Source: Aurantiacibacter zhengii (lineage in GTDB: Bacteria > Pseudomonadota > Alphaproteobacteria > Sphingomonadales > Sphingomonadaceae). From it: DNA of 64,000 bases. The number at the start of each line of letters is the position of its first letter. Position 1 is the stretch's first letter. The position numbers and the translations under genes were made by a program. The stretch spans positions 124,001 to 188,000 of the forward strand of contig NZ_QXFL01000006.1 of assembly GCF_003584125.1 (NCBI RefSeq), in the 5' to 3' direction. Of the stretch, positions 1 through 64,000 are shown piece after piece. The notes under the pieces are model-generated. The model searched no databases and had not been told where the DNA came from. It saw only the letters and a list, made by a program, of their open reading frames with translations.

Positions 1-480
1 TCGAATACGCACCTCGCGTTGGCGACACTTGGCTCCGCGATTGCGATATTCGCCGGAGGGACGATGGCCACGCTCGGGGCGGAAGGGCTAGCCGAGCAGA
101 CAGGGATCGAAACCGGCATCGTCGGGCTGACATTGTTGGCTTTCGCGACCTCGCTTCCAGAACTCAGCACCGCCATTGCAGCGGTCCGTCTACGACGCGC
201 CGAACTTGCAATCGGAGATATCCTCGGGGGCAATATGTTCGACGTGGTGCTGATCCTGCTGATCGATCTGCTCGACACAGGGCCGCCGGTGCTGGAGCAG
301 GTCGATCGCGCATCGATGACAGCGGCGCTGATCGGCGTGCTGCTCACCGCCCTAATCCTTATCGGATTGGTCGAACGCCGCGACAAATCAAAGCTGCGCA
401 TGGGCTATGACAGCATTGCCGTACTGGTTGTCTATGCTGTCGGCATGGCGGCAATCCTTGCAGGAGTGTCCGCAGGCTAG
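1..480 (+). CDS. Sodium/calcium exchanger family membrane protein (C-terminal part)
   Basis: The reading frame is open at the left edge of the window, so the gene is cut and only about 159 C-terminal residues are present. The protein is strongly hydrophobic with about four membrane segments. It carries the alpha-repeat signature of the CaCA cation antiporter superfamily: FATSLPELS, followed by a glycine-rich GDILGGNMFD helix start. Members exchange Ca2+ (or other cations) for Na+ or H+ across the inner membrane. The ion specificity cannot be read from this half. It ends in the left-hand island, 146 nt before the stop of the convergent methyltransferase-esterase gene. Confidence 0.75.
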   Translation, partial: SNTHLALATLGSAIAIFAGGTMATLGAEGLAEQTGIETGIVGLTLLAFATSLPELSTAIAAVRLRRAELAIGDILGGNMFDVVLILLIDLLDTGPPVLEQVDRASMTAALIGVLLTALILIGLVERRDKSKLRMGYDSIAVLVVYAVGMAAILAGVSAG

Positions 481-626
481 GCCATTGGTGCGAGTAGGAG
501 AAGAAGCCGTACGACGATATCCATCGTGACATTGATTGAAGTCCAAAGCGGCGCGCACGCGCCGGAAAAAGCGGAGATAACCTGCCATCACCACGTTGAT
601 CGTCCGGCATCGCCGATATTGTTAAG

Positions 627-2564
627 CTACAGTCCGAACGGAAAGGTTTCTGGCGTGCCTTGGTGATCTTCATGCGGCATGAGCGGCTCGAGCGCATTCG
701 TTGTGTCTAACCAGCAATAGGCATCGAATTGGCGCGGTAGCACAGCTTCGCTATAATGGCTCCACCGCTCGGTCTCAGGTCGATAGATGACGCCGATGAA
801 TCGCTCAAGCCGCGGCTCGGACAGGCGTTGCGAGAGGGCGGGATGGGAATTGAAGTCGAGGAGCAAACGCGGGACCCCGCAATCGTGAAACAGCCGTTCA
901 TAACTGTCCCGGCGCGAGGGGATCACTGACTTCACTTGTCGACCTCCGTCCCAGTCACTGGCTGCGCTCACGGTCCCGGTATGGGTACCGAAGCCGATCA
1001 GAGCGACCTCATCGCCCCAGCGTTCGCGCGCGAGCTGCCCCAGATTGTGCTCGCCGCGCACCGCGCCCATGTCGGTGGCGCGGGCATCGCCGATATGGCT
1101 GTTATGAGCCCAGACGATCGCCTTGCTGTCTCGTCCACCTTGTTCGAGCAGGTGTTCCAGCGTGTCGGCCATATGGCTGTCGCGAAGGTTCCAGCTCTCC
1201 GCGCCGCCGTAATACATGATTCGGTAATAGCGCTCGGCAGAGGCGACGAGGCGTGCATTCATGGCGGCCGAAAAGCTTCCGCCATCGTTTTCAAGAGCCT
1301 GATTGAGAAGCTCACGGCATTGTCTGACAACTTCCTCCTCGCATTCGGCAAAGCCTTTACGCAGAGCCATCTTTCCGTAGATAGCGGGATCGGACTGCCA
1401 GGGGTTGAGGCAGCCATACCGTTCACGTGCAACAGCGGCAGCTTCGGGATCGTTCTCGTCAAGATAGGCGAGGATCGCTTCGATCGAGCCAGATATATTG
1501 TAAATGTCGAGGCCATAGAAGCCTGCGCGGCGGCCTTCCGGGAGAGTTTCGTTTATTCGGCGCAGATTGTCCAGGAACGGCGGCATGACGGTGTTGCGCC
1601 ACATCCAGGTCGGGAAGCGCTGGAAGGGCAGATTTGCAGCATCCGGCTGCTTCTGTCCTATGATGAAGCGGTGATAGGCGGCCGCATCGGGCCAGTCGCC
1701 TTCTACCGCGACGATGGTGAAGCCGTGCCGTTCGACAAGACGCCGCGTGATTGCCGCGCGGGCGGCGTAGAATTCGTGCGTGCCATGGCTGCATTCACCC
1801 AGCATGACAACGCGCTTGTCTGCGTAAGCATCGAAATGCGCGGCAAAGCTATCGCCGTCGATCTCGGGCAGAGGTTCGCACGCCCTGGCGATGGCTTCCG
1901 GGAGGCTTGCGCTACTCATGCTGCGATGATCACTGGCCGAACGCGAACCGTCCTCGGCAACGACACCTTCCAACAGAGGTACGAAGCGCACCATTGAGAT
2001 ATCCCGGCTGGTCCACTCGTCCTCGCCCGTGCGCGTCACGGCCATGAGTTGCTGCATGTCCTCATCGCCGACTGGTATTACGAGCCTCCCGCCGATAGCG
2101 AGTTGCCGCTTGAGGGTTTCGGGGACTGTCTCTAAACGGGCCGCAACCAGGATCGCATCGAATGGTGCTGCATGACGCAGGCCCTTGAGACCATCTCCGA
2201 CGATAATCTCGCAATTTTCATAGCCGAGCCTGTCGATCCTCTCTGCAGCTTGACGCGCCAACACTTCGTAACGTTCGATTGCATGAACGCGATCCACGAT
2301 GCGCGAGAGGACCGCAGCGGCATATCCCGATCCCGCACCGACCTCGAGTACCCGGTCGCCTGTACTTACTTCCGCCGCGTCGAACATGCATGCGACGATA
2401 AAAGGCTGACTGATTGTCTGTTCGGAAGAAATTGGAAGCGCGGTGTCCTCATAGGTAAATTCTTCCATTCCCTCATCGACGAAGATCTCTCTCGGAACCT
2501 CGGCAAATGCGGACAAAATAGCCTCGTCGCGAATACCTCGCGCGGCGATCTGGCTCTGGACCAT
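627..2564 (-). CDS. Protein-L-isoaspartate O-methyltransferase fused to erythromycin esterase-like domain
   Basis: Two enzymes lie in one frame of about 645 residues. Residues 1-200 form a protein-L-isoaspartate methyltransferase: substrate loop TISQP at 50-54 and SAM motif VLEVGAGSG at 72-80. Residues about 220-640 match the erythromycin esterase (EreA/EreB) superfamily: GECSHGTHEF from residue 256 with the family's Glu and His positions, and a second His pair in AHNSH. The first domain would repair isomerised aspartates. The second is a metal-independent hydrolase fold whose natural substrate is usually unknown, so macrolide resistance should not be assumed. The only ATG is at 2564. The frame stays open upstream to a TTG at 2651, and the upstream residues (RARASDRKR) resemble family N-termini, so the start may be earlier. 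No in-frame break separates the domains. Confidence 0.85.
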   Translation of the reverse strand: MVQSQIAARGIRDEAILSAFAEVPREIFVDEGMEEFTYEDTALPISSEQTISQPFIVACMFDAAEVSTGDRVLEVGAGSGYAAAVLSRIVDRVHAIERYEVLARQAAERIDRLGYENCEIIVGDGLKGLRHAAPFDAILVAARLETVPETLKRQLAIGGRLVIPVGDEDMQQLMAVTRTGEDEWTSRDISMVRFVPLLEGVVAEDGSRSASDHRSMSSASLPEAIARACEPLPEIDGDSFAAHFDAYADKRVVMLGECSHGTHEFYAARAAITRRLVERHGFTIVAVEGDWPDAAAYHRFIIGQKQPDAANLPFQRFPTWMWRNTVMPPFLDNLRRINETLPEGRRAGFYGLDIYNISGSIEAILAYLDENDPEAAAVARERYGCLNPWQSDPAIYGKMALRKGFAECEEEVVRQCRELLNQALENDGGSFSAAMNARLVASAERYYRIMYYGGAESWNLRDSHMADTLEHLLEQGGRDSKAIVWAHNSHIGDARATDMGAVRGEHNLGQLARERWGDEVALIGFGTHTGTVSAASDWDGGRQVKSVIPSRRDSYERLFHDCGVPRLLLDFNSHPALSQRLSEPRLERFIGVIYRPETERWSHYSEAVLPRQFDAYCWLDTTNALEPLMPHEDHQGTPETFPFGL

Positions 2565-2667
2565 TCGCTTACGATCCGAGGCGCGGGCTCGGGTATTCGA
2601 CCATGACCTCAGCAGAGTTGAGGTTACAACCGACGAAGGGCGCGCTTTCAACCCAACTGCAATCTAC

Positions 2668-3102
2668 TTGGGCAAGCCAGACGGCAGCACAGCTTATATC
2701 GATAGAAGCTTCAAGGAAGCCTTGTATGAGCCACTCATCCGGCAAGCTGAAGCGCGATATCAATTGCCGCCTCGACTGCTTCAGGCCCTGATTTGGCAGG
2801 AATCGCGGTTCAACCCGATGGCAATCAGTCCGGCTGGCGCCGCTGGGCTCGCTCAACTCATGCCGGGAACGGCAAGAGAACTTGGTGTCAGCAATCGCCA
2901 CGATCCGGCTGAGAACATCGATGGCGGCGCGCGGTATCTGAAGCAGATGCTAGAGCGCTTCGGTGCGATCCATCTCGCGCTGGCCGCATACAATGCTGGA
3001 CCCGGCGCTGTGTCGCGAGCCGGCGGGATACCGACAAATCGGGAAACACCTGGATATGTGAAGAGCGTTATCGACCGATGGATGGCATACAGTTCGATAT
3101 GA
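2668..3102 (+). CDS. Lytic transglycosylase, SLT domain
   Basis: A 144-residue protein made almost only of a soluble lytic transglycosylase (SLT, goose-lysozyme-like) domain. The catalytic glutamate is E45 in IWQESRFNP. The next conserved blocks are GAAGLAQLMPGTA, the ARYL helix and AYNAGPGAV. It would cleave peptidoglycan to 1,6-anhydromuropeptides. No signal peptide is visible from the TTG start chosen. The frame is open further upstream, so a longer N-terminus is possible. Small SLT proteins of this kind are frequent in mobile elements, where they open the wall for transfer machinery, which fits its island position. The stop overlaps the ATG of the next gene (ATGA). Confidence 0.8.
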   Translation: MGKPDGSTAYIDRSFKEALYEPLIRQAEARYQLPPRLLQALIWQESRFNPMAISPAGAAGLAQLMPGTARELGVSNRHDPAENIDGGARYLKQMLERFGAIHLALAAYNAGPGAVSRAGGIPTNRETPGYVKSVIDRWMAYSSI

Positions 3103-3302
3103 CTACGAATCGGAAAAGGATCAGCGGACGGCTCGAGCACCTTCCTCGGGGAGCTGTAATTGTAACCGTTGCCGGAGATCATTGGGTTCTCGAAGACTAC
3201 GAACCCTCAAACGAAGACTTTGGATTTGAGGTTACCGCAGAGGGTATCGTTGTCGGGTTCGACCGCCTTCGCGTCGAATGGCTGGGGCAGGTGCCCGCCT
3301 AG
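3099..3302 (+). CDS. Small DUF5818-like protein
   Basis: A 67-residue protein whose ATG overlaps the stop of the transglycosylase gene by 4 nt (ATGA), which suggests translational coupling. An ATG at 3078 in the same frame would add seven residues. The pattern ISGRLEHLPRGAVIV, HWVLEDY and VGFDRLRVEWLG resembles the small DUF5818 proteins of sphingomonads: a short beta-rich domain with a conserved W-x-L and a C-terminal R-V-x-x-x-G. The family has no established function. The assignment is by pattern only. Confidence 0.55.
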   Translation: MTTNRKRISGRLEHLPRGAVIVTVAGDHWVLEDYEPSNEDFGFEVTAEGIVVGFDRLRVEWLGQVPA

Positions 3303-3309
3303 GAGCAGG

Positions 3310-4563
3310 TCACGCGGCTCTCAAAACTGCAATGTTTCGCGCTTTGCCGCCGATGGAATCGAGGAAGTCTGCCCAATCCTGCAGCATTGCACGCCGAGGA
3401 GCGAGATATTCGGCAGCATTGTATGCTCCGCGAACTTCGTTCTCTTCGCTGTGTGCCAATTGCAGTTCGACCCAGTCTTCATGATATCTGCGGATCCACA
3501 TCGGTGGTTCGCCGACCTCGACCAGCTGCTCATTCGCCCAGGTGCTCGCCAGACCCCTGAAGCCGTGAACAGTTTGTCGCCCGTGGTAACCGAGCCGATA
3601 GAGGCCATAGATCATCGTATTCTCGGAAAGCGGCATCTTGGGCTTCTGGCCTGGAAAGACGTATTCGCCTTCGGACTTGCTGATCATATCTTGAGCAAGA
3701 GAAGCGGCTTGTCGCGACAAAGGCACGATATGCTCGCGGCCCATTTTCATCCGATCAGCGCCAATGCGCCAAACTGGTGAATCTCCGACTAGACCTTCAA
3801 ACTCGTGCTTCTTGGCGAACCGGAGTTCCTTGGTCCGGACCCATGTAAGAAGAGCAAAGGTCAATGCCGCCCGCGTAATTTCGGATCGTCTCTCACCCTC
3901 TTCCTGGTATCGCTCCATCTTGATGATGAGTTCGGGTAGCTGTGCCAGAGGCAGCTTCGCCATATGCTTGACCCGAGGACGTGGCTTCAAAGCCCCCCGA
4001 AGATGCGCCGTTGGATCGGAATCGCAAAGTCCGCTGGCAATCGCGAACTGGAATACCTGACCAATACATTGCTTGGCCCGTCGACTGATGTCGAGCGCGC
4101 CGCGCTCCTCGATCTTCCGAATGACCTTCAGGACTTCTGGTGGAGTTATCTCATGCATCATGAGCTCGCCTAAGACAGGAAGCACGTCCTGCTCCATCCG
4201 CGACCACACGCGCTTCGCATGGGCGGGATTGAGACTACTTGCTCTGTTCTCATGCCACATGGTGGCAATCGCCCTGAAGGTCTTAGCCTCTTCGAAGTCC
4301 CGACCCGGTTTGTGAACCATCGGGTCCCTGCCTTCGGCCAGCACACCCTTGGCAGCTCTCTTGAGTTCTCTTGCGGCCGCTATTCCGACTTCGGGGTAGG
4401 CACCGAAAGAAAGCAGCTTCTCTTTCCCGTGGTACCGGTATTTCAGCCGCCAGAGCTTCGAGCCGTTCTTTTGCACGAGGAGGAATAATCCCTCCCCATC
4501 CGCAAGCTTGTATGGACGCTCAGCCGCCTTCGCTTTTTTGATCTGAATCTCACTCAAGGCCAT
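3310..4563 (-). CDS. P4-type tyrosine recombinase/integrase
   Basis: A 417-residue integrase. Residues 1-90 are an arm-type DNA-binding domain of the DUF4102 kind (KLADGEGLFLLV, then LSFGAYPEV). A core-binding helical domain follows at about 95-200, then the catalytic domain. The catalytic set is complete: R243 in WVRTKEL, H333-x-x-R336 in HGFRG, H371 in QLAHSEEN and nucleophile Y381 in GAYN. It integrates and excises the island at the tRNA-Met gene that lies directly upstream. A Shine-Dalgarno AAGGAG sits about 11 nt before the ATG. GGGGGTA repeats crowd its 5' region, so the enzyme may bind its own promoter. It appears intact. Confidence 0.92.
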   Translation of the reverse strand: MALSEIQIKKAKAAERPYKLADGEGLFLLVQKNGSKLWRLKYRYHGKEKLLSFGAYPEVGIAAARELKRAAKGVLAEGRDPMVHKPGRDFEEAKTFRAIATMWHENRASSLNPAHAKRVWSRMEQDVLPVLGELMMHEITPPEVLKVIRKIEERGALDISRRAKQCIGQVFQFAIASGLCDSDPTAHLRGALKPRPRVKHMAKLPLAQLPELIIKMERYQEEGERRSEITRAALTFALLTWVRTKELRFAKKHEFEGLVGDSPVWRIGADRMKMGREHIVPLSRQAASLAQDMISKSEGEYVFPGQKPKMPLSENTMIYGLYRLGYHGRQTVHGFRGLASTWANEQLVEVGEPPMWIRRYHEDWVELQLAHSEENEVRGAYNAAEYLAPRRAMLQDWADFLDSIGGKARNIAVLRAA

Positions 4564-4564
4564 T

Positions 4565-4616
4565 GGGGGTATCGCTCCTTTTCGCTACCCCCGGAAAATA
4601 CCCCCAAAATACCCCC
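4565..4616 (-). promoter_or_regulatory. GGGGGTA repeat array upstream of the integrase
   Basis: TACCCCC occurs three times in direct orientation on the + strand, at 4586-4592, 4599-4605 and 4610-4616 (periods 13 and 11 bp). A fourth inverted copy is at 4565-4571, next to the integrase start codon. Direct repeats between an integrase gene and its att site are typical arm-type binding sites or autoregulatory operators. That role is inference. Confidence 0.6.
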
Positions 4617-4639
4617 ACACCAAATCCGGCTTCAAGCGA

Positions 4640-4723
4640 ATGCATGCGCACGCAGGCGGACGCGAATCACTCACATCATTCTGTTTTAATTGAGTTTTAC
4701 GGATGCATGCGGAAGCAAGCGAA
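4640..4723 (+). repeat. Pair of imperfect 21-bp direct repeats between integrase and tRNA
   Basis: Positions 4640-4660 and 4703-4723 share ATGCATGCG-x-A-x-GCA-x-GCG-x-A and match at 17 of 21 positions. They lie 63 bp apart in the AT-richer spacer between the integrase start and the tRNA 3' end. They could be further recombinase or excisionase sites. Confidence 0.55.
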
Positions 4724-4741
4724 CCCATGCGGATTCGAGAT

Positions 4742-4818
4742 TGGTAGCGGAGGAGGGACTCGAACCCCCGACACGCGGATTATGATTCCGCTGCTCTAAC
4801 CACCTGAGCTACTCCGCC
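4742..4818 (-). tRNA. tRNA-Met (CAT)
   Basis: A 77-nt cloverleaf can be read on the minus strand. The acceptor stem is GGCGGAG/CTCCGCT, the D arm GCTCAGGTGGTTAGAGC, the anticodon stem GCGGA/TCCGC, the loop ATCATAA with anticodon CAT, the T arm GGGGGTTCGAGTCCC, and CCA is encoded. The paired first position and the sequence suggest the elongator tRNA-Met. A lysidine-modified tRNA-Ile also carries CAT and cannot be excluded by eye. Its 3' end is the probable attachment site of the left island. Confidence 0.93.
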
Positions 4819-4946
4819 ATCCGGCTGGCCTGCGGACACCGAACGGGCGGCAGGCGAGGCGCGCATTTAGGTCTGCTTTTGCCTGCGGTCAACCTGCCAA
4901 TTTGCCTGCGCGCAAATCAACGTACCAGAGGCCGCGGCAGCGGCAA

Positions 4947-5504
4947 TCATGTCCGCTTGTTGCCGCGAAAAGCAAACTTCCCTGCCGCCTCCCACGGGCC
5001 ACCGCGGTAGTAGTGGTAGGCCAGACCGGTGAAAGCGAAATCGCGCGGCTCGACACGCGGCAGCAACTCCGCCTGCAGCGCCTTGGCCTCCTAGATGCTT
5101 ACCTTGTTCTGCACGGTGACATGCAGGCGCGGCTTGTGTTCGTCCTGCGGGGTCAGCATTCCGTGGAACCGGTCCGCCAGCTGCCGCCACAGCTCGATCA
5201 TGCGCTCGCTCTCTAGCTGCAAGGCGGTGCCCTTCCCCAGCTTCATCACGCCGACAAGGCGTGCGGGCACCGGCGGGTTGTCGCGCACGAGTTCCTTCAG
5301 GCAGTCGCGCAGTTCGCTCTCGCAGCTGGGCGGAAGGGCGTGGAACAGCGTGACATGCGCCTTCAGGTAATTGCGTTCTGGCGGGAAATGATCCTGCCTC
5401 AACTGGTTGGCCCAGCTGAACAGGTCCGGCGGCATTTCCGCAGTGACGATCAGCGGAGCAGGACCGTCCGCAAAGGCCTGTCCCGGACCCTGATCCGGGA
5501 TCAC
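4947..5504 (-). pseudogene. 2'-5' RNA ligase-like 2H phosphoesterase interrupted by in-frame TAG
   Basis: The open part (GTG at 5504 to TAG at 5091-5093) gives 137 residues with both 2H motifs, H50-V-T in KAHVTLF and H128-V-T in RLHVTVQ. Beyond the TAG the same frame continues for 47 codons to a TGA at 4947. It encodes family-like sequence such as DFAFTGLAYHYYRGGPWE. The full frame of about 185 codons is near the length I expect for this family in related bacteria. The TAG therefore looks like a recent nonsense mutation, a sequencing error or a readthrough site. Family members act on 2',5' or cyclic phosphodiester bonds in RNA. The GTG overlaps the mltG stop (GTGA). Confidence 0.75.
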
Positions 5505-6472
5505 ATTTCCCCCCGCTCGCGGCGCAGGGCGAACCAGCGTTCGACCGCCTCGTTATGCTCCTGCAGGGTATCGTTGAACTCGTGCCCGCCGCTGCCGTCG
5601 GCGACCATGAAGATCGCATCTGTTTCCGCCGGGTTCAGCACCGCCTCTATGCTGGCGCGGCCCGGATTGGTGATCGGCCCGGCGGGAAGGCCAGCCATTT
5701 GGTAGGTGTTGTAATCGTTGATGTCGGCGATCTCGGACTGGCGGATGCGGCGACCCAGCGGGCGCCCGCGCGTGATCGGATAGATGATCGTCGGATCGGC
5801 CTGCAGGAAGATACCCTGCCGGATGCGGTTGGAATAGAGCCCTGCAACCATGCGCCGTTCCTCGGGCACCCCGGTCTCTTTCTCCACGATGGAGGCGAGA
5901 GTGACCGCCTCTTCCGGCGTCTTCGCCACAGTGCGATCCGTCCGGCGGGGCCACAGTTCGGCAATCGCCTCATCCATTGCGCGTTGCATCCGGGCGAGTA
6001 CCGCCACGCGTTCTTCACCGCGCTCGAAATCGTAACTTTCTGGAAGGACGCTGCCTTCCTCGGGCACGGGGATATCGCCCTCCAGTAAAGGTTCAGCCAT
6101 CAGGATGTCATGCACGATGGCCGACGGCGTGCCTTCGGGAATGGTGACGAAGCGGCGGATCACCTCGCCATGCTGCAGGTGATCAAGGACCCCGGCGTTG
6201 CTCATGCCAGGCGTAAGCAGGAACTCGCCAGCCTTGATTGGATCGCTGCTACCCAACACTTTGGCGCGCAGCAGGAAGCCGTTGGCAGAGCCGATAAGGC
6301 CCTCTTCCTCCAGTTTTCCGGCAACGGAGGTAAGCGTCGCCCCGGAAGGGACGATGAAGGCTGTTTCTTCGTCGATCTCCGCCCCGCCGTACCAGCCGAG
6401 TGCGAACCAGCCGCCAACGGCCGCGACCGCCAGAATTCCCAGCGCGACGACAGCCGCCAGCAGCTTTTTCAT
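5501..6472 (-). CDS. mltG: Endolytic murein transglycosylase MltG
   Basis: A 323-residue inner-membrane protein: one N-terminal membrane segment (residues 4-27), a LysM-like region (about 40-110), then the YceG/MltG catalytic domain. The catalytic glutamate lies in the conserved TLASIVEKETG block (E197, with E199 nearby). LQADPTIIYP and PITNPGRASIEAVLNP are further family blocks. MltG cuts nascent glycan strands and sets their length. It lies directly downstream of fabF with a 1-nt gap, an arrangement common in alphaproteobacteria, and is probably co-transcribed with acpP-fabF. Confidence 0.95.
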   Translation of the reverse strand: MKKLLAAVVALGILAVAAVGGWFALGWYGGAEIDEETAFIVPSGATLTSVAGKLEEEGLIGSANGFLLRAKVLGSSDPIKAGEFLLTPGMSNAGVLDHLQHGEVIRRFVTIPEGTPSAIVHDILMAEPLLEGDIPVPEEGSVLPESYDFERGEERVAVLARMQRAMDEAIAELWPRRTDRTVAKTPEEAVTLASIVEKETGVPEERRMVAGLYSNRIRQGIFLQADPTIIYPITRGRPLGRRIRQSEIADINDYNTYQMAGLPAGPITNPGRASIEAVLNPAETDAIFMVADGSGGHEFNDTLQEHNEAVERWFALRRERGEM

Positions 6473-6473
6473 A

Positions 6474-7736
6474 TCAGTCCTCGACGGCTTTCATCACCAG
6501 CGACGCATTGGTGCCGCCAAAGCCGAAGCTGTTGTTGAGCACGGCCTTCACTTCGCGCTTCTTCGCCTCGAGAGGGACGAGATCGGCCCCTTCGGTGCCA
6601 TCGTCGGGGTTGTGCAGGTTGAGCGTAGGCGGAACGACCTGGTCGCGCATTGCGAGGATGCAGAAGATGCTCTCCACCGCACCAGCGCCGCCCAGCAGGT
6701 GGCCGATGGCGCTCTTCGTGCTGCTCATGGAGGCACCGCCAAGATCGTCGCCCAGCACGCGCTTTACCGCGGCGAGTTCGATAGTGTCCGCCATCGTCGA
6801 CGTACCGTGAGCGTTGACGTAGTCGATTTCCGATCCGTCCATCCCGGCCTTGCGCAGCGCCATGCGCATGGCGTTTTCGGCACCCTTGCCTTCGGGGTGC
6901 GGCGCGGTGACGTGATAGGCATCGCCCGAAAGGCCATAACCGACGACTTCGGCGTAGATCTTGGCACCGCGCGCCTTTGCGTGCTCGTATTCTTCCAGCA
7001 CGACAACGCCCGCGCCCTCGCCCATTACAAAGCCATCGCGGTCCTTGTCGTAAGGGCGGCTCGCCTCGGTAGGACGATCATTCATCGAGCAGTTGAGCGC
7101 GCGCGCCTGTGCGAAACCGGCAACGCCCAGTGGGTTGATCGTGCCTTCCGCGCCGCCTGCCAGCATGATGTCGGCATCGTCGTCCTTGATCATGCGCGCG
7201 GCATCGCCGATCGAGTGCGCCCCGGTGGAGCATGCCGTCACCACGGCGTGGTTCGGGCCCATCAGGCCGTACTTGATGCTCACCTGACCGCTGATCAGGT
7301 TGATCAGGCGACCGTGGACGAAATGCGGCGAGACACGGCCCGGACCGCGCTCGTGCAAGTTGACCGATTCGAGTTCAATTCCCGGCAGGCCGCCGATACC
7401 CGAACCGATGGAGCAACCCGCGCGCAGCTTCGTTTCCTCGTCCATTTCGGTAAGACCGGCATCTTCCAGTGCTTGGCCCGCGGCGTCGATGCCGTAGATG
7501 ATGAACGGGTCGACTTGGCGCTGCACCTTGCCATCCACGCGCTTGTTCGCATCGAAGCCCCAAGGATGATCCGCAGGCTTCACCTCGCCCGCGATGGTGC
7601 ATTTCTGCCCCTCGGTATCGAAGCGGGTGATCGTGCCGATCCCACTCTCGCCTGCAATCAGGTTTTTCCAGGTGGTTTCAACGTCACCACCCAGCGGGGT
7701 AACAAGGCCAAGTCCGGTAACGACGACACGCCGCAT
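6474..7736 (-). CDS. fabF: Beta-ketoacyl-ACP synthase II
   Basis: A 420-residue condensing enzyme of type II fatty acid synthesis. It extends acyl-ACP with malonyl-ACP in the cytoplasm. The catalytic triad is visible: C169 in TACSTG, H310 in NAHGTST and H346 in AIGHLLGG. MRRVVVTGLG at 7736 is preferred over the ATG at 7742, because GGAG then sits 8 nt upstream instead of 2 nt. It lies 99 nt downstream of acpP on the same strand, the classic acpP-fabF-mltG order. Confidence 0.97.
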   Translation of the reverse strand: MRRVVVTGLGLVTPLGGDVETTWKNLIAGESGIGTITRFDTEGQKCTIAGEVKPADHPWGFDANKRVDGKVQRQVDPFIIYGIDAAGQALEDAGLTEMDEETKLRAGCSIGSGIGGLPGIELESVNLHERGPGRVSPHFVHGRLINLISGQVSIKYGLMGPNHAVVTACSTGAHSIGDAARMIKDDDADIMLAGGAEGTINPLGVAGFAQARALNCSMNDRPTEASRPYDKDRDGFVMGEGAGVVVLEEYEHAKARGAKIYAEVVGYGLSGDAYHVTAPHPEGKGAENAMRMALRKAGMDGSEIDYVNAHGTSTMADTIELAAVKRVLGDDLGGASMSSTKSAIGHLLGGAGAVESIFCILAMRDQVVPPTLNLHNPDDGTEGADLVPLEAKKREVKAVLNNSFGFGGTNASLVMKAVED

Positions 7737-7835
7737 ATTCATCTCTCCAATCAAGAAAGGCCCAGCCTTTCGGGCCGAGCCTTCCAACCCCGTCCGCGTC
7801 CGGGGAGACCATTCGCGAACGAGGCCAGTGGTCGC

Positions 7836-8072
7836 TTACGAAGTATGTTCTTCGATGTACTTGTTGGCGTCGCCGACCGTGTTGATCTTCTCGGCGGCAT
7901 CGTCCGGGATTTCCACGCCGAACTCTTCCTCGAACGCCATGACCAGCTCGACGATGTCGAGGCTGTCGGCACCCAGATCGTCAATGAAGCTGGCGTCCGG
8001 AGTCACCTTGTCCTCTTCGACGCCGAGATGCTCGACAACGATCTTCTTAACGCGTGCAGCGATATCGCTCAT
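7836..8072 (-). CDS. acpP: Acyl carrier protein
   Basis: A 78-residue acidic protein with the phosphopantetheine attachment motif DSLD (S37 in [10 protein letters not shown]). It carries growing acyl chains for FabF and the other fatty acid enzymes. The [10 protein letters not shown] start is the family's usual one and has AGAGGG upstream. The frame runs nine codons further upstream, but that extension is not family-like. First gene of the acpP-fabF-mltG cluster. Confidence 0.97.
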
Positions 8073-8388
8073 GTAATCCCTCTCACTCTGGGGTTTCAAA
8101 TAACGCTTTCGCCCTAATGAACGGCGGCGGGCAAAGCAAGTGCCGGAGCGGCCCGGATTGACCCGTTTTTCACGCCTTGCGACGAGAAACCATCGGTCGC
8201 TCTCGTTCGATAGGTCGATATGCAGCGCCGAAAAATCAAGACACTCGGTCTCCTGGTCATGTCATCCCCGGCATGTTTCGCCGCGAAGCCTTGGCTACCG
8301 ACCGTCTGCGGGCCAGCGGAATTCGTCTCGCGATCGGGTGCCCACTGCCGGAAATGCGCCAGAGCGAGCCGGGCCAGCGCCAAGCCCG
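8073..8388. other. Intergenic region between acpP and the PA2169-family gene
   Basis: The gap between the divergent genes is 374 nt. It should hold the acpP promoter. An EcfG-like promoter for the rightward gene occupies its right end (8389-8413). Small open frames here have no family-like sequence or ribosome-binding site. I see nothing else in it. Confidence 0.5.
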
Positions 8389-8413
8389 GGAAAGTCTCGC
8401 CTGTCGGGGCGTT
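8389..8413 (+). promoter_or_regulatory. EcfG-like general stress promoter (one mismatch)
   Basis: GGAAA (8389-8393), 16 nt, then CGTT (8410-8413). The alphaproteobacterial EcfG sigma consensus is GGAAC-N16/17-CGTT, so one -35 base differs. It lies 34 nt before the ATG of the PA2169-family gene. The second EcfG-like promoter in the window precedes another stress-protein gene. Confidence 0.5.
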
Positions 8414-8446
8414 GGACAGACAACGAATTGATAAAAGGAGATTTCA

Positions 8447-8881
8447 ATGTCTGCCAATAGCGTACTCAAGACCCTCACCGATACCGCTTTCGATTCTGTC
8501 GAGGGTTATCGCCAGGCCGCCGAGAAGGCGAACAACCCGCAACTCAAGCAGGCGCTCGAACGCCGCCGTGTCGAACGTGAGAAGACGGTTTCGAAGCTGA
8601 ACGCGGAGATCGAGCGTCAGGGCGGCGAACTCGTGACTAAGGGCACCATGACTGGATCAGCCCATCGCACCTGGATGAGCATCGCAGATGCGTTCGAAAA
8701 CGGCGATGAAGCCGCCGCAGAACTTGTCGAAGAAGGCGAGGACTATCTGAAGGGAAAGTTCAAGAGCGCGCTGGATGATGACGATCTCGACCCGCAGTCG
8801 CGCACTGTCATTCAGCAGTGCTATGCCGAAATCAGCGAAGGCGAACGCTTCGGCGACATGATCGACAAACAGTTCGACTAA
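8447..8881 (+). CDS. PA2169-family four-helix-bundle protein (DUF2383)
   Basis: A 144-residue, highly charged and helical protein. It matches the PA2169/DUF2383 ferritin-like family by the pattern LKTLTDTAFDSVEGYRQAAE at the start and LVEEGEDYLKGKF in the middle. Members are thought to be stress-related four-helix bundles, and no reaction is established. AAAAGGAG lies 6 nt before the ATG. The upstream EcfG-like promoter and the strong hairpin terminator after the stop make it a single-gene unit, probably of the general stress response. Confidence 0.85.
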   Translation: MSANSVLKTLTDTAFDSVEGYRQAAEKANNPQLKQALERRRVEREKTVSKLNAEIERQGGELVTKGTMTGSAHRTWMSIADAFENGDEAAAELVEEGEDYLKGKFKSALDDDDLDPQSRTVIQQCYAEISEGERFGDMIDKQFD

Positions 8882-8907
8882 GCTCGCCTAAACTGACTTT
8901 TAAGATA

Positions 8908-8946
8908 GGGGCGCGGCTTTTTCGGAAGCCGCGCCCCTTCTCTTTT
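8908..8946 (+). terminator. Rho-independent terminator
   Basis: A 12-bp stem GGGGCGCGGCTT/AAGCCGCGCCCC (8908-8937) with a short loop, followed by TTCTCTTTT. It lies 27 nt after the PA2169-family stop and in front of the convergent aspS stop. Confidence 0.85.
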
Positions 8947-8949
8947 CGT

Positions 8950-10809
8950 CTACTTGTCCTGCGGCGGGATGTCCTGTTCGGAGGCATTGCTGTTCATGTC
9001 GGTCTTTTCTGCAGCACTGGCGTTCTTGTTCGCGTCCAGCGCCTCTCCCGAAAGCCGGATATGCACATCGCGCAACTGGCGTGCACTCACCGCGCTGGGA
9101 GCGCCCATCATCAGGTCCTGCGCACGCTGGTTCAGCGGGAAAGCGATCACCTCGCGGATGTTCGGCTCGTCCGCCAGCAGCATCACGATACGATCGATAC
9201 CCGGGGCAGAGCCACCGTGCGGCGGCGCGCCCAGCTTGAACGCTTCGATCATGCCGCCAAAGTTCGCATCCACATCGGCCTGGGTATAACCGGCGATTTC
9301 GAACGCCCTGTACATAATATCCGGGCGGTGGTTACGGATGGCGCCGCTCGACAGTTCGTAGCCGTTGCAAACGATGTCGTACTGCCAGGCCTTGATCTCC
9401 AGTGGGTCCTGGTTTTCCAGCGCGTCCATTTCGCCCTGCGGCATCGAGAACGGGTTGTGGCTGAAATCGATCTTCTTCAGTTCCTCGTCGTATTCGAACA
9501 TCGGGAAATCCACGATCCAGCAGAACTTGAAACAGCCCTGCTCGACAAGGTCGAGGTTTTCGGCCGTGCGGGTGCGCGCAGCGCCTGCCAGCTTCACCGC
9601 GTCCTTTTCCTTGCCGGCGGCGAAGAACAGGCCGTCGTTCTCACCCAGGCCCAGCTCGTCATACAGCTTGGCCATTTCCTCGGGACCGTGGTTCTTGGCA
9701 ATGGGGCCGCCGAACTCGCCCTGCTTGCGGGTAACGTAACCAAGGCCGGAGAAACCCTCCTTGCGCGCCCAGTCGTTCATCTCGTCGAAGAACTTGCGGC
9801 TCTTTTCGTGCGTTTCGGGAGCGGGAATCGCGCGCACCACGCCGCCGCCGCCCACGATCTTCTCGAAGATGCCGAAGCCGGACTTCTCGAAGTGGTGCGA
9901 CACGTCGGAGATGATGATCGGGTTGCGCAGGTCCGGCTTGTCGGTGCCGTACTTCAGCATCGATTCGGCGTAGGGGATGCGCGGGAACTCGCCTGCGGGC
10001 GTAACGCTCTTGCCGCCGCCAAACTCTTCGAACACGCCCGCCAGAACAGGCTCGATGGCCTGGAACACGTCTTCCTGCGTCACGAAGCTCATCTCGAAGT
10101 CGAGCTGGTAGAATTCCGGCGAGCGGTCGGCGCGCAGGTCTTCATCGCGGAAGCACGGGGCGATCTGGAAGTAGCGGTCGAAGCCCGCCACCATCAGCAG
10201 CTGCTTGAACATCTGCGGCGCCTGCGGCAGCGCATAGAACCGGCCCGGGTGTAGGCGGCTGGGCACCAGATAGTCACGCGCGCCCTCGGGGCTGGAGGCA
10301 CCCAGGATCGGCGTCTGGAATTCGCTGAAGCCCTGGTCTGTCATACGGCGACGTAGCGAGGTGATCACGCGGTTGCGCAGCATGATGTTGTTGTGAACAC
10401 GTTCGCGCCGCAGGTCGATAAACCGGTACTTGAGGCGCGTATCTTCGGGATAGTCCTCCGCCGAATTCACGATCAGCGGCAATTCGTTCGCATGGCTTTG
10501 CACCGTCACGGAACGGGCAAACACCTCGATCTCGCCGGTCGGCAGGTTCGGGTTCACCGCAGCCGCGTCGCGCGCCTTCACCTCGCCATCGATGGTGATG
10601 ACACTTTCCAGCTTCAGCGAATCGAGCAGGTCCAGCGCCGGGCTGTCCTCGTCCGCAACCACCTGCGTGATGCCGTAATGGTCGCGCAGGTCCACGAACA
10701 GAACGCCGCCGTGGTCACGCTTGCGGTGGATCCAGCCCGACAGGCGGACGGTCTCGCCAACGTTCTCTTTCGTCAGCGCGGCACAGTTGTGGGTACGATA
10801 GGCGTGCAT
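8950..10809 (-). CDS. aspS: Aspartate--tRNA ligase
   Basis: A class II aminoacyl-tRNA synthetase of about 619 residues. An N-terminal OB-fold anticodon domain ([20 protein letters not shown]) is followed by the catalytic core with motif 2 ([13 protein letters not shown]) and motif 3 (GSAPGIDRI). The bacterial-type GAD insert lies between. It charges tRNA-Asp, and in many alphaproteobacteria also tRNA-Asn. The start MHAYRTH is the family's usual one, and AAAAGAG lies before it. A second ATG five codons upstream (10824) is possible. The last 25 or so residues (from KNASAAEK) are a polar tail beyond the usual domain. Confidence 0.97.
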
Positions 10810-10980
10810 GAGGACTCTTTTCATTTGGCAGGTTATGGCGCTAAGGGCGCGCGAGAGATGCGCGGCGATACGCCGTATATCAAGCGCGCGCTAACAGGCG
10901 AAGCAGGGCGTTTTGTCAAGGACGACACGCCTCGTGGACGCCGCAGGTCGGTGAACCGGCCACAGACGAAAAGAAGACAG

Positions 10981-12180
10981 ATGCAAATCCATCCCCTGAT
11001 TACCAAGACAAATGACCTTGCCGAGCTGTGCGAACGGCTGGCGAAACACGATTTCGTGTGCGTGGACACGGAGTTCATGCGCGAGAACACCTATTACCCC
11101 CTCCTCTGCCTGATCCAGATCGGCAACGAGGATGAAGCCGCCGCAGTGGACCCGCTGGCGGACGGGCTGGACCTGCAGCCGCTGCTGGACCTGCTGACCG
11201 ACAACGAGGACGTGCTGAAGATCTTCCACGCGGGCGGGCAGGACGTGGAAATCATCTACAACCTGACCGGCAAGACGCCGCATCCCATCTTCGACACGCA
11301 GATCGCCATGATGGCGATCAGCCAGTCCGAGCAAATCGGTTATGCCAACCTCGTCGAAAGCTGGCTGAACAAGACCATCGACAAAGGTGCGCGCTTCACC
11401 GACTGGAGCCGCCGCCCCTTGACCGAGCGGCAGATCGAATATGCCATCGGCGATGTGACTTACCTCGCCAAGATTTTCCCCAAGATCCTGAAAAAGCTGA
11501 TCAAGACCGATCGCGGCCACTGGCTGAATGCGGAAATGGAGAAGCTGGCAGACCCCTCCAATTACGCCAACGACCTCGACGTAGCGTGGCAGCGTATCCG
11601 CTCCCCCGGTCGCAATCCCGCAGTGTTGGGCCGCCTGAAGGCACTCGCCGCATGGCGCGAAACGGAGGCGCAGGACAAGGACATCCCGCGCGGGCGCATC
11701 ATCCGTGACGAGACGCTGGCCGATCTCGCCAGTCATCCGCCCAAGAAGCAGGCCGACCTTGCCAAGGTACGCGGGCTTTCCAACGCCTGGAAGGAAAACG
11801 ACATCGGCCGCCGCCTGATGAAAGTGCTGTCCAATGCAGAGCCGATGGACAAGGACGAAATGCCAGACAAGCCCAAGCGCGGCGCACCGCTTGGCAAGGA
11901 AGGCGCGCTGGTGGCGGACCTCCTGAAGCTGCTGCTGAAGATCCGCAGTCGCGAGATCGATGTCGCTTCTCGCCTGCTTACCCGATCCGACGAACTGGAA
12001 GCGCTGGCCGCCGGCGTGCGCAAGTTGCCGGTGCTGGAAGGCTGGCGGTTCGAGGTGTTCGGCAAGGATGCGCTGGACCTGGTGGAAGGCAAACTCGCCT
12101 TCGCGGTCGAGAAAGGTCGCCTCAAGATGACCCATATCGACGATGCGAAGGCCGAACTAGAGGAAGCTCCCGCCGAGTGA
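10981..12180 (+). CDS. rnd: Ribonuclease D
   Basis: A 399-residue 3'-5' exoribonuclease for tRNA and small-RNA 3' maturation. The DEDDy exonuclease residues are in VDTEF (near residue 22), HAGGQDVEI and the YAIGDVTYL block. Two HRDC-type helical domains follow (about 210-290 and 310-390). The ATG at 10981 gives the family start; the open frame upstream overlaps aspS control sequences and is not family-like. It is divergent from aspS, and its stop overlaps the GTG of the oxyR-like gene (GTGA), which implies co-expression. Confidence 0.95.
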   Translation: MQIHPLITKTNDLAELCERLAKHDFVCVDTEFMRENTYYPLLCLIQIGNEDEAAAVDPLADGLDLQPLLDLLTDNEDVLKIFHAGGQDVEIIYNLTGKTPHPIFDTQIAMMAISQSEQIGYANLVESWLNKTIDKGARFTDWSRRPLTERQIEYAIGDVTYLAKIFPKILKKLIKTDRGHWLNAEMEKLADPSNYANDLDVAWQRIRSPGRNPAVLGRLKALAAWRETEAQDKDIPRGRIIRDETLADLASHPPKKQADLAKVRGLSNAWKENDIGRRLMKVLSNAEPMDKDEMPDKPKRGAPLGKEGALVADLLKLLLKIRSREIDVASRLLTRSDELEALAAGVRKLPVLEGWRFEVFGKDALDLVEGKLAFAVEKGRLKMTHIDDAKAELEEAPAE

Positions 12181-13073
12181 GCACCTACCTGCCCACCATC
12201 AAGCAGCTGCAATACCTCGTCGCCCTGCACGAACAGCAGCACTTCGGCCGCGCGGCAGAGGCCAGCTTCGTATCGCAGAGCACGCTGTCCGCAGGCATTC
12301 GCGAACTGGAGTCGCTGCTGGGCGTGACGCTGGTGGAGCGCAGCCGCCGGGTGGTGCGCTTCACCCCGCTGGGCAATTCGGTTGTGGCAAAGGCGCACCG
12401 CGTCCTTCGCGAGACGGAGGAGCTGGCTGAACTGGTACAGGCCGCCGGAAAGCCGCTTTCGGGCGAACTGCGCATGAGCGTGATCCCCACCATCGCGCCG
12501 TTCCTGCTGCCGCGCATCCTGCCGCGCCTGCGCAAGGAGCGCCCGCAATTGAAGCTTTTCCTGCGCGAGGAGACCAGCGACCAGGCTCTCGAATCGCTGC
12601 ACCATGGTCGCGCCGACTGCGTGCTGCTCGCCCTTCCCTTCGCCACCGGCGAAGTGGAACGTGCGAAAATCTGCGACGACGAGCTGTTTGTTGCCTTTCC
12701 CAAGGATGACCCGCGCGATCCGCCCGCCGAGATCAGCCCCGCGATGATCGACGAAGGGCGCCTGTTGCTACTGGAGGACGGGCATTGCCTGAAGGAGCAC
12801 GCGCTTGCCGCGTGCAACCGGCCCGAACTCAATGCCAGCGCGACGATGATCGGCACGTCGCTGCACACACTGGTGCAGATGGTGGACAACGGCCTTGGCC
12901 TTACCATGCTGCCGCAGATGGCGATCGACGCGGGCATCCTGCACGAGACCGACGTCGTGGCCCGCCCCCTGCAGGGTGACCACACCAGCCGGGAAATCGC
13001 GCTCGTCTGGCGAGCCAACAGCCCGCGCGGTGACGAATTCCGCCTGCTTGCAGAGGAACTGCGCGCGGGTTGA
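12177..13073 (+). CDS. oxyR: LysR-type peroxide sensor OxyR
   Basis: A 298-residue LysR-family regulator with an N-terminal winged helix-turn-helix (residues 7-66). Its effector domain carries the OxyR redox pair C204 and C213 in GHCLKEHALAAC, the same nine-residue separation as the disulphide cysteines of E. coli OxyR. Peroxide would oxidise the pair and switch activation of antioxidant genes. GTG start overlapping the rnd stop. The coupling to rnd is more likely genomic economy than function. No catalase or peroxidase gene is adjacent. Confidence 0.88.
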   Translation: MSTYLPTIKQLQYLVALHEQQHFGRAAEASFVSQSTLSAGIRELESLLGVTLVERSRRVVRFTPLGNSVVAKAHRVLRETEELAELVQAAGKPLSGELRMSVIPTIAPFLLPRILPRLRKERPQLKLFLREETSDQALESLHHGRADCVLLALPFATGEVERAKICDDELFVAFPKDDPRDPPAEISPAMIDEGRLLLLEDGHCLKEHALAACNRPELNASATMIGTSLHTLVQMVDNGLGLTMLPQMAIDAGILHETDVVARPLQGDHTSREIALVWRANSPRGDEFRLLAEELRAG

Positions 13074-13149
13074 CCCTCCGCAGTTGCCCACCCGACCGGG
13101 CATCAACAGCTTTCTCGGATAGATACCCCGCTCCATTCATTGGATTCAT

Positions 13150-14301
13150 GTGAACACGAAACGATTTCTCCTGCCTGCCACCGCCGTCCTGGCACTGGCT
13201 TCCTGTGGCACCGCCGAAAACCCCAACCCGCCCTACGGCGTGGAATGGGGAGAGGACATTCGCCTGGCGCAGGACGAGGCCGAGGTGCCGACTCCCGCAG
13301 TCACCCCCACCCCTGCCCCGCAGCCAGACCCCGCCGTATTGCAGGCGCGCGAGGAACTGAGCGAGACGATCACTGGCATCGCAGAGGAATTCGGCGGCAC
13401 GATGGGCATCGCCGTGGTCGATGTCGATACCGGTTGGAGCACCGGCTACAACGAGAACGATTGGCTGCCTCAGCAAAGCGTCAGCAAAACCTGGGTGACC
13501 CTTACCGCGCTTACGATGGCGGAGAAGGGGCTGCTCGATCTCGATGCGCCGATCCGCGTCAGCCGCGAAGACCTGACACTGTTCCACCAGCCGATGCGCA
13601 AGGAAATCCTGCGCGATGGCGCAGTGGAAACGACCGTGGGCGAGCTGATCGAACGCGCCATCCAGCAGAGCGATAACACTGCCAACAATGCCATCCTGCA
13701 GCGCGTGGGCGGCCCGCGCGCGGTGCGCGCCATGCTGCGCGAACAGGGCCTGGACGGCATCCGCTTCGGCCCCGGCGAGAAGCCGATGCAAAGCGCTATT
13801 GCCGGTGTGCGCTGGCGCGATAGCTATTCCTACGAGAACAATTTCTTCGACGCCCGCGACCGTGTGCCCGAGCAGGTGCGCAAGCGCGCTTTCGAAAGCT
13901 ACCTTGACGACCCGGTGGACGGTGCAAAGCCCATCGGGATTGCCCGCGCCCTGGCCGCCGTCGAACGCGGCGAAGTGCTTTCGAAAGAGCGGGCAGAGGA
14001 ACTGCTCACCATCATGTCCAACACCCGCAGCGGCCCTCGCCGCCTGAAGGGTGGCCGTGCCGATGGCTGGGTGGTCAGCCACAAGACCGGCACCGGCCAG
14101 TTCTGGGATGGCCAGCAATCGGGCTATAACGATGTGGGCGTGCTGTTTGCGCCGGACTCCTCGGCCTACGCCGTGGCGGTGATGATCGGCGTGACCAAGC
14201 GCCCCACCATCGAGCGCATGCAGATGATGCAGCAAGTCACACGCGCAGTGATCGCGTTTCACGAGGCGCTGGCAAAAGATGAGGCAAAAGCTGGGGAATA
14301 G
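13150..14301 (+). CDS. Class A beta-lactamase-like serine hydrolase lipoprotein
   Basis: A 383-residue protein with a lipoprotein signal peptide (lipobox LASC, lipidated Cys at 19) and a Pro/Thr-rich linker (about 45-62). The penicillin-recognising fold has S110-V-S-K113, S174-D-N and K312-T-G, the three active-site elements of class A enzymes. The omega-loop Glu (normally E-x-x-L-N) is not obvious; the region reads YENNFFDARD around 228-236. Acylation is therefore supported, but efficient deacylation and real resistance are not. It could act as a beta-lactamase or a penicillin-binding housekeeping hydrolase at the membrane. GTG start. Confidence 0.8.
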   Translation: MNTKRFLLPATAVLALASCGTAENPNPPYGVEWGEDIRLAQDEAEVPTPAVTPTPAPQPDPAVLQAREELSETITGIAEEFGGTMGIAVVDVDTGWSTGYNENDWLPQQSVSKTWVTLTALTMAEKGLLDLDAPIRVSREDLTLFHQPMRKEILRDGAVETTVGELIERAIQQSDNTANNAILQRVGGPRAVRAMLREQGLDGIRFGPGEKPMQSAIAGVRWRDSYSYENNFFDARDRVPEQVRKRAFESYLDDPVDGAKPIGIARALAAVERGEVLSKERAEELLTIMSNTRSGPRRLKGGRADGWVVSHKTGTGQFWDGQQSGYNDVGVLFAPDSSAYAVAVMIGVTKRPTIERMQMMQQVTRAVIAFHEALAKDEAKAGE

Positions 14302-14383
14302 GGAGCAAATCGCTTCCTGCGTGGTTGCTACCTGATCTCGCAAGTCCGCTTTACGCGGCGCATGGAAAAGGCAAAGCCGCGGC

Positions 14384-15712
14384 ATGCCAGGGTTTCGCAA
14401 TCCGATTCGCCTCATTCCCGCACTATTCCTGGGGGCTATTGCGCTTGGCACTCTTCTTCTCAGCCTGCCGGTTGCCACTTCCGAAGGCACGAGTGCGCCG
14501 TTCCTGACCGCGCTATTCACATCGACGTCGGCAGTCGCAGTCACAGGCCTGATTGTGGTGGACACGCCAACTTACTGGTCTGCGTTCGGACAGGTCACCA
14601 TCCTCGTACTTTTCCAGGTCGGGGGCTTCGGCATCATGACAGCTGCGACGCTCTTCGGTCTAATGGCGGGGCGGGGTTTCGGCCTGCGCCAGCGCATGGC
14701 GACGCAGGTTGAACGCAGCCGCCTCGAAAGCGGAGACGCAGCATCCGTGCTGAAGCTGGTCCTGGCCATCACCATCATAGTTGAAGGGCTTGTGGCACTG
14801 GTCCTGGCAGCGCGGATGTGGATCGCCCATGAGATGAGCCCCGGCGAAGCGGTGTGGCATGGCGTGTTTCATGCCGTCAGCGCCTTCAACAATGCAGGCT
14901 TTTCGACCCATTCGGACAGCGTAATGGGTTACCAGAACGATGCCTGGATCCTGGGGCCGATCATGTTTGCAGTGATCCTGACCGCCCTGGGGTTTCCCGT
15001 GATGCAGGACATTCGCGCCAATGGCTTCAACTGGCGAAAATGGTCTCTGCATACCAAGATCACGGTATCGGGAACGGTTGCCCTGCTGCTGTTCGGTTTT
15101 GTCAGCATTCTCGTGGCCGAATGGAACAATCCGGCGACGCTGGGCCCGATGGCAATCGGGGCCAAATTGCTCAACGCGGCGTTCCATTCGGTCATGCCGC
15201 GCACGGCGGGATTCAACAGCCTCGATGTAGGCGGTTTCCACGATGAGACGCTTATGGCGAATTACCTGCTCATGTTCATCGGCGGCGGAAGCGCGGGTAC
15301 GGCGGGAGGGATCAAGGTCACGACCTTCTTCGTGATCTTCGCCATCGTTCTTTCGGAAGTAAGGGGGCGACGCGACGCAGGCATTTTCAATAGGCGGTTC
15401 GGTCCTGCCGTGGAGCGCCAGGCGTTGTCCGTGGCCGTGATGGCCGCCGCACTCATCCTTGCATCGACAACCTATATCGCCTCGATCAGCGAACTTGCCC
15501 TTCAGGATATCCTGTTCGAAACGGTCTCGGCCTTTGCGACCGTGGGCCTTTCGACCGGCATCACCGCCGACATTCCGCCCAGCGGCCAGCTTGTCATCAT
15601 CGCCCTGATGTTCGTGGGGCGCGTGGGAACCATTACCGTTGCAACCGCGCTTGCCCTTGAGGCGCGCGACCGCACCTATCGCTATCCGGAGGAGAACGTC
15701 ATTGTCGGCTAG
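14384..15712 (+). CDS. ktrB: TrkH/KtrB-type potassium channel subunit
   Basis: A 442-residue polytopic inner-membrane protein with four repeated M1-P-M2 units. The selectivity-filter regions are visible as STSAVAVTGL, AFNNAGFSTHSD, PRTAGFNSLD and FATVGLSTGIT. It forms the K+ pore driven by Na+ or by membrane potential. The length fits KtrB better than the longer TrkH. The stop lies inside the ribosome-binding region of the regulatory subunit gene, whose TTG overlaps the end of this gene. The two form a two-gene operon. Confidence 0.9.
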   Translation: MPGFRNPIRLIPALFLGAIALGTLLLSLPVATSEGTSAPFLTALFTSTSAVAVTGLIVVDTPTYWSAFGQVTILVLFQVGGFGIMTAATLFGLMAGRGFGLRQRMATQVERSRLESGDAASVLKLVLAITIIVEGLVALVLAARMWIAHEMSPGEAVWHGVFHAVSAFNNAGFSTHSDSVMGYQNDAWILGPIMFAVILTALGFPVMQDIRANGFNWRKWSLHTKITVSGTVALLLFGFVSILVAEWNNPATLGPMAIGAKLLNAAFHSVMPRTAGFNSLDVGGFHDETLMANYLLMFIGGGSAGTAGGIKVTTFFVIFAIVLSEVRGRRDAGIFNRRFGPAVERQALSVAVMAAALILASTTYIASISELALQDILFETVSAFATVGLSTGITADIPPSGQLVIIALMFVGRVGTITVATALALEARDRTYRYPEENVIVG

Positions 15713-16364
15713 GAAACGCAAACCCGTGCTGGTCATCGGCCTGGGCCGGTTCGGTGGAGCGGTCGCCCTTACGCTGGAGCGGATGGGACACGAGGTGCTG
15801 GGTGCCGATACCGATCCGGAGTTGGTTCACGAATTCGCCCCCCAGTTGACGAAGGTGGTAGAGGCCGATTGCACGAATGCTGCCAGCCTGAAGGGTCTAG
15901 GCGTGGAGGATTTCGAGGCGGCGGTGGTGGCGATCGGCACCGACATCGAGGCAAGCGTCCTGACCGTGCTTGCCCTGTCTGACCTGGGCATGACGAACAT
16001 CTGGGCGAAGGCAACGAACGACAAGCACGCCCGCATTCTGGAGCGGACGGGTGCCACCCATGTCGTTTTCCCCGAACAGCGCATGGGCGAGCGCGTTGCG
16101 CACCTGCTGAACGGGCGGCTGATCGATTTCATCGGTTTCGGAGACGAGTTCGCGATTGCGAGACTCAAGGCTCCCGAAGCGATTGTCGGCCTGCCTCTCA
16201 TGACCAGCGACTGTCGCAAGAAATTTGCAGTCACGGTCGTGGGGGTGAAGCGAGGGTCCGAGGATTTTATCCACGCAGTACCCGACACGCTGGTCTTTCC
16301 AGACGACGAACTCGTGGTGTCGGGCAGGATTGCCGATATCGAGCGCTTTTCAGCCATGAACTGA
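15702..16364 (+). CDS. ktrA: TrkA/KtrA potassium uptake regulatory subunit
   Basis: A 220-residue cytoplasmic RCK protein. The N-terminal Rossmann fold has GLGRFG at 13-18 and D36 for the nucleotide ribose. A TrkA-C domain follows (about 140-220). It gates KtrB in response to ATP/ADP or NAD(H). The TTG start at 15702 is chosen because GGAGGAGAA lies 7 nt upstream inside the end of ktrB, and because the frame upstream is not family-like. It overlaps ktrB by 11 nt. Confidence 0.92.
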   Translation: MSARKRKPVLVIGLGRFGGAVALTLERMGHEVLGADTDPELVHEFAPQLTKVVEADCTNAASLKGLGVEDFEAAVVAIGTDIEASVLTVLALSDLGMTNIWAKATNDKHARILERTGATHVVFPEQRMGERVAHLLNGRLIDFIGFGDEFAIARLKAPEAIVGLPLMTSDCRKKFAVTVVGVKRGSEDFIHAVPDTLVFPDDELVVSGRIADIERFSAMN

Positions 16365-16409
16365 TTTCGAGAGGGAGTGCCGGTCGGCACCCCTGTCGGC
16401 GTCCCAGGT

Positions 16410-17003
16410 TCAGTCCATGTACTTGATGCCCACCCGCAGGTAGTCCCAGCCGGTAATCAGCGTCAGGATCGCCGCGCCCCACAAGGTGACGAGGCCCACA
16501 AGGTGCGGCAGGTTGTGCTCGACCCCGGCCAGCATGACATTCCAGCCGGGCAGGCCCTGTCCCAGGATCAGCGCGCCGAGCGAGACGAGCTGGAAAGTCG
16601 TCTTCCACTTCGCCAGCTTGGAAACCGGTACGCTCACCTGCAGTTCGCCCAGAAACTCGCGCAGGCCCGACACGGCAATCTCGCGGATCAGGATGATGAG
16701 GCCCGCGATCACGTGCGCGTCACCCACGTAGGGGCCACGCAGGATACCTTGGGCAGCAAGGACCAGGATCACGGTCGCCACCATGATCTTGTCGGCAATG
16801 GGATCGAGGAAGATGCCCAACTTGCTCACAGCGCCGCTGGAACGGGCCAGCAACCCGTCAAAATAGTCGGTGATTCCCATCAGGCAGTATAGCGCGAAGG
16901 CAAACAGGTACCCCAGCGCCCAGCCCGGCCACCACAGCAGGAAGCCGAGCAATGGCAGCGTCAGGATACGGCTGAGGGTGAGGATGTTGGGCAGGGTCCA
17001 CAT
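16410..17003 (-). CDS. pgsA: CDP-diacylglycerol--glycerol-3-phosphate 3-phosphatidyltransferase
   Basis: A 197-residue membrane enzyme that makes phosphatidylglycerol phosphate, the precursor of phosphatidylglycerol and cardiolipin. The CDP-alcohol phosphotransferase signature is complete: D46-x-x-D49-G-x-x-A-R54, then G63-x-x-x-D67-x-x-x-D71. About four membrane segments. It is convergent with ktrA and divergent from the LplT-like gene. With cdsA, pssA and psd elsewhere in the window, most phospholipid head-group synthesis is present. Confidence 0.95.
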   Translation of the reverse strand: MWTLPNILTLSRILTLPLLGFLLWWPGWALGYLFAFALYCLMGITDYFDGLLARSSGAVSKLGIFLDPIADKIMVATVILVLAAQGILRGPYVGDAHVIAGLIILIREIAVSGLREFLGELQVSVPVSKLAKWKTTFQLVSLGALILGQGLPGWNVMLAGVEHNLPHLVGLVTLWGAAILTLITGWDYLRVGIKYMD

Positions 17004-17123
17004 GGTGCCAGCAGCCCTAGCCGCAATTCGCCGCAGGAAAAAGCATGGTTGCTGCTGCTATTTGGGAGAAACCGCGTTAAGCCCTCTTCCGGACCTGCCC
17101 TCCGGGCGCTGCAAACAGGCTTT

Positions 17124-18461
17124 ATGTTCACCTCAACCCACCTGCTGAAGCAACGCCGGTTCCTGCCGTTGTTCTGCACCCAGCTGCTGAACGCCTTCAA
17201 CGACAACCTCTACAAGACAACGATGGTGCTTTTCGTCGTCTACAGCGTCTACAACTCGCCCGACGCCGAAACGGTATTCTCGGGCGCGGCCTCGGCCGTC
17301 TTCATCCTGCCGTTCTTCCTGCTGTCCGCCATTGCCGGGCAACTGGCCGACCTGACTGACAAGGCCAGGATCATCCGCACCGTGAAGGCGGCGGAGATCG
17401 GTATCATGAGCGTGGGCGCATTCGGCCTGTTCCTCGCCTGGGAGGGCATCGCGGTCGAGATGCTCGCCATTCCGCTCCTGATGCTGGCGCTGTTTGCGAT
17501 GGGGGTGCACTCTACCTTCTTCGGCCCCATCAAGTACGCGATCCTGCCGCAGCATTTGGAAAAGGAAGAGGTGCTGGCCGGCACCGGCCTGGTGGAGGCG
17601 GGCACCTACATCGCCATCATGACAGGGACGATCCTGGCCGGGTTCCTGGCCGACCAGGTGGAGATCGCCGCCCTCGCGATCCTGGTTTTTGCCGTGATCG
17701 GCTATCTCACCAGTCGTCAGGTTCCCCCCGCCCCGCCGATGGGAGAGCCGGAGAAGATCGACTTCAATCCTCTTACCTCGTCCTGGCGCATGATTCGCGA
17801 ATGCACCCACAATCGCGAGGTGTTCTACGCGATCATCGCAATCAGCTTCTTCTGGACCATCGGCAGCGTGCTGTTCATCCAGTTCCCGCCGCTGGCCAAG
17901 AACGTGCTAATGGCAGACCCTACGGTCGCCAGCCTGTTTCTGGTGTTCTTCTCGATCGGTGTGGCCGTGGGATCGGTCGCCGTGAACCTGCTGCTGAAGG
18001 GGAAGGTTTCGGCGCGCTATTCCCCCGTATCTGTGCTGCTGATGGCGGGCATGGTCGCGGTCTTCTATTTTGTATGCAAGGCATGGAATGCAGGCCTGCG
18101 CGATACACAACTGATGGATGTGGCGACCTTCCTCTCCTACCCGCTGGCCTGGGCGGTGCTGGGGAGCCTGTTGTTCATCGCGATTTTCGGCGGCATGTTC
18201 GTGGTGCCGCTCTACGCCTTTCTCACCACGAAGGTACCGGCCTCGCAGGCCAGCCGCGCGGTTGCCGCTAACAACATCGTCAATTCCGGGGCGATGGTAT
18301 TCGGCTCGCTGCTGGCGCTGGGATTGAGCGCGGTAGGCGTTCCGCTGGCCGAGCAGGTCCTGCTCAGCGCGGCGATGTGCCTGTTCTCGGTATGGCTTGG
18401 TGCGCGCCTCTACCGCGCCGAGAAGGACGCAGCCGAAGCGCAGCCAGCAATTGCCGAGTAA
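17124..18461 (+). CDS. MFS transporter, lysophospholipid transporter LplT-like
   Basis: A 445-residue protein with about 12 membrane segments. The N-terminus RFLPLFCTQLLNAFNDNLYK and the block FFGPIKYAILPQHL are typical of the LplT / Aas-N-terminal MFS group, which flips lysophospholipids across the inner membrane for reacylation. No acyltransferase domain is fused and none is adjacent, so the substrate is inferred from family only. The ATG at 17124 is chosen because the 25 upstream codons are not family-like. It is divergent from pgsA, which fits a lipid role. Confidence 0.78.
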   Translation: MFTSTHLLKQRRFLPLFCTQLLNAFNDNLYKTTMVLFVVYSVYNSPDAETVFSGAASAVFILPFFLLSAIAGQLADLTDKARIIRTVKAAEIGIMSVGAFGLFLAWEGIAVEMLAIPLLMLALFAMGVHSTFFGPIKYAILPQHLEKEEVLAGTGLVEAGTYIAIMTGTILAGFLADQVEIAALAILVFAVIGYLTSRQVPPAPPMGEPEKIDFNPLTSSWRMIRECTHNREVFYAIIAISFFWTIGSVLFIQFPPLAKNVLMADPTVASLFLVFFSIGVAVGSVAVNLLLKGKVSARYSPVSVLLMAGMVAVFYFVCKAWNAGLRDTQLMDVATFLSYPLAWAVLGSLLFIAIFGGMFVVPLYAFLTTKVPASQASRAVAANNIVNSGAMVFGSLLALGLSAVGVPLAEQVLLSAAMCLFSVWLGARLYRAEKDAAEAQPAIAE

Positions 18462-18671
18462 TCAGGCGATGAAAGTAATGGTGGCCAGGAAGCCCGCGGC
18501 ATAGGTGGCGGCAACCGTTTCGAAATCGTGGCGCGTCAGCCCCAGAGACAGCCTCTTTCGCCAGGGTGCCATCGGCTCGATCTCGTTCGCGCGTTCCAGA
18601 ACGTGCGGCGGCAGGGAGGCCCGGAACGGATGGCGGGCCGATTCAGTGGTCAGGACAAGTGAGCGTCTCAT
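18462..18671 (-). CDS. Small hypothetical protein
   Basis: A 69-residue frame fills the gap between the MFS gene and the TPP enzyme. It is basic and hydrophilic for most of its length and ends with a short hydrophobic stretch (YAAGFLATITFIA). No clear Shine-Dalgarno sequence and no recognised family. Its stop abuts the MFS stop, so the genes converge tail to tail. It may be real because nothing else explains the gap, but support is modest. Confidence 0.4.
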   Translation of the reverse strand: MRRSLVLTTESARHPFRASLPPHVLERANEIEPMAPWRKRLSLGLTRHDFETVAATYAAGFLATITFIA

Positions 18672-18795
18672 GATGCCGTGTTAACGTCTTGGTAACGATT
18701 TGGCTCCCGCATCCCGTGCAATGTTCAATCGCGGGACGGTTGGTAACTCGCGCAACTGGTTGCCGCGCCTTCGCGGCGGGGCTAATCGCTGTGGC

Positions 18796-20451
18796 ATGAC
18801 CAGAACCGCTGCCCGCCTGCTTGTCGATTGCCTTGTCGAACAAGGGGCCTCGCGCGCTTTCACCGTTCCGGGCGAAAGCTTCCTCCCCGTGCTCGACGCC
18901 CTGTCGGATTGCGACGCGATCCAGACCGTGACCTGCCGCCAGGAAGGCGGCGTGACGTTCATGGCCTGCGCCGACGCCACGATGACCGGGCAGCCGGGCA
19001 TTGCATTCGTCACGCGCGGCCCCGGGGCAACCAATGCGAGTATCGGCGTCCATGTGGCCATGCAGGACAGCCAGCCCATGATCCTGTTCATCGGCGATGT
19101 CGACCGCTCCATGCGCGACCGCGAGGGTTTTCAGGAAGTCGATTTTCCCGCCTTTTTCGCGCCGATCGCCAAGTGGTCCGCCCGCATCGATGATGCGAGC
19201 CGCATACCGGAATACATCGCGCGTGCCTGGTCCACCGCGATCAGTGGCAGGCCCGGCCCGGTCGTGCTCGCGCTGCCGGAAGACATGCTGCACGAGGATG
19301 GGATCGAGAGCCCCGTGCGCCCGTCTGTCGTCAAGCCCGCCCAGGCCCCCTGCCCCGATGTCATGGCGACAATGATGGAGATGATCGGCGATGCCGCGGC
19401 ACCCCTCGCCATAGTCGGCGGTGCCGGATGGAACGCGCGGGCAAGGCACTACTTTACAGAATTTGCGGAGCGTATCGGCCTTCCCGTCGCCACCGCATTC
19501 CGTCGTCAGGATGCAATTTCGCCAAGCTCTTCGGTCTACGCCGGCAATCTTGGCTACGGTCCCTCCCCCAAGTTGACCGAGCGGGTGAAAGCGGCAGACC
19601 TGCTGCTGGTCGTGGGCGCTCGCCTGGGCGAAGCGACGACGGATGGCTATTCGCTCATCACGCCGGATCATCCGGACCAGGTACTGATACACGTCCATCC
19701 CGATCCTCAGGAACTGGGGCGCGTCTATCGCACGGACCTTCCGGTCTGCGCCGACATGGCAGAGTTTTCCGAAAGCGCAGCACTGTGGGACGAGAGCGAC
19801 GTGATCGATTTCGACTGCGGTGCCCAGGCCCATGCCGAGTGGCAGGCCTGGAACACCCCTTACGAGGAAGCGCGCTACGATCTCGACCTTGCGCTTGCCA
19901 TGGCAACCTGCCGGCGCCTGCTGCCCGCAGATGCCATCATCTGCAACGGAGCAGGCAACTTCGCTGGCTGGTGGCATCGGTACTGGCCGTACGCGGGATA
20001 CCCGTCGCAGCTCGCTCCCACTGCTGGCGCTATGGGTTATGGCGTTCCCGCAGCTGTGGCCGCGGCCATGCGCGAGCCTGATCGCTGCGTAGTCGCGGCG
20101 GCAGGCGATGGCGATTTCCTGATGAACGCGCAGGAACTGGCGACAGCCGCGCAATATGGGCTGGATTTGCTGGTCATCGTGTTCGACAATTCGACCTACG
20201 GCACCATTCGCATGCACCAGGAACGCGAATACCCGGGGCGCGAAGCCTCCACCCACCTTGCAAACCCCGACTTTGCCAAACTGGCCGAGAGCTTTGGTGG
20301 CTGGGGCGCCCGGGTTGAGAGCAACGCCGAGTTCGACGAAGCGCTGGAAGCGGCATTGCAGAAAAAGGGCATCCGGCTGCTGCACTGTATCACCGATATC
20401 GAGCAGTTGAGCGCCGCAGGCGCCACGGTGAGCGGCCTTAGATCGCGGTAG
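18796..20451 (+). CDS. Thiamine pyrophosphate-dependent enzyme, acetolactate synthase-like
   Basis: A 551-residue protein with the three-domain layout of the acetohydroxyacid synthase/pyruvate oxidase family: the N-terminal PYR domain with activating E27 in VPGESF, the central domain, and the C-terminal PP domain with the ThDP/Mg motif GDGD at 437-440 ending in VFDNSTYG. It would decarboxylate a 2-keto acid. No small regulatory subunit (ilvH) and no ilvC is adjacent, so it is probably a catabolic or orphan paralogue and not the biosynthetic IlvB. Its own terminator follows. Start at MTRTAARLL. Confidence 0.85.
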   Translation: MTRTAARLLVDCLVEQGASRAFTVPGESFLPVLDALSDCDAIQTVTCRQEGGVTFMACADATMTGQPGIAFVTRGPGATNASIGVHVAMQDSQPMILFIGDVDRSMRDREGFQEVDFPAFFAPIAKWSARIDDASRIPEYIARAWSTAISGRPGPVVLALPEDMLHEDGIESPVRPSVVKPAQAPCPDVMATMMEMIGDAAAPLAIVGGAGWNARARHYFTEFAERIGLPVATAFRRQDAISPSSSVYAGNLGYGPSPKLTERVKAADLLLVVGARLGEATTDGYSLITPDHPDQVLIHVHPDPQELGRVYRTDLPVCADMAEFSESAALWDESDVIDFDCGAQAHAEWQAWNTPYEEARYDLDLALAMATCRRLLPADAIICNGAGNFAGWWHRYWPYAGYPSQLAPTAGAMGYGVPAAVAAAMREPDRCVVAAAGDGDFLMNAQELATAAQYGLDLLVIVFDNSTYGTIRMHQEREYPGREASTHLANPDFAKLAESFGGWGARVESNAEFDEALEAALQKKGIRLLHCITDIEQLSAAGATVSGLRSR

Positions 20452-20464
20452 TACGCAACAAAAA

Positions 20465-20498
20465 GGGGCCGCCTCCTTCCGGAAGCGGCCCCTTTTTT
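20465..20498 (+). terminator. Bidirectional Rho-independent terminator
   Basis: Stem GGGGCCGC (20465-20472) pairs with GCGGCCCC (20485-20492) and is followed by six T. The other strand has an A/T run as well, so it can also stop transcripts of the convergent csbD-like gene. Confidence 0.85.
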
Positions 20499-20513
20499 GT
20501 CTTGTACGGCTGC

Positions 20514-20684
20514 TTAGATGTCGTTGCCGAGCTTGCCTTCGACTTCGCCCTTCAGCTGCTGGGCTTCGCCCTTCTTTTCCTGCTTGCGACCTTCGGCACG
20601 TGTCTCAGGGTTGTTCGACTCCTGCTTCACGTTACCGACGGCTTCGTTGGCGTTGCCTTTTACCTTTTCTGTAAATTCACCCAT
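20514..20684 (-). CDS. CsbD family stress protein
   Basis: A 56-residue hydrophilic protein with the CsbD pattern: GEFTEKVKGNANEAVGNVKQ, then a lysine/glutamate-rich middle and LKGEVEGKLG at the end. Members are general stress proteins of unknown biochemistry. The ATG at 20684 has GGAG 8 nt upstream. A near-consensus EcfG promoter lies about 60 nt before it. The longer frame from 20723 runs over the leader and is not family-like. Confidence 0.92.
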   Translation of the reverse strand: MGEFTEKVKGNANEAVGNVKQESNNPETRAEGRKQEKKGEAQQLKGEVEGKLGNDI

Positions 20685-20743
20685 GTTCGTTACTCCATTG
20701 TTCTGCCGGGCTAGCACGACCATCGCGCGCCCTTTAATTTAAC

Positions 20744-20768
20744 AACGGTAACGGACGGCCGATGTTCC
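20744..20768 (-). promoter_or_regulatory. EcfG-type general stress promoter
   Basis: On the minus strand GGAAC (20768-20764), a 16-nt spacer, then CGTT (20747-20744). This is an exact match to the alphaproteobacterial EcfG consensus GGAAC-N16-CGTT. It directs transcription into the csbD-like gene, with a predicted leader of roughly 50 nt. Confidence 0.8.
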
Positions 20769-20771
20769 GAA

Positions 20772-21182
20772 TTAACTCTCTGACATTTTAAGAATTATTT
20801 CCCATTCCTCTGGTCTGATTTCGGCCACGGACAGGCGCGAAAGGCGAACCAGTTCGATCCCTTCAAGCGTTGGTTCTGCCTTGATCGCTTTCAGTGTCAC
20901 GAAGTTGTCCAGCGGGCGAACAGGTTCGACCTTTACCGTTGGCCATTTGCCTTCTGGATCGGTGGGGTCGGTCAATCCGGCCTCGCTCACGCGGGCAATG
21001 CCGACGATCTCCAGCCCCTTGTTGGAATGGTAGAAAAAACACTGGTCGCCCACTTCCATAGCACGCAGGTTATTCGCGGCACGGTGGTTGCGGACCCCGT
21101 CCCAGATGGTCTCGCCATCCTTCACCAGCTGTTCCCAGGCGTACTTGAACGGTTCCGATTTGATGAGCCAGTAATGGGGCAA
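20772..21182 (-). CDS. EVE domain protein
   Basis: A 136-residue single-domain protein of the EVE/PUA-like superfamily (MPHYWLIKSEP start, GVRNHRAANNL, GDQCFFYHSN, PLDNFVTLKAIK). EVE domains bind modified bases in DNA or RNA. The free-standing form is widespread in proteobacteria with no fixed partner. The gene ends 3 nt before the EcfG promoter that serves the downstream csbD-like gene, so that gene can be transcribed independently of it. Confidence 0.93.
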   Translation of the reverse strand: MPHYWLIKSEPFKYAWEQLVKDGETIWDGVRNHRAANNLRAMEVGDQCFFYHSNKGLEIVGIARVSEAGLTDPTDPEGKWPTVKVEPVRPLDNFVTLKAIKAEPTLEGIELVRLSRLSVAEIRPEEWEIILKMSES

Positions 21183-21274
21183 TCCACTCTCCTTTGACGC
21201 GCCGCGTCCCTAGCGTGGGCAATTCTCACGCGCAATTAACCCTATCTTGAAGGTGTTGCGCGATAAGCCCTGCG

Positions 21275-22957
21275 TTGAACTGGGGAAATCGCTTGTTGAA
21301 ACGGGCGTTACAAAAGAAGGCGAAAGCCGCGGACACGAAGATTCGCAGCGCGGAACGCGACATGATCGCGCTCGGCATCGCGACTGCATCTGTCATCATG
21401 TTCGTCGGAACCGGCGGCACCTTGATGCCGCAGATTGCGCGCGCCTGGTTCTGGGGCGGCAGCGCACCCGACATGCTGCTGATAAACGCCGTGCTTCTCA
21501 ACATCGCCCTGCTGCTTTTCGGCTGGCGTCGCTACCGCGACCTGCATGCCGAAGTGGAAGTGCGGCGCCGTGCGGAAGAGCGCGCGCGCGAACTGGCAGA
21601 GCGTGACCCACTTACAGGCTGCCTCAACCGCCGCAGCGGCCCTCCAGCGATGGAGAACCTGCGCCGCTCCGTTGCCGAGACTCAGCGAGAGATCGCGGTG
21701 ATGATGATCGATCTCGATAACTTCAAGCAGATCAACGACCTTAACGGGCACCAGATGGGGGACACCGTACTGAGCACGGTCGCACGCCGGATTGCAGACG
21801 TTCTGCCCGACGAGGCGATCCTGGCCCGGATCGGCGGAGACGAATTCGCCTGCGCACTGCCCTTCGACTATCATGCGCGGGAGGATGTGGACGACATTGT
21901 CGATCTAGTCATCCGGACAGTTTCCGCCCCCATCGAGGCGAACCGGCTGACGGTGGAAGCGACGGTATCGATTGGCGTCGCCCAGTCCGGACGAGCCTAC
22001 GAACCGCAGCAGGTCGCCGATGCCGAGGCGCTGATACACCGCGCGGATATCGCCATGTATCATGCGAAGAAGCGCGGCCGGAATCGCTATTACTGGTTCG
22101 AACCGCAGATGGAGGACGAGCTGCGCTTTCGCAACGAGCTCGAAGCCGGCATTCGCCAGGGCATCGCAGCCGACGAATTCGTGCCGTTCTATGAACAGCA
22201 GATCGACCTCGAAACCGGCAAGCTGTCGGGCTTCGAGATGCTGGCGCGCTGGAAGAGTCCCCGATACGGGATTGTCAGTCCGGAAATCTTCATTCCCATT
22301 GCGGAAGAGATCGATCTCATCAGCGAGCTTTCGGAACGGCTGATCCGGCAGGCGCTGGAAGATGCCAAGGACTGGGATCCCGGCCTTACACTTTCGGTCA
22401 ATATTTCTCCGGTCCAGCTGCGCGATCCGTGGTTCGCGCAGAAACTGCTGCACCTGCTGGTAGAGAGCGGCTTCCCGCCTGCTAGGCTGGAAATCGAAAT
22501 CACCGAAAGCTGCCTGCACGAGAACATAGGTGCAGTGCGTTCGATCGTCTCAAGCCTGAAGAACCAGGGCATCCGGATCAGCCTCGACGATTTTGGTACC
22601 GGCTATTCCAGCCTCTCCCAACTCCGCTCGCTGCCGTTCGACAGGCTGAAGATAGACCGCAGCTTCGTGGCCGAAATGGCGGCTGGTGGTGAAGGCCGGA
22701 CTCTGGTCGAAGCGATCATCTCGCTCGGCAAGGGCTTGTCTCTTCCAGTCACCGCCGAAGGTATCGAGAGCGACGAGGTGCTGGGCCAGTTGAAGGGGAT
22801 GGGCGAGATGAAGGGCCAGGGTTATCTGTATGGCCTGCCCGAAGATGCCAGCACCACCCGCGATCGGCTTGCGAGACTTGGCATGCTGAAGGACACCAGC
22901 GTCTCCGTATCCGCCGAAGCCGTGCAGGCGCTTCACCCGCAGCGCAGGGCCAGCTGA
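21275..22957 (+). CDS. Membrane-anchored GGDEF-EAL cyclic di-GMP enzyme
   Basis: A 560-residue protein with two N-terminal membrane segments (about 30-50 and 65-85) and a short coiled linker. The diguanylate cyclase domain has an intact GGDEF at 187-191. The C-terminal EAL phosphodiesterase domain reads EML at 321-323 and keeps the metal-binding Glu. The downstream EAL residues ITES, DDFGTGYSS, KIDRSF and TAEGIES are present. No RxxD inhibitory site lies five residues before GGDEF. Both activities are plausible. The TTG start is uncertain; other in-frame starts exist before the first membrane helix. Confidence 0.9.
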   Translation: MNWGNRLLKRALQKKAKAADTKIRSAERDMIALGIATASVIMFVGTGGTLMPQIARAWFWGGSAPDMLLINAVLLNIALLLFGWRRYRDLHAEVEVRRRAEERARELAERDPLTGCLNRRSGPPAMENLRRSVAETQREIAVMMIDLDNFKQINDLNGHQMGDTVLSTVARRIADVLPDEAILARIGGDEFACALPFDYHAREDVDDIVDLVIRTVSAPIEANRLTVEATVSIGVAQSGRAYEPQQVADAEALIHRADIAMYHAKKRGRNRYYWFEPQMEDELRFRNELEAGIRQGIAADEFVPFYEQQIDLETGKLSGFEMLARWKSPRYGIVSPEIFIPIAEEIDLISELSERLIRQALEDAKDWDPGLTLSVNISPVQLRDPWFAQKLLHLLVESGFPPARLEIEITESCLHENIGAVRSIVSSLKNQGIRISLDDFGTGYSSLSQLRSLPFDRLKIDRSFVAEMAAGGEGRTLVEAIISLGKGLSLPVTAEGIESDEVLGQLKGMGEMKGQGYLYGLPEDASTTRDRLARLGMLKDTSVSVSAEAVQALHPQRRAS

Positions 22958-22996
22958 GGCATTGCGATAAGCGCGCCGCGCCCCTAGGTGGCGCTG

Positions 22997-23806
22997 ATGC
23001 GCATCAACTTCACCAAGATGCATGGTCTCGGCAACGATTTCATCGTGCTTGATGCGCGAGAGGAAGACCTGCCCGATCTCGGAGCGGAAACCATTCGCGC
23101 CTTGTCCGACAGGACGCGCGGTATCGGGTGCGACCAGTTCATCGTGCTGGAACCCGATCCCGATGCCAGCGTGCGGATGCGCATCTACAACGCAGACGGC
23201 GGTGAAGTCGAAGCCTGTGGCAACGCCGCGCGCGCAATCGGTCTGATGCTGGGCAAACCGGCGACGATTGCGACCGGGGGCGGTCTCATCAGCACCACCC
23301 CTGCAGAAAACGGCATAGCGGTGGATATGGGAGAGCCGCGCTTTGGCTGGGAAGCAATCCCCCTCGCCTATGCCGTCGATACGGACGCCATGCCGGTGGG
23401 CTGGGACATGCTGGAGCAGCCATCGGCAGTGAATGTTGGCAATCCCCATGCGATCTTTTTCGTGCCTGATTGCGATGCCGTGCCGCTGGACGAGCTAGGG
23501 CCGCAGATCGAGCATGACCCGCTGTTTCCGCAGCGCGTGAATGTGAACGTCGCCACTGTAGTGGACCGCAAGACCCTGCGCTTGCGGGTTTGGGAACGCG
23601 GTGTCGGCCTTACCCGCGCGTGCGGCACCGGTGCCTGCGCAACGGCGGTTGCGGCCATGCGGCGCGGCCTCGTCGATCGTGAAGTTTCCGTCGAATTGCC
23701 GGGCGGCCCGCTATCTATCGCCTGGCATCAGGACAACCGCATCATCATGACGGGCCCTGCAACGCAGGCCTTTCGCGGCAGTTTCGAGCTGGATGATTAT
23801 ACTTGA
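22997..23806 (+). CDS. dapF: Diaminopimelate epimerase
   Basis: A 269-residue enzyme converting LL- to meso-diaminopimelate for lysine and peptidoglycan. Two-base catalysis uses C74 (EACGNAARA) and C209 (RACGTGACATA), both present. The start MRINFTKMHGLGND matches the family, with AGGTGG 6 nt upstream. A GTG nine bases earlier is less likely. It starts the tightly packed dapF-mtaB-ftsY-yciB operon, and its stop overlaps the next TTG by 4 nt. Confidence 0.96.
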   Translation: MRINFTKMHGLGNDFIVLDAREEDLPDLGAETIRALSDRTRGIGCDQFIVLEPDPDASVRMRIYNADGGEVEACGNAARAIGLMLGKPATIATGGGLISTTPAENGIAVDMGEPRFGWEAIPLAYAVDTDAMPVGWDMLEQPSAVNVGNPHAIFFVPDCDAVPLDELGPQIEHDPLFPQRVNVNVATVVDRKTLRLRVWERGVGLTRACGTGACATAVAAMRRGLVDREVSVELPGGPLSIAWHQDNRIIMTGPATQAFRGSFELDDYT

Positions 23807-24993
23807 GCCACGCAGAAGCCATTGCGCCCGAGGTAATCTCGCTGGGCTGTCGCCTGAACATTGCGGAGAGCGAGCAAATCCGCACGCTGATTGCCGATGA
23901 AGGCGATGTGGTGGTGGTGAACAGCTGCGCTGTTACCATGGAAGCCGTGCGGCAGACGCGGCAGGCAATCCGGCGCGCTCGCCGGGCACGTCCCGATGCG
24001 CGGCTGCTGGTAACTGGCTGCGCTGCGGACATCGAGCGCGACCAGCTTTCCGCCATGCCCGAAGTCGACGGCCTCATCCCCAACACCCGCAAGCTTGATG
24101 CGCGCGCCTGGAACGTCCCTGCCGGGCCTCCCCCCGCCCCCACCCGGCGCACCCGCGCCTTTATCGCCGTTCAGAATGGCTGCGACCACGCCTGTACCTT
24201 TTGCGTAATTCCGCAAGGTCGCGGACGGAGCCGCTCGCTTGGCGTAGCAGAGGTTCTGCGGGAGGTTGAGCGCCACCTCGAACAGGGCGCACCCGAAGTG
24301 GTACTCACCGGGGTCGACGTAACGAGTTGGGGACATGACCTTCCCGGCACACCCCCGTTGGGTGAACTCGTGAAAGCCTTGCTCGACGAATTTCCGCAAC
24401 TCCAGCGGCTGCGCATGTCATCGCTTGACGGCGTGGAGATCGACCCGCTCCTGTTCGACCTTTTCGCTGGCGAACCGCGCCTTATGCCGCACCTGCATCT
24501 GTCCCTGCAGCACGGTTCGGACCTGATCCTGAAGCGCATGAAGCGTCGCCACCTGCGCCGCGATGCCATCGACCTGGTAAGCCGCCTCAAGCAGGTGCGG
24601 CCCGACATCGCCATAGGCGCGGACCTGATCGCCGGCTTTCCCACGGAAACCGATACGCATCACGCGGAGAACTGCTCCATCATCGAGGAGCTGTCGATTG
24701 TTCACGGCCACATCTTCCCCTACTCGCCTCGTCCGGGCACGCCTGCGGCCCGCATGCCGCAGCTCGACCGTGCCACGATCAAGGGGCGCGCCAGCGAATT
24801 GCGCGCCGTGGTTGCGAAGGTACGCGGCGAGTGGCTGCAGAGCCTTGTGGGCGAATCCCAGTGCGTGCTTATCGAACGCGACGGCACCGGCTATGCCGAG
24901 AACTTCGCACGGGTGGAGGCACCGGCGGGCAGCGTGCCCGGCACCATCCAGTCCATCACGCCCCACGTTCTTGAAGAAGGCCTGCTGAAGTGA
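23803..24993 (+). CDS. mtaB: tRNA t6A37 methylthiotransferase MtaB
   Basis: A 396-residue radical-SAM enzyme that adds a methylthio group to t6A37 of ANN-decoding tRNAs. The N-terminal UPF0004 domain has three cluster cysteines, C16, C42 and C73. The radical SAM CxxxCxxC is C127, C131 and C134 in CDHACTFC. A TRAM-like tail is present. TTG start overlapping the dapF stop (TTGA). MtaB next to dapF and ftsY is the usual alphaproteobacterial order, which supports MtaB over MiaB or RimO. Confidence 0.93.
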   Translation: MSHAEAIAPEVISLGCRLNIAESEQIRTLIADEGDVVVVNSCAVTMEAVRQTRQAIRRARRARPDARLLVTGCAADIERDQLSAMPEVDGLIPNTRKLDARAWNVPAGPPPAPTRRTRAFIAVQNGCDHACTFCVIPQGRGRSRSLGVAEVLREVERHLEQGAPEVVLTGVDVTSWGHDLPGTPPLGELVKALLDEFPQLQRLRMSSLDGVEIDPLLFDLFAGEPRLMPHLHLSLQHGSDLILKRMKRRHLRRDAIDLVSRLKQVRPDIAIGADLIAGFPTETDTHHAENCSIIEELSIVHGHIFPYSPRPGTPAARMPQLDRATIKGRASELRAVVAKVRGEWLQSLVGESQCVLIERDGTGYAENFARVEAPAGSVPGTIQSITPHVLEEGLLK

Positions 24994-25913
24994 GCGAAAC
25001 AAGCTGGTCCCAGAAACTGTTCGGAGGCTTCCGCAAGACCTCCGACCGCCTGTCGGAAAACCTCACCGGCGTTGTGGGCACGGCCAGGCTGGACGATGCT
25101 ACGCTGGACGACGTGGAAGATGCCCTGATCCTTTCAGACCTCGGCCCCAGCGCCGCGGCGCGAATTCGCGCAAAGCTGGCGGAAAAGCGTTTCGGGCTGA
25201 CGATTACCGAACGCGAACTGAAAGAAGCGGTAGCGGAAGAAATCGCCGCGATCCTGCGTCCAGTGGCCGTGCCGCTGGAAGTGACTGCTTTCCCTCGCCC
25301 GCAAGTCATCCTGGTGATCGGGGTCAACGGCAGTGGCAAGACCACCACCATCGCCAAGCTGGGCCACTGGTTTCAGGAAGAGGATTACGAGGTGATGCTG
25401 GCGGCGGGCGACACCTTCCGCGCAGCTGCCATCGGCCAGTTGAAGATCTGGGCCGAGCGCATCGGTGCGCCTATCATCACGGGGCCGGAAGGGGGCGATC
25501 CGGCCAGCATCGTTTTCGACGCGGTGAAGAAGGCGACGGAAATCGGTACCGACGCCCTTATCGTGGACACCGCGGGCCGGCTGCAGAACAAGCGCGAACT
25601 GATGGACGAGCTGGCCAAGATCCGGAAGGTACTGGGCCGCCTGAATCCCGAAGCCCCGCATGACGTGGTGCTGGTGCTGGATGCCACCAATGGCCAGAAT
25701 GCCCTTTCCCAGATCGAGATATTCAAGGAAGTGGCGGGCGTTACCGGCCTGATAATGACCAAGCTGGATGGCACGGCACGCGGCGGCGTGCTGGTGGCGG
25801 CGGCAGAGCAATACGGTCTGCCAATCCACGCCATCGGCGTTGGCGAGACACTGGACGACCTGCGCCCGTTCGACCCCGACCTGGTGGCGCGTGTGATCGC
25901 AGGAGTAGCCTGA
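24990..25913 (+). CDS. ftsY: Signal recognition particle receptor FtsY
   Basis: A 307-residue SRP GTPase: N domain (about 20-95) and G domain with P-loop GVNGSGKTT at 111-119, DTAGR and TKLDGTARGG. It docks ribosome-SRP complexes at the membrane. The long acidic A domain of E. coli FtsY is missing; only a short amphipathic N-terminus (WSQKLFGGFRKTSDRL) could contact lipid, as in other alphaproteobacteria. The GTG overlaps the mtaB stop. Confidence 0.96.
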   Translation: MSETSWSQKLFGGFRKTSDRLSENLTGVVGTARLDDATLDDVEDALILSDLGPSAAARIRAKLAEKRFGLTITERELKEAVAEEIAAILRPVAVPLEVTAFPRPQVILVIGVNGSGKTTTIAKLGHWFQEEDYEVMLAAGDTFRAAAIGQLKIWAERIGAPIITGPEGGDPASIVFDAVKKATEIGTDALIVDTAGRLQNKRELMDELAKIRKVLGRLNPEAPHDVVLVLDATNGQNALSQIEIFKEVAGVTGLIMTKLDGTARGGVLVAAAEQYGLPIHAIGVGETLDDLRPFDPDLVARVIAGVA

Positions 25914-26581
25914 TGACTACCGAAGCGCCGAAGCAGGCGACGGCAACCGATAAACCCAAGTCAGGCTGGCTGAATGTCGCGGTCGATTACGGTCCTCTGC
26001 TCGTTTTTTTCCTCGCCTACAAATATTATTCGCCCGAGAATGCGGGGGAAGACACCGCGGGCGAGATTTTTGCTGTCATACGCGGCACCGGGGCCTTCAT
26101 CGTCGCGGCCGTCCTTGCGCTTGTGATAAGCAAGTGGAGGCTGGGTAAGGTCAGCCCGATGCTGTGGCTATCGACGGCCATGATCGTGGGGTTTGGCGCA
26201 CTGACCATATATTTCCAGGATGAACGGTTCATCCAGTGGAAGCCGACAATCATCTACGTGCTGTTCTCGGCCGTGCTTCTGGCAGGATATGCCAAGGGCA
26301 AGTCGCTATTGAAGGTCTTGCTGGAAGCAGCCTTCGAAGGCCTCAACGACGAAGGCTGGCTGAAGCTGTCGCGCAACTGGGGCTTGTTCTTCATCGTGCT
26401 GGCCGCGCTGAACACAGCGCTGATATTCATGGTCAGTTTCGAGACTTGGCTGGGCATGAAGCTGTGGCTGTTCCTGCCGCTCACCTTCCTTTTTACCTTT
26501 ACCCAGGTGCCGATGCTGATGCGCCACGGGCTGAGCGTAGAGGATAACGATCCCAGCGACGATACGCCGCCGCCCGGTTGA
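25913..26581 (+). CDS. yciB: Inner membrane-spanning septation protein YciB/IspZ
   Basis: A 222-residue protein with five to six membrane segments. It matches the YciB (IspA/IspZ) family: DYGPLLVFFLAYKYY at the start, KPTIIYVLFSAVLLAG, and the signature LSRNWGLFFIVLAALN. The family is linked to septum and envelope synthesis. It overlaps the ftsY stop by one base (TGATG), last gene of the operon. A hydrophilic first 20 residues (Thr/Lys/Pro-rich) precede the first helix. Confidence 0.93.
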   Translation: MTTEAPKQATATDKPKSGWLNVAVDYGPLLVFFLAYKYYSPENAGEDTAGEIFAVIRGTGAFIVAAVLALVISKWRLGKVSPMLWLSTAMIVGFGALTIYFQDERFIQWKPTIIYVLFSAVLLAGYAKGKSLLKVLLEAAFEGLNDEGWLKLSRNWGLFFIVLAALNTALIFMVSFETWLGMKLWLFLPLTFLFTFTQVPMLMRHGLSVEDNDPSDDTPPPG

Positions 26582-26587
26582 TCGCTA

Positions 26588-27880
26588 TCAGGCAGGCACA
26601 GTGCCAGGTGTCGGCACGTTTCGCTTGCATGCCCAGCGAACGACCATCGCGATCCCGAGCAGAACCAGCACCCAGAGTGAGGTTTCGAGACCGGAACCAT
26701 AAGTGGCAAAGGCGGCGAACGCGAGGCCGAGGAGCAGCACGGGCCAGCGCCCGACCTTCCGGTTCTCGCGGATCGCGGCAACCACACCCAGAAGGTAGAA
26801 TACGAGAACACCGCCCGTCGTCAGCAGGGCCATGAAGGTGAACATGCCCGAAAGGCCGCGCGAAGTGTTCGCGAGGATCAGCACACTCACGCCGATGGCC
26901 TGGGCGACCACGCCCCAGTGCGGCACGCCCCTGGTGTTCGTCCTTGCGAAGAATTGCGGCACTTCGCGGCGCAGCGCCATCGAATAGGTGCAATCTGCAC
27001 CAATCAACAGCAGGCCGTTCGCGCAGCCAATCACGCTCACCATGATGCACAGGGCCACGAGCGTTCCGGCTATTGGCCCCAGCAGCTGGGTGAGCGCGTC
27101 CGAAACCGGGGAACTGGAACTGGCAATATCCTGCCACGGTATCACCAGCACCAGACCAGTGCTTACCAAAAGGTAGAGCGAGACGACGAGCAAGGTTCCC
27201 CCGATAAGCGCCAGGGGGATATTGCGACCGGGATCGCTGATCTTGTTTACTGGGATACTCGCTGCCTCGAATCCCAGAAGAGCGAACAGGGTTAGCGCCA
27301 CTGCGCCGGATATGTTGTCGAAACTGACTGGTGCCGGGGCCATCTCCTGCAAGGGTTCCGGCCCCACCATCACCCACAGGCAGGCGCCTATCACCAGGAG
27401 CAGCGAGATGACCTTGATGATCACCGAAAGCACCTGCAATCGTCCGGCCGACCGCGTGCCCGAAAGATTGATCGCCGTCAGCAGCCAGACCAGCGCCACA
27501 GCGACGATAATTCCGGGCCTGTCCCCGCCCTCGGGGAAGACCATTGTTGCGATGATCGATCCACCAGCAATATTAAGCGCGGCAATGGAGGTGAACCCGG
27601 ACGCCCAGTAGGCAAAGATCGCCAGGAAGCCGGGCACTTCCCCGATAATCCTTTCGACGTTGTGCTGGATGCCTTCGCCCGTTCCATCCATGAGGAAGCG
27701 GAACGTCATCGCCAGGCACAGGGCCCCTGCCCCGCTGATGAACCACCCCAAGGCGGTGTTCCAGCCCAGCGGTGCCAGCGACGATGGCAGGAAATAGATG
27801 CCGCTGCCTATCATCGTGCCGATGACGAGCGACATGCTCATCATCAGGCCGAGCGGTCTCCTGGACGTCGGTATGTTCAT
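26588..27880 (-). CDS. APC-superfamily amino acid permease
   Basis: A 430-residue protein with about 12 membrane helices. The APC-family glycine motif GTMIGSGIYFLP lies in helix 1, and the conserved FALLGFEAASIPVNK in helix 6. The closest recognisable group is the AdiC/PotE/CadB-like exchangers, so it may swap an amino acid or amine for its product. No decarboxylase is adjacent and the substrate is not assignable. It is convergent with yciB, 6 nt apart, and stands alone. Confidence 0.85.
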   Translation of the reverse strand: MNIPTSRRPLGLMMSMSLVIGTMIGSGIYFLPSSLAPLGWNTALGWFISGAGALCLAMTFRFLMDGTGEGIQHNVERIIGEVPGFLAIFAYWASGFTSIAALNIAGGSIIATMVFPEGGDRPGIIVAVALVWLLTAINLSGTRSAGRLQVLSVIIKVISLLLVIGACLWVMVGPEPLQEMAPAPVSFDNISGAVALTLFALLGFEAASIPVNKISDPGRNIPLALIGGTLLVVSLYLLVSTGLVLVIPWQDIASSSSPVSDALTQLLGPIAGTLVALCIMVSVIGCANGLLLIGADCTYSMALRREVPQFFARTNTRGVPHWGVVAQAIGVSVLILANTSRGLSGMFTFMALLTTGGVLVFYLLGVVAAIRENRKVGRWPVLLLGLAFAAFATYGSGLETSLWVLVLLGIAMVVRWACKRNVPTPGTVPA

Positions 27881-27953
27881 GGCTGCCCCCCGGCATCCGG
27901 GGCGAGGAAAGCCAGCGCCGGATACGACAAGCTATGTCAGCGCAGGGTAACCG

Positions 27954-29846
27954 TCAAATCTCTACCTGGCTGCCCAGTTCCACCACGCGGTTGGTAGGCA
28001 GACGGAAGAACTCCATCGGTGTCGCGGCGTTGCGCATCATCCACGCGAACAGCTTCTCTCGCCAAACCATCATGCCGGGATTTTCCGCGGACAGCAGCGT
28101 TTGGCGACTGAGGAAGAAACTGGTCTGCATCATGTCGAATGGCCCGCCGCACATCTCACGCCGCTTGAGCGCAGCAGGCACGTCCGTTTCCTGCATGAAT
28201 CCGTAACTCAGGATGACGCGGAAGAAACCATCGCCCAGTTCCTCGATACGGCAACGATCCTCTTCGCCGACATTGGGCACATCGGCGATCTGCACGGTCA
28301 GCACGATCACCCGCTCGTGCAGCACCTTGTTATGCTTGATGTTGTGCAGCAGCGCCGATGGTGTGCCCTTGCTGCCCGAATTCATGAAGATCGCAGTTCC
28401 CGGCACGCGCGCGGTGCTGCCCCTGGCGGACTTGGCGAAGATATCCAGCGGAAGCCCTGCCTCGGTCATGCGCTGGCGCATCAACTGGCGCCCCTTCGCC
28501 CACGTTGTGAGCAAGGTGAAGGCAATCCCGCCGACCAGCAGCGGGAACCAGCCACCATCGGGCACCTTCGTCAGGTTGGCCGCGAAGTAGGCACCGTCCA
28601 CGATCAGGAACAGCAGGACCACGGGGATGGCGAGCCACATCTTCCATTTCCACGCGCCGACGAACAGAACGGCCATCAGCAGCGTATCGATCGTTACCGC
28701 GCCGGTTACGGCGATACCGTATGCGCTGGCGAGATTGGAAGAGTTCTGGAACGTGAGGACCAGCAGGATAACGGCGCACATCAGCGCCCAGTTCACCACC
28801 GGAATGTAGATCTGGCCGGAATGTTCGTCGCTCGTGTGACGGATCGACAGGCGGGGAACGAAGCCCAGCTGGATCGCCTGGTGCGTGATGGAGAACGCGC
28901 CCGAGATGACAGCCTGACTGGCGATGAAGGTGGCGCAAGTGGCCAAGATCACGAGCGGCAGGCGATAGGCCTCTGGTGCAAGGAAGAAGAAGGGATTGAG
29001 GATCGCCTCTTCCGCAGCGGCATCGGGCAACCCGATGATCATGGCGCCCTGCCCGAAATAGTTGATCAGAAGACACGGCATGACGAAGCCGAACCACGAC
29101 AGCTTCATCGGCCCGCGGCCGAAATGACCCATGTCGGAATAGAGCGCCTCTGCCCCCGTCACCGCCAGCACGACCGAGCCGAGCGCAAGAAACGCGAACC
29201 ACTTGTCGACGATGAAGAACTGGAGGGCGTACCAGGGGTTGAGGGCCCAGAGGATCTCCGGCGTGTTGAAAAGCTGGGTGATGCCCAATCCAGCAAGGGT
29301 GATGAAATAGACGATCATCACCGGCGCGAACATCGCGCCGACCTTTGCCGTGCCGCGCTTCTGCAGAACGAAGAGGCCGATCAGCAGAACCAGGGCGATA
29401 GGAATGACGAACCTGTCGAGCTGGGGGTTCACGACTGTAAGGCCCTCGACAGACGACAGGACCGAGATGGCAGGCGTGATCATCGAGTCGCCATAGAACA
29501 GGGCAGTCGCGGCCACGCCAAGCAGCACCACTATCCAGCCGTTGCTGGTCTTTCCCATGGTGCGGGAAAGCAGCGCGACCAGTGCAAGGCTGCCACCCTG
29601 TCCGTTATTGTCCGCGCGCATGAGAATGGTCACATACTGGATCGCGACGACCAACGTCATCGACCAGAAAATAAGGCTGACTACGCCCAGAACGTGGAGA
29701 TCGTCGATAGGAAGGCTGTGCGCGCCGCGAAAGGTTTCGCGGAAAGCGTAAAGCGGAGACGTGCCGATATCGCCGAACACGATGCCAACGGCACCGGCGG
29801 CGAGCTTCAGCTTTGCAGATCCCCGGTCATGTCCGGTAGCGCTCAT
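27954..29846 (-). CDS. kup: Low-affinity potassium transporter Kup
   Basis: A 630-residue K+/H+ symporter with 12 membrane helices and a cytoplasmic C-terminal domain of about 150 residues. Family blocks: [16 protein letters not shown] in helix 1, [17 protein letters not shown] and [10 protein letters not shown]. The start MSATGHDRG is preferred over an ATG 12 codons upstream because the first helix follows it in the usual place. It is the second K+ uptake system in the window besides ktrAB. It stands alone, about 100 nt downstream of the ccmI stop on the same strand. Confidence 0.95.
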
Positions 29847-29946
29847 ATGGATTTCAGCCCATTCAGCCCATCTGGCCCCCATCGGGCCATAGAGGCGGGC
29901 GCGTTAGCAGCAGTCGAGAGCAACCGCAACATGACGCGGTGCAACA

Positions 29947-30624
29947 TTACTCCCCGTTCTCTGCGGCTTGCGGAGCGGGTAAGGGTTGCTGCGCCGCCTG
30001 CATGGCACCCAACATGGTCTCGAGTCGAGTCAAGCGCTCCTGCATCCCTGCCCGGCCCTCGGCGCCCTCGGGGCTCGCTGCCAAAGTCTCGCGCCATACC
30101 TGTTGCGCTTCCACCAGCCGCCCTTGCTGAATCAGCGCGACACCGAGAAAATAGCCCGGTGCAAGGCTTTCCGGATTCGCATCGGCTGCCTTCTGGAAGG
30201 CATAGAGCGAGGCTTGCGAGAGATTACCCTCGGCGTGTTCTGCAAGGGCAATGGCCTGGGCCAGCCAGGCTTCAAAATCGCGCGGATTTTCGCGCGTGAC
30301 ACCTTCCAGCATCTGCGCTGCATCGGCGTAGCGCCCCCGCCGCGCCATGGCGTCGGACAGGATGAGCATATCGCTACCGGACCGGTCGCCCTGCGGGACA
30401 AACTCGCGCCTCGCGTCGACCACGTTGAACATCTGCTCGCCTTCGCTGGCGACAGCGGCTCTAGGCGCGGCTGGCATGTCCGGGCTGGCCTGCATGGCAT
30501 AGCCTGCAAGGCCAAAGCCGAGCGCGGCGGCAAGGCTGGTCCACAGGCTCCTGGAAAGCCCGAAGCCCAATGCGGCAACGGCAAAGCTGGCAACGGCAAG
30601 AGCGATAACGAGGATCCAGGTCAT
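29947..30624 (-). CDS. ccmI: Cytochrome c biogenesis TPR protein CcmI (CycH-like)
   Basis: A 225-residue protein with two N-terminal membrane helices (about 4-25 and 29-45) and a periplasmic tetratricopeptide-repeat region (about 85-205; WLAQAIALAEHAEGNLSQAS). It holds apocytochrome c for heme attachment by the CcmF/CcmH complex. Its ATG overlaps the ccmH stop (ATGA), last gene of the ccm operon. It is shorter than some CcmI proteins. Confidence 0.85.
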   Translation of the reverse strand: MTWILVIALAVASFAVAALGFGLSRSLWTSLAAALGFGLAGYAMQASPDMPAAPRAAVASEGEQMFNVVDARREFVPQGDRSGSDMLILSDAMARRGRYADAAQMLEGVTRENPRDFEAWLAQAIALAEHAEGNLSQASLYAFQKAADANPESLAPGYFLGVALIQQGRLVEAQQVWRETLAASPEGAEGRAGMQERLTRLETMLGAMQAAQQPLPAPQAAENGE

Positions 30625-31061
30625 GCACCTTCCCCCTCGCCCGCTTCCGGCTCATCCCGCCTTCCCACGCGGCGCAGGAGGACCCCGGCGGCCAGCAGTA
30701 TCAGCACAACTGGAATGGCAAACAGGGGCCAGGTGGTAGAGCTTACCTGCGGCTCGTAACTCACGTAGTCACCGTAGCGCGAAATCAGCCACTCGCGCAC
30801 TTCTGCGGGGCTTTCCCCAGCGGCGATGCGCGTGCGCACCTGGTGCCGCATGTCGCCCGCCATGGGCGCGTCGCTATCGGCAATCGACTGGCTCTGGCAT
30901 TTGAGGCAGCGCAGCGTGTGCATCAGTTCGCGAGCCTGATCCTCGAGTGCCGGATCTTCTAGCTGGGTATAGGCATAGGGCGCCGGCGGCATGCGGTCCT
31001 GCGCGCTGGCCGGCTGCACCAGAAAGAAGGCGGCGAGAATCGGAAGCAGAAACCGCATCAC
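30621..31061 (-). CDS. ccmH: Cytochrome c maturation thioreductase CcmH
   Basis: A 146-residue membrane protein with a signal peptide (1-20), a periplasmic domain with the redox motif C52-x-x-C55 in LRCLKCQSQS, and a C-terminal membrane helix (about 108-128). It keeps the CxxCH cysteines of apocytochrome c reduced and works with CcmG and CcmF. It overlaps ccmG and ccmI by 4 nt on both sides. Confidence 0.94.
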   Translation of the reverse strand: MMRFLLPILAAFFLVQPASAQDRMPPAPYAYTQLEDPALEDQARELMHTLRCLKCQSQSIADSDAPMAGDMRHQVRTRIAAGESPAEVREWLISRYGDYVSYEPQVSSTTWPLFAIPVVLILLAAGVLLRRVGRRDEPEAGEGEGA

Positions 31062-31594
31062 GAACCCGCCTTTTGCAGTTCATCCAGCAACGTCGGTACG
31101 TCGCCTTCGCGGATGTCGCCTATGTGCTGGTAGGTGATCGTTCCGCTGCCGTCGATCACGAACGTCTCCGGTACTCCGCTGGAGCCTATGGCGAGCTGTA
31201 CTTCGGAAATGTCATCGCGCCCGATGCGGCTGAAGGGATTTCCGTAAATGGCGAGGAACCGCTCCAGATCCTCGGGCCGGTCACGAATGGCCACGCCCAC
31301 GATGTTCGCCCCGCTGCGCTCCAGCGCGTCGAGTTGCGGAGCCTCCGCCGCGCAGGGGACACACCAGCTCGCGAAAACATTCAACAGCTTGGGCTGGCCA
31401 TCGGCAAGGTCGACGCGCGACAGGCCTGGCCTTTCGGCAACAGCGGGCGGCAGGTCGAACTCGGGCATCGGCTGGCCGACCATCGCCGATTCGACGAATT
31501 CATCCTTCGGCTGGCTCAGCTGGTAGGCGAACAAGCCGAACAGCGCTGCGGCAAATCCCACGATTATCCAGAGCGTATAGCGCAGCCGCTTCAT
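31058..31594 (-). CDS. ccmG: Thiol:disulfide interchange protein CcmG/DsbE
   Basis: A 178-residue thioredoxin-fold protein anchored by one N-terminal helix (residues 7-25). The active site is C78-V-P-C81 in FASWCVPC, and the cis-proline block is GVPETFVID. It reduces CcmH or apocytochrome c in the periplasm. The ATG at 31594 overlaps the ccmF stop (ATGA), which fixes the start; the open frame upstream is a shadow inside ccmF. Confidence 0.95.
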   Translation of the reverse strand: MKRLRYTLWIIVGFAAALFGLFAYQLSQPKDEFVESAMVGQPMPEFDLPPAVAERPGLSRVDLADGQPKLLNVFASWCVPCAAEAPQLDALERSGANIVGVAIRDRPEDLERFLAIYGNPFSRIGRDDISEVQLAIGSSGVPETFVIDGSGTITYQHIGDIREGDVPTLLDELQKAGS

Positions 31595-33558
31595 TCTGCC
31601 GGCTCCGGCAGCAAACCGGCTTCCTCTGCGCGGCGCTCTTCTCCGCGTGCAGTCGCATGGCGGCGACGCACATCGCCGATCACGCGCCCGATAAGCGCCA
31701 TTGCGCCGCCCAGCGCGATCAGCAGGCCGCCGTACCAGATCCAGGTGACGAACGGCTTCCACCACAGCCGCAGTTGCCAGCGCCCATCCTCGGCCCTGTT
31801 GCCCAGTGCGACGTACAGCTGGCCGTTCCAGCGGGTGACCAGTGCAACCTCGCTCGTCTCACCCTGCGGAGCCCAGAAGCTGCGCGCTTGCGGGAATGTC
31901 TCAGTCGGCGGCCCACCCATATAGGACACGAAGATATCGCCCTGCATGGCGGTCCAGTTCGGCCCGGCGACCGGACTGATCGAGGCAAGCTTCGCCTCCC
32001 AGGGGCCAACCTCTACCGTGTCACCGGGGCTGGCCGCCACAAGTCGTTCTTTCTGGAAGGCCGTGTCTGCCGCCACCCCGAAAAGCGCCAGCGCCACTCC
32101 AAAATGGGCGATGCACATGCCCCATACCGCAAGGGGCACGCGGCGGATGCTGCGACCGCGCAGTGGCATGAAACTGGCGATGGCGACACCAATCGACATG
32201 GCCATACCCATCAATGACAGGAAACTGACATCGGCCAGAACCAATACCAGCGCGAAGACGGCGACCGTTACCAGGGCTATGATAAGGACCGGCACTTTTA
32301 TCCGGTCAAAGCTGTCCTTGCGCCAGCGCAGCAGCGGTCCCACAGCCATGATCGCCAGCATCGGCAAGAAGAAGATCGCGCTCACTGGGTCGAAGTAGGG
32401 CGGCCCCACCGACACGCGCACGTCGAAGGCCTCTGTCAGCAGCGGGTAAAGCGTACCCAGCAGGACGATCCCGAGTATCGCGGTGAGCGCCACGTTGTTC
32501 ACCACCAGCGCACCTTCCCGGCTGAGAACGGAGAACCGCTCCCCCTCTGCAATGGTGTTTGCGCGCAGCGCGAAAATCACTAGCGCCCCGCCGATATAAA
32601 GTGCCAGCAGCATCAGGATGAAGCTGCCGCGCTCCGGGTCGACGGCAAATGCGTGGACGGAGGTAAGAATGCCGGACCGCACGAGGAACGTGCCCACCAT
32701 GCTCATGGAAAAGGCGACGACTCCCAGCATGATCGTCCAGGTACGCAGCGCGTCCCTCGCCGCCAGCACGCTGGCCGAATGGAGCAGCGCGGTAGCAGCC
32801 AGCCAGGGCATCAGCGATGCGTTCTCGACCGGGTCCCAGAACCACCATCCACCCCAGCCCAGTTCGTAATAGGCCCAGTAGGAGCCTGCGGTGATACCGA
32901 TGGTGAGGAAGATCCACGATCCGAGGACCCAAGGCCGCATGACCCGGGCAAACTCTGGCGTAACCTGCCGCGTCAGCAATGCACCCAGCGCAAAACTGAA
33001 CGCGACCGACAGCCCGACATAGCCGATGTAAAGCGTGGGCGGGTGGAAGGATACGCCCATGTCCTGCAGCAGCGGGTTCAGGCCGTTGCCTTCGGGAGGC
33101 ACGGGGGAAAGGCGCTCGAACGGATTGGAAGACAAGAGGATGAAGAGATAGAAGCCGATGCCGACGAATGCCTGCGTGCCGAGCGTTGCCATCATCGTGC
33201 GCTCGGGCAGTCGCCGCTCGATAAAGGCGATCAGTCCGCCGGCAAACGCCATCACGGTAATCCACAGCAGCATCGAGCCTTCATGGTTCGCCCATGCGCC
33301 CGAGAGCTTGAAAGCCAGCGGCTTCACGGAGTGAGAATTGGCGGCAACCAGCTTTACTGAAAGGTCGGTAACGGCAAAGGCATAGACGAGTGCCAGGAAC
33401 GATACCGCGCACAAGAGACCCTGCAGCACGGCTGCCGGGCGCACGAGAGCAGCCAGTTCGTTGCCATCGTGGCGAGCACCGAATAATGCGCCGATCAATT
33501 GCAGGACCGCAAGCGCGGCTGCAAGCCAGAGGGCTGCAAGTCCGAGCTCGGCGATCAT
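31591..33558 (-). CDS. ccmF: Heme lyase CcmF
   Basis: A 655-residue inner-membrane protein with about 15 helices and the tryptophan-rich heme-binding WWD motif GWGGWWFWDPVEN. Conserved His residues and the NSHSVKPLAFKLSG block near the N-terminus support the family. It transfers heme from holo-CcmE to apocytochrome c. It overlaps ccmE upstream and ccmG downstream by 4 nt each. Confidence 0.97.
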   Translation of the reverse strand: MIAELGLAALWLAAALAVLQLIGALFGARHDGNELAALVRPAAVLQGLLCAVSFLALVYAFAVTDLSVKLVAANSHSVKPLAFKLSGAWANHEGSMLLWITVMAFAGGLIAFIERRLPERTMMATLGTQAFVGIGFYLFILLSSNPFERLSPVPPEGNGLNPLLQDMGVSFHPPTLYIGYVGLSVAFSFALGALLTRQVTPEFARVMRPWVLGSWIFLTIGITAGSYWAYYELGWGGWWFWDPVENASLMPWLAATALLHSASVLAARDALRTWTIMLGVVAFSMSMVGTFLVRSGILTSVHAFAVDPERGSFILMLLALYIGGALVIFALRANTIAEGERFSVLSREGALVVNNVALTAILGIVLLGTLYPLLTEAFDVRVSVGPPYFDPVSAIFFLPMLAIMAVGPLLRWRKDSFDRIKVPVLIIALVTVAVFALVLVLADVSFLSLMGMAMSIGVAIASFMPLRGRSIRRVPLAVWGMCIAHFGVALALFGVAADTAFQKERLVAASPGDTVEVGPWEAKLASISPVAGPNWTAMQGDIFVSYMGGPPTETFPQARSFWAPQGETSEVALVTRWNGQLYVALGNRAEDGRWQLRLWWKPFVTWIWYGGLLIALGGAMALIGRVIGDVRRRHATARGEERRAEEAGLLPEPAE

Positions 33559-34040
33559 TCGCTCGGGCCCGACATGGATTCCTGCAATTCCTCGCGCAGT
33601 TCGGCGCTGCTCATGCCTTCGAGTTCACGCGGCATGTAGTTCTCGTCGTGCTTCGCCAGCAGGTTGTCGGCGATGAACACGCCGTCTGCCCGCATCGCCC
33701 CTTCGGCCACCACGCCGGAGCCTTCCACGAACAGGGCAGGCACGATGCCGGTGTAGCTTACAGGTACGCGCGCCTGCCCGTCCTGCACTACGAATTCCAC
33801 GGTGACACCATCGGCAGCCGTAGTGATGGAGCCGTTCTCCACCATGCCGCCAAGACGGATTGACTGGCCCGGTTGCGGCGGTGCGGCCGCAATATCGGCG
33901 GGCACGTAGAAGTAGCTGGCCTGGTTGCGCAGCGCATAAGCCGCCAGCAGGCCCGCGCCCACAAGCGCGACCAGTGCGATAACCAGCAACACCAGCCTCT
34001 GGTGCTTGGGTTTCAGCCCGCGGGATCCGGTGGTGCTCAT
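33555..34040 (-). CDS. ccmE: Periplasmic heme chaperone CcmE
   Basis: A 161-residue protein with one membrane anchor (about 15-36) and a periplasmic beta-barrel. Heme is bound covalently at H131 in the HxxxY motif (H131-D-E-N-Y135). The start ATG at 34040 overlaps the ccmD stop, and RNQASYFYVP follows the anchor as expected. It receives heme from CcmC and passes it to CcmF. Confidence 0.96.
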   Translation of the reverse strand: MSTTGSRGLKPKHQRLVLLVIALVALVGAGLLAAYALRNQASYFYVPADIAAAPPQPGQSIRLGGMVENGSITTAADGVTVEFVVQDGQARVPVSYTGIVPALFVEGSGVVAEGAMRADGVFIADNLLAKHDENYMPRELEGMSSAELREELQESMSGPSE

Positions 34041-34177
34041 TTCCTGCGCGTTTCCTCTCGCCGCTTCTCGGCCCGGCGCATGGCCATCCAGCTGGTGATA
34101 ACCAGCGCAAGCATGCCAACCAGTGTCACGCCAAGCGCGGCATAGACAAACAGCCATTGATCGAGGGATTCTCTCAC
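34037..34177 (-). CDS. ccmD: Heme exporter protein CcmD
   Basis: A 46-residue frame between ccmC and ccmE. It reads MRESLDQWLFVYAALG, a hydrophobic helix (about 8-30), then a strongly basic tail (MRRAEKRREETRRK). This is the CcmD profile: one membrane helix and a positively charged cytoplasmic end that holds CcmE with the CcmABC exporter. The GTG start overlaps the ccmC stop (GTGA) and the TGA overlaps the ccmE ATG (ATGA). Confidence 0.9.
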   Translation of the reverse strand: MRESLDQWLFVYAALGVTLVGMLALVITSWMAMRRAEKRREETRRK

Positions 34178-34908
34178 GCGGCCAGTTCCTCCGCCTGCAA
34201 TGCCTTACGGCGCAGGCGTGCCTCGGCCTGGATATCGGCGAGAATGGCCCGCATCCGCGCCAGCACCACACCGCCGAACAACAGCGAGAAACCCAAGGTA
34301 GCTATCAGTAGCGGCCACAGGAACACAGGATCAATGGAACTTTGGCCCATGGTAATGCTGGGCGGCTGATGCAGGCTGTTCCACCACACCACCGAGCGGT
34401 TGATGATCGGGATATTGATTGCGCCGACCAGTCCGAAAATGGCGGCGATCCGGCTCGATTGCCCCTCGCGCGCCAGCGAAGAAGAGAGCGCGATGTAGCC
34501 GAAATAAAGGAACAGCAGGACCAGCATCGACGTAAGCCGTCCATCCCAGACCCACCAGGTACCCCAGGTGGGACGACCCCATATCGATCCAGTCACAAGG
34601 CAGATAGCGGTAAACACAGCACCCGGCACTGCGGCTGCGCGGGCGGCGATCGCGGCCAGCGGATGACGCCAGACCAGTTCCACGAGGCTAGCGATGGCGA
34701 TCGTCGTCCACCCGCCCATCCCCAGCCAGGCGGCAGGCACATGGACGAACAGGATGCGCACCGTTTCACCCATTAGGCGGTCGGGCGGAACCTGGGTGAG
34801 CCCCCACAGCACCGCAGCGGAGGAAATCACCAGGCCGCCAACCAACAGCGGAACTGTCAGCCATTTGGCGATCTTCAGAAAGCGGGCAGGATTGGCGAAG
34901 CCGTGCAT
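34174..34908 (-). CDS. ccmC: Heme exporter CcmC
   Basis: A 244-residue protein with six membrane helices and the WWD motif WGTWWVWDGRL, plus conserved periplasmic His residues. It loads heme onto CcmE with CcmD. First gene of the ccmCDEFGHI run. ccmA and ccmB (the ABC part) are not adjacent and must be elsewhere in the genome if the system is complete. It lies 116 nt downstream of the leucine dehydrogenase stop on the same strand. Confidence 0.96.
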   Translation of the reverse strand: MHGFANPARFLKIAKWLTVPLLVGGLVISSAAVLWGLTQVPPDRLMGETVRILFVHVPAAWLGMGGWTTIAIASLVELVWRHPLAAIAARAAAVPGAVFTAICLVTGSIWGRPTWGTWWVWDGRLTSMLVLLFLYFGYIALSSSLAREGQSSRIAAIFGLVGAINIPIINRSVVWWNSLHQPPSITMGQSSIDPVFLWPLLIATLGFSLLFGGVVLARMRAILADIQAEARLRRKALQAEELAA

Positions 34909-35024
34909 ATTCCGGACAAAGTCACTCGTTGGACGGTCCTTTTACAGGGCGCGTGTCGGCGAACAAGCAAAACCGGAACGCCGGGTGCGCCCAATCGGCC
35001 TGTCCCGGTCGCCCGGGCGATCAA

Positions 35025-36086
35025 TCAGCGACCGATCAGGGCCTGGGCCATTGCGTCAGCAACTTCGTTCGACGGCTTGCCGCTGGCATCGCTCTCGCTC
35101 CAGATCTCGCCCAGGCGACCCGGAATGCGGGCAATGCGCTTGCGAACCTCGTTGATGTCGCACGGCGTTCCCTCGCGGCGGCACAGGTATTCGTAGCTTA
35201 CGTTGATGATGCCGCCTGCATTGATCACATAGTCCGGCGCGTAAAGGATGCCTCGGTCGTGCAACTGCTGGCCATGAAGAGGCCGTGCCAGCTGGTTGTT
35301 CGCCCCGCCGGCAACGATAGCGCAATCGAGCCGGGCAATGCCCTCCTCGTCCAGAATGGCGCCGAGCGCATTGGGGCTGAAAACGTCACACGCAACGCCC
35401 ATAATCTGATCGGCGGAAACGGCGGTTCCGCCCAATTCCTGGGCCATCGCAGCCGCACGCTTGTCATCGATATCGGCCAGCGTGAGTTCCGCGCCGTCTT
35501 TCGCCAACAGTCGCGCCACGCCGCCGCCCACGGAACCGCAGCCCTGCAGGGCAACGCGAACGCCTTTCATCGATTCCGTACCGAGCTTGTGAGCAACAGC
35601 AGCCTTGATGCCGTGATAGATGCCCATGGCAGTAAAAGGACCGGGATCACCGCCTGCATCGCCTTCGTCGGCTGGAAGGCCGCAGACATGCTCGGTCCGG
35701 GTATGGATGGCGACCATGTCGGCCTCGGTCGCGCCGACATCCTCCGCCGTTACATAGCGGCCGTCCAGCGCTTCAACAGCGTCACCGAACGCGTGCAGCA
35801 TCGCTTCGGTCTTGGTACGATCCTTGTCGAGCAGGACCACGGCCTTGCCGCCGCCGATGGGCAATCCGGCCATGGCATTCTTGTAGCTCATGCCGCGCGA
35901 GAGGCGCAGCGCATCGCGCATGCCCTTCTCAGGGTCTTCGTAATGCCAGAAACGCGTGCCGCCGGCAGCGGGGCCGAGGTGCGTGGAATGCAGCGCGATA
36001 ATCGCGGTCAAACCGCTGGCGCGGTCATGCACCACCTCTACGCGCTCGTGCTCGTCCCAGTCGGGTTCGCTCCAGAATGCCGGCAT
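35025..36086 (-). CDS. Leucine/Glu/Phe/Val dehydrogenase
   Basis: A 353-residue NAD-dependent amino acid dehydrogenase of the leucine dehydrogenase subgroup. The substrate-binding lysine K69 is in MSYKNA and the catalytic lysine K81 in PIGGGKAV. The nucleotide fold has LQGCGSVGGGVA. It oxidatively deaminates branched-chain amino acids to 2-keto acids. The exact substrate (Leu, Val or Phe) is not certain. It lies between tRNA-His and the ccm operon, all on the minus strand. Confidence 0.9.
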   Translation of the reverse strand: MPAFWSEPDWDEHERVEVVHDRASGLTAIIALHSTHLGPAAGGTRFWHYEDPEKGMRDALRLSRGMSYKNAMAGLPIGGGKAVVLLDKDRTKTEAMLHAFGDAVEALDGRYVTAEDVGATEADMVAIHTRTEHVCGLPADEGDAGGDPGPFTAMGIYHGIKAAVAHKLGTESMKGVRVALQGCGSVGGGVARLLAKDGAELTLADIDDKRAAAMAQELGGTAVSADQIMGVACDVFSPNALGAILDEEGIARLDCAIVAGGANNQLARPLHGQQLHDRGILYAPDYVINAGGIINVSYEYLCRREGTPCDINEVRKRIARIPGRLGEIWSESDASGKPSNEVADAMAQALIGR

Positions 36087-36136
36087 GGCCCTTGCCCTCT
36101 TTAGTTACAAGACTGGCAAGCAAGCCCTTGAGAAAA

Positions 36137-36213
36137 TGGGGCGATCGAGGGGTCTCGAACCCCCGACCTCCGGTACCACAAACCGGCGCTCTAACCAACT
36201 GAGCTACGATCGC
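36137..36213 (-). tRNA. tRNA-His (GTG)
   Basis: The minus-strand cloverleaf has acceptor GCGATCG/CGATCGC, anticodon stem CCGGT/ACCGG, loop TTGTGGT with anticodon GTG and T loop TTCGAGA. CCA is encoded. Position 73 is C, and the base before the acceptor stem (36214) is G, the extra G-1 that identifies tRNA-His. Confidence 0.95.
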
Positions 36214-36409
36214 CACAAGAACCAGGCACACATGCCGAGAGGCGGCCTGTTAGGGGTCTGCGCCGGTCGGTCAACCCGCATTCGGCGCGGGCGCGAGCCT
36301 GTTGCACAATTCATTGTTCGTGCAAAGTGAAAAGTGCGCGGAAACGCGCCAAACGCAAGAAAATTTCGCGGGCTTGAAAGCCCGTCGCCCTCCCCTAATG
36401 ATTACAAGC

Positions 36410-37042
36410 ATGACGACTCCGGGCAACACCTCCCCCGCCATCCTGATGCAGGACAAGCGCGTGCGGCACGTGCCGAGCTCGCGGCTTACACTACTCACCG
36501 CTGCGGAGTTCCTCCCGCCGGACCTGTGTGAAGGGCTGATCGCGCTGATCGACAAGGACCGCCGCCCGTCCACTATCGCCGATGCCAACGGGGACGACTA
36601 CTTTCGCACGAGCGAAACCTGCGATCTCGATTCTGGAGAGCCGGCGGTCAAAGACCTCGAGAACAGGCTGTTCGCTTTGAACGGCATCGACCCGGCCCAT
36701 GGCGAACCGGTGCAGGGCCAGCGCTACGCGGTGGGCCAGGAGTTCAAGGCGCATACCGACTATTTCGAACCGCAAGGTGCCGATTTCGAGAAATACTGCG
36801 GCGTTGCCGGAAACCGGACCTGGACCTTCATGGTCTATCTGAACAAGGTCGAAGCGGGCGGTGCCACCCGCTTCAAGGTCATCGGCAAGACATTCCAGCC
36901 CGAGACCGGGCGTCTGCTATGCTGGGACAACAAGCGGCCAGACGGCACCTGTAACGCCGCCACTCTGCATCATGGCATGAAAGTGCGCGCCGGGGTGAAA
37001 TACGTGATTACCAAGTGGTATCGCGAAAGGCCGTGGGGCTAA
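36410..37042 (+). CDS. 2-oxoglutarate/Fe(II) oxygenase, prolyl 4-hydroxylase-like
   Basis: A 210-residue protein with the double-stranded beta-helix of Fe(II)/2OG oxygenases. The iron ligands are H115-x-D117 in AHTDYFE and a His in TLHHGMKV (187 or 188). K197 in GVKYVITKWYRER is the 2-oxoglutarate ligand position. The order and the WTFMVYLN block fit the prolyl 4-hydroxylase alpha-like group. The protein substrate is unknown. The start MTTPGNTSP is chosen as the last ATG before the domain; ATGs at 36398 and 36302 are in frame. Confidence 0.85.
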   Translation: MTTPGNTSPAILMQDKRVRHVPSSRLTLLTAAEFLPPDLCEGLIALIDKDRRPSTIADANGDDYFRTSETCDLDSGEPAVKDLENRLFALNGIDPAHGEPVQGQRYAVGQEFKAHTDYFEPQGADFEKYCGVAGNRTWTFMVYLNKVEAGGATRFKVIGKTFQPETGRLLCWDNKRPDGTCNAATLHHGMKVRAGVKYVITKWYRERPWG

Positions 37043-37055
37043 CCTGAAACAAAAA

Positions 37056-37080
37056 GGGCGGCCCCGCAGGACCGCCCTTT
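37056..37080 (+). terminator. Bidirectional hairpin terminator
   Basis: GGGCGG (37056-37061) pairs with CCGCCC (37072-37077), followed by TTT. AAAAA precedes the stem, giving a T run on the minus strand. It serves the oxygenase gene and the convergent rpmE. Confidence 0.75.
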
Positions 37081-37110
37081 CATGAATTCGTCGCCACGTC
37101 GCGAAGAAGC

Positions 37111-37338
37111 TTACTTCTTCTTGAGCGAAAGACCGCCGAAGCGCTTGTTGAACTGGGCAACGCGGCCGCCGTCCTGAAGGCGCTGCGGACCGCCGGTCCA
37201 GGCCGGGTGGCTGGTCGGGTCGATTTCGAGATTCATCGTATCGCCCTCGCTGCCCCAGGTGGAGCGCGTCTGGAATTCGGTACCATCGGTCATCTTGACG
37301 TTGATCATATGGTAATCGGGGTGCGTATCGGCCTTCAT
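37111..37338 (-). CDS. rpmE: 50S ribosomal protein L31
   Basis: A 75-residue ribosomal protein: [43 protein letters not shown], ending in a lysine cluster. It has no CxxC zinc pairs, as is usual for the alphaproteobacterial form. The ATG at 37338 is chosen from the family start; the frame upstream is not family-like. It ends at a bidirectional terminator and lies downstream of fabZ. Confidence 0.97.
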
Positions 37339-37433
37339 GGCATTGTCCTTTGCGTTCGACCGGTTCCGACCGATCTGCAGATGGGTATTTCGAGAAGGCG
37401 CGCGGTTAGCGACCAAGCACGCCAATTGCAACC

Positions 37434-37889
37434 TTATTCGGGCGGATCGGCGATCATCGCGGTGAAGCTGACATCGCAGGTCACCTTGTCATCGACGCTT
37501 GCCTTGCCTTCGAACTTGCAGATCTTGCTGCGTTGCTGGGTGAAGGCAACGTCCAGCTTCAACAGGCAGCCGGGCAACACCGGGGCGCGAAACTTGGCGT
37601 TCTCTATCGCCATGAAATAGACGAGCTTGCCGCTGTCGGCCAGATCGAGCGTTTCAATCCCGAGAATACCCGCGGCCTGTGCCAGCGCCTCGATCTGCAA
37701 CACGCCTGGCATGATCGGACGGCCGGGAAAGTGCCCCTGGAAGAAACCTTCATTGAAGGTCACTGCCTTGGTGGCGCTGATCCGTTCCCCCTTCACCAGC
37801 TCGTCGACCCGGTCGACGAGCAGCATGGGGTAACGATGGGGCAGAGCCTTGAGAATCCTTACGACGTCGTAATCCGGCGTTTCGCTCAT
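37434..37889 (-). CDS. fabZ: 3-hydroxyacyl-ACP dehydratase FabZ
   Basis: A 151-residue hot-dog-fold enzyme that dehydrates 3-hydroxyacyl-ACP in fatty acid synthesis. Catalytic H53 in GHFPGRP and E67 in IEALAQAAG are present. The ATG at 37889 gives the family start. It lies 23 nt downstream of ompH in the envelope cluster bamA-ompH-fabZ. The usual lpxD, lpxA and lpxB genes are absent from this cluster, as expected for sphingomonads that use glycosphingolipids in place of LPS. Confidence 0.96.
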
Positions 37890-37912
37890 GACCCTGCCCC
37901 TTCGAACTTGAC

Positions 37913-38581
37913 TTAGCGGCCGGTTGCAGCCGGCTGCTGCGGTGCAGCGGCCTGGGCAGCTGCGGCGGCTTCCTGCTGGGCACGCAATTCGGCCGGCAGC
38001 CAACCGTTGGGCGGAACCAACTGAGCGGTGGGAATCAGCGAATTGAGCTGAGCCAGAACGGCTTCGTTCAGGTTGTGACTGGCTTCTGCGTGAAGAATGG
38101 TTTCCGGCGAGATGACGAGGGTCACACCCTGCGCGCGCGCGGCATTCTGGATAGCCGTGCCCAGCTGATCGCGAATCTGTTCTTCGACATAGGCCTGGCT
38201 CAGTGCGACCGGTGCGAGAATCTGCTGCAGTTCGTTCTGGCCGTTCTGCTGTATCTGCTGGATCTGGGCGGCCTGCTGCTGCAACGCTGCCTGGTCTGCA
38301 TTGGGCTGCTGACGGGCGGTGTTGAAAGCCTGCACCAGCGGATCGAGCTGCGCCTGAATGGCGGCGCGACGGGTCTCAGCCTGCTGGAACTGCGCGGCAT
38401 AAGTCGTCTGGCGCTGTTGCTGCGCGGTCTGGTAAGCCGAGGAATTGGCAACCACGGCCGTCACGTTGACGAATCCGACACGCTGGTTTTCCTGGGCAGC
38501 TGCGGGTGCAACGGTAACGGGCGCGACAACTGTCGCGGCAGCGAGAACGGCACCGAGCGCCGATTTCATGACAATATTCAT
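37913..38581 (-). CDS. OmpH/Skp family periplasmic chaperone
   Basis: A 222-residue protein with a signal peptide ending at APAAAQ (about 1-29). A long Gln/Ala-rich coiled-coil (about 50-130) follows, and a Pro/Ala/Gln tail. The OmpH/Skp pattern is [21 protein letters not shown]. It should hold unfolded outer-membrane proteins on their way to BamA. Its ATG overlaps the bamA stop (TAATG). The tail is longer and more Gln-rich than in E. coli Skp. Confidence 0.88.
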
Positions 38582-41286
38582 TAGAATTGCGTTCCTACGT
38601 TGAAGGAAAAGGTTTTCGTTTCGTCCCCGCGCTCAGATAGCACATCGTAAGCTACATCGATCCTGAACGGACCGAAGGGCGAGTTCCAGTTCACGCCGAT
38701 ACCCGCGGTGACGCGAGGCGAAGGCGTGTCACCAAGGAATTCCTCGGTAAACGGCGGAAGCTGCTGGCCTGCAGGTTCGTTAACGCGGCCATCAGGTCCC
38801 ACGAGGTTGGTGGTGAGCAACGACCCGATGATCTGGCCATTGTCGCCAAGGATGGTCTGCACGTATAGGGGATTGCCCTGCCCGTCGCGTTGCGGGATGA
38901 ACAGGCCGTCCGGCAGCGGGCTCTGGGTGAGCTGCGGCGTGTCCACGTTGAACACGGAGCCGACATCGACGAAAACCGACGGACGCAAGCCCAATTCGCG
39001 CGCGCCAGAACCCAGAGGAATCTCGATTTCCGCACGGGCAAGGTAATAGGCCTCGCCGCCCAGCGCATCATCCTGGTTGCGGCGATCACCCAGCGGAATC
39101 AGGACCTGGTTGTTGTTCTCGTCACGCTCGTAGAAGCGGCGGACCACGCGCGGGCCTACGCCGCGAATGTCGAAACCGCGGATCTGGCCTTCACCAAGGA
39201 AGAAGCGGTCCGTAAGCAGCACGTCGTCGCCAAGACCATTGATGTAGCCGCCTTCCAGGCGGAGCGAGCCGATGAAGCCCGCGCCCAGCGGCCAATACTT
39301 GGCGGCATTTACGCGAGTGCGGACATAGCGCGTGTCCCCGCCCAGTCCGGCGAACTGCAACTGGAGCTGCACGTTCTCACCGCGAGTCGGGCGAATACGG
39401 CTGTCTAGCGTGCTGTAATTCAGCGTGAGGCCGAGGATGGACTGCAAACGGTCGCCCAGCGCGTCGCACAGGTAGCGTCCTGCCAGCAGCGGCTCGCACT
39501 GCGACACCCCGTCTCCGTCGAAATCGGCGAAGAACTGCTGTTCCGCCACGGTCACCTGCTGGTAGTTCAGCGTATAGCTGCCCAGCAAGCTCATGTATTC
39601 AGTGAGCGGAACACCCATGCGCAGAGAGATGCCGGTCGTGGCCTGCTCGTACGTCGCATTCCGGCGGTTGAAGTACCCGTTATTGTAATCCTGGCGGTAG
39701 ATGTCGAAGCCCAGCGCGATATCGCGGTCGAACACCTTGGGCTCTGTAAAGCTGATGTTCGCCGATCGCGAATAGCGCGAATAGTTGACGCCAAGACCGA
39801 TGGTCTGGCCGCGACCACGGAAGTTGTTCTGCCGGATCGAGCCGTTGAAAATGAAGCTTTCGAGCGAGGAGAAGCCAGCCGACAGTGAAAGTTCGCCGGT
39901 CGGCTCTTCCTGCACGTTGGCCTGCAGGATGATGCGGTCGGGGCTGGAACCTTCGACCTGCTCGACCTCGAAGTTTTCCTGGAAATAGCCCAGCGAATTT
40001 ATGCGAGCGGACGAACGGGCAACTTGCAGCGAGCTGAAGGCATCGCCCTCCGCGATACGGAACTCGCGACGGATCACCTTATCCTGCGTGAGCGTATTGC
40101 CGTTGATCTCGATCGCCTCGACATAGACGCGCGGCGCGTCGGCCACGGTGAAGGTCACGTCCATCGTGCGGGTTTCGGGATTGCGCGTGATACGCGGGCG
40201 CACGTCGGCAAAGGCGTAGCCAAAGGCACCGGCGGTCTCGGTCAGACCTTCTATGGTGTTGTCGATGAGTTCGGCATTATACCAGTCGCCGTTCTCCATC
40301 GAGAGACCGGCAGAAAGCTGCTCGGAAGAGAAGTCGCGCAACTGGCTGACGACTTCGACATCGCCGAATTTGTAACGCTCGCCCTCTTCGACGACGTAGG
40401 TGATGATGAAGTCGCGCTTGTCCGGGGTCAGTTCGGCCACTGCGGAAACGACGCGGAAATCGGCATAGCCTTCGGTCAGGTAAAACTGGCGCAGTTTCTG
40501 CTGGTCGAAGGCAAGGCGATCAGGATCGTAGCTGGTGTTGGAGCTGAAGAGGGCAAACAGACTGTCTTCGCGCGTCACCATCTCGTCGCGCAGGTCACCG
40601 TCGGAGAACACCTCGTTACCGATGATGTTGATCTGGCGAACCTTGGACTTGGGACCTTCGGAAATCTCGAAGATCACGTCCACGCGGTTCTGGTCCAGCA
40701 TGACCATCTGCGGCTCTACCGTTGCGGCAAAACGGCCCTGCCGCTTGTACAGCTCGATAATGCGGGCAACGTCGGCACGCACGCGGCTGCGGGTGAAGAT
40801 CTGGCGGGGCGCCAGGTTAATTTCGGGTACGATCTTATCGTTATCGATCCTGCGGTTGCCCTCCAGGATGATGCGGTTGATGATCGGGTTTTCCTCCACC
40901 GTGATAACGACCGCGCCGGTATCTTCGTTGAAGGCAATCTGGAAGTCGGCGAACAGTTCGGTCTGCGCGAGATCGAGCAGCGCCTGGTCACCGGCCGCAG
41001 CCGTATAGGTCTGGCCGGGTCGCAGCTGGATGTAGGAAACGATCGTTTCCGGCTCCAGCCGCTGGGCACCAGCTACGGCGATCGACCGGATGAGGTTGTC
41101 CTGCTGCGCCTGCGGAACCTCCGCCTGAGCAGTGGCAGCATCCTCCTGCTGCGTGGCGGCCGTCGACTGCGCCTGCGCATCGACATCCTGTGCCAGCGCC
41201 TGCGCGGGCAATCCTGCAAGCATCGTGCAACCCAGCAGGGTCGCCGCGTAATGCTGGGAAATTATCGTCCTGGCCTTGGAACCCAT
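38581..41286 (-). CDS. bamA: Outer membrane protein assembly factor BamA
   Basis: A 901-residue Omp85 protein: signal peptide (about 1-32), a Gln/Ala-rich linker, five POTRA domains (about 60-400) and a 16-stranded beta-barrel ending in phenylalanine (FSFNVGTQF). It folds and inserts outer-membrane proteins. The start MGSKARTII at 41286 is preferred over the upstream ATG because the signal peptide then begins normally. It lies downstream of rseP and upstream of ompH, the conserved order. Confidence 0.96.
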   Translation of the reverse strand: MGSKARTIISQHYAATLLGCTMLAGLPAQALAQDVDAQAQSTAATQQEDAATAQAEVPQAQQDNLIRSIAVAGAQRLEPETIVSYIQLRPGQTYTAAAGDQALLDLAQTELFADFQIAFNEDTGAVVITVEENPIINRIILEGNRRIDNDKIVPEINLAPRQIFTRSRVRADVARIIELYKRQGRFAATVEPQMVMLDQNRVDVIFEISEGPKSKVRQINIIGNEVFSDGDLRDEMVTREDSLFALFSSNTSYDPDRLAFDQQKLRQFYLTEGYADFRVVSAVAELTPDKRDFIITYVVEEGERYKFGDVEVVSQLRDFSSEQLSAGLSMENGDWYNAELIDNTIEGLTETAGAFGYAFADVRPRITRNPETRTMDVTFTVADAPRVYVEAIEINGNTLTQDKVIRREFRIAEGDAFSSLQVARSSARINSLGYFQENFEVEQVEGSSPDRIILQANVQEEPTGELSLSAGFSSLESFIFNGSIRQNNFRGRGQTIGLGVNYSRYSRSANISFTEPKVFDRDIALGFDIYRQDYNNGYFNRRNATYEQATTGISLRMGVPLTEYMSLLGSYTLNYQQVTVAEQQFFADFDGDGVSQCEPLLAGRYLCDALGDRLQSILGLTLNYSTLDSRIRPTRGENVQLQLQFAGLGGDTRYVRTRVNAAKYWPLGAGFIGSLRLEGGYINGLGDDVLLTDRFFLGEGQIRGFDIRGVGPRVVRRFYERDENNNQVLIPLGDRRNQDDALGGEAYYLARAEIEIPLGSGARELGLRPSVFVDVGSVFNVDTPQLTQSPLPDGLFIPQRDGQGNPLYVQTILGDNGQIIGSLLTTNLVGPDGRVNEPAGQQLPPFTEEFLGDTPSPRVTAGIGVNWNSPFGPFRIDVAYDVLSERGDETKTFSFNVGTQF

Positions 41287-41475
41287 TATCCGTCCACTCT
41301 TGTCGACACTATCGCATCGGCGAGGCGGTAAACTGGTACGCCCACCCCCTGCGAGCATCAGTTACCTGTCTCAATCGCGAAAAGCGCCCTTGCCCGATGC
41401 CAGTCTGGCAATCAAGTTAAGTTGCCCCATTTCGCGCGATAAGTGCCTTTCTATCCCCACTCGGGCTTGCAAAGC

Positions 41476-42600
41476 CTAGCTGCCGAAAATCGGCAATTTG
41501 GCAATATCGATGACGGTCACGAACAGCATCAGTCCCAGCACGAGAGCCATGCCGGTACGGAATGCGAGTTCCTGACTACGCGGGCTGGCTGGCTTCCGAC
41601 GGATCGCCTCGACCGCGTAGAAAGCCAGGTGCCCGCCGTCGAGTGCGGGAATTGGCAGCAGGTTGATGAATGCCAAATTAAGTGAAATCAGTGCGGCGAA
41701 GCTGGTGAACTCCAGCCATCCCAGGCTCAGCTGCTCTCCGGAAACTTTCGCAATCGTGATCGGCCCGCCAAGCTCCTTCACGGAGCGATCGCCGACTACG
41801 ATCTGCTTGATACCGACCAGCATCATGTCCACCGTATCGAGTGACTGATGCCACGCCATGCCTACCGCGGTGATCGGCCCAACCGGTTCGAAAACGGGTT
41901 CGACCGCAGAGCCATAAACACCGATGACCCCCACGATGGTGGCATTGCCGAACTGGTCCACGCGCTCGTCAGACAAGGTGGTGACGGGAATGGTCACATT
42001 CTCGCCTCCGCGCTCGACGGTTACGTCCAGTTCGGTCTCGGGATAGAGCATGACCTCCATCACCAGATCGCGGTAAGAGCCCACCGCTTCGCCATCTACG
42101 GCGACGATCCTGTCGCCGACGCGCAAGCCCGCCTGCTGCGCGGGCGAGTTTTCGGAGAAGCTCGAGATGACGGTTTCCTGCGCCTGTTCCGTCGCAACAG
42201 GCCGCCCGAAAACCATGAAGAATGCCGCGAAGATGGCCAGCGCCACGATCACGTTTGCCACCGGACCTGCTGCCACTATCAAGGCGCGCTTCCACAAGGC
42301 CGCATTCTGGAAATCGCCCTCTCGCACGGGCGCATCTGCATCCGGCACGCTGGCAGGGTTCATGTCACCCTGGAACTGGACATAGCCGCCCAAGGGCAGC
42401 GCCGAGAGCTTCCAGCGGGTACCGCGCTTGTCGGTATATCCGGCGATTTCCTTGCCGAACCCGACCGAAAACGCCTCCGCCCCAACGCCAAACCAGCGGC
42501 CGACGAGGTAGTGGCCCAGTTCGTGCAGAACGACCAGCGGGCCAAGCATCAGCAGGAAGCCGAAGATATAGACCCAGAATGGCAGCGTTTCGAAATTCAC
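41476..42600 (-). CDS. rseP: Site-2 RIP metalloprotease RseP
   Basis: A 374-residue intramembrane zinc protease. Zinc motif H26-E-L-G-H30 in the first helix, a periplasmic PDZ domain (about 125-210), and the third zinc ligand in LLPIPALDGGHLAF. It cleaves anti-sigma factors or signal-peptide remnants within the membrane. It follows dxr by 1 nt. A 189-nt gap to bamA has no gene and may hold a bamA promoter. Confidence 0.95.
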   Translation of the reverse strand: MNFETLPFWVYIFGFLLMLGPLVVLHELGHYLVGRWFGVGAEAFSVGFGKEIAGYTDKRGTRWKLSALPLGGYVQFQGDMNPASVPDADAPVREGDFQNAALWKRALIVAAGPVANVIVALAIFAAFFMVFGRPVATEQAQETVISSFSENSPAQQAGLRVGDRIVAVDGEAVGSYRDLVMEVMLYPETELDVTVERGGENVTIPVTTLSDERVDQFGNATIVGVIGVYGSAVEPVFEPVGPITAVGMAWHQSLDTVDMMLVGIKQIVVGDRSVKELGGPITIAKVSGEQLSLGWLEFTSFAALISLNLAFINLLPIPALDGGHLAFYAVEAIRRKPASPRSQELAFRTGMALVLGLMLFVTVIDIAKLPIFGS

Positions 42601-42601
42601 G

Positions 42602-43762
42602 TCAGGCTATCTCCAGCATTTCCCCGGCGCGCGCCCTCGCCTCTGCATCGACAGCGAGTACGTCGTCGAGCGTTTGTGGCGCAGGGGGCGCGTAATTGTC
42701 GAGAGTTCTGGCAGATAATGCCGAAATTTGCGTGAACCTGATCTGACCGGCAAGAAATGCGGCCACCGCCACTTCGTTTGCGGCATTGAGAACGGCGGGA
42801 GTGCCGCCCCCTGCGTGGGCGGCTTCGCGGGCCAGCTTCGTCGCGGGAAACCGCTCTTCGTCGGGGGCGAAGAAGCTGAGTTCGCCGATCTTTGCAAGAT
42901 CCAGCGGCTTGCAATTGGTATCCATTCGCGCCGGGTATGCCAGCGTCGAGGCGATCGGAACGCGCATGTCGCTGGGGCCAAGCTGAGCCAGCGTGGAACC
43001 GTCGCGGTATTCCACCATCGAATGGATCACGCTTTGCGGGTGGACGATGATGCGCAGCCGGTCCAGCCCCACGGGGAACAGGTGGAATGCCTCGATGAAT
43101 TCCAGCCCCTTGTTCATCATCGTGGCGGAATCGACGCTGATCTTTGCGCCCATGTCCCAGTTAGGGTGGGCAACGGCCTGGGAAGGGGTCGCAGCGTCCA
43201 GTTCTTCCAACGTTTTCGTACGGAACGGCCCGCCGCTGGCGGTCAGAGTGATCCAGCGTACATCGTCGATGTTATTACCCGCAAGGCACTGGAAAATAGC
43301 GTTATGCTCGCTGTCGACCGGCAGCAGCGCGGTGCCGTGCTGCGCGACCAGTCGGGTCATTACCTCGCCCGCAGAAACCAGCGCTTCCTTGTTTGCGAGA
43401 GCGACCGTGTTGCCCTGCTCTATCGCGCGCATGGTGGGCGCCAGCCCTGCGCAGCCGACGATGGCAGCGACGGTTATGTCGACAGGACGCGCGGCGGCAT
43501 CGCACAGCGCTTCGCGCCCGCCGGCCGCCTCGACCCCTGTTCCAGCAAGGTGCTGCTTGAGTTCAGGCAGGCAGGCCTCGTCCCCTACCACCGCGATCTC
43601 GGCCTCGAATTCGATGGCGAGCTTCGCCAGCTTCTCCGCCGAGCAATTGGCGCTCAGCGCGCGCACGGTCCAGTTGGCGCGATCATTGCGGATAAGATCG
43701 AGCGTGGAATCGCCGATGGAGCCGGTCGCACCGAGAAGAGAGATGGAGCGGGGTTCGCTCAT
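42602..43762 (-). CDS. dxr: 1-deoxy-D-xylulose 5-phosphate reductoisomerase
   Basis: A 386-residue enzyme of the MEP isoprenoid pathway. The NADPH fold is [11 protein letters not shown] at the start. The active-site blocks are [35 protein letters not shown] and [12 protein letters not shown]. It supplies precursors for undecaprenyl phosphate made by uppS two genes upstream. It overlaps cdsA by 4 nt. Confidence 0.97.
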
Positions 43763-44544
43763 AAATCACTTACAGTCATAAGATGCGAGATAAGCACTGC
43801 TCCGGTTACATTTGCAACCGCCAGCAATCCATCGAGCCGGTCGAACAAGCCGCCGTGACCTGGAATCAACTTGCCGGAATCCTTGAGACCCGCGCGGCGT
43901 TTCATCCAGCTTTCGAGAAAGTCTCCGGCCTGCGCGACAACCGCCAGCAGCGCGCCTGCGATCATGCCGCCGACCAGCGGGACCGGCATTCCGGTATCCT
44001 GCATGGAAATATAGGCCACGACCAGCGCTGCGCAGATCATGCCGCCAAACAACCCGGCCCATGTCTTCGATGGACTGATGGCCGGGGCGATTTTCGGGCC
44101 GCCGATTGTACGCCCGCTGAAGTAGGCGCCGGTATCCGTTGCGATAACGATAGCGACAATGCCGATCAGGGCCCACGGGAGCTGCCCCTCGGAAAGGCCC
44201 ATCGCTTCGCCGTTCCCGAGCACGCCGATGATGGCCGCTCCGAACCCGATATAAAGGACGCCCAGCACAAGAGCGATCACGCGCCACAACGGGCTCTTGG
44301 TAATGCGCCAGACGATCGCGCTCCATTCGTAGAACACGCCCAGGCCGAGCAAACCCGCAAAGATTGACCAGATCCAGCCCCCGGCCCAGATAGCGCCCGC
44401 GACGATGGCAAGCATCACCACCGCGCTGGCGGCACGTTTCGGCAAATCGCCGGTGCGCACCGAGATCGGAACGGTGACAGCCTTCCTGGCGTAGCGCTTT
44501 ATCCGGTCGCGCTTGCGTTCGTTTGCGAGGTCAGCGTCCTCCAT
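43759..44544 (-). CDS. cdsA: Phosphatidate cytidylyltransferase
   Basis: A 261-residue membrane enzyme making CDP-diacylglycerol, the substrate of PgsA and PssA. It has about seven membrane segments and the family signature near the C-terminus ([20 protein letters not shown], then GLFDRLD). The start [13 protein letters not shown] at 44544 overlaps the end of uppS by 14 nt. The hydrophilic N-terminal 30 residues are normal for alphaproteobacterial CdsA. Confidence 0.95.
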
Positions 44545-45211
44545 ATCGGCGCTCCCTCCTTGCGAATTCCTCGCAGGCCGCGCGCAGTTGTTCTTCGCCG
44601 AAATCGGGCCAGAGCACGTCCATGAACAGCATCTCGGCATAGGCCGACTGCCACAGCAGGAAGTTCGACAGGCGCACTTCGCCGCTGGTTCGGATCAGCA
44701 GGTCGAGCGGCGGAAGGTCGGCGGTGTAGAGGTGGCGTTCGATGCCCTCGGGCGTAATATCGCCCTCCTCTGCCGCCAGCCGCGCGGCGCGGGCGATCTC
44801 CTGCTGCGCACCGTAGTTCAGCGCCACGGCCAGCGTACGCTCGCCATTCTTCGTGCGGTCCAGCGCGTCTTCAAGCTTTTCGACAATGTCGGGCGCAAAA
44901 GCCTTGTAATCGCCGATAATCTTCAGGCGCAGGCCATTCGCCACGAAGGCATCGAGCTCGCGTTCGATGAACCTGCGCATCAGGTTCATCAGGTCGGAAA
45001 TTTCGCCTTCCTCGCGCTTCCAGTTCTCGCTGCTGAAGGCATAGAGCGTCAGGCATTCGAGCCCAAGCGTCTTTGCCGCCTCGACCGTGCGCTTTACCGC
45101 GTCGCCGCCCGCCTTGTGCCCCATCGCGCGCGGCAGGGCGCGCTTCTTGGCCCAGCGTCCGTTGCCGTCCATGATGATCGCCACGTGGCGGGGTTGAGAA
45201 CTTTCGGACAC
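44531..45211 (-). CDS. uppS: Isoprenyl (undecaprenyl) diphosphate synthase
   Basis: A 226-residue cis-prenyltransferase. The diphosphate/Mg site is D15 in [10 protein letters not shown], with [13 protein letters not shown] and [18 protein letters not shown] as further family blocks. It builds the C55 carrier for peptidoglycan and surface polymers. It lies 21 nt downstream of frr in the frr-uppS-cdsA-dxr order that is conserved across proteobacteria. Confidence 0.97.
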
Positions 45212-45232
45212 GAGAAGAATGCTCCTGGCGCT

Positions 45233-45787
45233 TTACTGCGTCAGGATTTCCTGCACCTTCTTCTCGACCGTGGAATCGGTTTCGCTCACGTACTTGTCGG
45301 TGAGTTTCTGGACCTCGTCTTCCAGCCGCTTGCGATCGTCTTCCGAGATTTCCTTCTTCTTCTCGTCTTCCTTCAGCGCATCGTTGGCATCGCGGCGCAC
45401 GTTGCGAATGGCGATCTTGGCCTTCTCGCCATAGTCGGCAGCCAGCTTCGCCAGTTCCTTGCGGCGTTCCTCGTTCAGGTCCGGCAGCGGCAGGCGGATG
45501 GTCTGGCCGTCCTGCATGGGGTTGAGGCCGAGATTGGCCTTGGAAATGCCCTTCTCCACGGCGCTGACGTTTGCCTTGTCCCACACCTGCACGCTGAGCA
45601 TGCGCGGTTCGGGGGCGGAAACGGTCGCCACCTGGTTCAGCGGCATCATCGAGCCATAGACTTCGACCACCACGGGATCGAGCAGCGCGGTATTGGCGCG
45701 GCCCGTGCGCAGGCCTGAAAGATCCCCCTTCAGGCTCTCCACGGCGCCAGCCATGCGGCGCTCGATATCGGCCTTGTCGTATTTCAT
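45233..45787 (-). CDS. frr: Ribosome recycling factor
   Basis: A 184-residue protein that splits post-termination ribosomes with EF-G. The pattern LSGLRTGRANTALLDPVVVEVYG and IRLPLPDLNEERRKELAKLA is diagnostic. The ATG at 45787 lies 5 nt after the pyrH stop; the longer open frame runs into pyrH and is not family-like. Confidence 0.97.
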   Translation of the reverse strand: MKYDKADIERRMAGAVESLKGDLSGLRTGRANTALLDPVVVEVYGSMMPLNQVATVSAPEPRMLSVQVWDKANVSAVEKGISKANLGLNPMQDGQTIRLPLPDLNEERRKELAKLAADYGEKAKIAIRNVRRDANDALKEDEKKKEISEDDRKRLEDEVQKLTDKYVSETDSTVEKKVQEILTQ

Positions 45788-45792
45788 CGCTC

Positions 45793-46512
45793 TCAATCCT
45801 TCTTTACAATCGTCTGCACGCCCTCGCCCGCCAGCACCCGCGCCACATTGCCCCGTTCGCGGATCGAGAAGACCACGATGGGAATGGCGTTGTCGCGGCA
45901 CAGGGCAACAGCAGAAGCATCCATGACTTTCAGGTTATTTGCCAGCACCTTGTCATAGGTGACTGTCTCGAAACGGGTGGCATCGGGGTCGCGCTTGGGG
46001 TCGGCATCGTACACTCCGTCGACGCTGGTGCCTTTCAGCAGCGCATCGCAGCGCAGTTCCGCCGCGCGCAGGGCTGCACCGCTGTCAGTAGTGAAATAGG
46101 GTGCGCCCACGCCGGCTGCGAAAATGACAATGCGGCCCTTGGCAAGATGACGTTCTGCCCGGCGGCGGATCACCGGTTCGCAAACTTGGTCCATCTGGAT
46201 GGCGCTCTGCACGCGGGTGTCGACGCCCAGCTGCTCCAGCGCACTTTGCATGGCCAGCGCATTCATCACCGTCGCCAGCATGCCCATGTAATCGGCCTGC
46301 GCACGGTCCATCCCCTGAGCCGCGCCCGCCATGCCGCGGAAGATATTGCCGCCGCCGATGACAAGACAGATTTCCAGCCCTGTCTCCCGGGCTGCCTTCA
46401 CCTCTTCAGCCAGGCGCAGCACGTAGGCCGGGTCAATGCCGAACTCCTGCTCTCCCATCAGCACCTCGCCCGAAAGCTTGAGCAGGATGCGTTTGGCGTC
46501 GGGCAAGAGCAT
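45793..46512 (-). CDS. pyrH: UMP kinase
   Basis: A 239-residue amino acid kinase-fold enzyme that phosphorylates UMP. Blocks: [47 protein letters not shown] and [13 protein letters not shown]. It lies between tsf and frr in order; the cupin gene is inserted in the opposite direction between pyrH and tsf, which breaks the usual tsf-pyrH operon. Confidence 0.97.
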
Positions 46513-46693
46513 GGGGGCAGATTCCTATCGGGCAGCGGGGTTTGCGGGCTTCTAGAGCGGACATGGCTTGATGCCAAGTGGCGAAGCCCGCGCGAGAATG
46601 CTTGCGTGCCTTCATCGGAAGAAATTCCGTTTGCCAAGTCGAACAAGCTCGCACACCTTTCTGTCTCTGCCCGAAGACCCAACGGAGACTCTC

Positions 46694-47059
46694 TTGCACC
46701 AGCCGTTCAATCTGCTTGCCGCGTTCGACCGCGTGACGGACTACTGGTCACCCAGGGTGATTGGCCAAGTGAACGATCAGTTACTCAAGATTGCGAAGCT
46801 GAAAGGTGAATTCGTGTGGCACGCGCACGAAAACGAGGACGAACTGTTCCATATCGTTCGCGGATCGCTGCTGATGCAGTTCGAGGACGGCGAAGTCCTT
46901 CTTGAAGAGGGCGATGTACTGACAGTGCCGAAAGGAACGATGCACAACCCCGTAGCCGAAGAGGAGTGCTGGGTCCTGCTGATCGAACCTGCCGCCACCA
47001 AACACACCGGGGATGTCGTGACCGAACGCACGCGTTCGCTGGAAGACCAGCTCGGCTGA
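46694..47059 (+). CDS. Cupin domain protein
   Basis: A 121-residue single-domain cupin. The metal-binding pattern is HAHENEDELFHI followed by the second motif PKGTMHNP, so His, His, Glu and His ligands are all present. It could be a metal-dependent enzyme or a sugar-binding protein; the substrate is unknown. The TTG at 46694 is chosen as start because GGAG lies 6 nt upstream and the preceding frame is not family-like. It sits antiparallel inside the tsf/pyrH block, an insertion relative to the usual gene order. Confidence 0.8.
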   Translation: MHQPFNLLAAFDRVTDYWSPRVIGQVNDQLLKIAKLKGEFVWHAHENEDELFHIVRGSLLMQFEDGEVLLEEGDVLTVPKGTMHNPVAEEECWVLLIEPAATKHTGDVVTERTRSLEDQLG

Positions 47060-47063
47060 AAGC

Positions 47064-47096
47064 AAAAAGGCCGCCGAACCCGAAAGTCCGGCGGCC
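47064..47096 (-). terminator. Terminator of rpsB-tsf
   Basis: Stem GGCCGCCG (47069-47076) pairs with CGGCGGCC (47089-47096). On the minus strand the hairpin is followed by TTTTT. It ends the tsf transcript. Confidence 0.8.
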
Positions 47097-47124
47097 CCTG
47101 AAAAGCTTTCGGATGTAAGTCCGA

Positions 47125-48051
47125 TCAGCCGCCCACGGCAGCGGCGACTTCTGCGGCGAAGTCGCTTTCTTCCTTCTCGATGCCTTCGCCCAGCTGGAAG
47201 CGGACATAGTCCTTGAGGACGATTTCCTTGCCGGCTTCCTTGCCGGCAGCGGCGACCACATCAGCAATCGCGGTCTTGTTGTCGATCACGTAGACCTGGC
47301 TGAGGAGAGCGTTCTCCTTGGCGTATTTCTTGATTGCGCCGTCGACCATCTTTTCCTGCACGTTTTCGGGCTTGCCGCTTTCGGCAGCCTTCTCGGCAGC
47401 GATCTTGCGCTCGCGCTCGATCACTTCGGGGTCGAGGTCTTCGGCGGTCAGCGCCAGCGGGAAAGCGGCGGCGATGTGCATGGCCAGCTGCTTGCCCAGC
47501 GGTTCCAGAACGTCAGTACCGGCTTCGGATTCCAGAGCGACGAGCACGCCGATCTTGCCGAGGTTCGGAGCCTGCGCGTTGTGCATGTAAGGCACGATCA
47601 GGCCGTTGGAGACAGACACGCTTTTCATGCGGCGAACCTGCTGGTTCTCACCGATGGTGGCGACGTTGTCGGTCAGCTTCTCGGCCACGGTGCCGCCGTC
47701 GGGGTAGGATGCGGACTTCAGCGTTTCCACGTCGTCGGTGTCCATGCCCAGAGCCACGTCGGTGGTCTTGCGGACGAAATCCTGGAACTTCTCGTTCTTG
47801 GCGACGAAGTCGGTCTCGGAGTTCACTTCGACGGCAACGCCCTTGGTGCCTTCCACGGCAACGCCAACGAGGCCCTCGGCCGCGGTGCGGCTGGACTTCT
47901 TCTGCGCGGTGGCAAGGCCCTTGGCGCGCAGCGCGTCGATCGCGGCTTCGATATCGCCATCGGCGGCTTCCAGAGCCTTCTTGGCGTCCATCATGCCCGC
48001 GCCGGTCTTCTCGCGCAGGGCTTTCACATCGGATGCGGAAAATGCAGCCAT
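47125..48051 (-). CDS. tsf: Elongation factor Ts
   Basis: A 308-residue guanine nucleotide exchange factor for EF-Tu. The signature [19 protein letters not shown] is near the N-terminus, and [12 protein letters not shown] follows. An N-terminal UBA-like domain and the two core subdomains are complete. It lies 108 nt downstream of rpsB and ends at a hairpin terminator. Confidence 0.98.
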
Positions 48052-48159
48052 GTTTCTATTCCTTCAGATTGGTTTTGTGCCGGTTCACGGCGATGCGTGA
48101 ACCGGCCCATTGTGCGTAGATTGTGACGCGCAGCTTACGCGGCGCGCATCACGACCGGA

Positions 48160-48933
48160 TCAGGCGTCGGCTTTGGCGTCTTCGGCCACGGCAGCTTCGG
48201 CAGGCGGTGCATCCATGGCGCCGATGTCGGCACCCGAATCCACCACGCCTTCGGTCTTGCCGGTGGTCGCGGCCTGGGCGACGGCGTCGCAATACAGGCG
48301 CACGGCGCGGCTGGCGTCGTCGTTACCGGGGATCGGGAAGGCGATGCCGCTGGGATCGACATTGGTGTCGAGCACGGCGATCACGGGTATGCCGAGCACG
48401 CCGGCTTCCTTGATGGCGAGATCTTCCTTGTTGGCGTCGATCACGAACATCACGTCCGGAATGCCGCCCATGTCGCGGATGCCGCCCAGGGAGAGTTCCA
48501 GCTTGTCCTTCTTGCGCGTCAGCTGAAGGACTTCCTTCTTCGTCAGCAGGCTGGTGTCACCGGCCAGCTGCTCTTCCAGGTTCTTCAGTTCGCGGATGGA
48601 GCCCGAAATCGTCTTCCAGTTGGTGAGCATGCCGCCCAGCCAGCGGTGGTTGACGAAGTGCTGGCCACAGGCGCGTGCGGCCTGAGCAATCGGCTCCTGC
48701 GCCTGGCGCTTGGTGCCGACGAACAGCACCTTGCCGCCTGCACGCACGGTGGAGGACACGAAGTCCAGCGCACGCGCCATCAGGGGAACGGTCTGCGACA
48801 GGTCGATGATGTGAACACCGTTGCGGCTGCCGAAGATGTACGGCTTCATCCGCGGGTTCCAGCGGTGGGTCTGGTGGCCGAAGTGTGCGCCGGCCTCGAT
48901 CAATTCCTGCATCGTGACGGTAGGAGCCGCCAT
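48160..48933 (-). CDS. rpsB: 30S ribosomal protein S2
   Basis: A 257-residue protein with the S2 blocks [32 protein letters not shown] and [19 protein letters not shown]. It ends with an Ala/Asp/Glu-rich tail ([15 protein letters not shown]). First gene of rpsB-tsf. Its promoter should lie in 48934-49131, which also contains GC-rich inverted sequences that could form a leader structure. Confidence 0.98.
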
Positions 48934-49131
48934 AAGTAAATTCCTTTCCGGTTAAGCCTCTGGAAGACGGGGAACCGGCCCACGGACATTATCCGCGGGC
49001 GGCACCGGTATGTCAGTGCCTTCCATGTGGATTTGCCCTCTTCGGCCGAAACGGGAATCGTTTCTGCCCTTCAGGCGTGGGCGCCATTAGCGGAGCATTG
49101 CGAGGAAATCCACCCGTAAATCACAGTCACG

Positions 49132-49197
49132 GAACACAAGCGGAACAAAAGTGTTGACCCTGCGGAACAAAAGTGGAACAAAGAACGCAACAGGAAC
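49132..49197 (+). promoter_or_regulatory. Three tandem SOS (LexA) boxes
   Basis: GAAC-N7-GAAC occurs three times: 49132-49146, 49165-49179 and 49183-49197, each half-site pair 11 bp apart. This is the alphaproteobacterial LexA operator (GTTC-N7-GTTC read on the other strand). A -35-like TTGACC at 49154-49159 lies between boxes 1 and 2, so boxes 2 and 3 would cover the core promoter. The last box ends 19 nt before the ATG of the small membrane protein gene. Confidence 0.8.
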
Positions 49198-49216
49198 AAA
49201 CGCAGGATCCGGAACA

Positions 49217-49417
49217 ATGACCACGGCCATCGCACTCTCCATCTTCTTCGGCTTCGTCGCGGCGCTTTCGCTCCTCTCCTGCCACGCCTGCATCCGTTAC
49301 GGCGTGATCCGCTGGGGTGAGACCCGCCGTGAACTGGCCGCTATCGGTCGCCCTTCCCCGACAGAGCCGCGTCTACTTCGTCGACCGCAAGAGGCTTTCG
49401 CGATGCTGGCGGCATAG
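49217..49417 (+). CDS. Small single-span membrane protein, predicted SOS-induced
   Basis: A 66-residue protein. Residues 4-22 form a hydrophobic helix (AIALSIFFGFVAALSLLS), followed by two cysteines (CHAC), a short basic-amphipathic stretch (YGVIRWGETRRELA) and a Pro/Arg-rich tail. No family recognised. Directly upstream are three LexA-type boxes. Small inner-membrane proteins under LexA control can be cell-division inhibitors, such as SidA of Caulobacter; this role is inference. The last 26 codons overlap the 3' end of pssA in antisense. A second ATG is not available, and the upstream ORF extension runs through the operator. Confidence 0.65.
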   Translation: MTTAIALSIFFGFVAALSLLSCHACIRYGVIRWGETRRELAAIGRPSPTEPRLLRRPQEAFAMLAA

Positions 49418-50303
49418 CCGTTTCACCGGTTTCCGGCGTATCGTCGGATACCTCGGCCCGGCGTTCTCGCTTGACCTTGGCGTATCCGGTAACCGACCAG
49501 ACGATCAGCGCCATGTAGACAACGCCGATCAGCACAAGCGTCCACCACGTTTCGATCAGCAGGCCACCCACCAGCAAGCCTGCCAGCGCTATGAAGGCCA
49601 GCTTGAAATCGCCTGAGGGGGCCAGGGATTTCCAGCTTGGCGTGGCCATGTTCGAGACCATCAGAATTGCCACCAGTATGATCCACGGTCCGACGAGCAA
49701 CGGCTCGCGGAAAATTGCTTCGCCCGTGGCCAGCCACAGGTAGACCGGCATGAAGGCAAAGCCTGCCCCCATCGGTGCAGGGACTCCCGTCAGGTATCCG
49801 GCGGACTTGTGCGGCTGGTCATCCACGTCGATCTGCGCGTTGAAGCGGGCCAGGCGCAAGGCACAGCAGATGGCATAGGCGAGCGCCGCCAGCCAGCCTA
49901 GGCGCGGCGCGTCCACCAGCGCCCACAGGTACAGCACCAGAGCCGGGGCGATGCCGAAGCTGGCGGAATCGGAAAGGCTGTCCAGTTCCGCACCGAAACG
50001 CGACTGCGCCTTCAGCAACCGTGCGATGCGGCCATCCATGGCATCAAGAACACCTGCCAGGATCATGGCGAATACCGCCTGCGGCCACTGGTTTCCGATA
50101 GCAAAGAGAATGCTGGTAAGGCCCGAACACAGCGCGGCGGCGGTAATGGCATTGGGCAGCACTGCCCGAAGGGACAGGCCCTTGCCGGCGCGAGAGCGCG
50201 TTACCCGCTCGTGCTCACTGGCCTTGGGCCCCAGCCATGCGGGCCCTGCACTTACCGTGTCATCGTCGTCATAAGCGATACTGTCGTCTTCACCCGGCCT
50301 CAC
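49341..50303 (-). CDS. pssA: CDP-diacylglycerol--serine O-phosphatidyltransferase
   Basis: A 320-residue membrane enzyme with the CDP-alcohol phosphotransferase motif: D87-x-x-D90-G-x-x-A-R, then G104-x-x-x-D108-x-x-x-D112. About eight membrane segments. A hydrophilic N-terminus of about 45 residues and a polar C-terminus flank the core. It makes phosphatidylserine, which the overlapping psd gene (4 nt) converts to phosphatidylethanolamine. Its 3' end overlaps the small SOS-type gene in antisense. Confidence 0.95.
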
Positions 50304-51052
50304 TGGCTTACTCCTTCCAGCAGACCAGCCGTGCCGATTTCGGCCAGCACCGTTTCACCTGCAATTACGCGCTGCCCCAGCAGCACTTTTGGCTCCGTTC
50401 CCGCAGGCAGATAGACATCCACCCGGCTACCGAAGCGGATCAGCCCCACCCGTTGCCCTGCGGCGACAGTGTCGCCCGGCTTCACGAAAGGCACGATGCG
50501 ACGCGCGATCAGTCCGGCAATCTGCGTAAAGCCGACCGTGGTGCCGTCTCCGCGCTCTACAAGCACGTGCTGGCGTTCGTTCTCTTCGCTTGCCTTGTCG
50601 AGGTCGGCGTTCATGAAGGCGCCGGGAATGTAGACGATGCGCCGGATGGTGCCCGGGATCGGCGAGCGATTGATGTGCACGTCGAACACCGACATGAAGA
50701 TGGAAATGCGGGTGACGGGATCCTTGCCCAGCCCGCGCCCGGTATCCTCCGAGGAATTCTGCAATTCGGGCGGCGGAACGACCTGGGCGATCAGGGACAC
50801 GAGTCCGTCTGCCGGGGAAACCATCAGCCGTTCGCCCTGTGGCACGACCCGCTCCGGATCGCGGAAAAATGCGAAGACGCCTACAGACAGCAGCAGCAGC
50901 GGCCAGCCCAGCCAGTCCCAATCGAAGATCAGCAGGAAGGCCAGCGCCACCCCGGCGGCAATCATTCCAAACTTGCGGCCCTCGGGATGAATCGGGGGCA
51001 ACCCCCATTCGGCATCGCCGCGACCGCGGTTGTCTCTAAGTTCACCAGCCAT
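50300..51052 (-). CDS. psd: Phosphatidylserine decarboxylase (short form)
   Basis: A 250-residue proenzyme that processes itself to alpha and beta chains at a Gly-Ser bond, visible as RFGSRVD near the C-terminus. The serine becomes the pyruvoyl group. Two membrane segments near 32-60. The HINRSP block ([15 protein letters not shown]) is typical of the short psd-A form. It lies upstream of and overlaps pssA, so phosphatidylethanolamine synthesis is one operon. Confidence 0.95.
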
Positions 51053-51145
51053 CGCCCCTACCTATGCTCTTGCCACGATGGTCACAAGCGATACCGCCTT
51101 TTGTACCCGCTGGCCTTTGCCGATTATGCACACCATTTGGGCACA

Positions 51146-52486
51146 ATGTCAGATGACTATAACGATGCCGACACACGCGCCGTTCCCGGTAGCCGCCGCG
51201 CCCGCATGGGGCAATTCGGGCGGCTCGCGGGCGGACTGGCAGGCGGCATCGTGGCCGAGGGGGCAAGGCGCCTGGCCGAGGGGAAACGCCCCCGCCTGAA
51301 TGAATTGCTGCTGACACCAGGCAATGTCGGCCGGGTGGCCGATCGCCTCTCCGAACTGCGCGGCGCGGCAATGAAGCTGGGCCAGATGGTGTCGATGGAC
51401 GCCGGCGATATCCTGCCACCGGAACTCGCGCAGATTATGGCGCGCCTGCGCGAAAACGCCCATTCCATGCCGCCAAAGCAGCTTGAGGCCGTGCTGGCGA
51501 AGGATTGGGGCACGGGCTGGCGGCGAGACTTCAAGTATTTCAATCCGCGCCCACTCGCGGCCGCGTCGATCGGCCAGGTTCACCGGGCCACGACCCGCGA
51601 CGGACGCGACCTGGCGATCAAGGTGCAATATCCCGGCGTTCGCGAATCGATCGATGCCGATGTCGACAATGTCGCCACCCTGCTTCGCGTTTCCGGCCTG
51701 CTGCCCAAGGAACTGGACATTGCCCCGCTGCTGGAAGAAGCCAAGACGCAGCTGCACGAAGAAGCGGACTACCAGCGCGAAGCACGGCAGATGCGGGCCT
51801 TCCGCGAACTGCTGGCCGGTGAGGACGATTATATCGTGCCCGATTTTCACGAGGACCTGACGACGACGAATGTCCTGGCGATGGATTTCGTCCCCGGCAG
51901 ACCGATCGAAAGCCTTGAGGAAGAGCCGCACGATGTCCGCAATGCCATGATGGAAAGGCTCATTTCCCTCGTGCTGCGCGAACTGTTCGACTTCCGCCTG
52001 ATGCAGACCGATCCCAATTTTGCGAACTACCGTATCTCCGAAGACGGCACCCGGCTCGTGCTGCTCGATTTCGGCGCGGCGCGAGAAGTGCCCCCGCACG
52101 TAGCCGAGAATTATCGCACGCTTCTGGAAGCTGGCCTTGCCGAGGATCACGCAGCCATCGCGGAGGCCGCGATTGCGGCTGGCTTCCTGTCCCGGCACGC
52201 CGCGGATACCCATCGCGACGGACTGGACAGGATCATCTCGGTGATCGTCGCCGAACTTTCGCGCCCGGGCCTGTTCGATTTCGGCGACCGGGCTTTTGTC
52301 AAAACCATTCGCGAGGAAGGGATCGCCATCGCCCAGGATCGCGCGGCATGGCACTTGCCGCCCGCTGAAATCCTTTTCGCCCAGCGCAAGATCAGCGGCA
52401 CCGCATTGCTGGCCGCGCGCATGAAGGCGAAGGTGAACGTGCGCGAACTGGTTACCGAAAAGCTGGCGAGCCTCCCGAAGCCGTAA
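51146..52486 (+). CDS. ABC1/UbiB (ADCK) family atypical kinase
   Basis: A 446-residue protein of the UbiB/COQ8 family. The KxGQ motif (K77-L-G-Q80), the Ala-rich loop AAASIGQVH and the Mg-binding region LLDFGAAREV are present. QTDPNFANY replaces the usual QxDPHPGN. Family members support ubiquinone synthesis or act as ATPases. This is a soluble form without the C-terminal membrane helices of E. coli UbiB, so it is likely a paralogue (Abc1-like). The start ATG at 51146 is chosen because the upstream frame overlaps psd in antisense. Confidence 0.85.
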   Translation: MSDDYNDADTRAVPGSRRARMGQFGRLAGGLAGGIVAEGARRLAEGKRPRLNELLLTPGNVGRVADRLSELRGAAMKLGQMVSMDAGDILPPELAQIMARLRENAHSMPPKQLEAVLAKDWGTGWRRDFKYFNPRPLAAASIGQVHRATTRDGRDLAIKVQYPGVRESIDADVDNVATLLRVSGLLPKELDIAPLLEEAKTQLHEEADYQREARQMRAFRELLAGEDDYIVPDFHEDLTTTNVLAMDFVPGRPIESLEEEPHDVRNAMMERLISLVLRELFDFRLMQTDPNFANYRISEDGTRLVLLDFGAAREVPPHVAENYRTLLEAGLAEDHAAIAEAAIAAGFLSRHAADTHRDGLDRIISVIVAELSRPGLFDFGDRAFVKTIREEGIAIAQDRAAWHLPPAEILFAQRKISGTALLAARMKAKVNVRELVTEKLASLPKP

Positions 52487-52497
52487 ACCCGCTTGCG

Positions 52498-53901
52498 CTA
52501 TTCCATCGAGAAGTCGAACGGCACGCCGCTTTCGCGGTAACGGACCGGCACGATCTCGCGCCCCATCGGCGGCGCGGAACGGGCGATGCAGCGGGGCCGG
52601 TGACAGAGCCGGCAGGCAACGCCGATCGGGGTCGGCTCCGCCGCTGCCAGCGTTTCGCCATAGGCCAGCTTGTCCATATGCGAGGCGGAACACGCAATCG
52701 CGACGGAGCGCACCACCCGCGGCACACCGAACGCCCCGCCCCCGCCCCGCACGGTGCGGGCGATGGACACGTAACGTTCTCCGTCGGGCAACTCGATCAG
52801 CTGCGCGTCCACCGTATTGGGCTGGTCGAAAACCGTGTGGACGTTCCATAAGGGGCATCCGCCCCCGTGGCGCGCGAAGGGGAAGCCGGCCCCGTCCAGG
52901 CGCTTCGACACGTTGCCCGCGCGGTCGACCCGCAGGAAGAAGAACGGCACGCCTTCTTCTCCGGGTCGCTGAAGGGTGGTGAGCCTGTGGGCCGCCTGTT
53001 CGAAACTGACAGCAAAGCGGGAGCACAGTGCCTCTACGTCATGGCGCATGTCCGCCGCTGCCTTGGCAAAAGCGCGGTAGGGCATCAGCAGGGCAGCGGC
53101 CCAGTAGGATTGCAGGGCGCGGCGCACCAGCCGCTTGCCATCGTCGCTGCCCAGCCGACTTTCCGAAACGATCCGCGCAATCGGCTGCTCCTGCTCGATG
53201 ATGGCGATCTGCAAGGCGGCCTGGAAACGGCGCCCGGCCTGGTCGATCCGTTCCGAGATATGGATCCGGCGGCGGTGGTAATCGTGCCAGCGTAGCGCGC
53301 CGCGCAGCAGGCCATCGTCGGTAAGACGCAGTTCGAGCTGGTGCTGCTCGAAAAGGTGATCCTGCATGGCGGCGAAGGAATCGAGCTTGCGCGCAAGCGC
53401 CGCCGCGCTGTCGTCCAGTTCCGGAAAGCAATTGCGGCGCGCCGCCAGGAATGCGCGGGCCTCTCCCACCGGATCGCTCGCCACAGCCCCGCTACCCTGT
53501 TCCTCCGACAAATCGCGGCGTTCGGCCAGCACGAGCTGCTCTTCTCCAAAGGCGGTATGGAGGCGAAGGATCGCTTCCGCCATGCCGGGATAGCTGGTGG
53601 CAATGTCTTCAATGTCGAGCGGCTCTATCGCGATGTCGGCGAACAACGGATCACGCAGGACCGATTGCAACCGTGCTGCAGTCTCGTCCGCGTCGCCATC
53701 TGCCAGGTCGGCCACGTCTATGCGATATGTAGTGGCGAGCTTCAGTAGCATCTCTGCAGTTACCGGCCGCTGGTTGCGCTCCATCAAGGCGATGTAGCTG
53801 GCCGAGATATCGAGATCGCTCGCCATGTTGGCCTGGGTAAGTCCAAGCTCGCGGCGCAATTTCTTCAGCCGGGGCCCGAGGTAGAGTGTCTTGACAGCCA
53901 T
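52498..53901 (-). CDS. RamB/ScfR-type XRE regulator of the glyoxylate shunt
   Basis: A 467-residue regulator: an N-terminal XRE helix-turn-helix (about 9-63), a central ImmA/IrrE-like region (about 150-300), and a C-terminal DUF2083 domain with several cysteines (GGGCPLW, AIACSASH, VACRLCHRPRC). Family members (RamB in Corynebacterium, ScfR in alphaproteobacteria) control acetate and short-chain acyl metabolism. It is divergent from aceA, and a perfect 15-bp inverted repeat lies between the two start codons. It probably binds there to control aceA-glcB and itself; whether it activates or represses cannot be read. Confidence 0.85.
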   Translation of the reverse strand: MAVKTLYLGPRLKKLRRELGLTQANMASDLDISASYIALMERNQRPVTAEMLLKLATTYRIDVADLADGDADETAARLQSVLRDPLFADIAIEPLDIEDIATSYPGMAEAILRLHTAFGEEQLVLAERRDLSEEQGSGAVASDPVGEARAFLAARRNCFPELDDSAAALARKLDSFAAMQDHLFEQHQLELRLTDDGLLRGALRWHDYHRRRIHISERIDQAGRRFQAALQIAIIEQEQPIARIVSESRLGSDDGKRLVRRALQSYWAAALLMPYRAFAKAAADMRHDVEALCSRFAVSFEQAAHRLTTLQRPGEEGVPFFFLRVDRAGNVSKRLDGAGFPFARHGGGCPLWNVHTVFDQPNTVDAQLIELPDGERYVSIARTVRGGGGAFGVPRVVRSVAIACSASHMDKLAYGETLAAAEPTPIGVACRLCHRPRCIARSAPPMGREIVPVRYRESGVPFDFSME

Positions 53902-53919
53902 GCGTGGTTCCGTGGAAAG

Positions 53920-53964
53920 TGTCGAACTTTACAACCTTACACGCAAATCTTGTAAAGTTCGACA
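53920..53964. promoter_or_regulatory. Perfect 15-bp inverted repeat, probable operator for aceA and its regulator
   Basis: TGTCGAACTTTACAA (53920-53934) and TTGTAAAGTTCGACA (53950-53964) are exact reverse complements with a 15-nt spacer. The site is 19 nt upstream of the regulator ATG and 84 nt upstream of aceA. The arm core AACTTTACAA resembles the A/T-rich RamB sites known from Corynebacterium (AAACTTTGCAAA type). The role is inferred from position and symmetry. Confidence 0.75.
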
Positions 53965-54047
53965 ACATTACATCGAAACACACGACGGCGACGATCCCAG
54001 TTGGCACAAGCGCGGTAAGCCAAGAATTCTACAAGGATCGTACCGCA

Positions 54048-55640
54048 ATGACATATTTCGAAGAAATTCACCGCCAGACCGGCATCAAGCACAAGCACGG
54101 CGCTGACTGGCAGGGCATCGACCCCGAATTCGCCGCCCGCCTGCGTGCGCAGAACAGCTTCCAGACCGGCCTCGACATTGCTCGCTACACGGCAAAGATC
54201 ATGCGTGCCGACATGGAGGCCTATGACAAGGATCCGGCGCAATACACCCAGTCGCTCGGTTGCTGGCACGGATTCATCGGCCAGCAGAAGATGATCTCCA
54301 TCAAGAAACATTTCGGCACGACGAAGGGGCGCTATCTCTATCTCTCCGGCTGGATGGTTGCCGCCCTGCGCAGCGAATTCGGCCCCCTCCCCGACCAGTC
54401 CATGCACGAAAAAACCAGCGTTCCGGCGCTGATCGAAGAGCTCTACACCTTCCTGCGCCAGGCCGATGCTCGCGAACTGGGCGGCCTTTTCCGCGATCTG
54501 GACCGCGCCCGCAAGGCAGGCGACGAAGCTGCCGCAGCCAAGGCGCAGCAGGCCATCGATAACTTTGAAACGCACGTGGTGCCGATCATCGCCGATATCG
54601 ATGCGGGCTTCGGCAATGCAGAGGCAACCTACCTGCTGGCGAAGAAGATGATTGAGGCTGGTGCCTGCGCGCTGCAGATCGAGAACCAGGTTTCCGACGA
54701 GAAGCAATGCGGCCACCAGGACGGCAAGGTTACCGTTCCGCACGAGGACTTCCTGCAGAAGATCCGCGCGATCCGCTACGCCTTCCTCGAACTAGGCGTG
54801 CCCGACGGAATCATCGTCGCGCGCACCGATTCGCTGGGTGCCGGCCTCACCAAGCAGATCGCCTTCACCCGTGAACCGGGCGACCTTGGCGACCAGTACA
54901 ACAGCTTCCTGGACTGTGAACCCGTGGAAGGCGCAGGGAACCAGGGCGACGTGCTTATGAACCGCGATGGCAAGCTGGTGCGCCCCAAGCGCTTGCCCTC
55001 GAACCTGTTCCAGTTCCGCCCCGGGACGGGCGAGGATCGCTGCGTTCTCGATTGCATTACTGCGCTGCAGAACGGTGCCGACCTGCTCTGGATCGAAACC
55101 GAAAAGCCGCACGTGGAGCAGATCGCCGGCATGGTGGACCGCATCCGTGAAGTCGTGCCCAATGCAAAGCTCGTCTACAACAACTCGCCCAGCTTCAACT
55201 GGACGCTGAGCTTCCGTCAGCAAATCTACGATGCCTGGGAAGCGGCGGGCAAGGACACGGCGATGTACGAACGCGACATGCTGATGAGCCAGCACTACGA
55301 CGACACCGAACTGGCGAAGGAAGCCGACGAAAAGATCCGCACCTTCCAGCGCGATGGCGCCGCGAGGGCCGGCATCTTCCACCACCTGATCACCCTGCCG
55401 ACCTATCACACGGCTGCGCTCAGCACCGATAACCTCGCCAAGCGCTATTTCGGCGAGGAAGGGATGCTCGGCTACGTCAAGCAGGTGCAGCGCGAGGAGA
55501 TCCGCCAGGGCATCGCCTGCGTGAAGCACCAGAACATGGCCGGTTCCGACATCGGGGACGACCACAAGGAAGCTTTTGCCGGAGAGGCGGCCCTGAAGGC
55601 CGGCGGCGAAAACAACACCATGAACCAGTTTGCGGCCTGA
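54048..55640 (+). CDS. aceA: Isocitrate lyase
   Basis: A 530-residue enzyme that cleaves isocitrate to succinate and glyoxylate, first step of the glyoxylate shunt. The catalytic cysteine C221 lies in the KQCGHQ loop, a variant of the KKCGH signature seen in the longer isocitrate lyase subfamily. GWMVAALRSEFG and PSFNWTLSF are further blocks. ATG at 54048; the open frame upstream crosses the operator and is not family-like. Followed by a 51-codon gene and glcB in one operon. Confidence 0.97.
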   Translation: MTYFEEIHRQTGIKHKHGADWQGIDPEFAARLRAQNSFQTGLDIARYTAKIMRADMEAYDKDPAQYTQSLGCWHGFIGQQKMISIKKHFGTTKGRYLYLSGWMVAALRSEFGPLPDQSMHEKTSVPALIEELYTFLRQADARELGGLFRDLDRARKAGDEAAAAKAQQAIDNFETHVVPIIADIDAGFGNAEATYLLAKKMIEAGACALQIENQVSDEKQCGHQDGKVTVPHEDFLQKIRAIRYAFLELGVPDGIIVARTDSLGAGLTKQIAFTREPGDLGDQYNSFLDCEPVEGAGNQGDVLMNRDGKLVRPKRLPSNLFQFRPGTGEDRCVLDCITALQNGADLLWIETEKPHVEQIAGMVDRIREVVPNAKLVYNNSPSFNWTLSFRQQIYDAWEAAGKDTAMYERDMLMSQHYDDTELAKEADEKIRTFQRDGAARAGIFHHLITLPTYHTAALSTDNLAKRYFGEEGMLGYVKQVQREEIRQGIACVKHQNMAGSDIGDDHKEAFAGEAALKAGGENNTMNQFAA

Positions 55641-55675
55641 CAACCGCGCAAGCGTGAAGAAGAAGGAGAAGTAAA

Positions 55676-55831
55676 ATGGCAGAACCGACAATGGCACGCC
55701 CGGTCTTCTCGACCGAGGATTTCACCCTCATCCGCAATGCGCTGGCAGTGGCCATCCGCGACGGAGAAGACAACGCCGAGACGCGCAAGCTTGTGAACCT
55801 GCACCACCGCATGGGGCGGTTCGGCCGATGA
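55676..55831 (+). CDS. Small conserved-looking protein between aceA and glcB
   Basis: A 51-residue frame too short for common ORF cut-offs. It reads MAEPTMARPVFSTEDFTL, then IRNALAVAIRDGEDNAETRK and ends LVNLHHRMGRFGR. AGAAGGAGAAG lies 5 nt before the ATG, one of the strongest ribosome-binding sites in the window. The TGA overlaps the glcB ATG (ATGA), so translation is coupled. It is charged, helical in character and has no membrane segment. I do not recognise a family. The position suggests a role in, or dosage link with, the shunt enzymes. Confidence 0.8.
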   Translation: MAEPTMARPVFSTEDFTLIRNALAVAIRDGEDNAETRKLVNLHHRMGRFGR

Positions 55832-57990
55832 CCACTGCATCGCTTGGCCAGAAACTGCAAAGCGATGCCCCCTCACCGCGCGCGGGAACGGAGAATACCT
55901 TCGTCCAGCGCGCGGGATTGGCCGTCGATCCGGTGCTGGCAGACTTCATCGAGAACGAAGCCCTGCCCGGTACCGAGATCGACGCCGATCGTTTCTGGGG
56001 CGGCCTTGCCGACCTGACTGCGCGGTTCACCCGGCAGAACCGGGACCTGCTCGACAAGCGCCGGATGTTCCAAGACGAGATCGACAGCTGGCACCGTGAG
56101 AATCCCGAAACCGGTACCGGCGTCCCGCCTCGCCTGCTGCGCGAGATGAATTACCTGACACCGGAGCCGGAGCCGTTCACGATCGGCACGGCAAAGGTCG
56201 ACAGCGAAATCGCCAGCATCGCCGGGCCGCAGCTGGTGGTGCCCGTACTCAACGCCAGGTTCGTCCTCAACGCCGTGAACGCGCGCTGGGGCAGCCTTTA
56301 CGATGCCCTCTATGGCACCGATGCGCTGGACGGCACCACGCCTGCCGGGGCCGGTTACGACGCGCAGCGCGGCGCAAAGGTGATCGCCTGGGCCAAGGAC
56401 TTCCTCGACGAAGCCGCTCCTCTCGCAATCGGTAGCTGGCGCGACTGGATGGGCGGTGTGCCCGAACTGGCAGACCCCTCCCAGGTGGTCGGCACCATCG
56501 GTGACAACCTGCTGCTGCGCAACAACGGCCTGCATATCGAGATCGTTATCGATCCTGCGCACGAAATTGGCAGCAGCGATCCCGCCGGGATTGCCGATGT
56601 GCGGCTGGAATCGGCGCTTTCCACGATTGTCGATCTGGAAGATTCGGTCGCTGCCGTCGATGCGGAAGACAAGGTTGCCGCCTATCGCAACTGGCTGGGT
56701 GCGCTCCGCGGCGATCTGGTGGCCAGCTTTACCAAGGGGGATAACAAGGTGGTTCGCACCGCCAATCCCGATCGCACCTGGCGGGACCTTGAAGGTGACG
56801 AGCACGAACTGCGCGCCCGCAGCCTGCTGCTGGTGCGCAACGTGGGCCACCTGATGACCAACCCGGCTGTGCGCCTGCCCGATGGCTCCGAGATTTTCGA
56901 GGGACTGCTGGACGCTGCTATCACCGCGCTGATCGGCCTGCACGACCTTAAGGGCCTTGGACGCCTGCGCAACAGCCGGACCGGCTCGATCTATATCGTG
57001 AAGCCCAAGATGCACGGGCCCGAGGAATGCGCCTTTGCGAACAGCGTGTTCGCTGCCGTGGAGGATATGCTTGGCCTCGAACGCAATACGGTGAAGATCG
57101 GCGTCATGGACGAGGAACGGCGCACCAGCGCCAACCTTGCGGCCTGCATCCATGCGGTGAAGGACCGCGTGTTCTTCATCAACACCGGCTTCCTCGACCG
57201 CACGGGCGACGAGATCCACACCTCGATGCTCGCGGGCCCCATGTTGCCAAAGGCGGAAATCAAGCAGGCCGAGTGGATCGCCGCTTACGAGGATCGCAAT
57301 GTGCAGATCGGCCTTGCCTGCGGCTTTGCCGGACGAGCGCAGATCGGCAAGGGCATGTGGGCCGCGCCGGACCGGATGCAGGCGATGCTGGCGGAAAAGA
57401 TCGGGCACCCGATGAGCGGGGCGAGCACAGCCTGGGTACCCTCGCCCACCGCCGCAACGCTTCACGCGACGCATTATCACCGCTGCGACGTGGCAGAACG
57501 CCAGCGCGAGCGTGCCGAGGAGCGCATCGTGCCGGTGGAAAAGCTGCTGACCGTGCCATTGGCGGAGGACACCGACTGGTCCGCCGAGGAAGTGTCCGCC
57601 GAACTGGATAACAACGTGCAGGGAATCCTCGGCTACATGGTTCGCTGGATCGATGCCGGTATCGGGTGTTCCAAGGTGCCGGACATCAACGATGTGGGCC
57701 TGATGGAAGATCGCGCCACGCTGCGCATTTCCAGCCAGCACATCGCCAACTGGCTGCACCACGGCATCGTGGACAGGCTGATGGTCGATGACGCGCTGCA
57801 TCGCATGGCGGCAAAGGTCGACGCGCAGAACGCCGGTGACCCGACCTACCGTCCGATGGCAGGGAACGCGCGCCAATCCATTGCCCTCAATGCCGCGCGT
57901 GAACTGATCGTCTCAGGCACGAAGCAGCCGTCCGGCTATACCGAACCCGTGCTGCACCGCGCCCGGGCACTGGCCAAGCAGAACCACTGA
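55828..57990 (+). CDS. glcB: Malate synthase G
   Basis: A 720-residue enzyme that condenses glyoxylate with acetyl-CoA to malate. The length and the G-isoform blocks fit: HEIGSSDPAGIADVRLESAL, STIVDLEDSVAAVDAEDK, KMHGPEECAFANSVF and, near the C-terminus, GCSKVPDINDVGLMEDRATL. The ATG overlaps the stop of the 51-codon gene. It is the last gene of the operon, and a small hairpin with T-rich sequence follows at 58022. It is also the last core gene before the tRNA-end remnant at 58065. Confidence 0.97.
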   Translation: MTTASLGQKLQSDAPSPRAGTENTFVQRAGLAVDPVLADFIENEALPGTEIDADRFWGGLADLTARFTRQNRDLLDKRRMFQDEIDSWHRENPETGTGVPPRLLREMNYLTPEPEPFTIGTAKVDSEIASIAGPQLVVPVLNARFVLNAVNARWGSLYDALYGTDALDGTTPAGAGYDAQRGAKVIAWAKDFLDEAAPLAIGSWRDWMGGVPELADPSQVVGTIGDNLLLRNNGLHIEIVIDPAHEIGSSDPAGIADVRLESALSTIVDLEDSVAAVDAEDKVAAYRNWLGALRGDLVASFTKGDNKVVRTANPDRTWRDLEGDEHELRARSLLLVRNVGHLMTNPAVRLPDGSEIFEGLLDAAITALIGLHDLKGLGRLRNSRTGSIYIVKPKMHGPEECAFANSVFAAVEDMLGLERNTVKIGVMDEERRTSANLAACIHAVKDRVFFINTGFLDRTGDEIHTSMLAGPMLPKAEIKQAEWIAAYEDRNVQIGLACGFAGRAQIGKGMWAAPDRMQAMLAEKIGHPMSGASTAWVPSPTAATLHATHYHRCDVAERQRERAEERIVPVEKLLTVPLAEDTDWSAEEVSAELDNNVQGILGYMVRWIDAGIGCSKVPDINDVGLMEDRATLRISSQHIANWLHHGIVDRLMVDDALHRMAAKVDAQNAGDPTYRPMAGNARQSIALNAARELIVSGTKQPSGYTEPVLHRARALAKQNH

Positions 57991-58021
57991 CACCACTGGG
58001 TAGGAGAGCGGGAGCGGCTGT

Positions 58022-58053
58022 CGCAGCGAAAGCTGCGGCGGTCGTTTCTGTTT
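58022..58053 (+). terminator. Possible terminator of aceA-glcB
   Basis: CGCAGC-GAAA-GCTGCG (58022-58037) forms a tight tetraloop hairpin, followed after a short GC stretch by CGTTTCTGTTT. The T run is not immediate, so termination is plausible but not certain. Confidence 0.45.
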
Positions 58054-58064
58054 CGTGAGAGCGG

Positions 58065-58089
58065 TGGTGGACAGGGCTGGATTCGAACC
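58065..58089 (-). repeat. tRNA 3'-end remnant, putative attachment site of island 2
   Basis: On the minus strand the 25 nt read GGTTCGAATCCAGC, CCTGTCC and ACCA. That is the T loop, the 3' half of a T stem, the 3' acceptor strand, discriminator A and CCA of a tRNA. The 5' half of the T stem does not pair, so no tRNA is encoded. A 5' partner beginning GGACAGG would be expected (Ser- or Tyr-type); no such gene is in the window. Such a partial copy marks the end of an island inserted in a tRNA, with the intact tRNA beyond 64000. Confidence 0.65.
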
Positions 58090-58143
58090 GGAGTTCGAAA
58101 TTCGTTGATAGGTGGCGGTTTTCCGCAAGCTGCCGAACCTTTG

Positions 58144-58173
58144 TGTAGCTAGGTTGTGTAGCAAAAGCGTAGC
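58144..58173 (+). repeat. TGTAGC triplet direct repeats next to the tRNA remnant
   Basis: TGTAGC at 58144-58149 and 58157-58162, and CGTAGC at 58168-58173. The starts are 13 and 11 bp apart, the same phasing as the GGGGGTA array of the other island. Likely arm-type sites of the island 2 integrase (inference). Confidence 0.55.
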
Positions 58174-58666
58174 AGTCTAGGCTCAGCTGGGAAGTGAAGT
58201 TAATTTCACGCGGTTGAGATTCCGAATGTCGGCTTTGCGCCCTCATAATGACTATTCGAGATGTCGTCAGCGGATCCCGAAAGCTGCCGTTATTCAGCAT
58301 TTGATGGATGGCTACGCGGCCCATTCGCGGTGATATCGGCCCTATTGCCCTCCGAAACCTGACATATGCTTTCAGGACTTGACTGTTTCCCTGCCGGCCC
58401 CCGCGCCCTGCGAAACCTCGCCCTCCCCATGATCTTTGATCAACTCGCTGTAGTCTCGGTCAATGGAAGATACGGCCGAAACGATCTTGACCAGGATCGC
58501 GCTTTTCGTTGGAAACTTCGATGTCGAGCTTAACCATCTAGAAGGGTTGCTCTTGGGCATAGGCGACGGGAGCACGGGTTATCATACAGAGGGTATCTGA
58601 CAGTTCTGCTATCGCTAGGCGAGCACTGGAAGCGCGGCAGAGCCATTCGCCCGAGTCTGACGCCGA

Positions 58667-60037
58667 TTAGTCTGGTCGCCAGAATGTCTTGATTTCATGA
58701 GCCTGCAGGATTGTGAAATGATCGTCCGACGCATCGAGAATGTAAGGAATGCCAGAGTTATCTTCGAGCTTCTGCACGAAGGCGATCCGACCCGGCCGGT
58801 CGTAATCCAAGCGTACGATGAAATGTCGCCAGTCGCGTTGCGTATACGAGTTATACTGGACAGATATCGCCGCCAACAGATCGCCTCCGGGAAGCGGATA
58901 GTAGTTCCAGGCGGATTTGCCGCTCGCTTTCATGGGCAGGGCCATGAGCCTGTTACCCTGGGCATCAAACATTACCATTTCGTCGCTGTAATACGGCCCT
59001 ATACCGACCAGAAACCGCGGCCCCTCGGGTGTAGGCCAGGCCATGTCGATCCACCCGTTCCAGCGCACACCGTTCGTGACCCGTCCATCGCGATGGTGGT
59101 AACGGACCAGATTGCCTGCGCTATTCTGACGCGCGCCGCCGGTCTGCTCGACCACGAGGTCGGGCCCGAGCGCCCACATATAGTCGCCCGCCGACGACAT
59201 GGGAAATGGTGGCTTGCCCGCGTAATTTGCACGAAAATAATTTGCATGTGGGGCCGGACGCAACTCACCACGTGAATTGATATGTTGGCCGCCAATAATG
59301 GCTTCCAATTCGGCCAGAGGTACGAACCGGGCCTTTTGCGTGCCAACATAGTGATCCCAACGCGACGTGCCGTCACGAGCGAAGGCGCGAACTAACCTAG
59401 CGCTGGTCCATGGCCTGAACGATCCATAGTCTCCTTGATAGGCTATGAAGTACCCACCTCCCGGCGACGGGATGCCGTAGGGCCTTCCCTCCGAGCCCTC
59501 CAGCTCAGGGGGTATTTCGAGCGCCGTGCTACTTCTAATCTCGAAGGGATCGACCTCGTCTGCCATCCGGGAGAGTATCGAAACGTCACGCGCATGAGCC
59601 GCATCCGCCTCGGCGGCGGCGCGGCGTTCCGCCTCTCTCTCTTCCGCCTCCCTGGCAGCCTCCGCAGCACGCCGCTGCTCAAGCCGGGTCGCCGCCTCGC
59701 GCTCAAGCCCAGCCATCTCGGCGGCGAGCTGCGGCGAAGACTGGTGCGCGTAGAAACGCTCGATCACCGCCAGTACTAACTCATCCTGTCCACGCTCAAA
59801 GCTGATCTTCGCCTTCCAGCTTTCGATCAACGCGTTGGTCGACCCAAGCGCTTCTTCGGCAGCAATGATCGACTGCGCTGCCCCGTCAAGGTCACCCCGC
59901 GCAAATGCTTCCTCTGCCGCGAAGACGTGCGCCCTGGCGCGATTTTCGGCGGCGGACTGGGCAACCACCGGCGATGCTGGTGCCGCCATCATCACGGGCA
60001 GAGCGGCGAGCGATGTAAGGAAGACAAGGGGACGCAC
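58667..60037 (-). CDS. Secreted protein, shared N-terminal module plus beta-rich C-terminal domain
   Basis: A 456-residue exported protein: signal peptide (1-27, ending SPVVAQ). Residues 28-110 form a helical module closely related to that of the neighbouring 264-residue protein (NRARA, AAE, RGD, LGxxNAL, ExFY, SPxL). A charged Ala/Glu/Arg coiled coil covers about 113-150. The C-terminal 270 residues are rich in Gly, Tyr and Trp with repeated beta-strand patterns (GGGYFIAYQGDYGSF, GDYMWALGPDLVVEQ, PGGDLLAAISVQYNS) that could form a beta-propeller. No family is recognised and no catalytic motif is evident. It probably acts in the periplasm or outside the cell. Confidence 0.7.
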   Translation of the reverse strand: MRPLVFLTSLAALPVMMAAPASPVVAQSAAENRARAHVFAAEEAFARGDLDGAAQSIIAAEEALGSTNALIESWKAKISFERGQDELVLAVIERFYAHQSSPQLAAEMAGLEREAATRLEQRRAAEAAREAEEREAERRAAAEADAAHARDVSILSRMADEVDPFEIRSSTALEIPPELEGSEGRPYGIPSPGGGYFIAYQGDYGSFRPWTSARLVRAFARDGTSRWDHYVGTQKARFVPLAELEAIIGGQHINSRGELRPAPHANYFRANYAGKPPFPMSSAGDYMWALGPDLVVEQTGGARQNSAGNLVRYHHRDGRVTNGVRWNGWIDMAWPTPEGPRFLVGIGPYYSDEMVMFDAQGNRLMALPMKASGKSAWNYYPLPGGDLLAAISVQYNSYTQRDWRHFIVRLDYDRPGRIAFVQKLEDNSGIPYILDASDDHFTILQAHEIKTFWRPD

Positions 60038-60312
60038 GGTAATTCTCCTGACGCTTAGGCTGAATCGAATATTGGTGGTTGGTTTACCTTGGCGGATTCT
60101 GAATCCGCCTCGTCAGCGGCGAGCAAATCGACACTGTAATGGTGGTCCAGTTCATGCACCAAGGAGGTCGTGAAATACGGTCGCAATCGAACGGCCGAGG
60201 AGCATTTTTTTCACGGGCGGGCCCGCCCGGGCGCAGAGTTCGTGGCAGAGATACCGATGATAGGCTTTTGGAACCTCAATTTCGCACCCTTTCTTCTGAA
60301 GCCCGCAATGGC
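60038..60312. other. Intergenic region with inverted repeats
   Basis: Contains GGCGGATT-CTG-AATCCGCC near 60091-60109 and a perfect 16-bp palindrome CGGGCGGGCCCGCCCG at 60214-60229. It separates two minus-strand genes and should hold the promoter of the 456-residue protein. No supportable gene. Confidence 0.5.
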
Positions 60313-61107
60313 TCACTTTATCGCTTCAAGAGCCTCACAAGATTCTGAGTTTCTCAACTCGCATCCCTGCGCGAGTAACGAGGTTGCAAGCGTAGCATCG
60401 TAAAACCCATGAGCTGGATTTGAATAAAGGTCTCCCGCTCGCCAACACATGAGCGAATATCCGCCATCGCACGCTCTCCGCCAAAAATGCGCAGCACGTT
60501 CATAATTTGGCGGCATCGTACCGCCGTTGAGATAAACAGAACCCAGATTTGCACACGCGTATTCGTTGCCGGCGTCGCAAAGTGGTTCATAGAGCCGCAC
60601 TGATCGCTCGCCATTCTGTTCGACCCCGAGGCCATTGCTATAGGCATAAGCTAGTCCGAAACAGCCATGATCTTCTCCGCTTTCGCAGGCAAATTCGTAC
60701 GCCCTAGCGGCAAGCGTGTAGTCGGCCCTTCGGTTGGCCGCGACAGCTTCATCGAACGCTGCCGTAGCAGACGGAGCGGGTAGATTGTTTTCCACTTGGC
60801 CGATCTCGCGCAGTAACTCTGGCGATGCATCGTATTGGTAGAATTGTTCGAGCGCGTCGCGCGCACTGAACACCCAACCTTGTCTCGAATAAATCCGCAC
60901 GCGCATCGCAGCTAAAAGCGCATTGTCTTGACCTAGGATTTCCCGCGCCTGCTCCTCTGAGCGCAAGGCCGCTTCATAGTCACCGCGATCATACGAAGCT
61001 TCAGCCGCAAGGTACTGGGCGCGCGCACGGTTGTCTTGCGCTGATTGAGCTTTCGCGCTGGTCGTAATCGCGAGCATTGCAAAGATAGCAATAAGTATTT
61101 TGTGCAT
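60313..61107 (-). CDS. Secreted Sel1/Hcp-type cysteine-rich repeat protein
   Basis: A 264-residue exported protein: signal peptide (1-20, ending TSAKAQ), the helical N-terminal module shared with the 456-residue neighbour (about 21-108), then Sel1-like repeats (about 115-264). Four cysteine pairs with seven residues between them are visible: CESGEDHGC, CDAGNEYAC, CDGGYSLMC and CELRNSESC. This is the disulphide spacing of Helicobacter cysteine-rich (Hcp) proteins. The fold suggests a periplasmic or secreted binding protein. AAGGGGAAAGC precedes the ATG at 61107. It is divergent from the next gene. Confidence 0.75.
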   Translation of the reverse strand: MHKILIAIFAMLAITTSAKAQSAQDNRARAQYLAAEASYDRGDYEAALRSEEQAREILGQDNALLAAMRVRIYSRQGWVFSARDALEQFYQYDASPELLREIGQVENNLPAPSATAAFDEAVAANRRADYTLAARAYEFACESGEDHGCFGLAYAYSNGLGVEQNGERSVRLYEPLCDAGNEYACANLGSVYLNGGTMPPNYERAAHFWRRACDGGYSLMCWRAGDLYSNPAHGFYDATLATSLLAQGCELRNSESCEALEAIK

Positions 61108-61220
61108 GCTTTCCCCTTGAGGAACCAGTCTACGCCATGCAGCCACGGAAGCAAGTCTCCAAGGATTACATTTGTTTGATACACTTGCATTATAAAATGC
61201 AGAGCATAGGCTGCGCAATC

Positions 61221-62441
61221 ATGATAAAGCTCAGCCACCGTCAGCCGTTACTCGTTGGTGCAGCTACATTGGTGCTCGTGGCGGCTGGGCCACCGACTGG
61301 TCTTGAGGCGCAAGAAGCCGCTGCAGTTACGCCGGAGGCATGCAGCGAGGTGGCGATGGATGAACATTATACGCCCCACCCTGACTGCGACTTAGCGGAC
61401 GCTGGTGCAGATGACGACTTTTGGTCTGGGGGTTCTGACGGGGTGGGCGGAAACGCGAGGGCCGACCAATCAGACACGGATTTGTACTGGTCTGGAAATG
61501 CGCAGAACATTGCGACTCGTAACAATGTGGCGGGATCGACCGGCGGTGGCGGAGACTTCTGGGCAGGCAGCGATACGGGCAACCGGGGTGACTACTGGGA
61601 CGGTTCGGCTGAACAGCAGCCAACAGGGGGCTTTTGGGATGGCAATGATTCAGAAGGCAATGCAGCTCGCCTGCGATGGACTCTGGCACGCGATCTGGTC
61701 GACGCTAATGGCAATCCGGTGGGTGATCGCGAAGAAGTCTATTTCACACCGCGGCTGCGGCGTTTGTTATCGGATTATCGTGTGACGCTCCATACAAGGG
61801 GCCGCAGCCAGCGACTTGACATAGATGACGACAACGAAATTGAAATTGATGATCGAGGCAGAGGCTATACGATCAGCTTTATCGGACCCAATGACAATTT
61901 CGAACTGGCATATGAAGGGCGGTTTGATCCCCCTGAGAATGATTACGTTGTAGCCACCAACAATGGCGCCTTCTATGACAGCGCCAACTCGTCACGCGGT
62001 GCTCGTCGTGACTATCAAGGCGGTAGCAGCGATTCCCGATACCCGCACCGCATGGTGATGCATTTCACGTGTGCGGTTCAATATCCTGACCGCGTCGAAT
62101 ACGTGCATTCAAGCCCGGGTGTTTGGCAGGTTCAAGAGCGTTATGGGAACCGGGCAGCAGCGCAGGCAGTGGCAGAAGATTATTGCGATGATCTTTTCGC
62201 AATGTACCTCAACAATCAATTTAGTCGATACGCGACCTATCCTCAGAGTGTCGAAACAAATGTGTGGCAAGAAACGACCACCGGAAACTATTCAACCGAG
62301 GATATCTACAATAGGATGTGGGGCAGCGTCGAATCCAATGCTGAACAGACTAGCAAAGGAAGTTTTGGCGGAGGTGCCACCCGCCGTGAAAGGAGTTCCC
62401 GCATATGGGAGATACTCCATGACAACATGGGCCCGCTATAA
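61221..62441 (+). CDS. Secreted protein with five F/Y-W-x-G repeats
   Basis: A 406-residue exported protein of unknown family: signal peptide (about 1-30, ending TGLEAQ). An acidic Gly/Asp/Asn-rich region (about 62-150) contains five copies of a short motif: DFWSGG, LYWSGN, DFWAGS, DYWDGS and GFWDGN. A C-terminal domain of about 250 residues with mixed beta pattern follows. The repeats look like ligand- or surface-binding elements; no enzyme motif is seen. ATG at 61221; two upstream ATGs in frame would precede the signal peptide. The promoter region with the divergent Sel1 gene is A/T-rich (TTGATA, TATAAA). Confidence 0.65.
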   Translation: MIKLSHRQPLLVGAATLVLVAAGPPTGLEAQEAAAVTPEACSEVAMDEHYTPHPDCDLADAGADDDFWSGGSDGVGGNARADQSDTDLYWSGNAQNIATRNNVAGSTGGGGDFWAGSDTGNRGDYWDGSAEQQPTGGFWDGNDSEGNAARLRWTLARDLVDANGNPVGDREEVYFTPRLRRLLSDYRVTLHTRGRSQRLDIDDDNEIEIDDRGRGYTISFIGPNDNFELAYEGRFDPPENDYVVATNNGAFYDSANSSRGARRDYQGGSSDSRYPHRMVMHFTCAVQYPDRVEYVHSSPGVWQVQERYGNRAAAQAVAEDYCDDLFAMYLNNQFSRYATYPQSVETNVWQETTTGNYSTEDIYNRMWGSVESNAEQTSKGSFGGGATRRERSSRIWEILHDNMGPL

Positions 62442-62524
62442 CATCTCTTCTGGTCGAACCGGTTATCGTTAAATGTCCGCAATCGGGTCGCAAGCTGAAT
62501 GTCCGCTCTTAGGAGCTTTTCCTG

Positions 62525-62703
62525 CTGAAAGCCTCGAACGGGATGAAGTGGCTGCGCGTGGCGCTGCGCGAAGGCGTGACGGTGGAGGGGGCGAAGGCGG
62601 GCAACCTGCCGAACAATCCCGATCTGGACGGTTCGGCCGGCAACCTCGGGCAGGGTGCGGGTGATGCAGGGCTCGACCCCGACGACGCGCCGGAGGGGTG
62701 GTG
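62525..62703 (+). pseudogene. GC-rich coding fragment of unknown origin
   Basis: A frame reads LKASNGMKWLRVALREGVTV, EGAKAGNLPNNPDLDG, then GDAGLDPDDAPEGW before TGA. Its composition is markedly more GC-rich than the neighbouring island genes. It starts abruptly after an in-frame TAG with no ribosome-binding site. It looks like the 3' end of a longer gene left by a rearrangement. A protein of 53 residues from the internal ATG at 62543 is the alternative. No family recognised. Confidence 0.35.
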
Positions 62704-62715
62704 ATGCTGGTTCGT

Positions 62716-63612
62716 CTACTCCTCGGCCGGACTCTCTGTCGGTGGATCGGCGATGCCGAGCCAGACATCGAGCGTTTCGCTGGCGCTGAGACGCACGATA
62801 GCCAAAAACATTGCGAGGGCGAAGGCGAGCCACACCGGCCCCCGATCATGCCATCTGAACCAGCTTTTATGTGCTTTGCTTATCGCACTGGCGAGACCTG
62901 TCAGGCGGGCGGTCAACTCATCGATGGGCGTAAGCAATTGGGTGAAATGGGCGTCGAGATCCTCCCTGGTGTACGAGGGTGGTGCGTTGGCAATAAACTC
63001 GTGGTGGATGGTGCGATAATTATCGAGCACCTGCCGTGCCTGAACCGCGACGCGTGTTCCAAAGGTATGGGTGATTTTCCCCACTTCTCGCCAGGGAGGA
63101 GCGTCGCCCAAGTTCTTGATGGCATTTTGCATGTCGACGTTGTGTTGGACGAAGTCGCGCTCGTTATTGAAAACGCTTTGGAGATCAGTGTCGAGCTTCT
63201 CGATTGCGCTCCGAGATCCAGCGAAAAGGTTTTCGGTGCGATATCGCTCGTGCTCTGCTTCCTGTCTGAGTTCGAGTATCGTCGTTCGGAGGCCGGCGAC
63301 CAGTTCAATAACTCCACGAATCCGATGCCGAACGACCTCCTCGGTGTTGAGGTTGATCAAGTCCTGCTCAGCGCGGATGTATCCCGTGAGCATGAACACC
63401 AAAATGAGCAGCAGACCGAGCAACATCATCCAAGGCGGGAAGGCCAGGCCGTTGACGAGACCTGTCACCTCGATGTCTCGTTCGGCGCGCGCGCCAGCAG
63501 CGACGACGATCGTAGTTGTCGCCCAGAACAACACGTTGCGCTTTGCGCGGCGATAAGCTTCCGAAAAATGGATCGGCTCGGTCGTGTCACTGTCCGGCTT
63601 CAGAATGCTCAT
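62716..63612 (-). CDS. Membrane protein with long cytoplasmic or periplasmic coiled coil
   Basis: A 298-residue protein of unknown family. Two membrane helices lie near the N-terminus (about 25-42 and 55-77). A helical, charged region of about 190 residues follows (RGVIELVAGLRTTILELRQE, LDTDLQSVFNNERDFVQHN), with a third helix near the C-terminus (VWLAFALAMFLAIVRL). The layout recalls sensor- or scaffold-type membrane proteins, but no domain is recognised. The start MSILKPDSD at 63612 is chosen because the longer frame upstream crosses a repeat-rich region. Several TGGAAGG repeats lie upstream. Confidence 0.6.
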   Translation of the reverse strand: MSILKPDSDTTEPIHFSEAYRRAKRNVLFWATTTIVVAAGARAERDIEVTGLVNGLAFPPWMMLLGLLLILVFMLTGYIRAEQDLINLNTEEVVRHRIRGVIELVAGLRTTILELRQEAEHERYRTENLFAGSRSAIEKLDTDLQSVFNNERDFVQHNVDMQNAIKNLGDAPPWREVGKITHTFGTRVAVQARQVLDNYRTIHHEFIANAPPSYTREDLDAHFTQLLTPIDELTARLTGLASAISKAHKSWFRWHDRGPVWLAFALAMFLAIVRLSASETLDVWLGIADPPTESPAEE

Positions 63613-64000
63613 TGGCGAGATGTGCGACACAGGTCGCAATTGCGTCAAGCGAGGCGGCAAAATCATCCCCCACCCTTCCAATGGAAGGCCGGTAAACCGG
63701 GAAATGGAAGGGAAAAATCATCGGGTTTTCCGAGGCTTGACGTGGTTTTGGAAGGTTGGAAGGCAGATCGGGCCAAGTGCCATGCGGGCGCTGTCAGAGC
63801 AAATGCACCGGCTACCTGCGGCAGATGCTCGTCGTCGGGGCGAAGGCAGTCAGAGGGCGACATGCCAGATGGGCTAGCTCCAGGTGTGATTGGTAGCGAC
63901 CGCGCTCTGTAGGCCATTGTCAGACGCTGACAGCGGCTTGGCGTCGGATTGCATCGAGTTTTGGAAGTAGGTTTAGTTCGAACAGAATATCTTCGTTGAT
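63613..64000. other. Non-coding region with TGGAAGG repeats
   Basis: TGGAAGG occurs at 63682, 63705, 63749 and 63757, and inverted at 63674-63680. The pair 63674-63688 forms CCTTCCA-A-TGGAAGG. This lies 62-151 nt upstream of the membrane-protein start. From 63770 to 64000 I see no supportable feature. Confidence 0.5.

Follow-up and report, generated by a model that had tools for sequence, protein, structure and literature searches.

Organization of the locus

The window analysed in this study is a stretch of 64,000 nucleotides of the Aurantiacibacter zhengii genome, in which a small ORF lies between rpsB, read divergently from it, and pssA, which faces it (Table 1). Three perfect GAAC-N7-GAAC boxes are present on the forward strand within 66 bp (49132-49197), and the last of them ends 19 nt ahead of the ATG at 49217. 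The promoter described in the original prediction was thus recovered with its three boxes, its distance to the ATG and its TTGACC hexamer. The boxes do not, however, overlap the hexamer as stated there; TTGACC sits between boxes 1 and 2 and overlaps neither, and it is the -10 position that overlaps box 2. The half-sites at 49132, 49143, 49165 and 49176 are spaced at 11-bp steps, and the place of the absent half-site (49154) is taken by TTGACC. The AACAAA of the -10 position was absent from the output of the promoter consensus scan.

Table 1. Positions of the features around the small ORF, in window coordinates
Feature	Position	Strand	Remarks
rpsB, divergent neighbour	48160-48933	-	TIGR01011, 321 bits (cut-off 76.3)
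rpsB leader, sub-threshold Rfam match to rpsB sRNA RF01815	48937-49029	-	24.1 bits (gathering 40)
rpsB promoter-like site, apart from the boxes	48988-49016	-	Consensus match alone
LexA box 1, GAACACAAGCGGAAC	49132-49146	+	Perfect GAAC-N7-GAAC, 5' of the -35; conserved in genus loci
-35-like TTGACC	49154-49159	+	From sequence; TTGA[CAT] placement kept across loci
LexA box 2, GAACAAAAGTGGAAC	49165-49179	+	Perfect GAAC-N7-GAAC; occupies the -35/-10 spacer
-10 position AACAAA	49177-49182	+	Inferred at a 17-bp spacer; overlaps the end of box 2; weak consensus match
LexA box 3, GAACGCAACAGGAAC	49183-49197	+	Perfect GAAC-N7-GAAC
Small ORF, 66 codons	49217-49417, including stop	+	N-terminal membrane helix, basic tail
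pssA, convergent neighbour	49341-50303	-	TIGR00473, 106.5 bits (0.5 under the cut-off of 107)

The whole window contains 4 GAAC-N7-GAAC sites as compared to 1.67 (sd 1.27) in shuffled sequences, and 9 of 100 shuffles reach 4. The site total of the window by itself is therefore unremarkable; what is notable is the occurrence of three sites in 66 bp and their conservation.

The SOS box of the genome

Only one lexA gene scores above the NCBIfam cut-off in the A. zhengii genome, and it carries the box GAACGAATAAGGAAC 15-30 nt upstream, depending on the choice of ATG. Boxes of the same form are located upstream of recA, uvrA and an imuA-like gene, the last being named from a match far below the cut-off (27.5 of 150 bits). 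The presence of the box ahead of lexA, recA, uvrA and the imuA-like gene indicates that GAAC-N7-GAAC is the SOS box of this genome. Genome-wide, there are 135 sites of this pattern as compared to 67 of the reversed pattern, and the exact GGAACA-N5-GGAACA is found at 5 sites in 3.8 Mb, two of which belong to the promoter of the small ORF. The sites inspected in this genome were chosen by eye (first among 100 of the 135 places, then among the GGAACA-N5-GGAACA set) and do not represent a regulon census. LexA control of the small ORF, as originally predicted, is well supported by the sequence, since its box is shared with these genes and since many members of the family have kept the box, the -35 and the ORF as a set.

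Conservation in the genus and the family

A search with the 66-aa sequence resulted in matches in 27 of 61 genomes, all Aurantiacibacter (A. zhengii itself and 26 of 36 other genomes of the genus), and in no match in 24 genomes of other families. All 27 genus loci have at least one perfect upstream box (one box in 1 locus, two in 16, three in 9 and four in 1), and the consensus of the 23 of 27 ORFs that were aligned starts with MTxAIAISLFFGLVAA, followed later by IRAEL and RRPQEAFA. An alignment search of 298 family genomes gave matches in 33. Inspection of 29 family loci (L028-L056), three of which (L028, L029 and L031) are repeats of genomes from the genus search, revealed box, ORF and adjoining rpsB in 26, with a pssA match within 3.2 kb also in 22. 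The matches at L048, L049 and L054 were spurious, lying inside long ORFs, and were dropped as homologues.

The protein sequence is barely alignable between genera. As it changes fast, homologues were sought by their place beside rpsB, where a perfect box had to be followed within 200 bp by an ATG-initiated ORF of 50-135 aa whose N-terminus is hydrophobic. Of the 80 named loci with the best rpsB matches, 78 proved to have such a gene, with no box-plus-ORF at the other two, L089 and L124. Controls on the same 80 loci gave 2-5 genes with other spacings, 1 in the opposite orientation and 1 with the reversed motif, and a control on the rpsB side (277 kb from the 80 loci) gave 2 boxes and zero such genes. 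Among 60 more divergent family loci, hand-picked from the lower part of 119 (70-85% rpsB identity), box and ORF were found in 43 (41 with ATG, 2 only with another start) as compared to 1-3 in the controls; the two sets may have a few species in common. The gene is missing from this place in the other 17, mostly those of lowest rpsB identity, so that these family members must either manage without it or rely on something else.

No box was detected in 0.4-1.5 kb upstream of 22 rpsB loci from other families of the order, nor any GAAC box in 1.5 kb at 27 rpsB loci from other orders, where L188 alone has a GTTC box. Judged by its sequence conservation, the gene is real and widespread in Sphingomonadaceae, and it is known here only from this family, the samples from outside being small. 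The ORF with boxes upstream, for which the original prediction had advised a search of related genomes, was thus found there, and the lack of homologues or boxes that it named as grounds for rejection did not occur.

These comparisons also bear on whether the boxes belong to rpsB, or are repeats that arose by chance, with the small ORF incidental. This is highly improbable. The divergent rpsB does start only about 200 bp away from box 1, but it has a promoter-like site of its own, and at the 22 loci of other families in the order rpsB has no box within at most 1.5 kb. Moreover, the distance between box and rpsB is 351-1600 bp in 23 of 121 loci and 2673 bp in L304, with the ORF still behind the box, and the fact that box, -35 and ORF are conserved as a set is a further argument against this reading.

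In the promoter, TTGA[CAT] starts 7-25 bp 5' of a box in 118 of 121 loci and 9-12 bp in 109, as compared to 3-7 and 0-2 of 121, respectively, in controls shifted by 60-120 bp. The consensus derived from 95 loci is TTGAC-N5-gGAACAaAtaggGAACA. Within 200 bp of the start there is one box in 67 loci, two in 44, three in 9 and four in 1. A box thus occupies the spacer and reaches the -10 position, the place expected of a repressor.

Properties of the small protein

The product of the small ORF has 66 aa in the window and 52-108 aa across the 121 loci. No Pfam or NCBIfam model scores above cut-off for it, no LysM domain was detected by Pfam in the 8 family members scanned, and the 4 of 63 homologues that are named are each called 'hypothetical protein'. 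AlphaFold2, run with an alignment of 42 sequences (the window protein and 41 of the 63 homologous proteins), predicts a helix at residues 2-44 and a short helix at residues 57-65, with a mean pLDDT of 85.9.

In codons free of pssA overlap, of which there are at least 22 in 118 of 121 loci, pS was higher than pN in every one of 54 pairs, although the pairs are not independent, and in 41 of 41 pairs outside 12 loci taken as the genus of the window or near it. For the whole ORF, dN/dS is 0.13-0.45 in 11 genus pairs. The small ORF is under purifying selection in its own frame. That the small one-helix protein, described at first as unknown, is conserved and unnamed is supported.

Lysine or arginine occurs within the first six residues in only 3 of 121 proteins, and beyond residue 20 the overlap-free part carries a net positive charge in 109 of 116 proteins and a negative one in 5. 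According to the positive-inside rule, the positively charged side of a helix is cytoplasmic. As the positive charge follows the helix, the tiny N-terminus is predicted to be outside and the longer basic tail to be cytoplasmic, a topology drawn from the charge rule only.

The small size and single hydrophobic helix, along with LexA control, also fit a membrane-active peptide induced in the SOS response, like TisB or DinQ, which would lower membrane potential and slow growth with no divisome binding. TisB and DinQ are, however, smaller than 66-108 aa, and the small proteins with their long basic tail exceed both in size. Furthermore, Rfam, the single resource searched in this respect, gave at this locus only the sub-threshold rpsB match and no antisense RNA, as against DinQ, which is described as a toxic peptide of one helix that is under SOS regulation and has antisense RNAs (PMC3567139). 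Activity of this kind is thus considered unlikely.

Overlap with pssA

The 3' end of pssA overlaps the small ORF by 77 bp in the window (49341-49417). Convergent pssA genes are present in 119 of 121 loci; in 115 they overlap the small ORF, by a median of 59 nt, and in 112 of these 115 the stop of the small ORF has the same frame relative to the end of pssA. The convergent overlap has been long kept. This arrangement, and the absence of any terminator-like site from a scan of 48900-49600, would suit an SOS transcript that is mainly antisense to pssA by convergent transcription, the protein being secondary. Such a role is nonetheless very unlikely, as the overlap-free codons are under purifying selection in their own frame in every pair, and as L284, L296, L304 and L107 retain box and ORF without the overlap or without pssA in the DNA examined.

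The small proteins end in Ala-Ala in 106 of 121 cases as compared to 10 of 279 ORFs of at least 150 aa. This ending was initially taken for a conserved ClpXP or Prc signal (PMC7652416). As support for a conserved degron, this ending was dropped, being confounded by the pssA overlap with its one prevailing frame. PssA has a [KR][VI][KR]R stretch opposite the small-ORF stop in 85 of the 112 one-frame loci; the Ala-Ala end is present in 77 of these 85, in 25 of the other 27 and in 3 of 6 loci without pssA overlap. In the Aurantiacibacter set, where the stop is mostly placed elsewhere relative to pssA, it is present in 14 of 27. The antisense overlap shapes the 3' end of the small ORF, and the Ala-Ala ending may stem from the constraint of coding for PssA.

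Relation to sidA-like genes

A perfect box with a single-helix ORF of 26-47 aa was found in 11 of 40 regions from other alphaproteobacterial families, the 40 being hand-picked from 139 matches (L211, L212, L216, L218, L223, L226, L231, L239, L243, L245 and L248). dnaE adjoins the ORF in all 10 loci displayed; its identity was assigned in L211 and L245, and L211 has a LolD-like gene on the far side. Lysine and arginine are commoner before the helix than after it in 11 of 11, and no NCBIfam match was obtained for the 5 ORFs scanned. These boxed ORFs beside dnaE are probably sidA-like genes, one of them presumably being Caulobacter sidA itself. The latter is given as CCNA_02004 (PMC10769358), and dnaE of Caulobacter crescentus as CC1926 (PMC1839093).

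The A. zhengii genome retains a LolD-like gene near dnaE, with no perfect box upstream of dnaE or between the two genes. In all 13 family genomes with the rpsB-side gene, dnaE is on a different contig or at a distance of at least 142 kb, while in those without it dnaE is within about 10 kb of rpsB in 10 of 17. Shared ancestry may explain why the rpsB-side gene occurs where dnaE and rpsB are far apart. None of 30 family genomes was found to have a boxed ORF in front of dnaE, and these include the 10 without the rpsB-side gene in which dnaE is within about 10 kb of rpsB; among the 30, G087 is an unfair case, since its match starts inside dnaE, and the box of G111 is in the opposite orientation, with no such ORF. 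A simple move of sidA from dnaE to rpsB does not follow from these data. The gene beside rpsB may take the part played elsewhere by sidA.

Comparison with known division inhibitors

SulA of E. coli is not known to be a membrane protein. It resembles the present protein in blocking division in the SOS response, provided that the role proposed below holds, and differs in that its reported target is FtsZ (PMC4211646, PMC6851548). SidA, DidA, SosA and YneA are described as small membrane proteins that are induced by the SOS response or by damage and block division (PMC4211646, PMC6851548, PMC13396833, PMC6051672). SidA of Caulobacter crescentus, also an alphaproteobacterium, is likewise a small protein of the inner membrane under LexA control, with a box of the GTTC-N7-GTTC type (PMC4211646, PMC12700426), but it is reported to have 29 aa and to bind FtsW (PMC4211646), in contrast to the 66 aa of the window protein. 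Positive charge follows the helix here and precedes it in the 11 sidA-like ORFs, SidA itself being known here by description; the sidA-like ORFs adjoin dnaE, a feature deduced in this analysis, and the small ORF adjoins rpsB.

DidA, also from Caulobacter, is comparable in having 71 aa and one helix, and differs in being SOS-independent and DriD-driven, with cytoplasmic and periplasmic parts, and in binding FtsN (PMC4211646). SosA of Staphylococcus is alike in its 77 aa, N-terminal helix and tail, SOS control and fast sequence change, and sosA has been traced by chromosomal place across staphylococci at 25-60% identity (PMC13396833). The tail of SosA is reported to be outside (PMC13396833), unlike the predicted cytoplasmic tail of the window protein. 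YneA of Bacillus subtilis is SOS-induced, with one helix, binds FtsW and is short-lived (PMC6851548, PMC6051672); its extracellular LysM (PMC6851548) has no counterpart here, where the tail is predicted to be inside.

Proposed role

The evidence leans, by a little, towards a LexA-repressed single-pass checkpoint protein that would act like SidA, SosA or YneA, probably on the divisome. The box, promoter position, conservation, purifying selection and hydrophobic helix were observed here; topology, induction and the divisome target are deduced. LexA would bind the direct-repeat boxes, one to four in number and one of which lies in the -35/-10 spacer, and block the promoter. Upon DNA damage, RecA-driven cleavage of LexA, an established pathway, would free the gene, whose product is predicted to be a single-pass inner-membrane protein with the tiny N-terminus outside and the longer basic tail in the cytoplasm. 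By analogy, this protein may hold the late divisome (at the level of FtsW, FtsI or FtsN) until repair is complete. The original prediction is thus supported in part, its division inhibitor being kept as an analogy. Counted against this reading are the 17 of 60 divergent family loci that lack the gene at this place, the tail predicted inside, unlike that of SosA and YneA, the fact that no family model links the protein to division, and the influence of the pssA overlap on the 3' end of the gene.

A SOS role in the envelope or another membrane complex (as a regulator of a protease, phospholipid or respiration), and not in division, is rather unlikely. The neighbour pssA makes phospholipid precursors, and Caulobacter HigX is reported as an SOS-controlled membrane regulator that acts on the envelope (PMC13384398), but no sequence or family match was obtained in that direction.

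A more detailed form of the checkpoint reading is tentative. It supposes an unnamed SOS checkpoint family in most Sphingomonadaceae sampled, with a topology opposite to that of SidA, SosA and YneA; the helix would engage the divisome, the basic cytoplasmic tail would make a second contact (FtsZ, FtsA or nucleoid), and a C-terminal degron might end the block.

The open-access literature, supplements not covered, gave no description of this gene, nor of division arrest after DNA damage in sphingomonads; it may already have been published among induced ORFs that were given no name. The nearest report is of lexA, recA, imuAB-dnaE2 and others being induced in Sphingopyxis granuli under anoxia (PMC6472365). 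One place (divergent from rpsB and facing pssA) and one promoter signature now identify the candidate in much of the family, which makes its role directly testable in sphingomonads, where by analogy it may serve to pause division during DNA repair. It would also add an independent case of SOS division blockers being small, fast-changing membrane proteins.

Other boxed small ORFs of the genome

An exact GGAACA-N5-GGAACA is also present elsewhere in the A. zhengii genome (L333, C24:474433), its first base lying 42 bp 5' of a single-helix ORF of 30 aa, relatives of which were found in 2 of 24 genomes of the same genus that were searched. L165 and L169 (on C12 and C22) resemble each other, each with two perfect boxes and a membrane protein of 104-119 aa, which appears pilin-like by eye and is perhaps derived from mobile elements.
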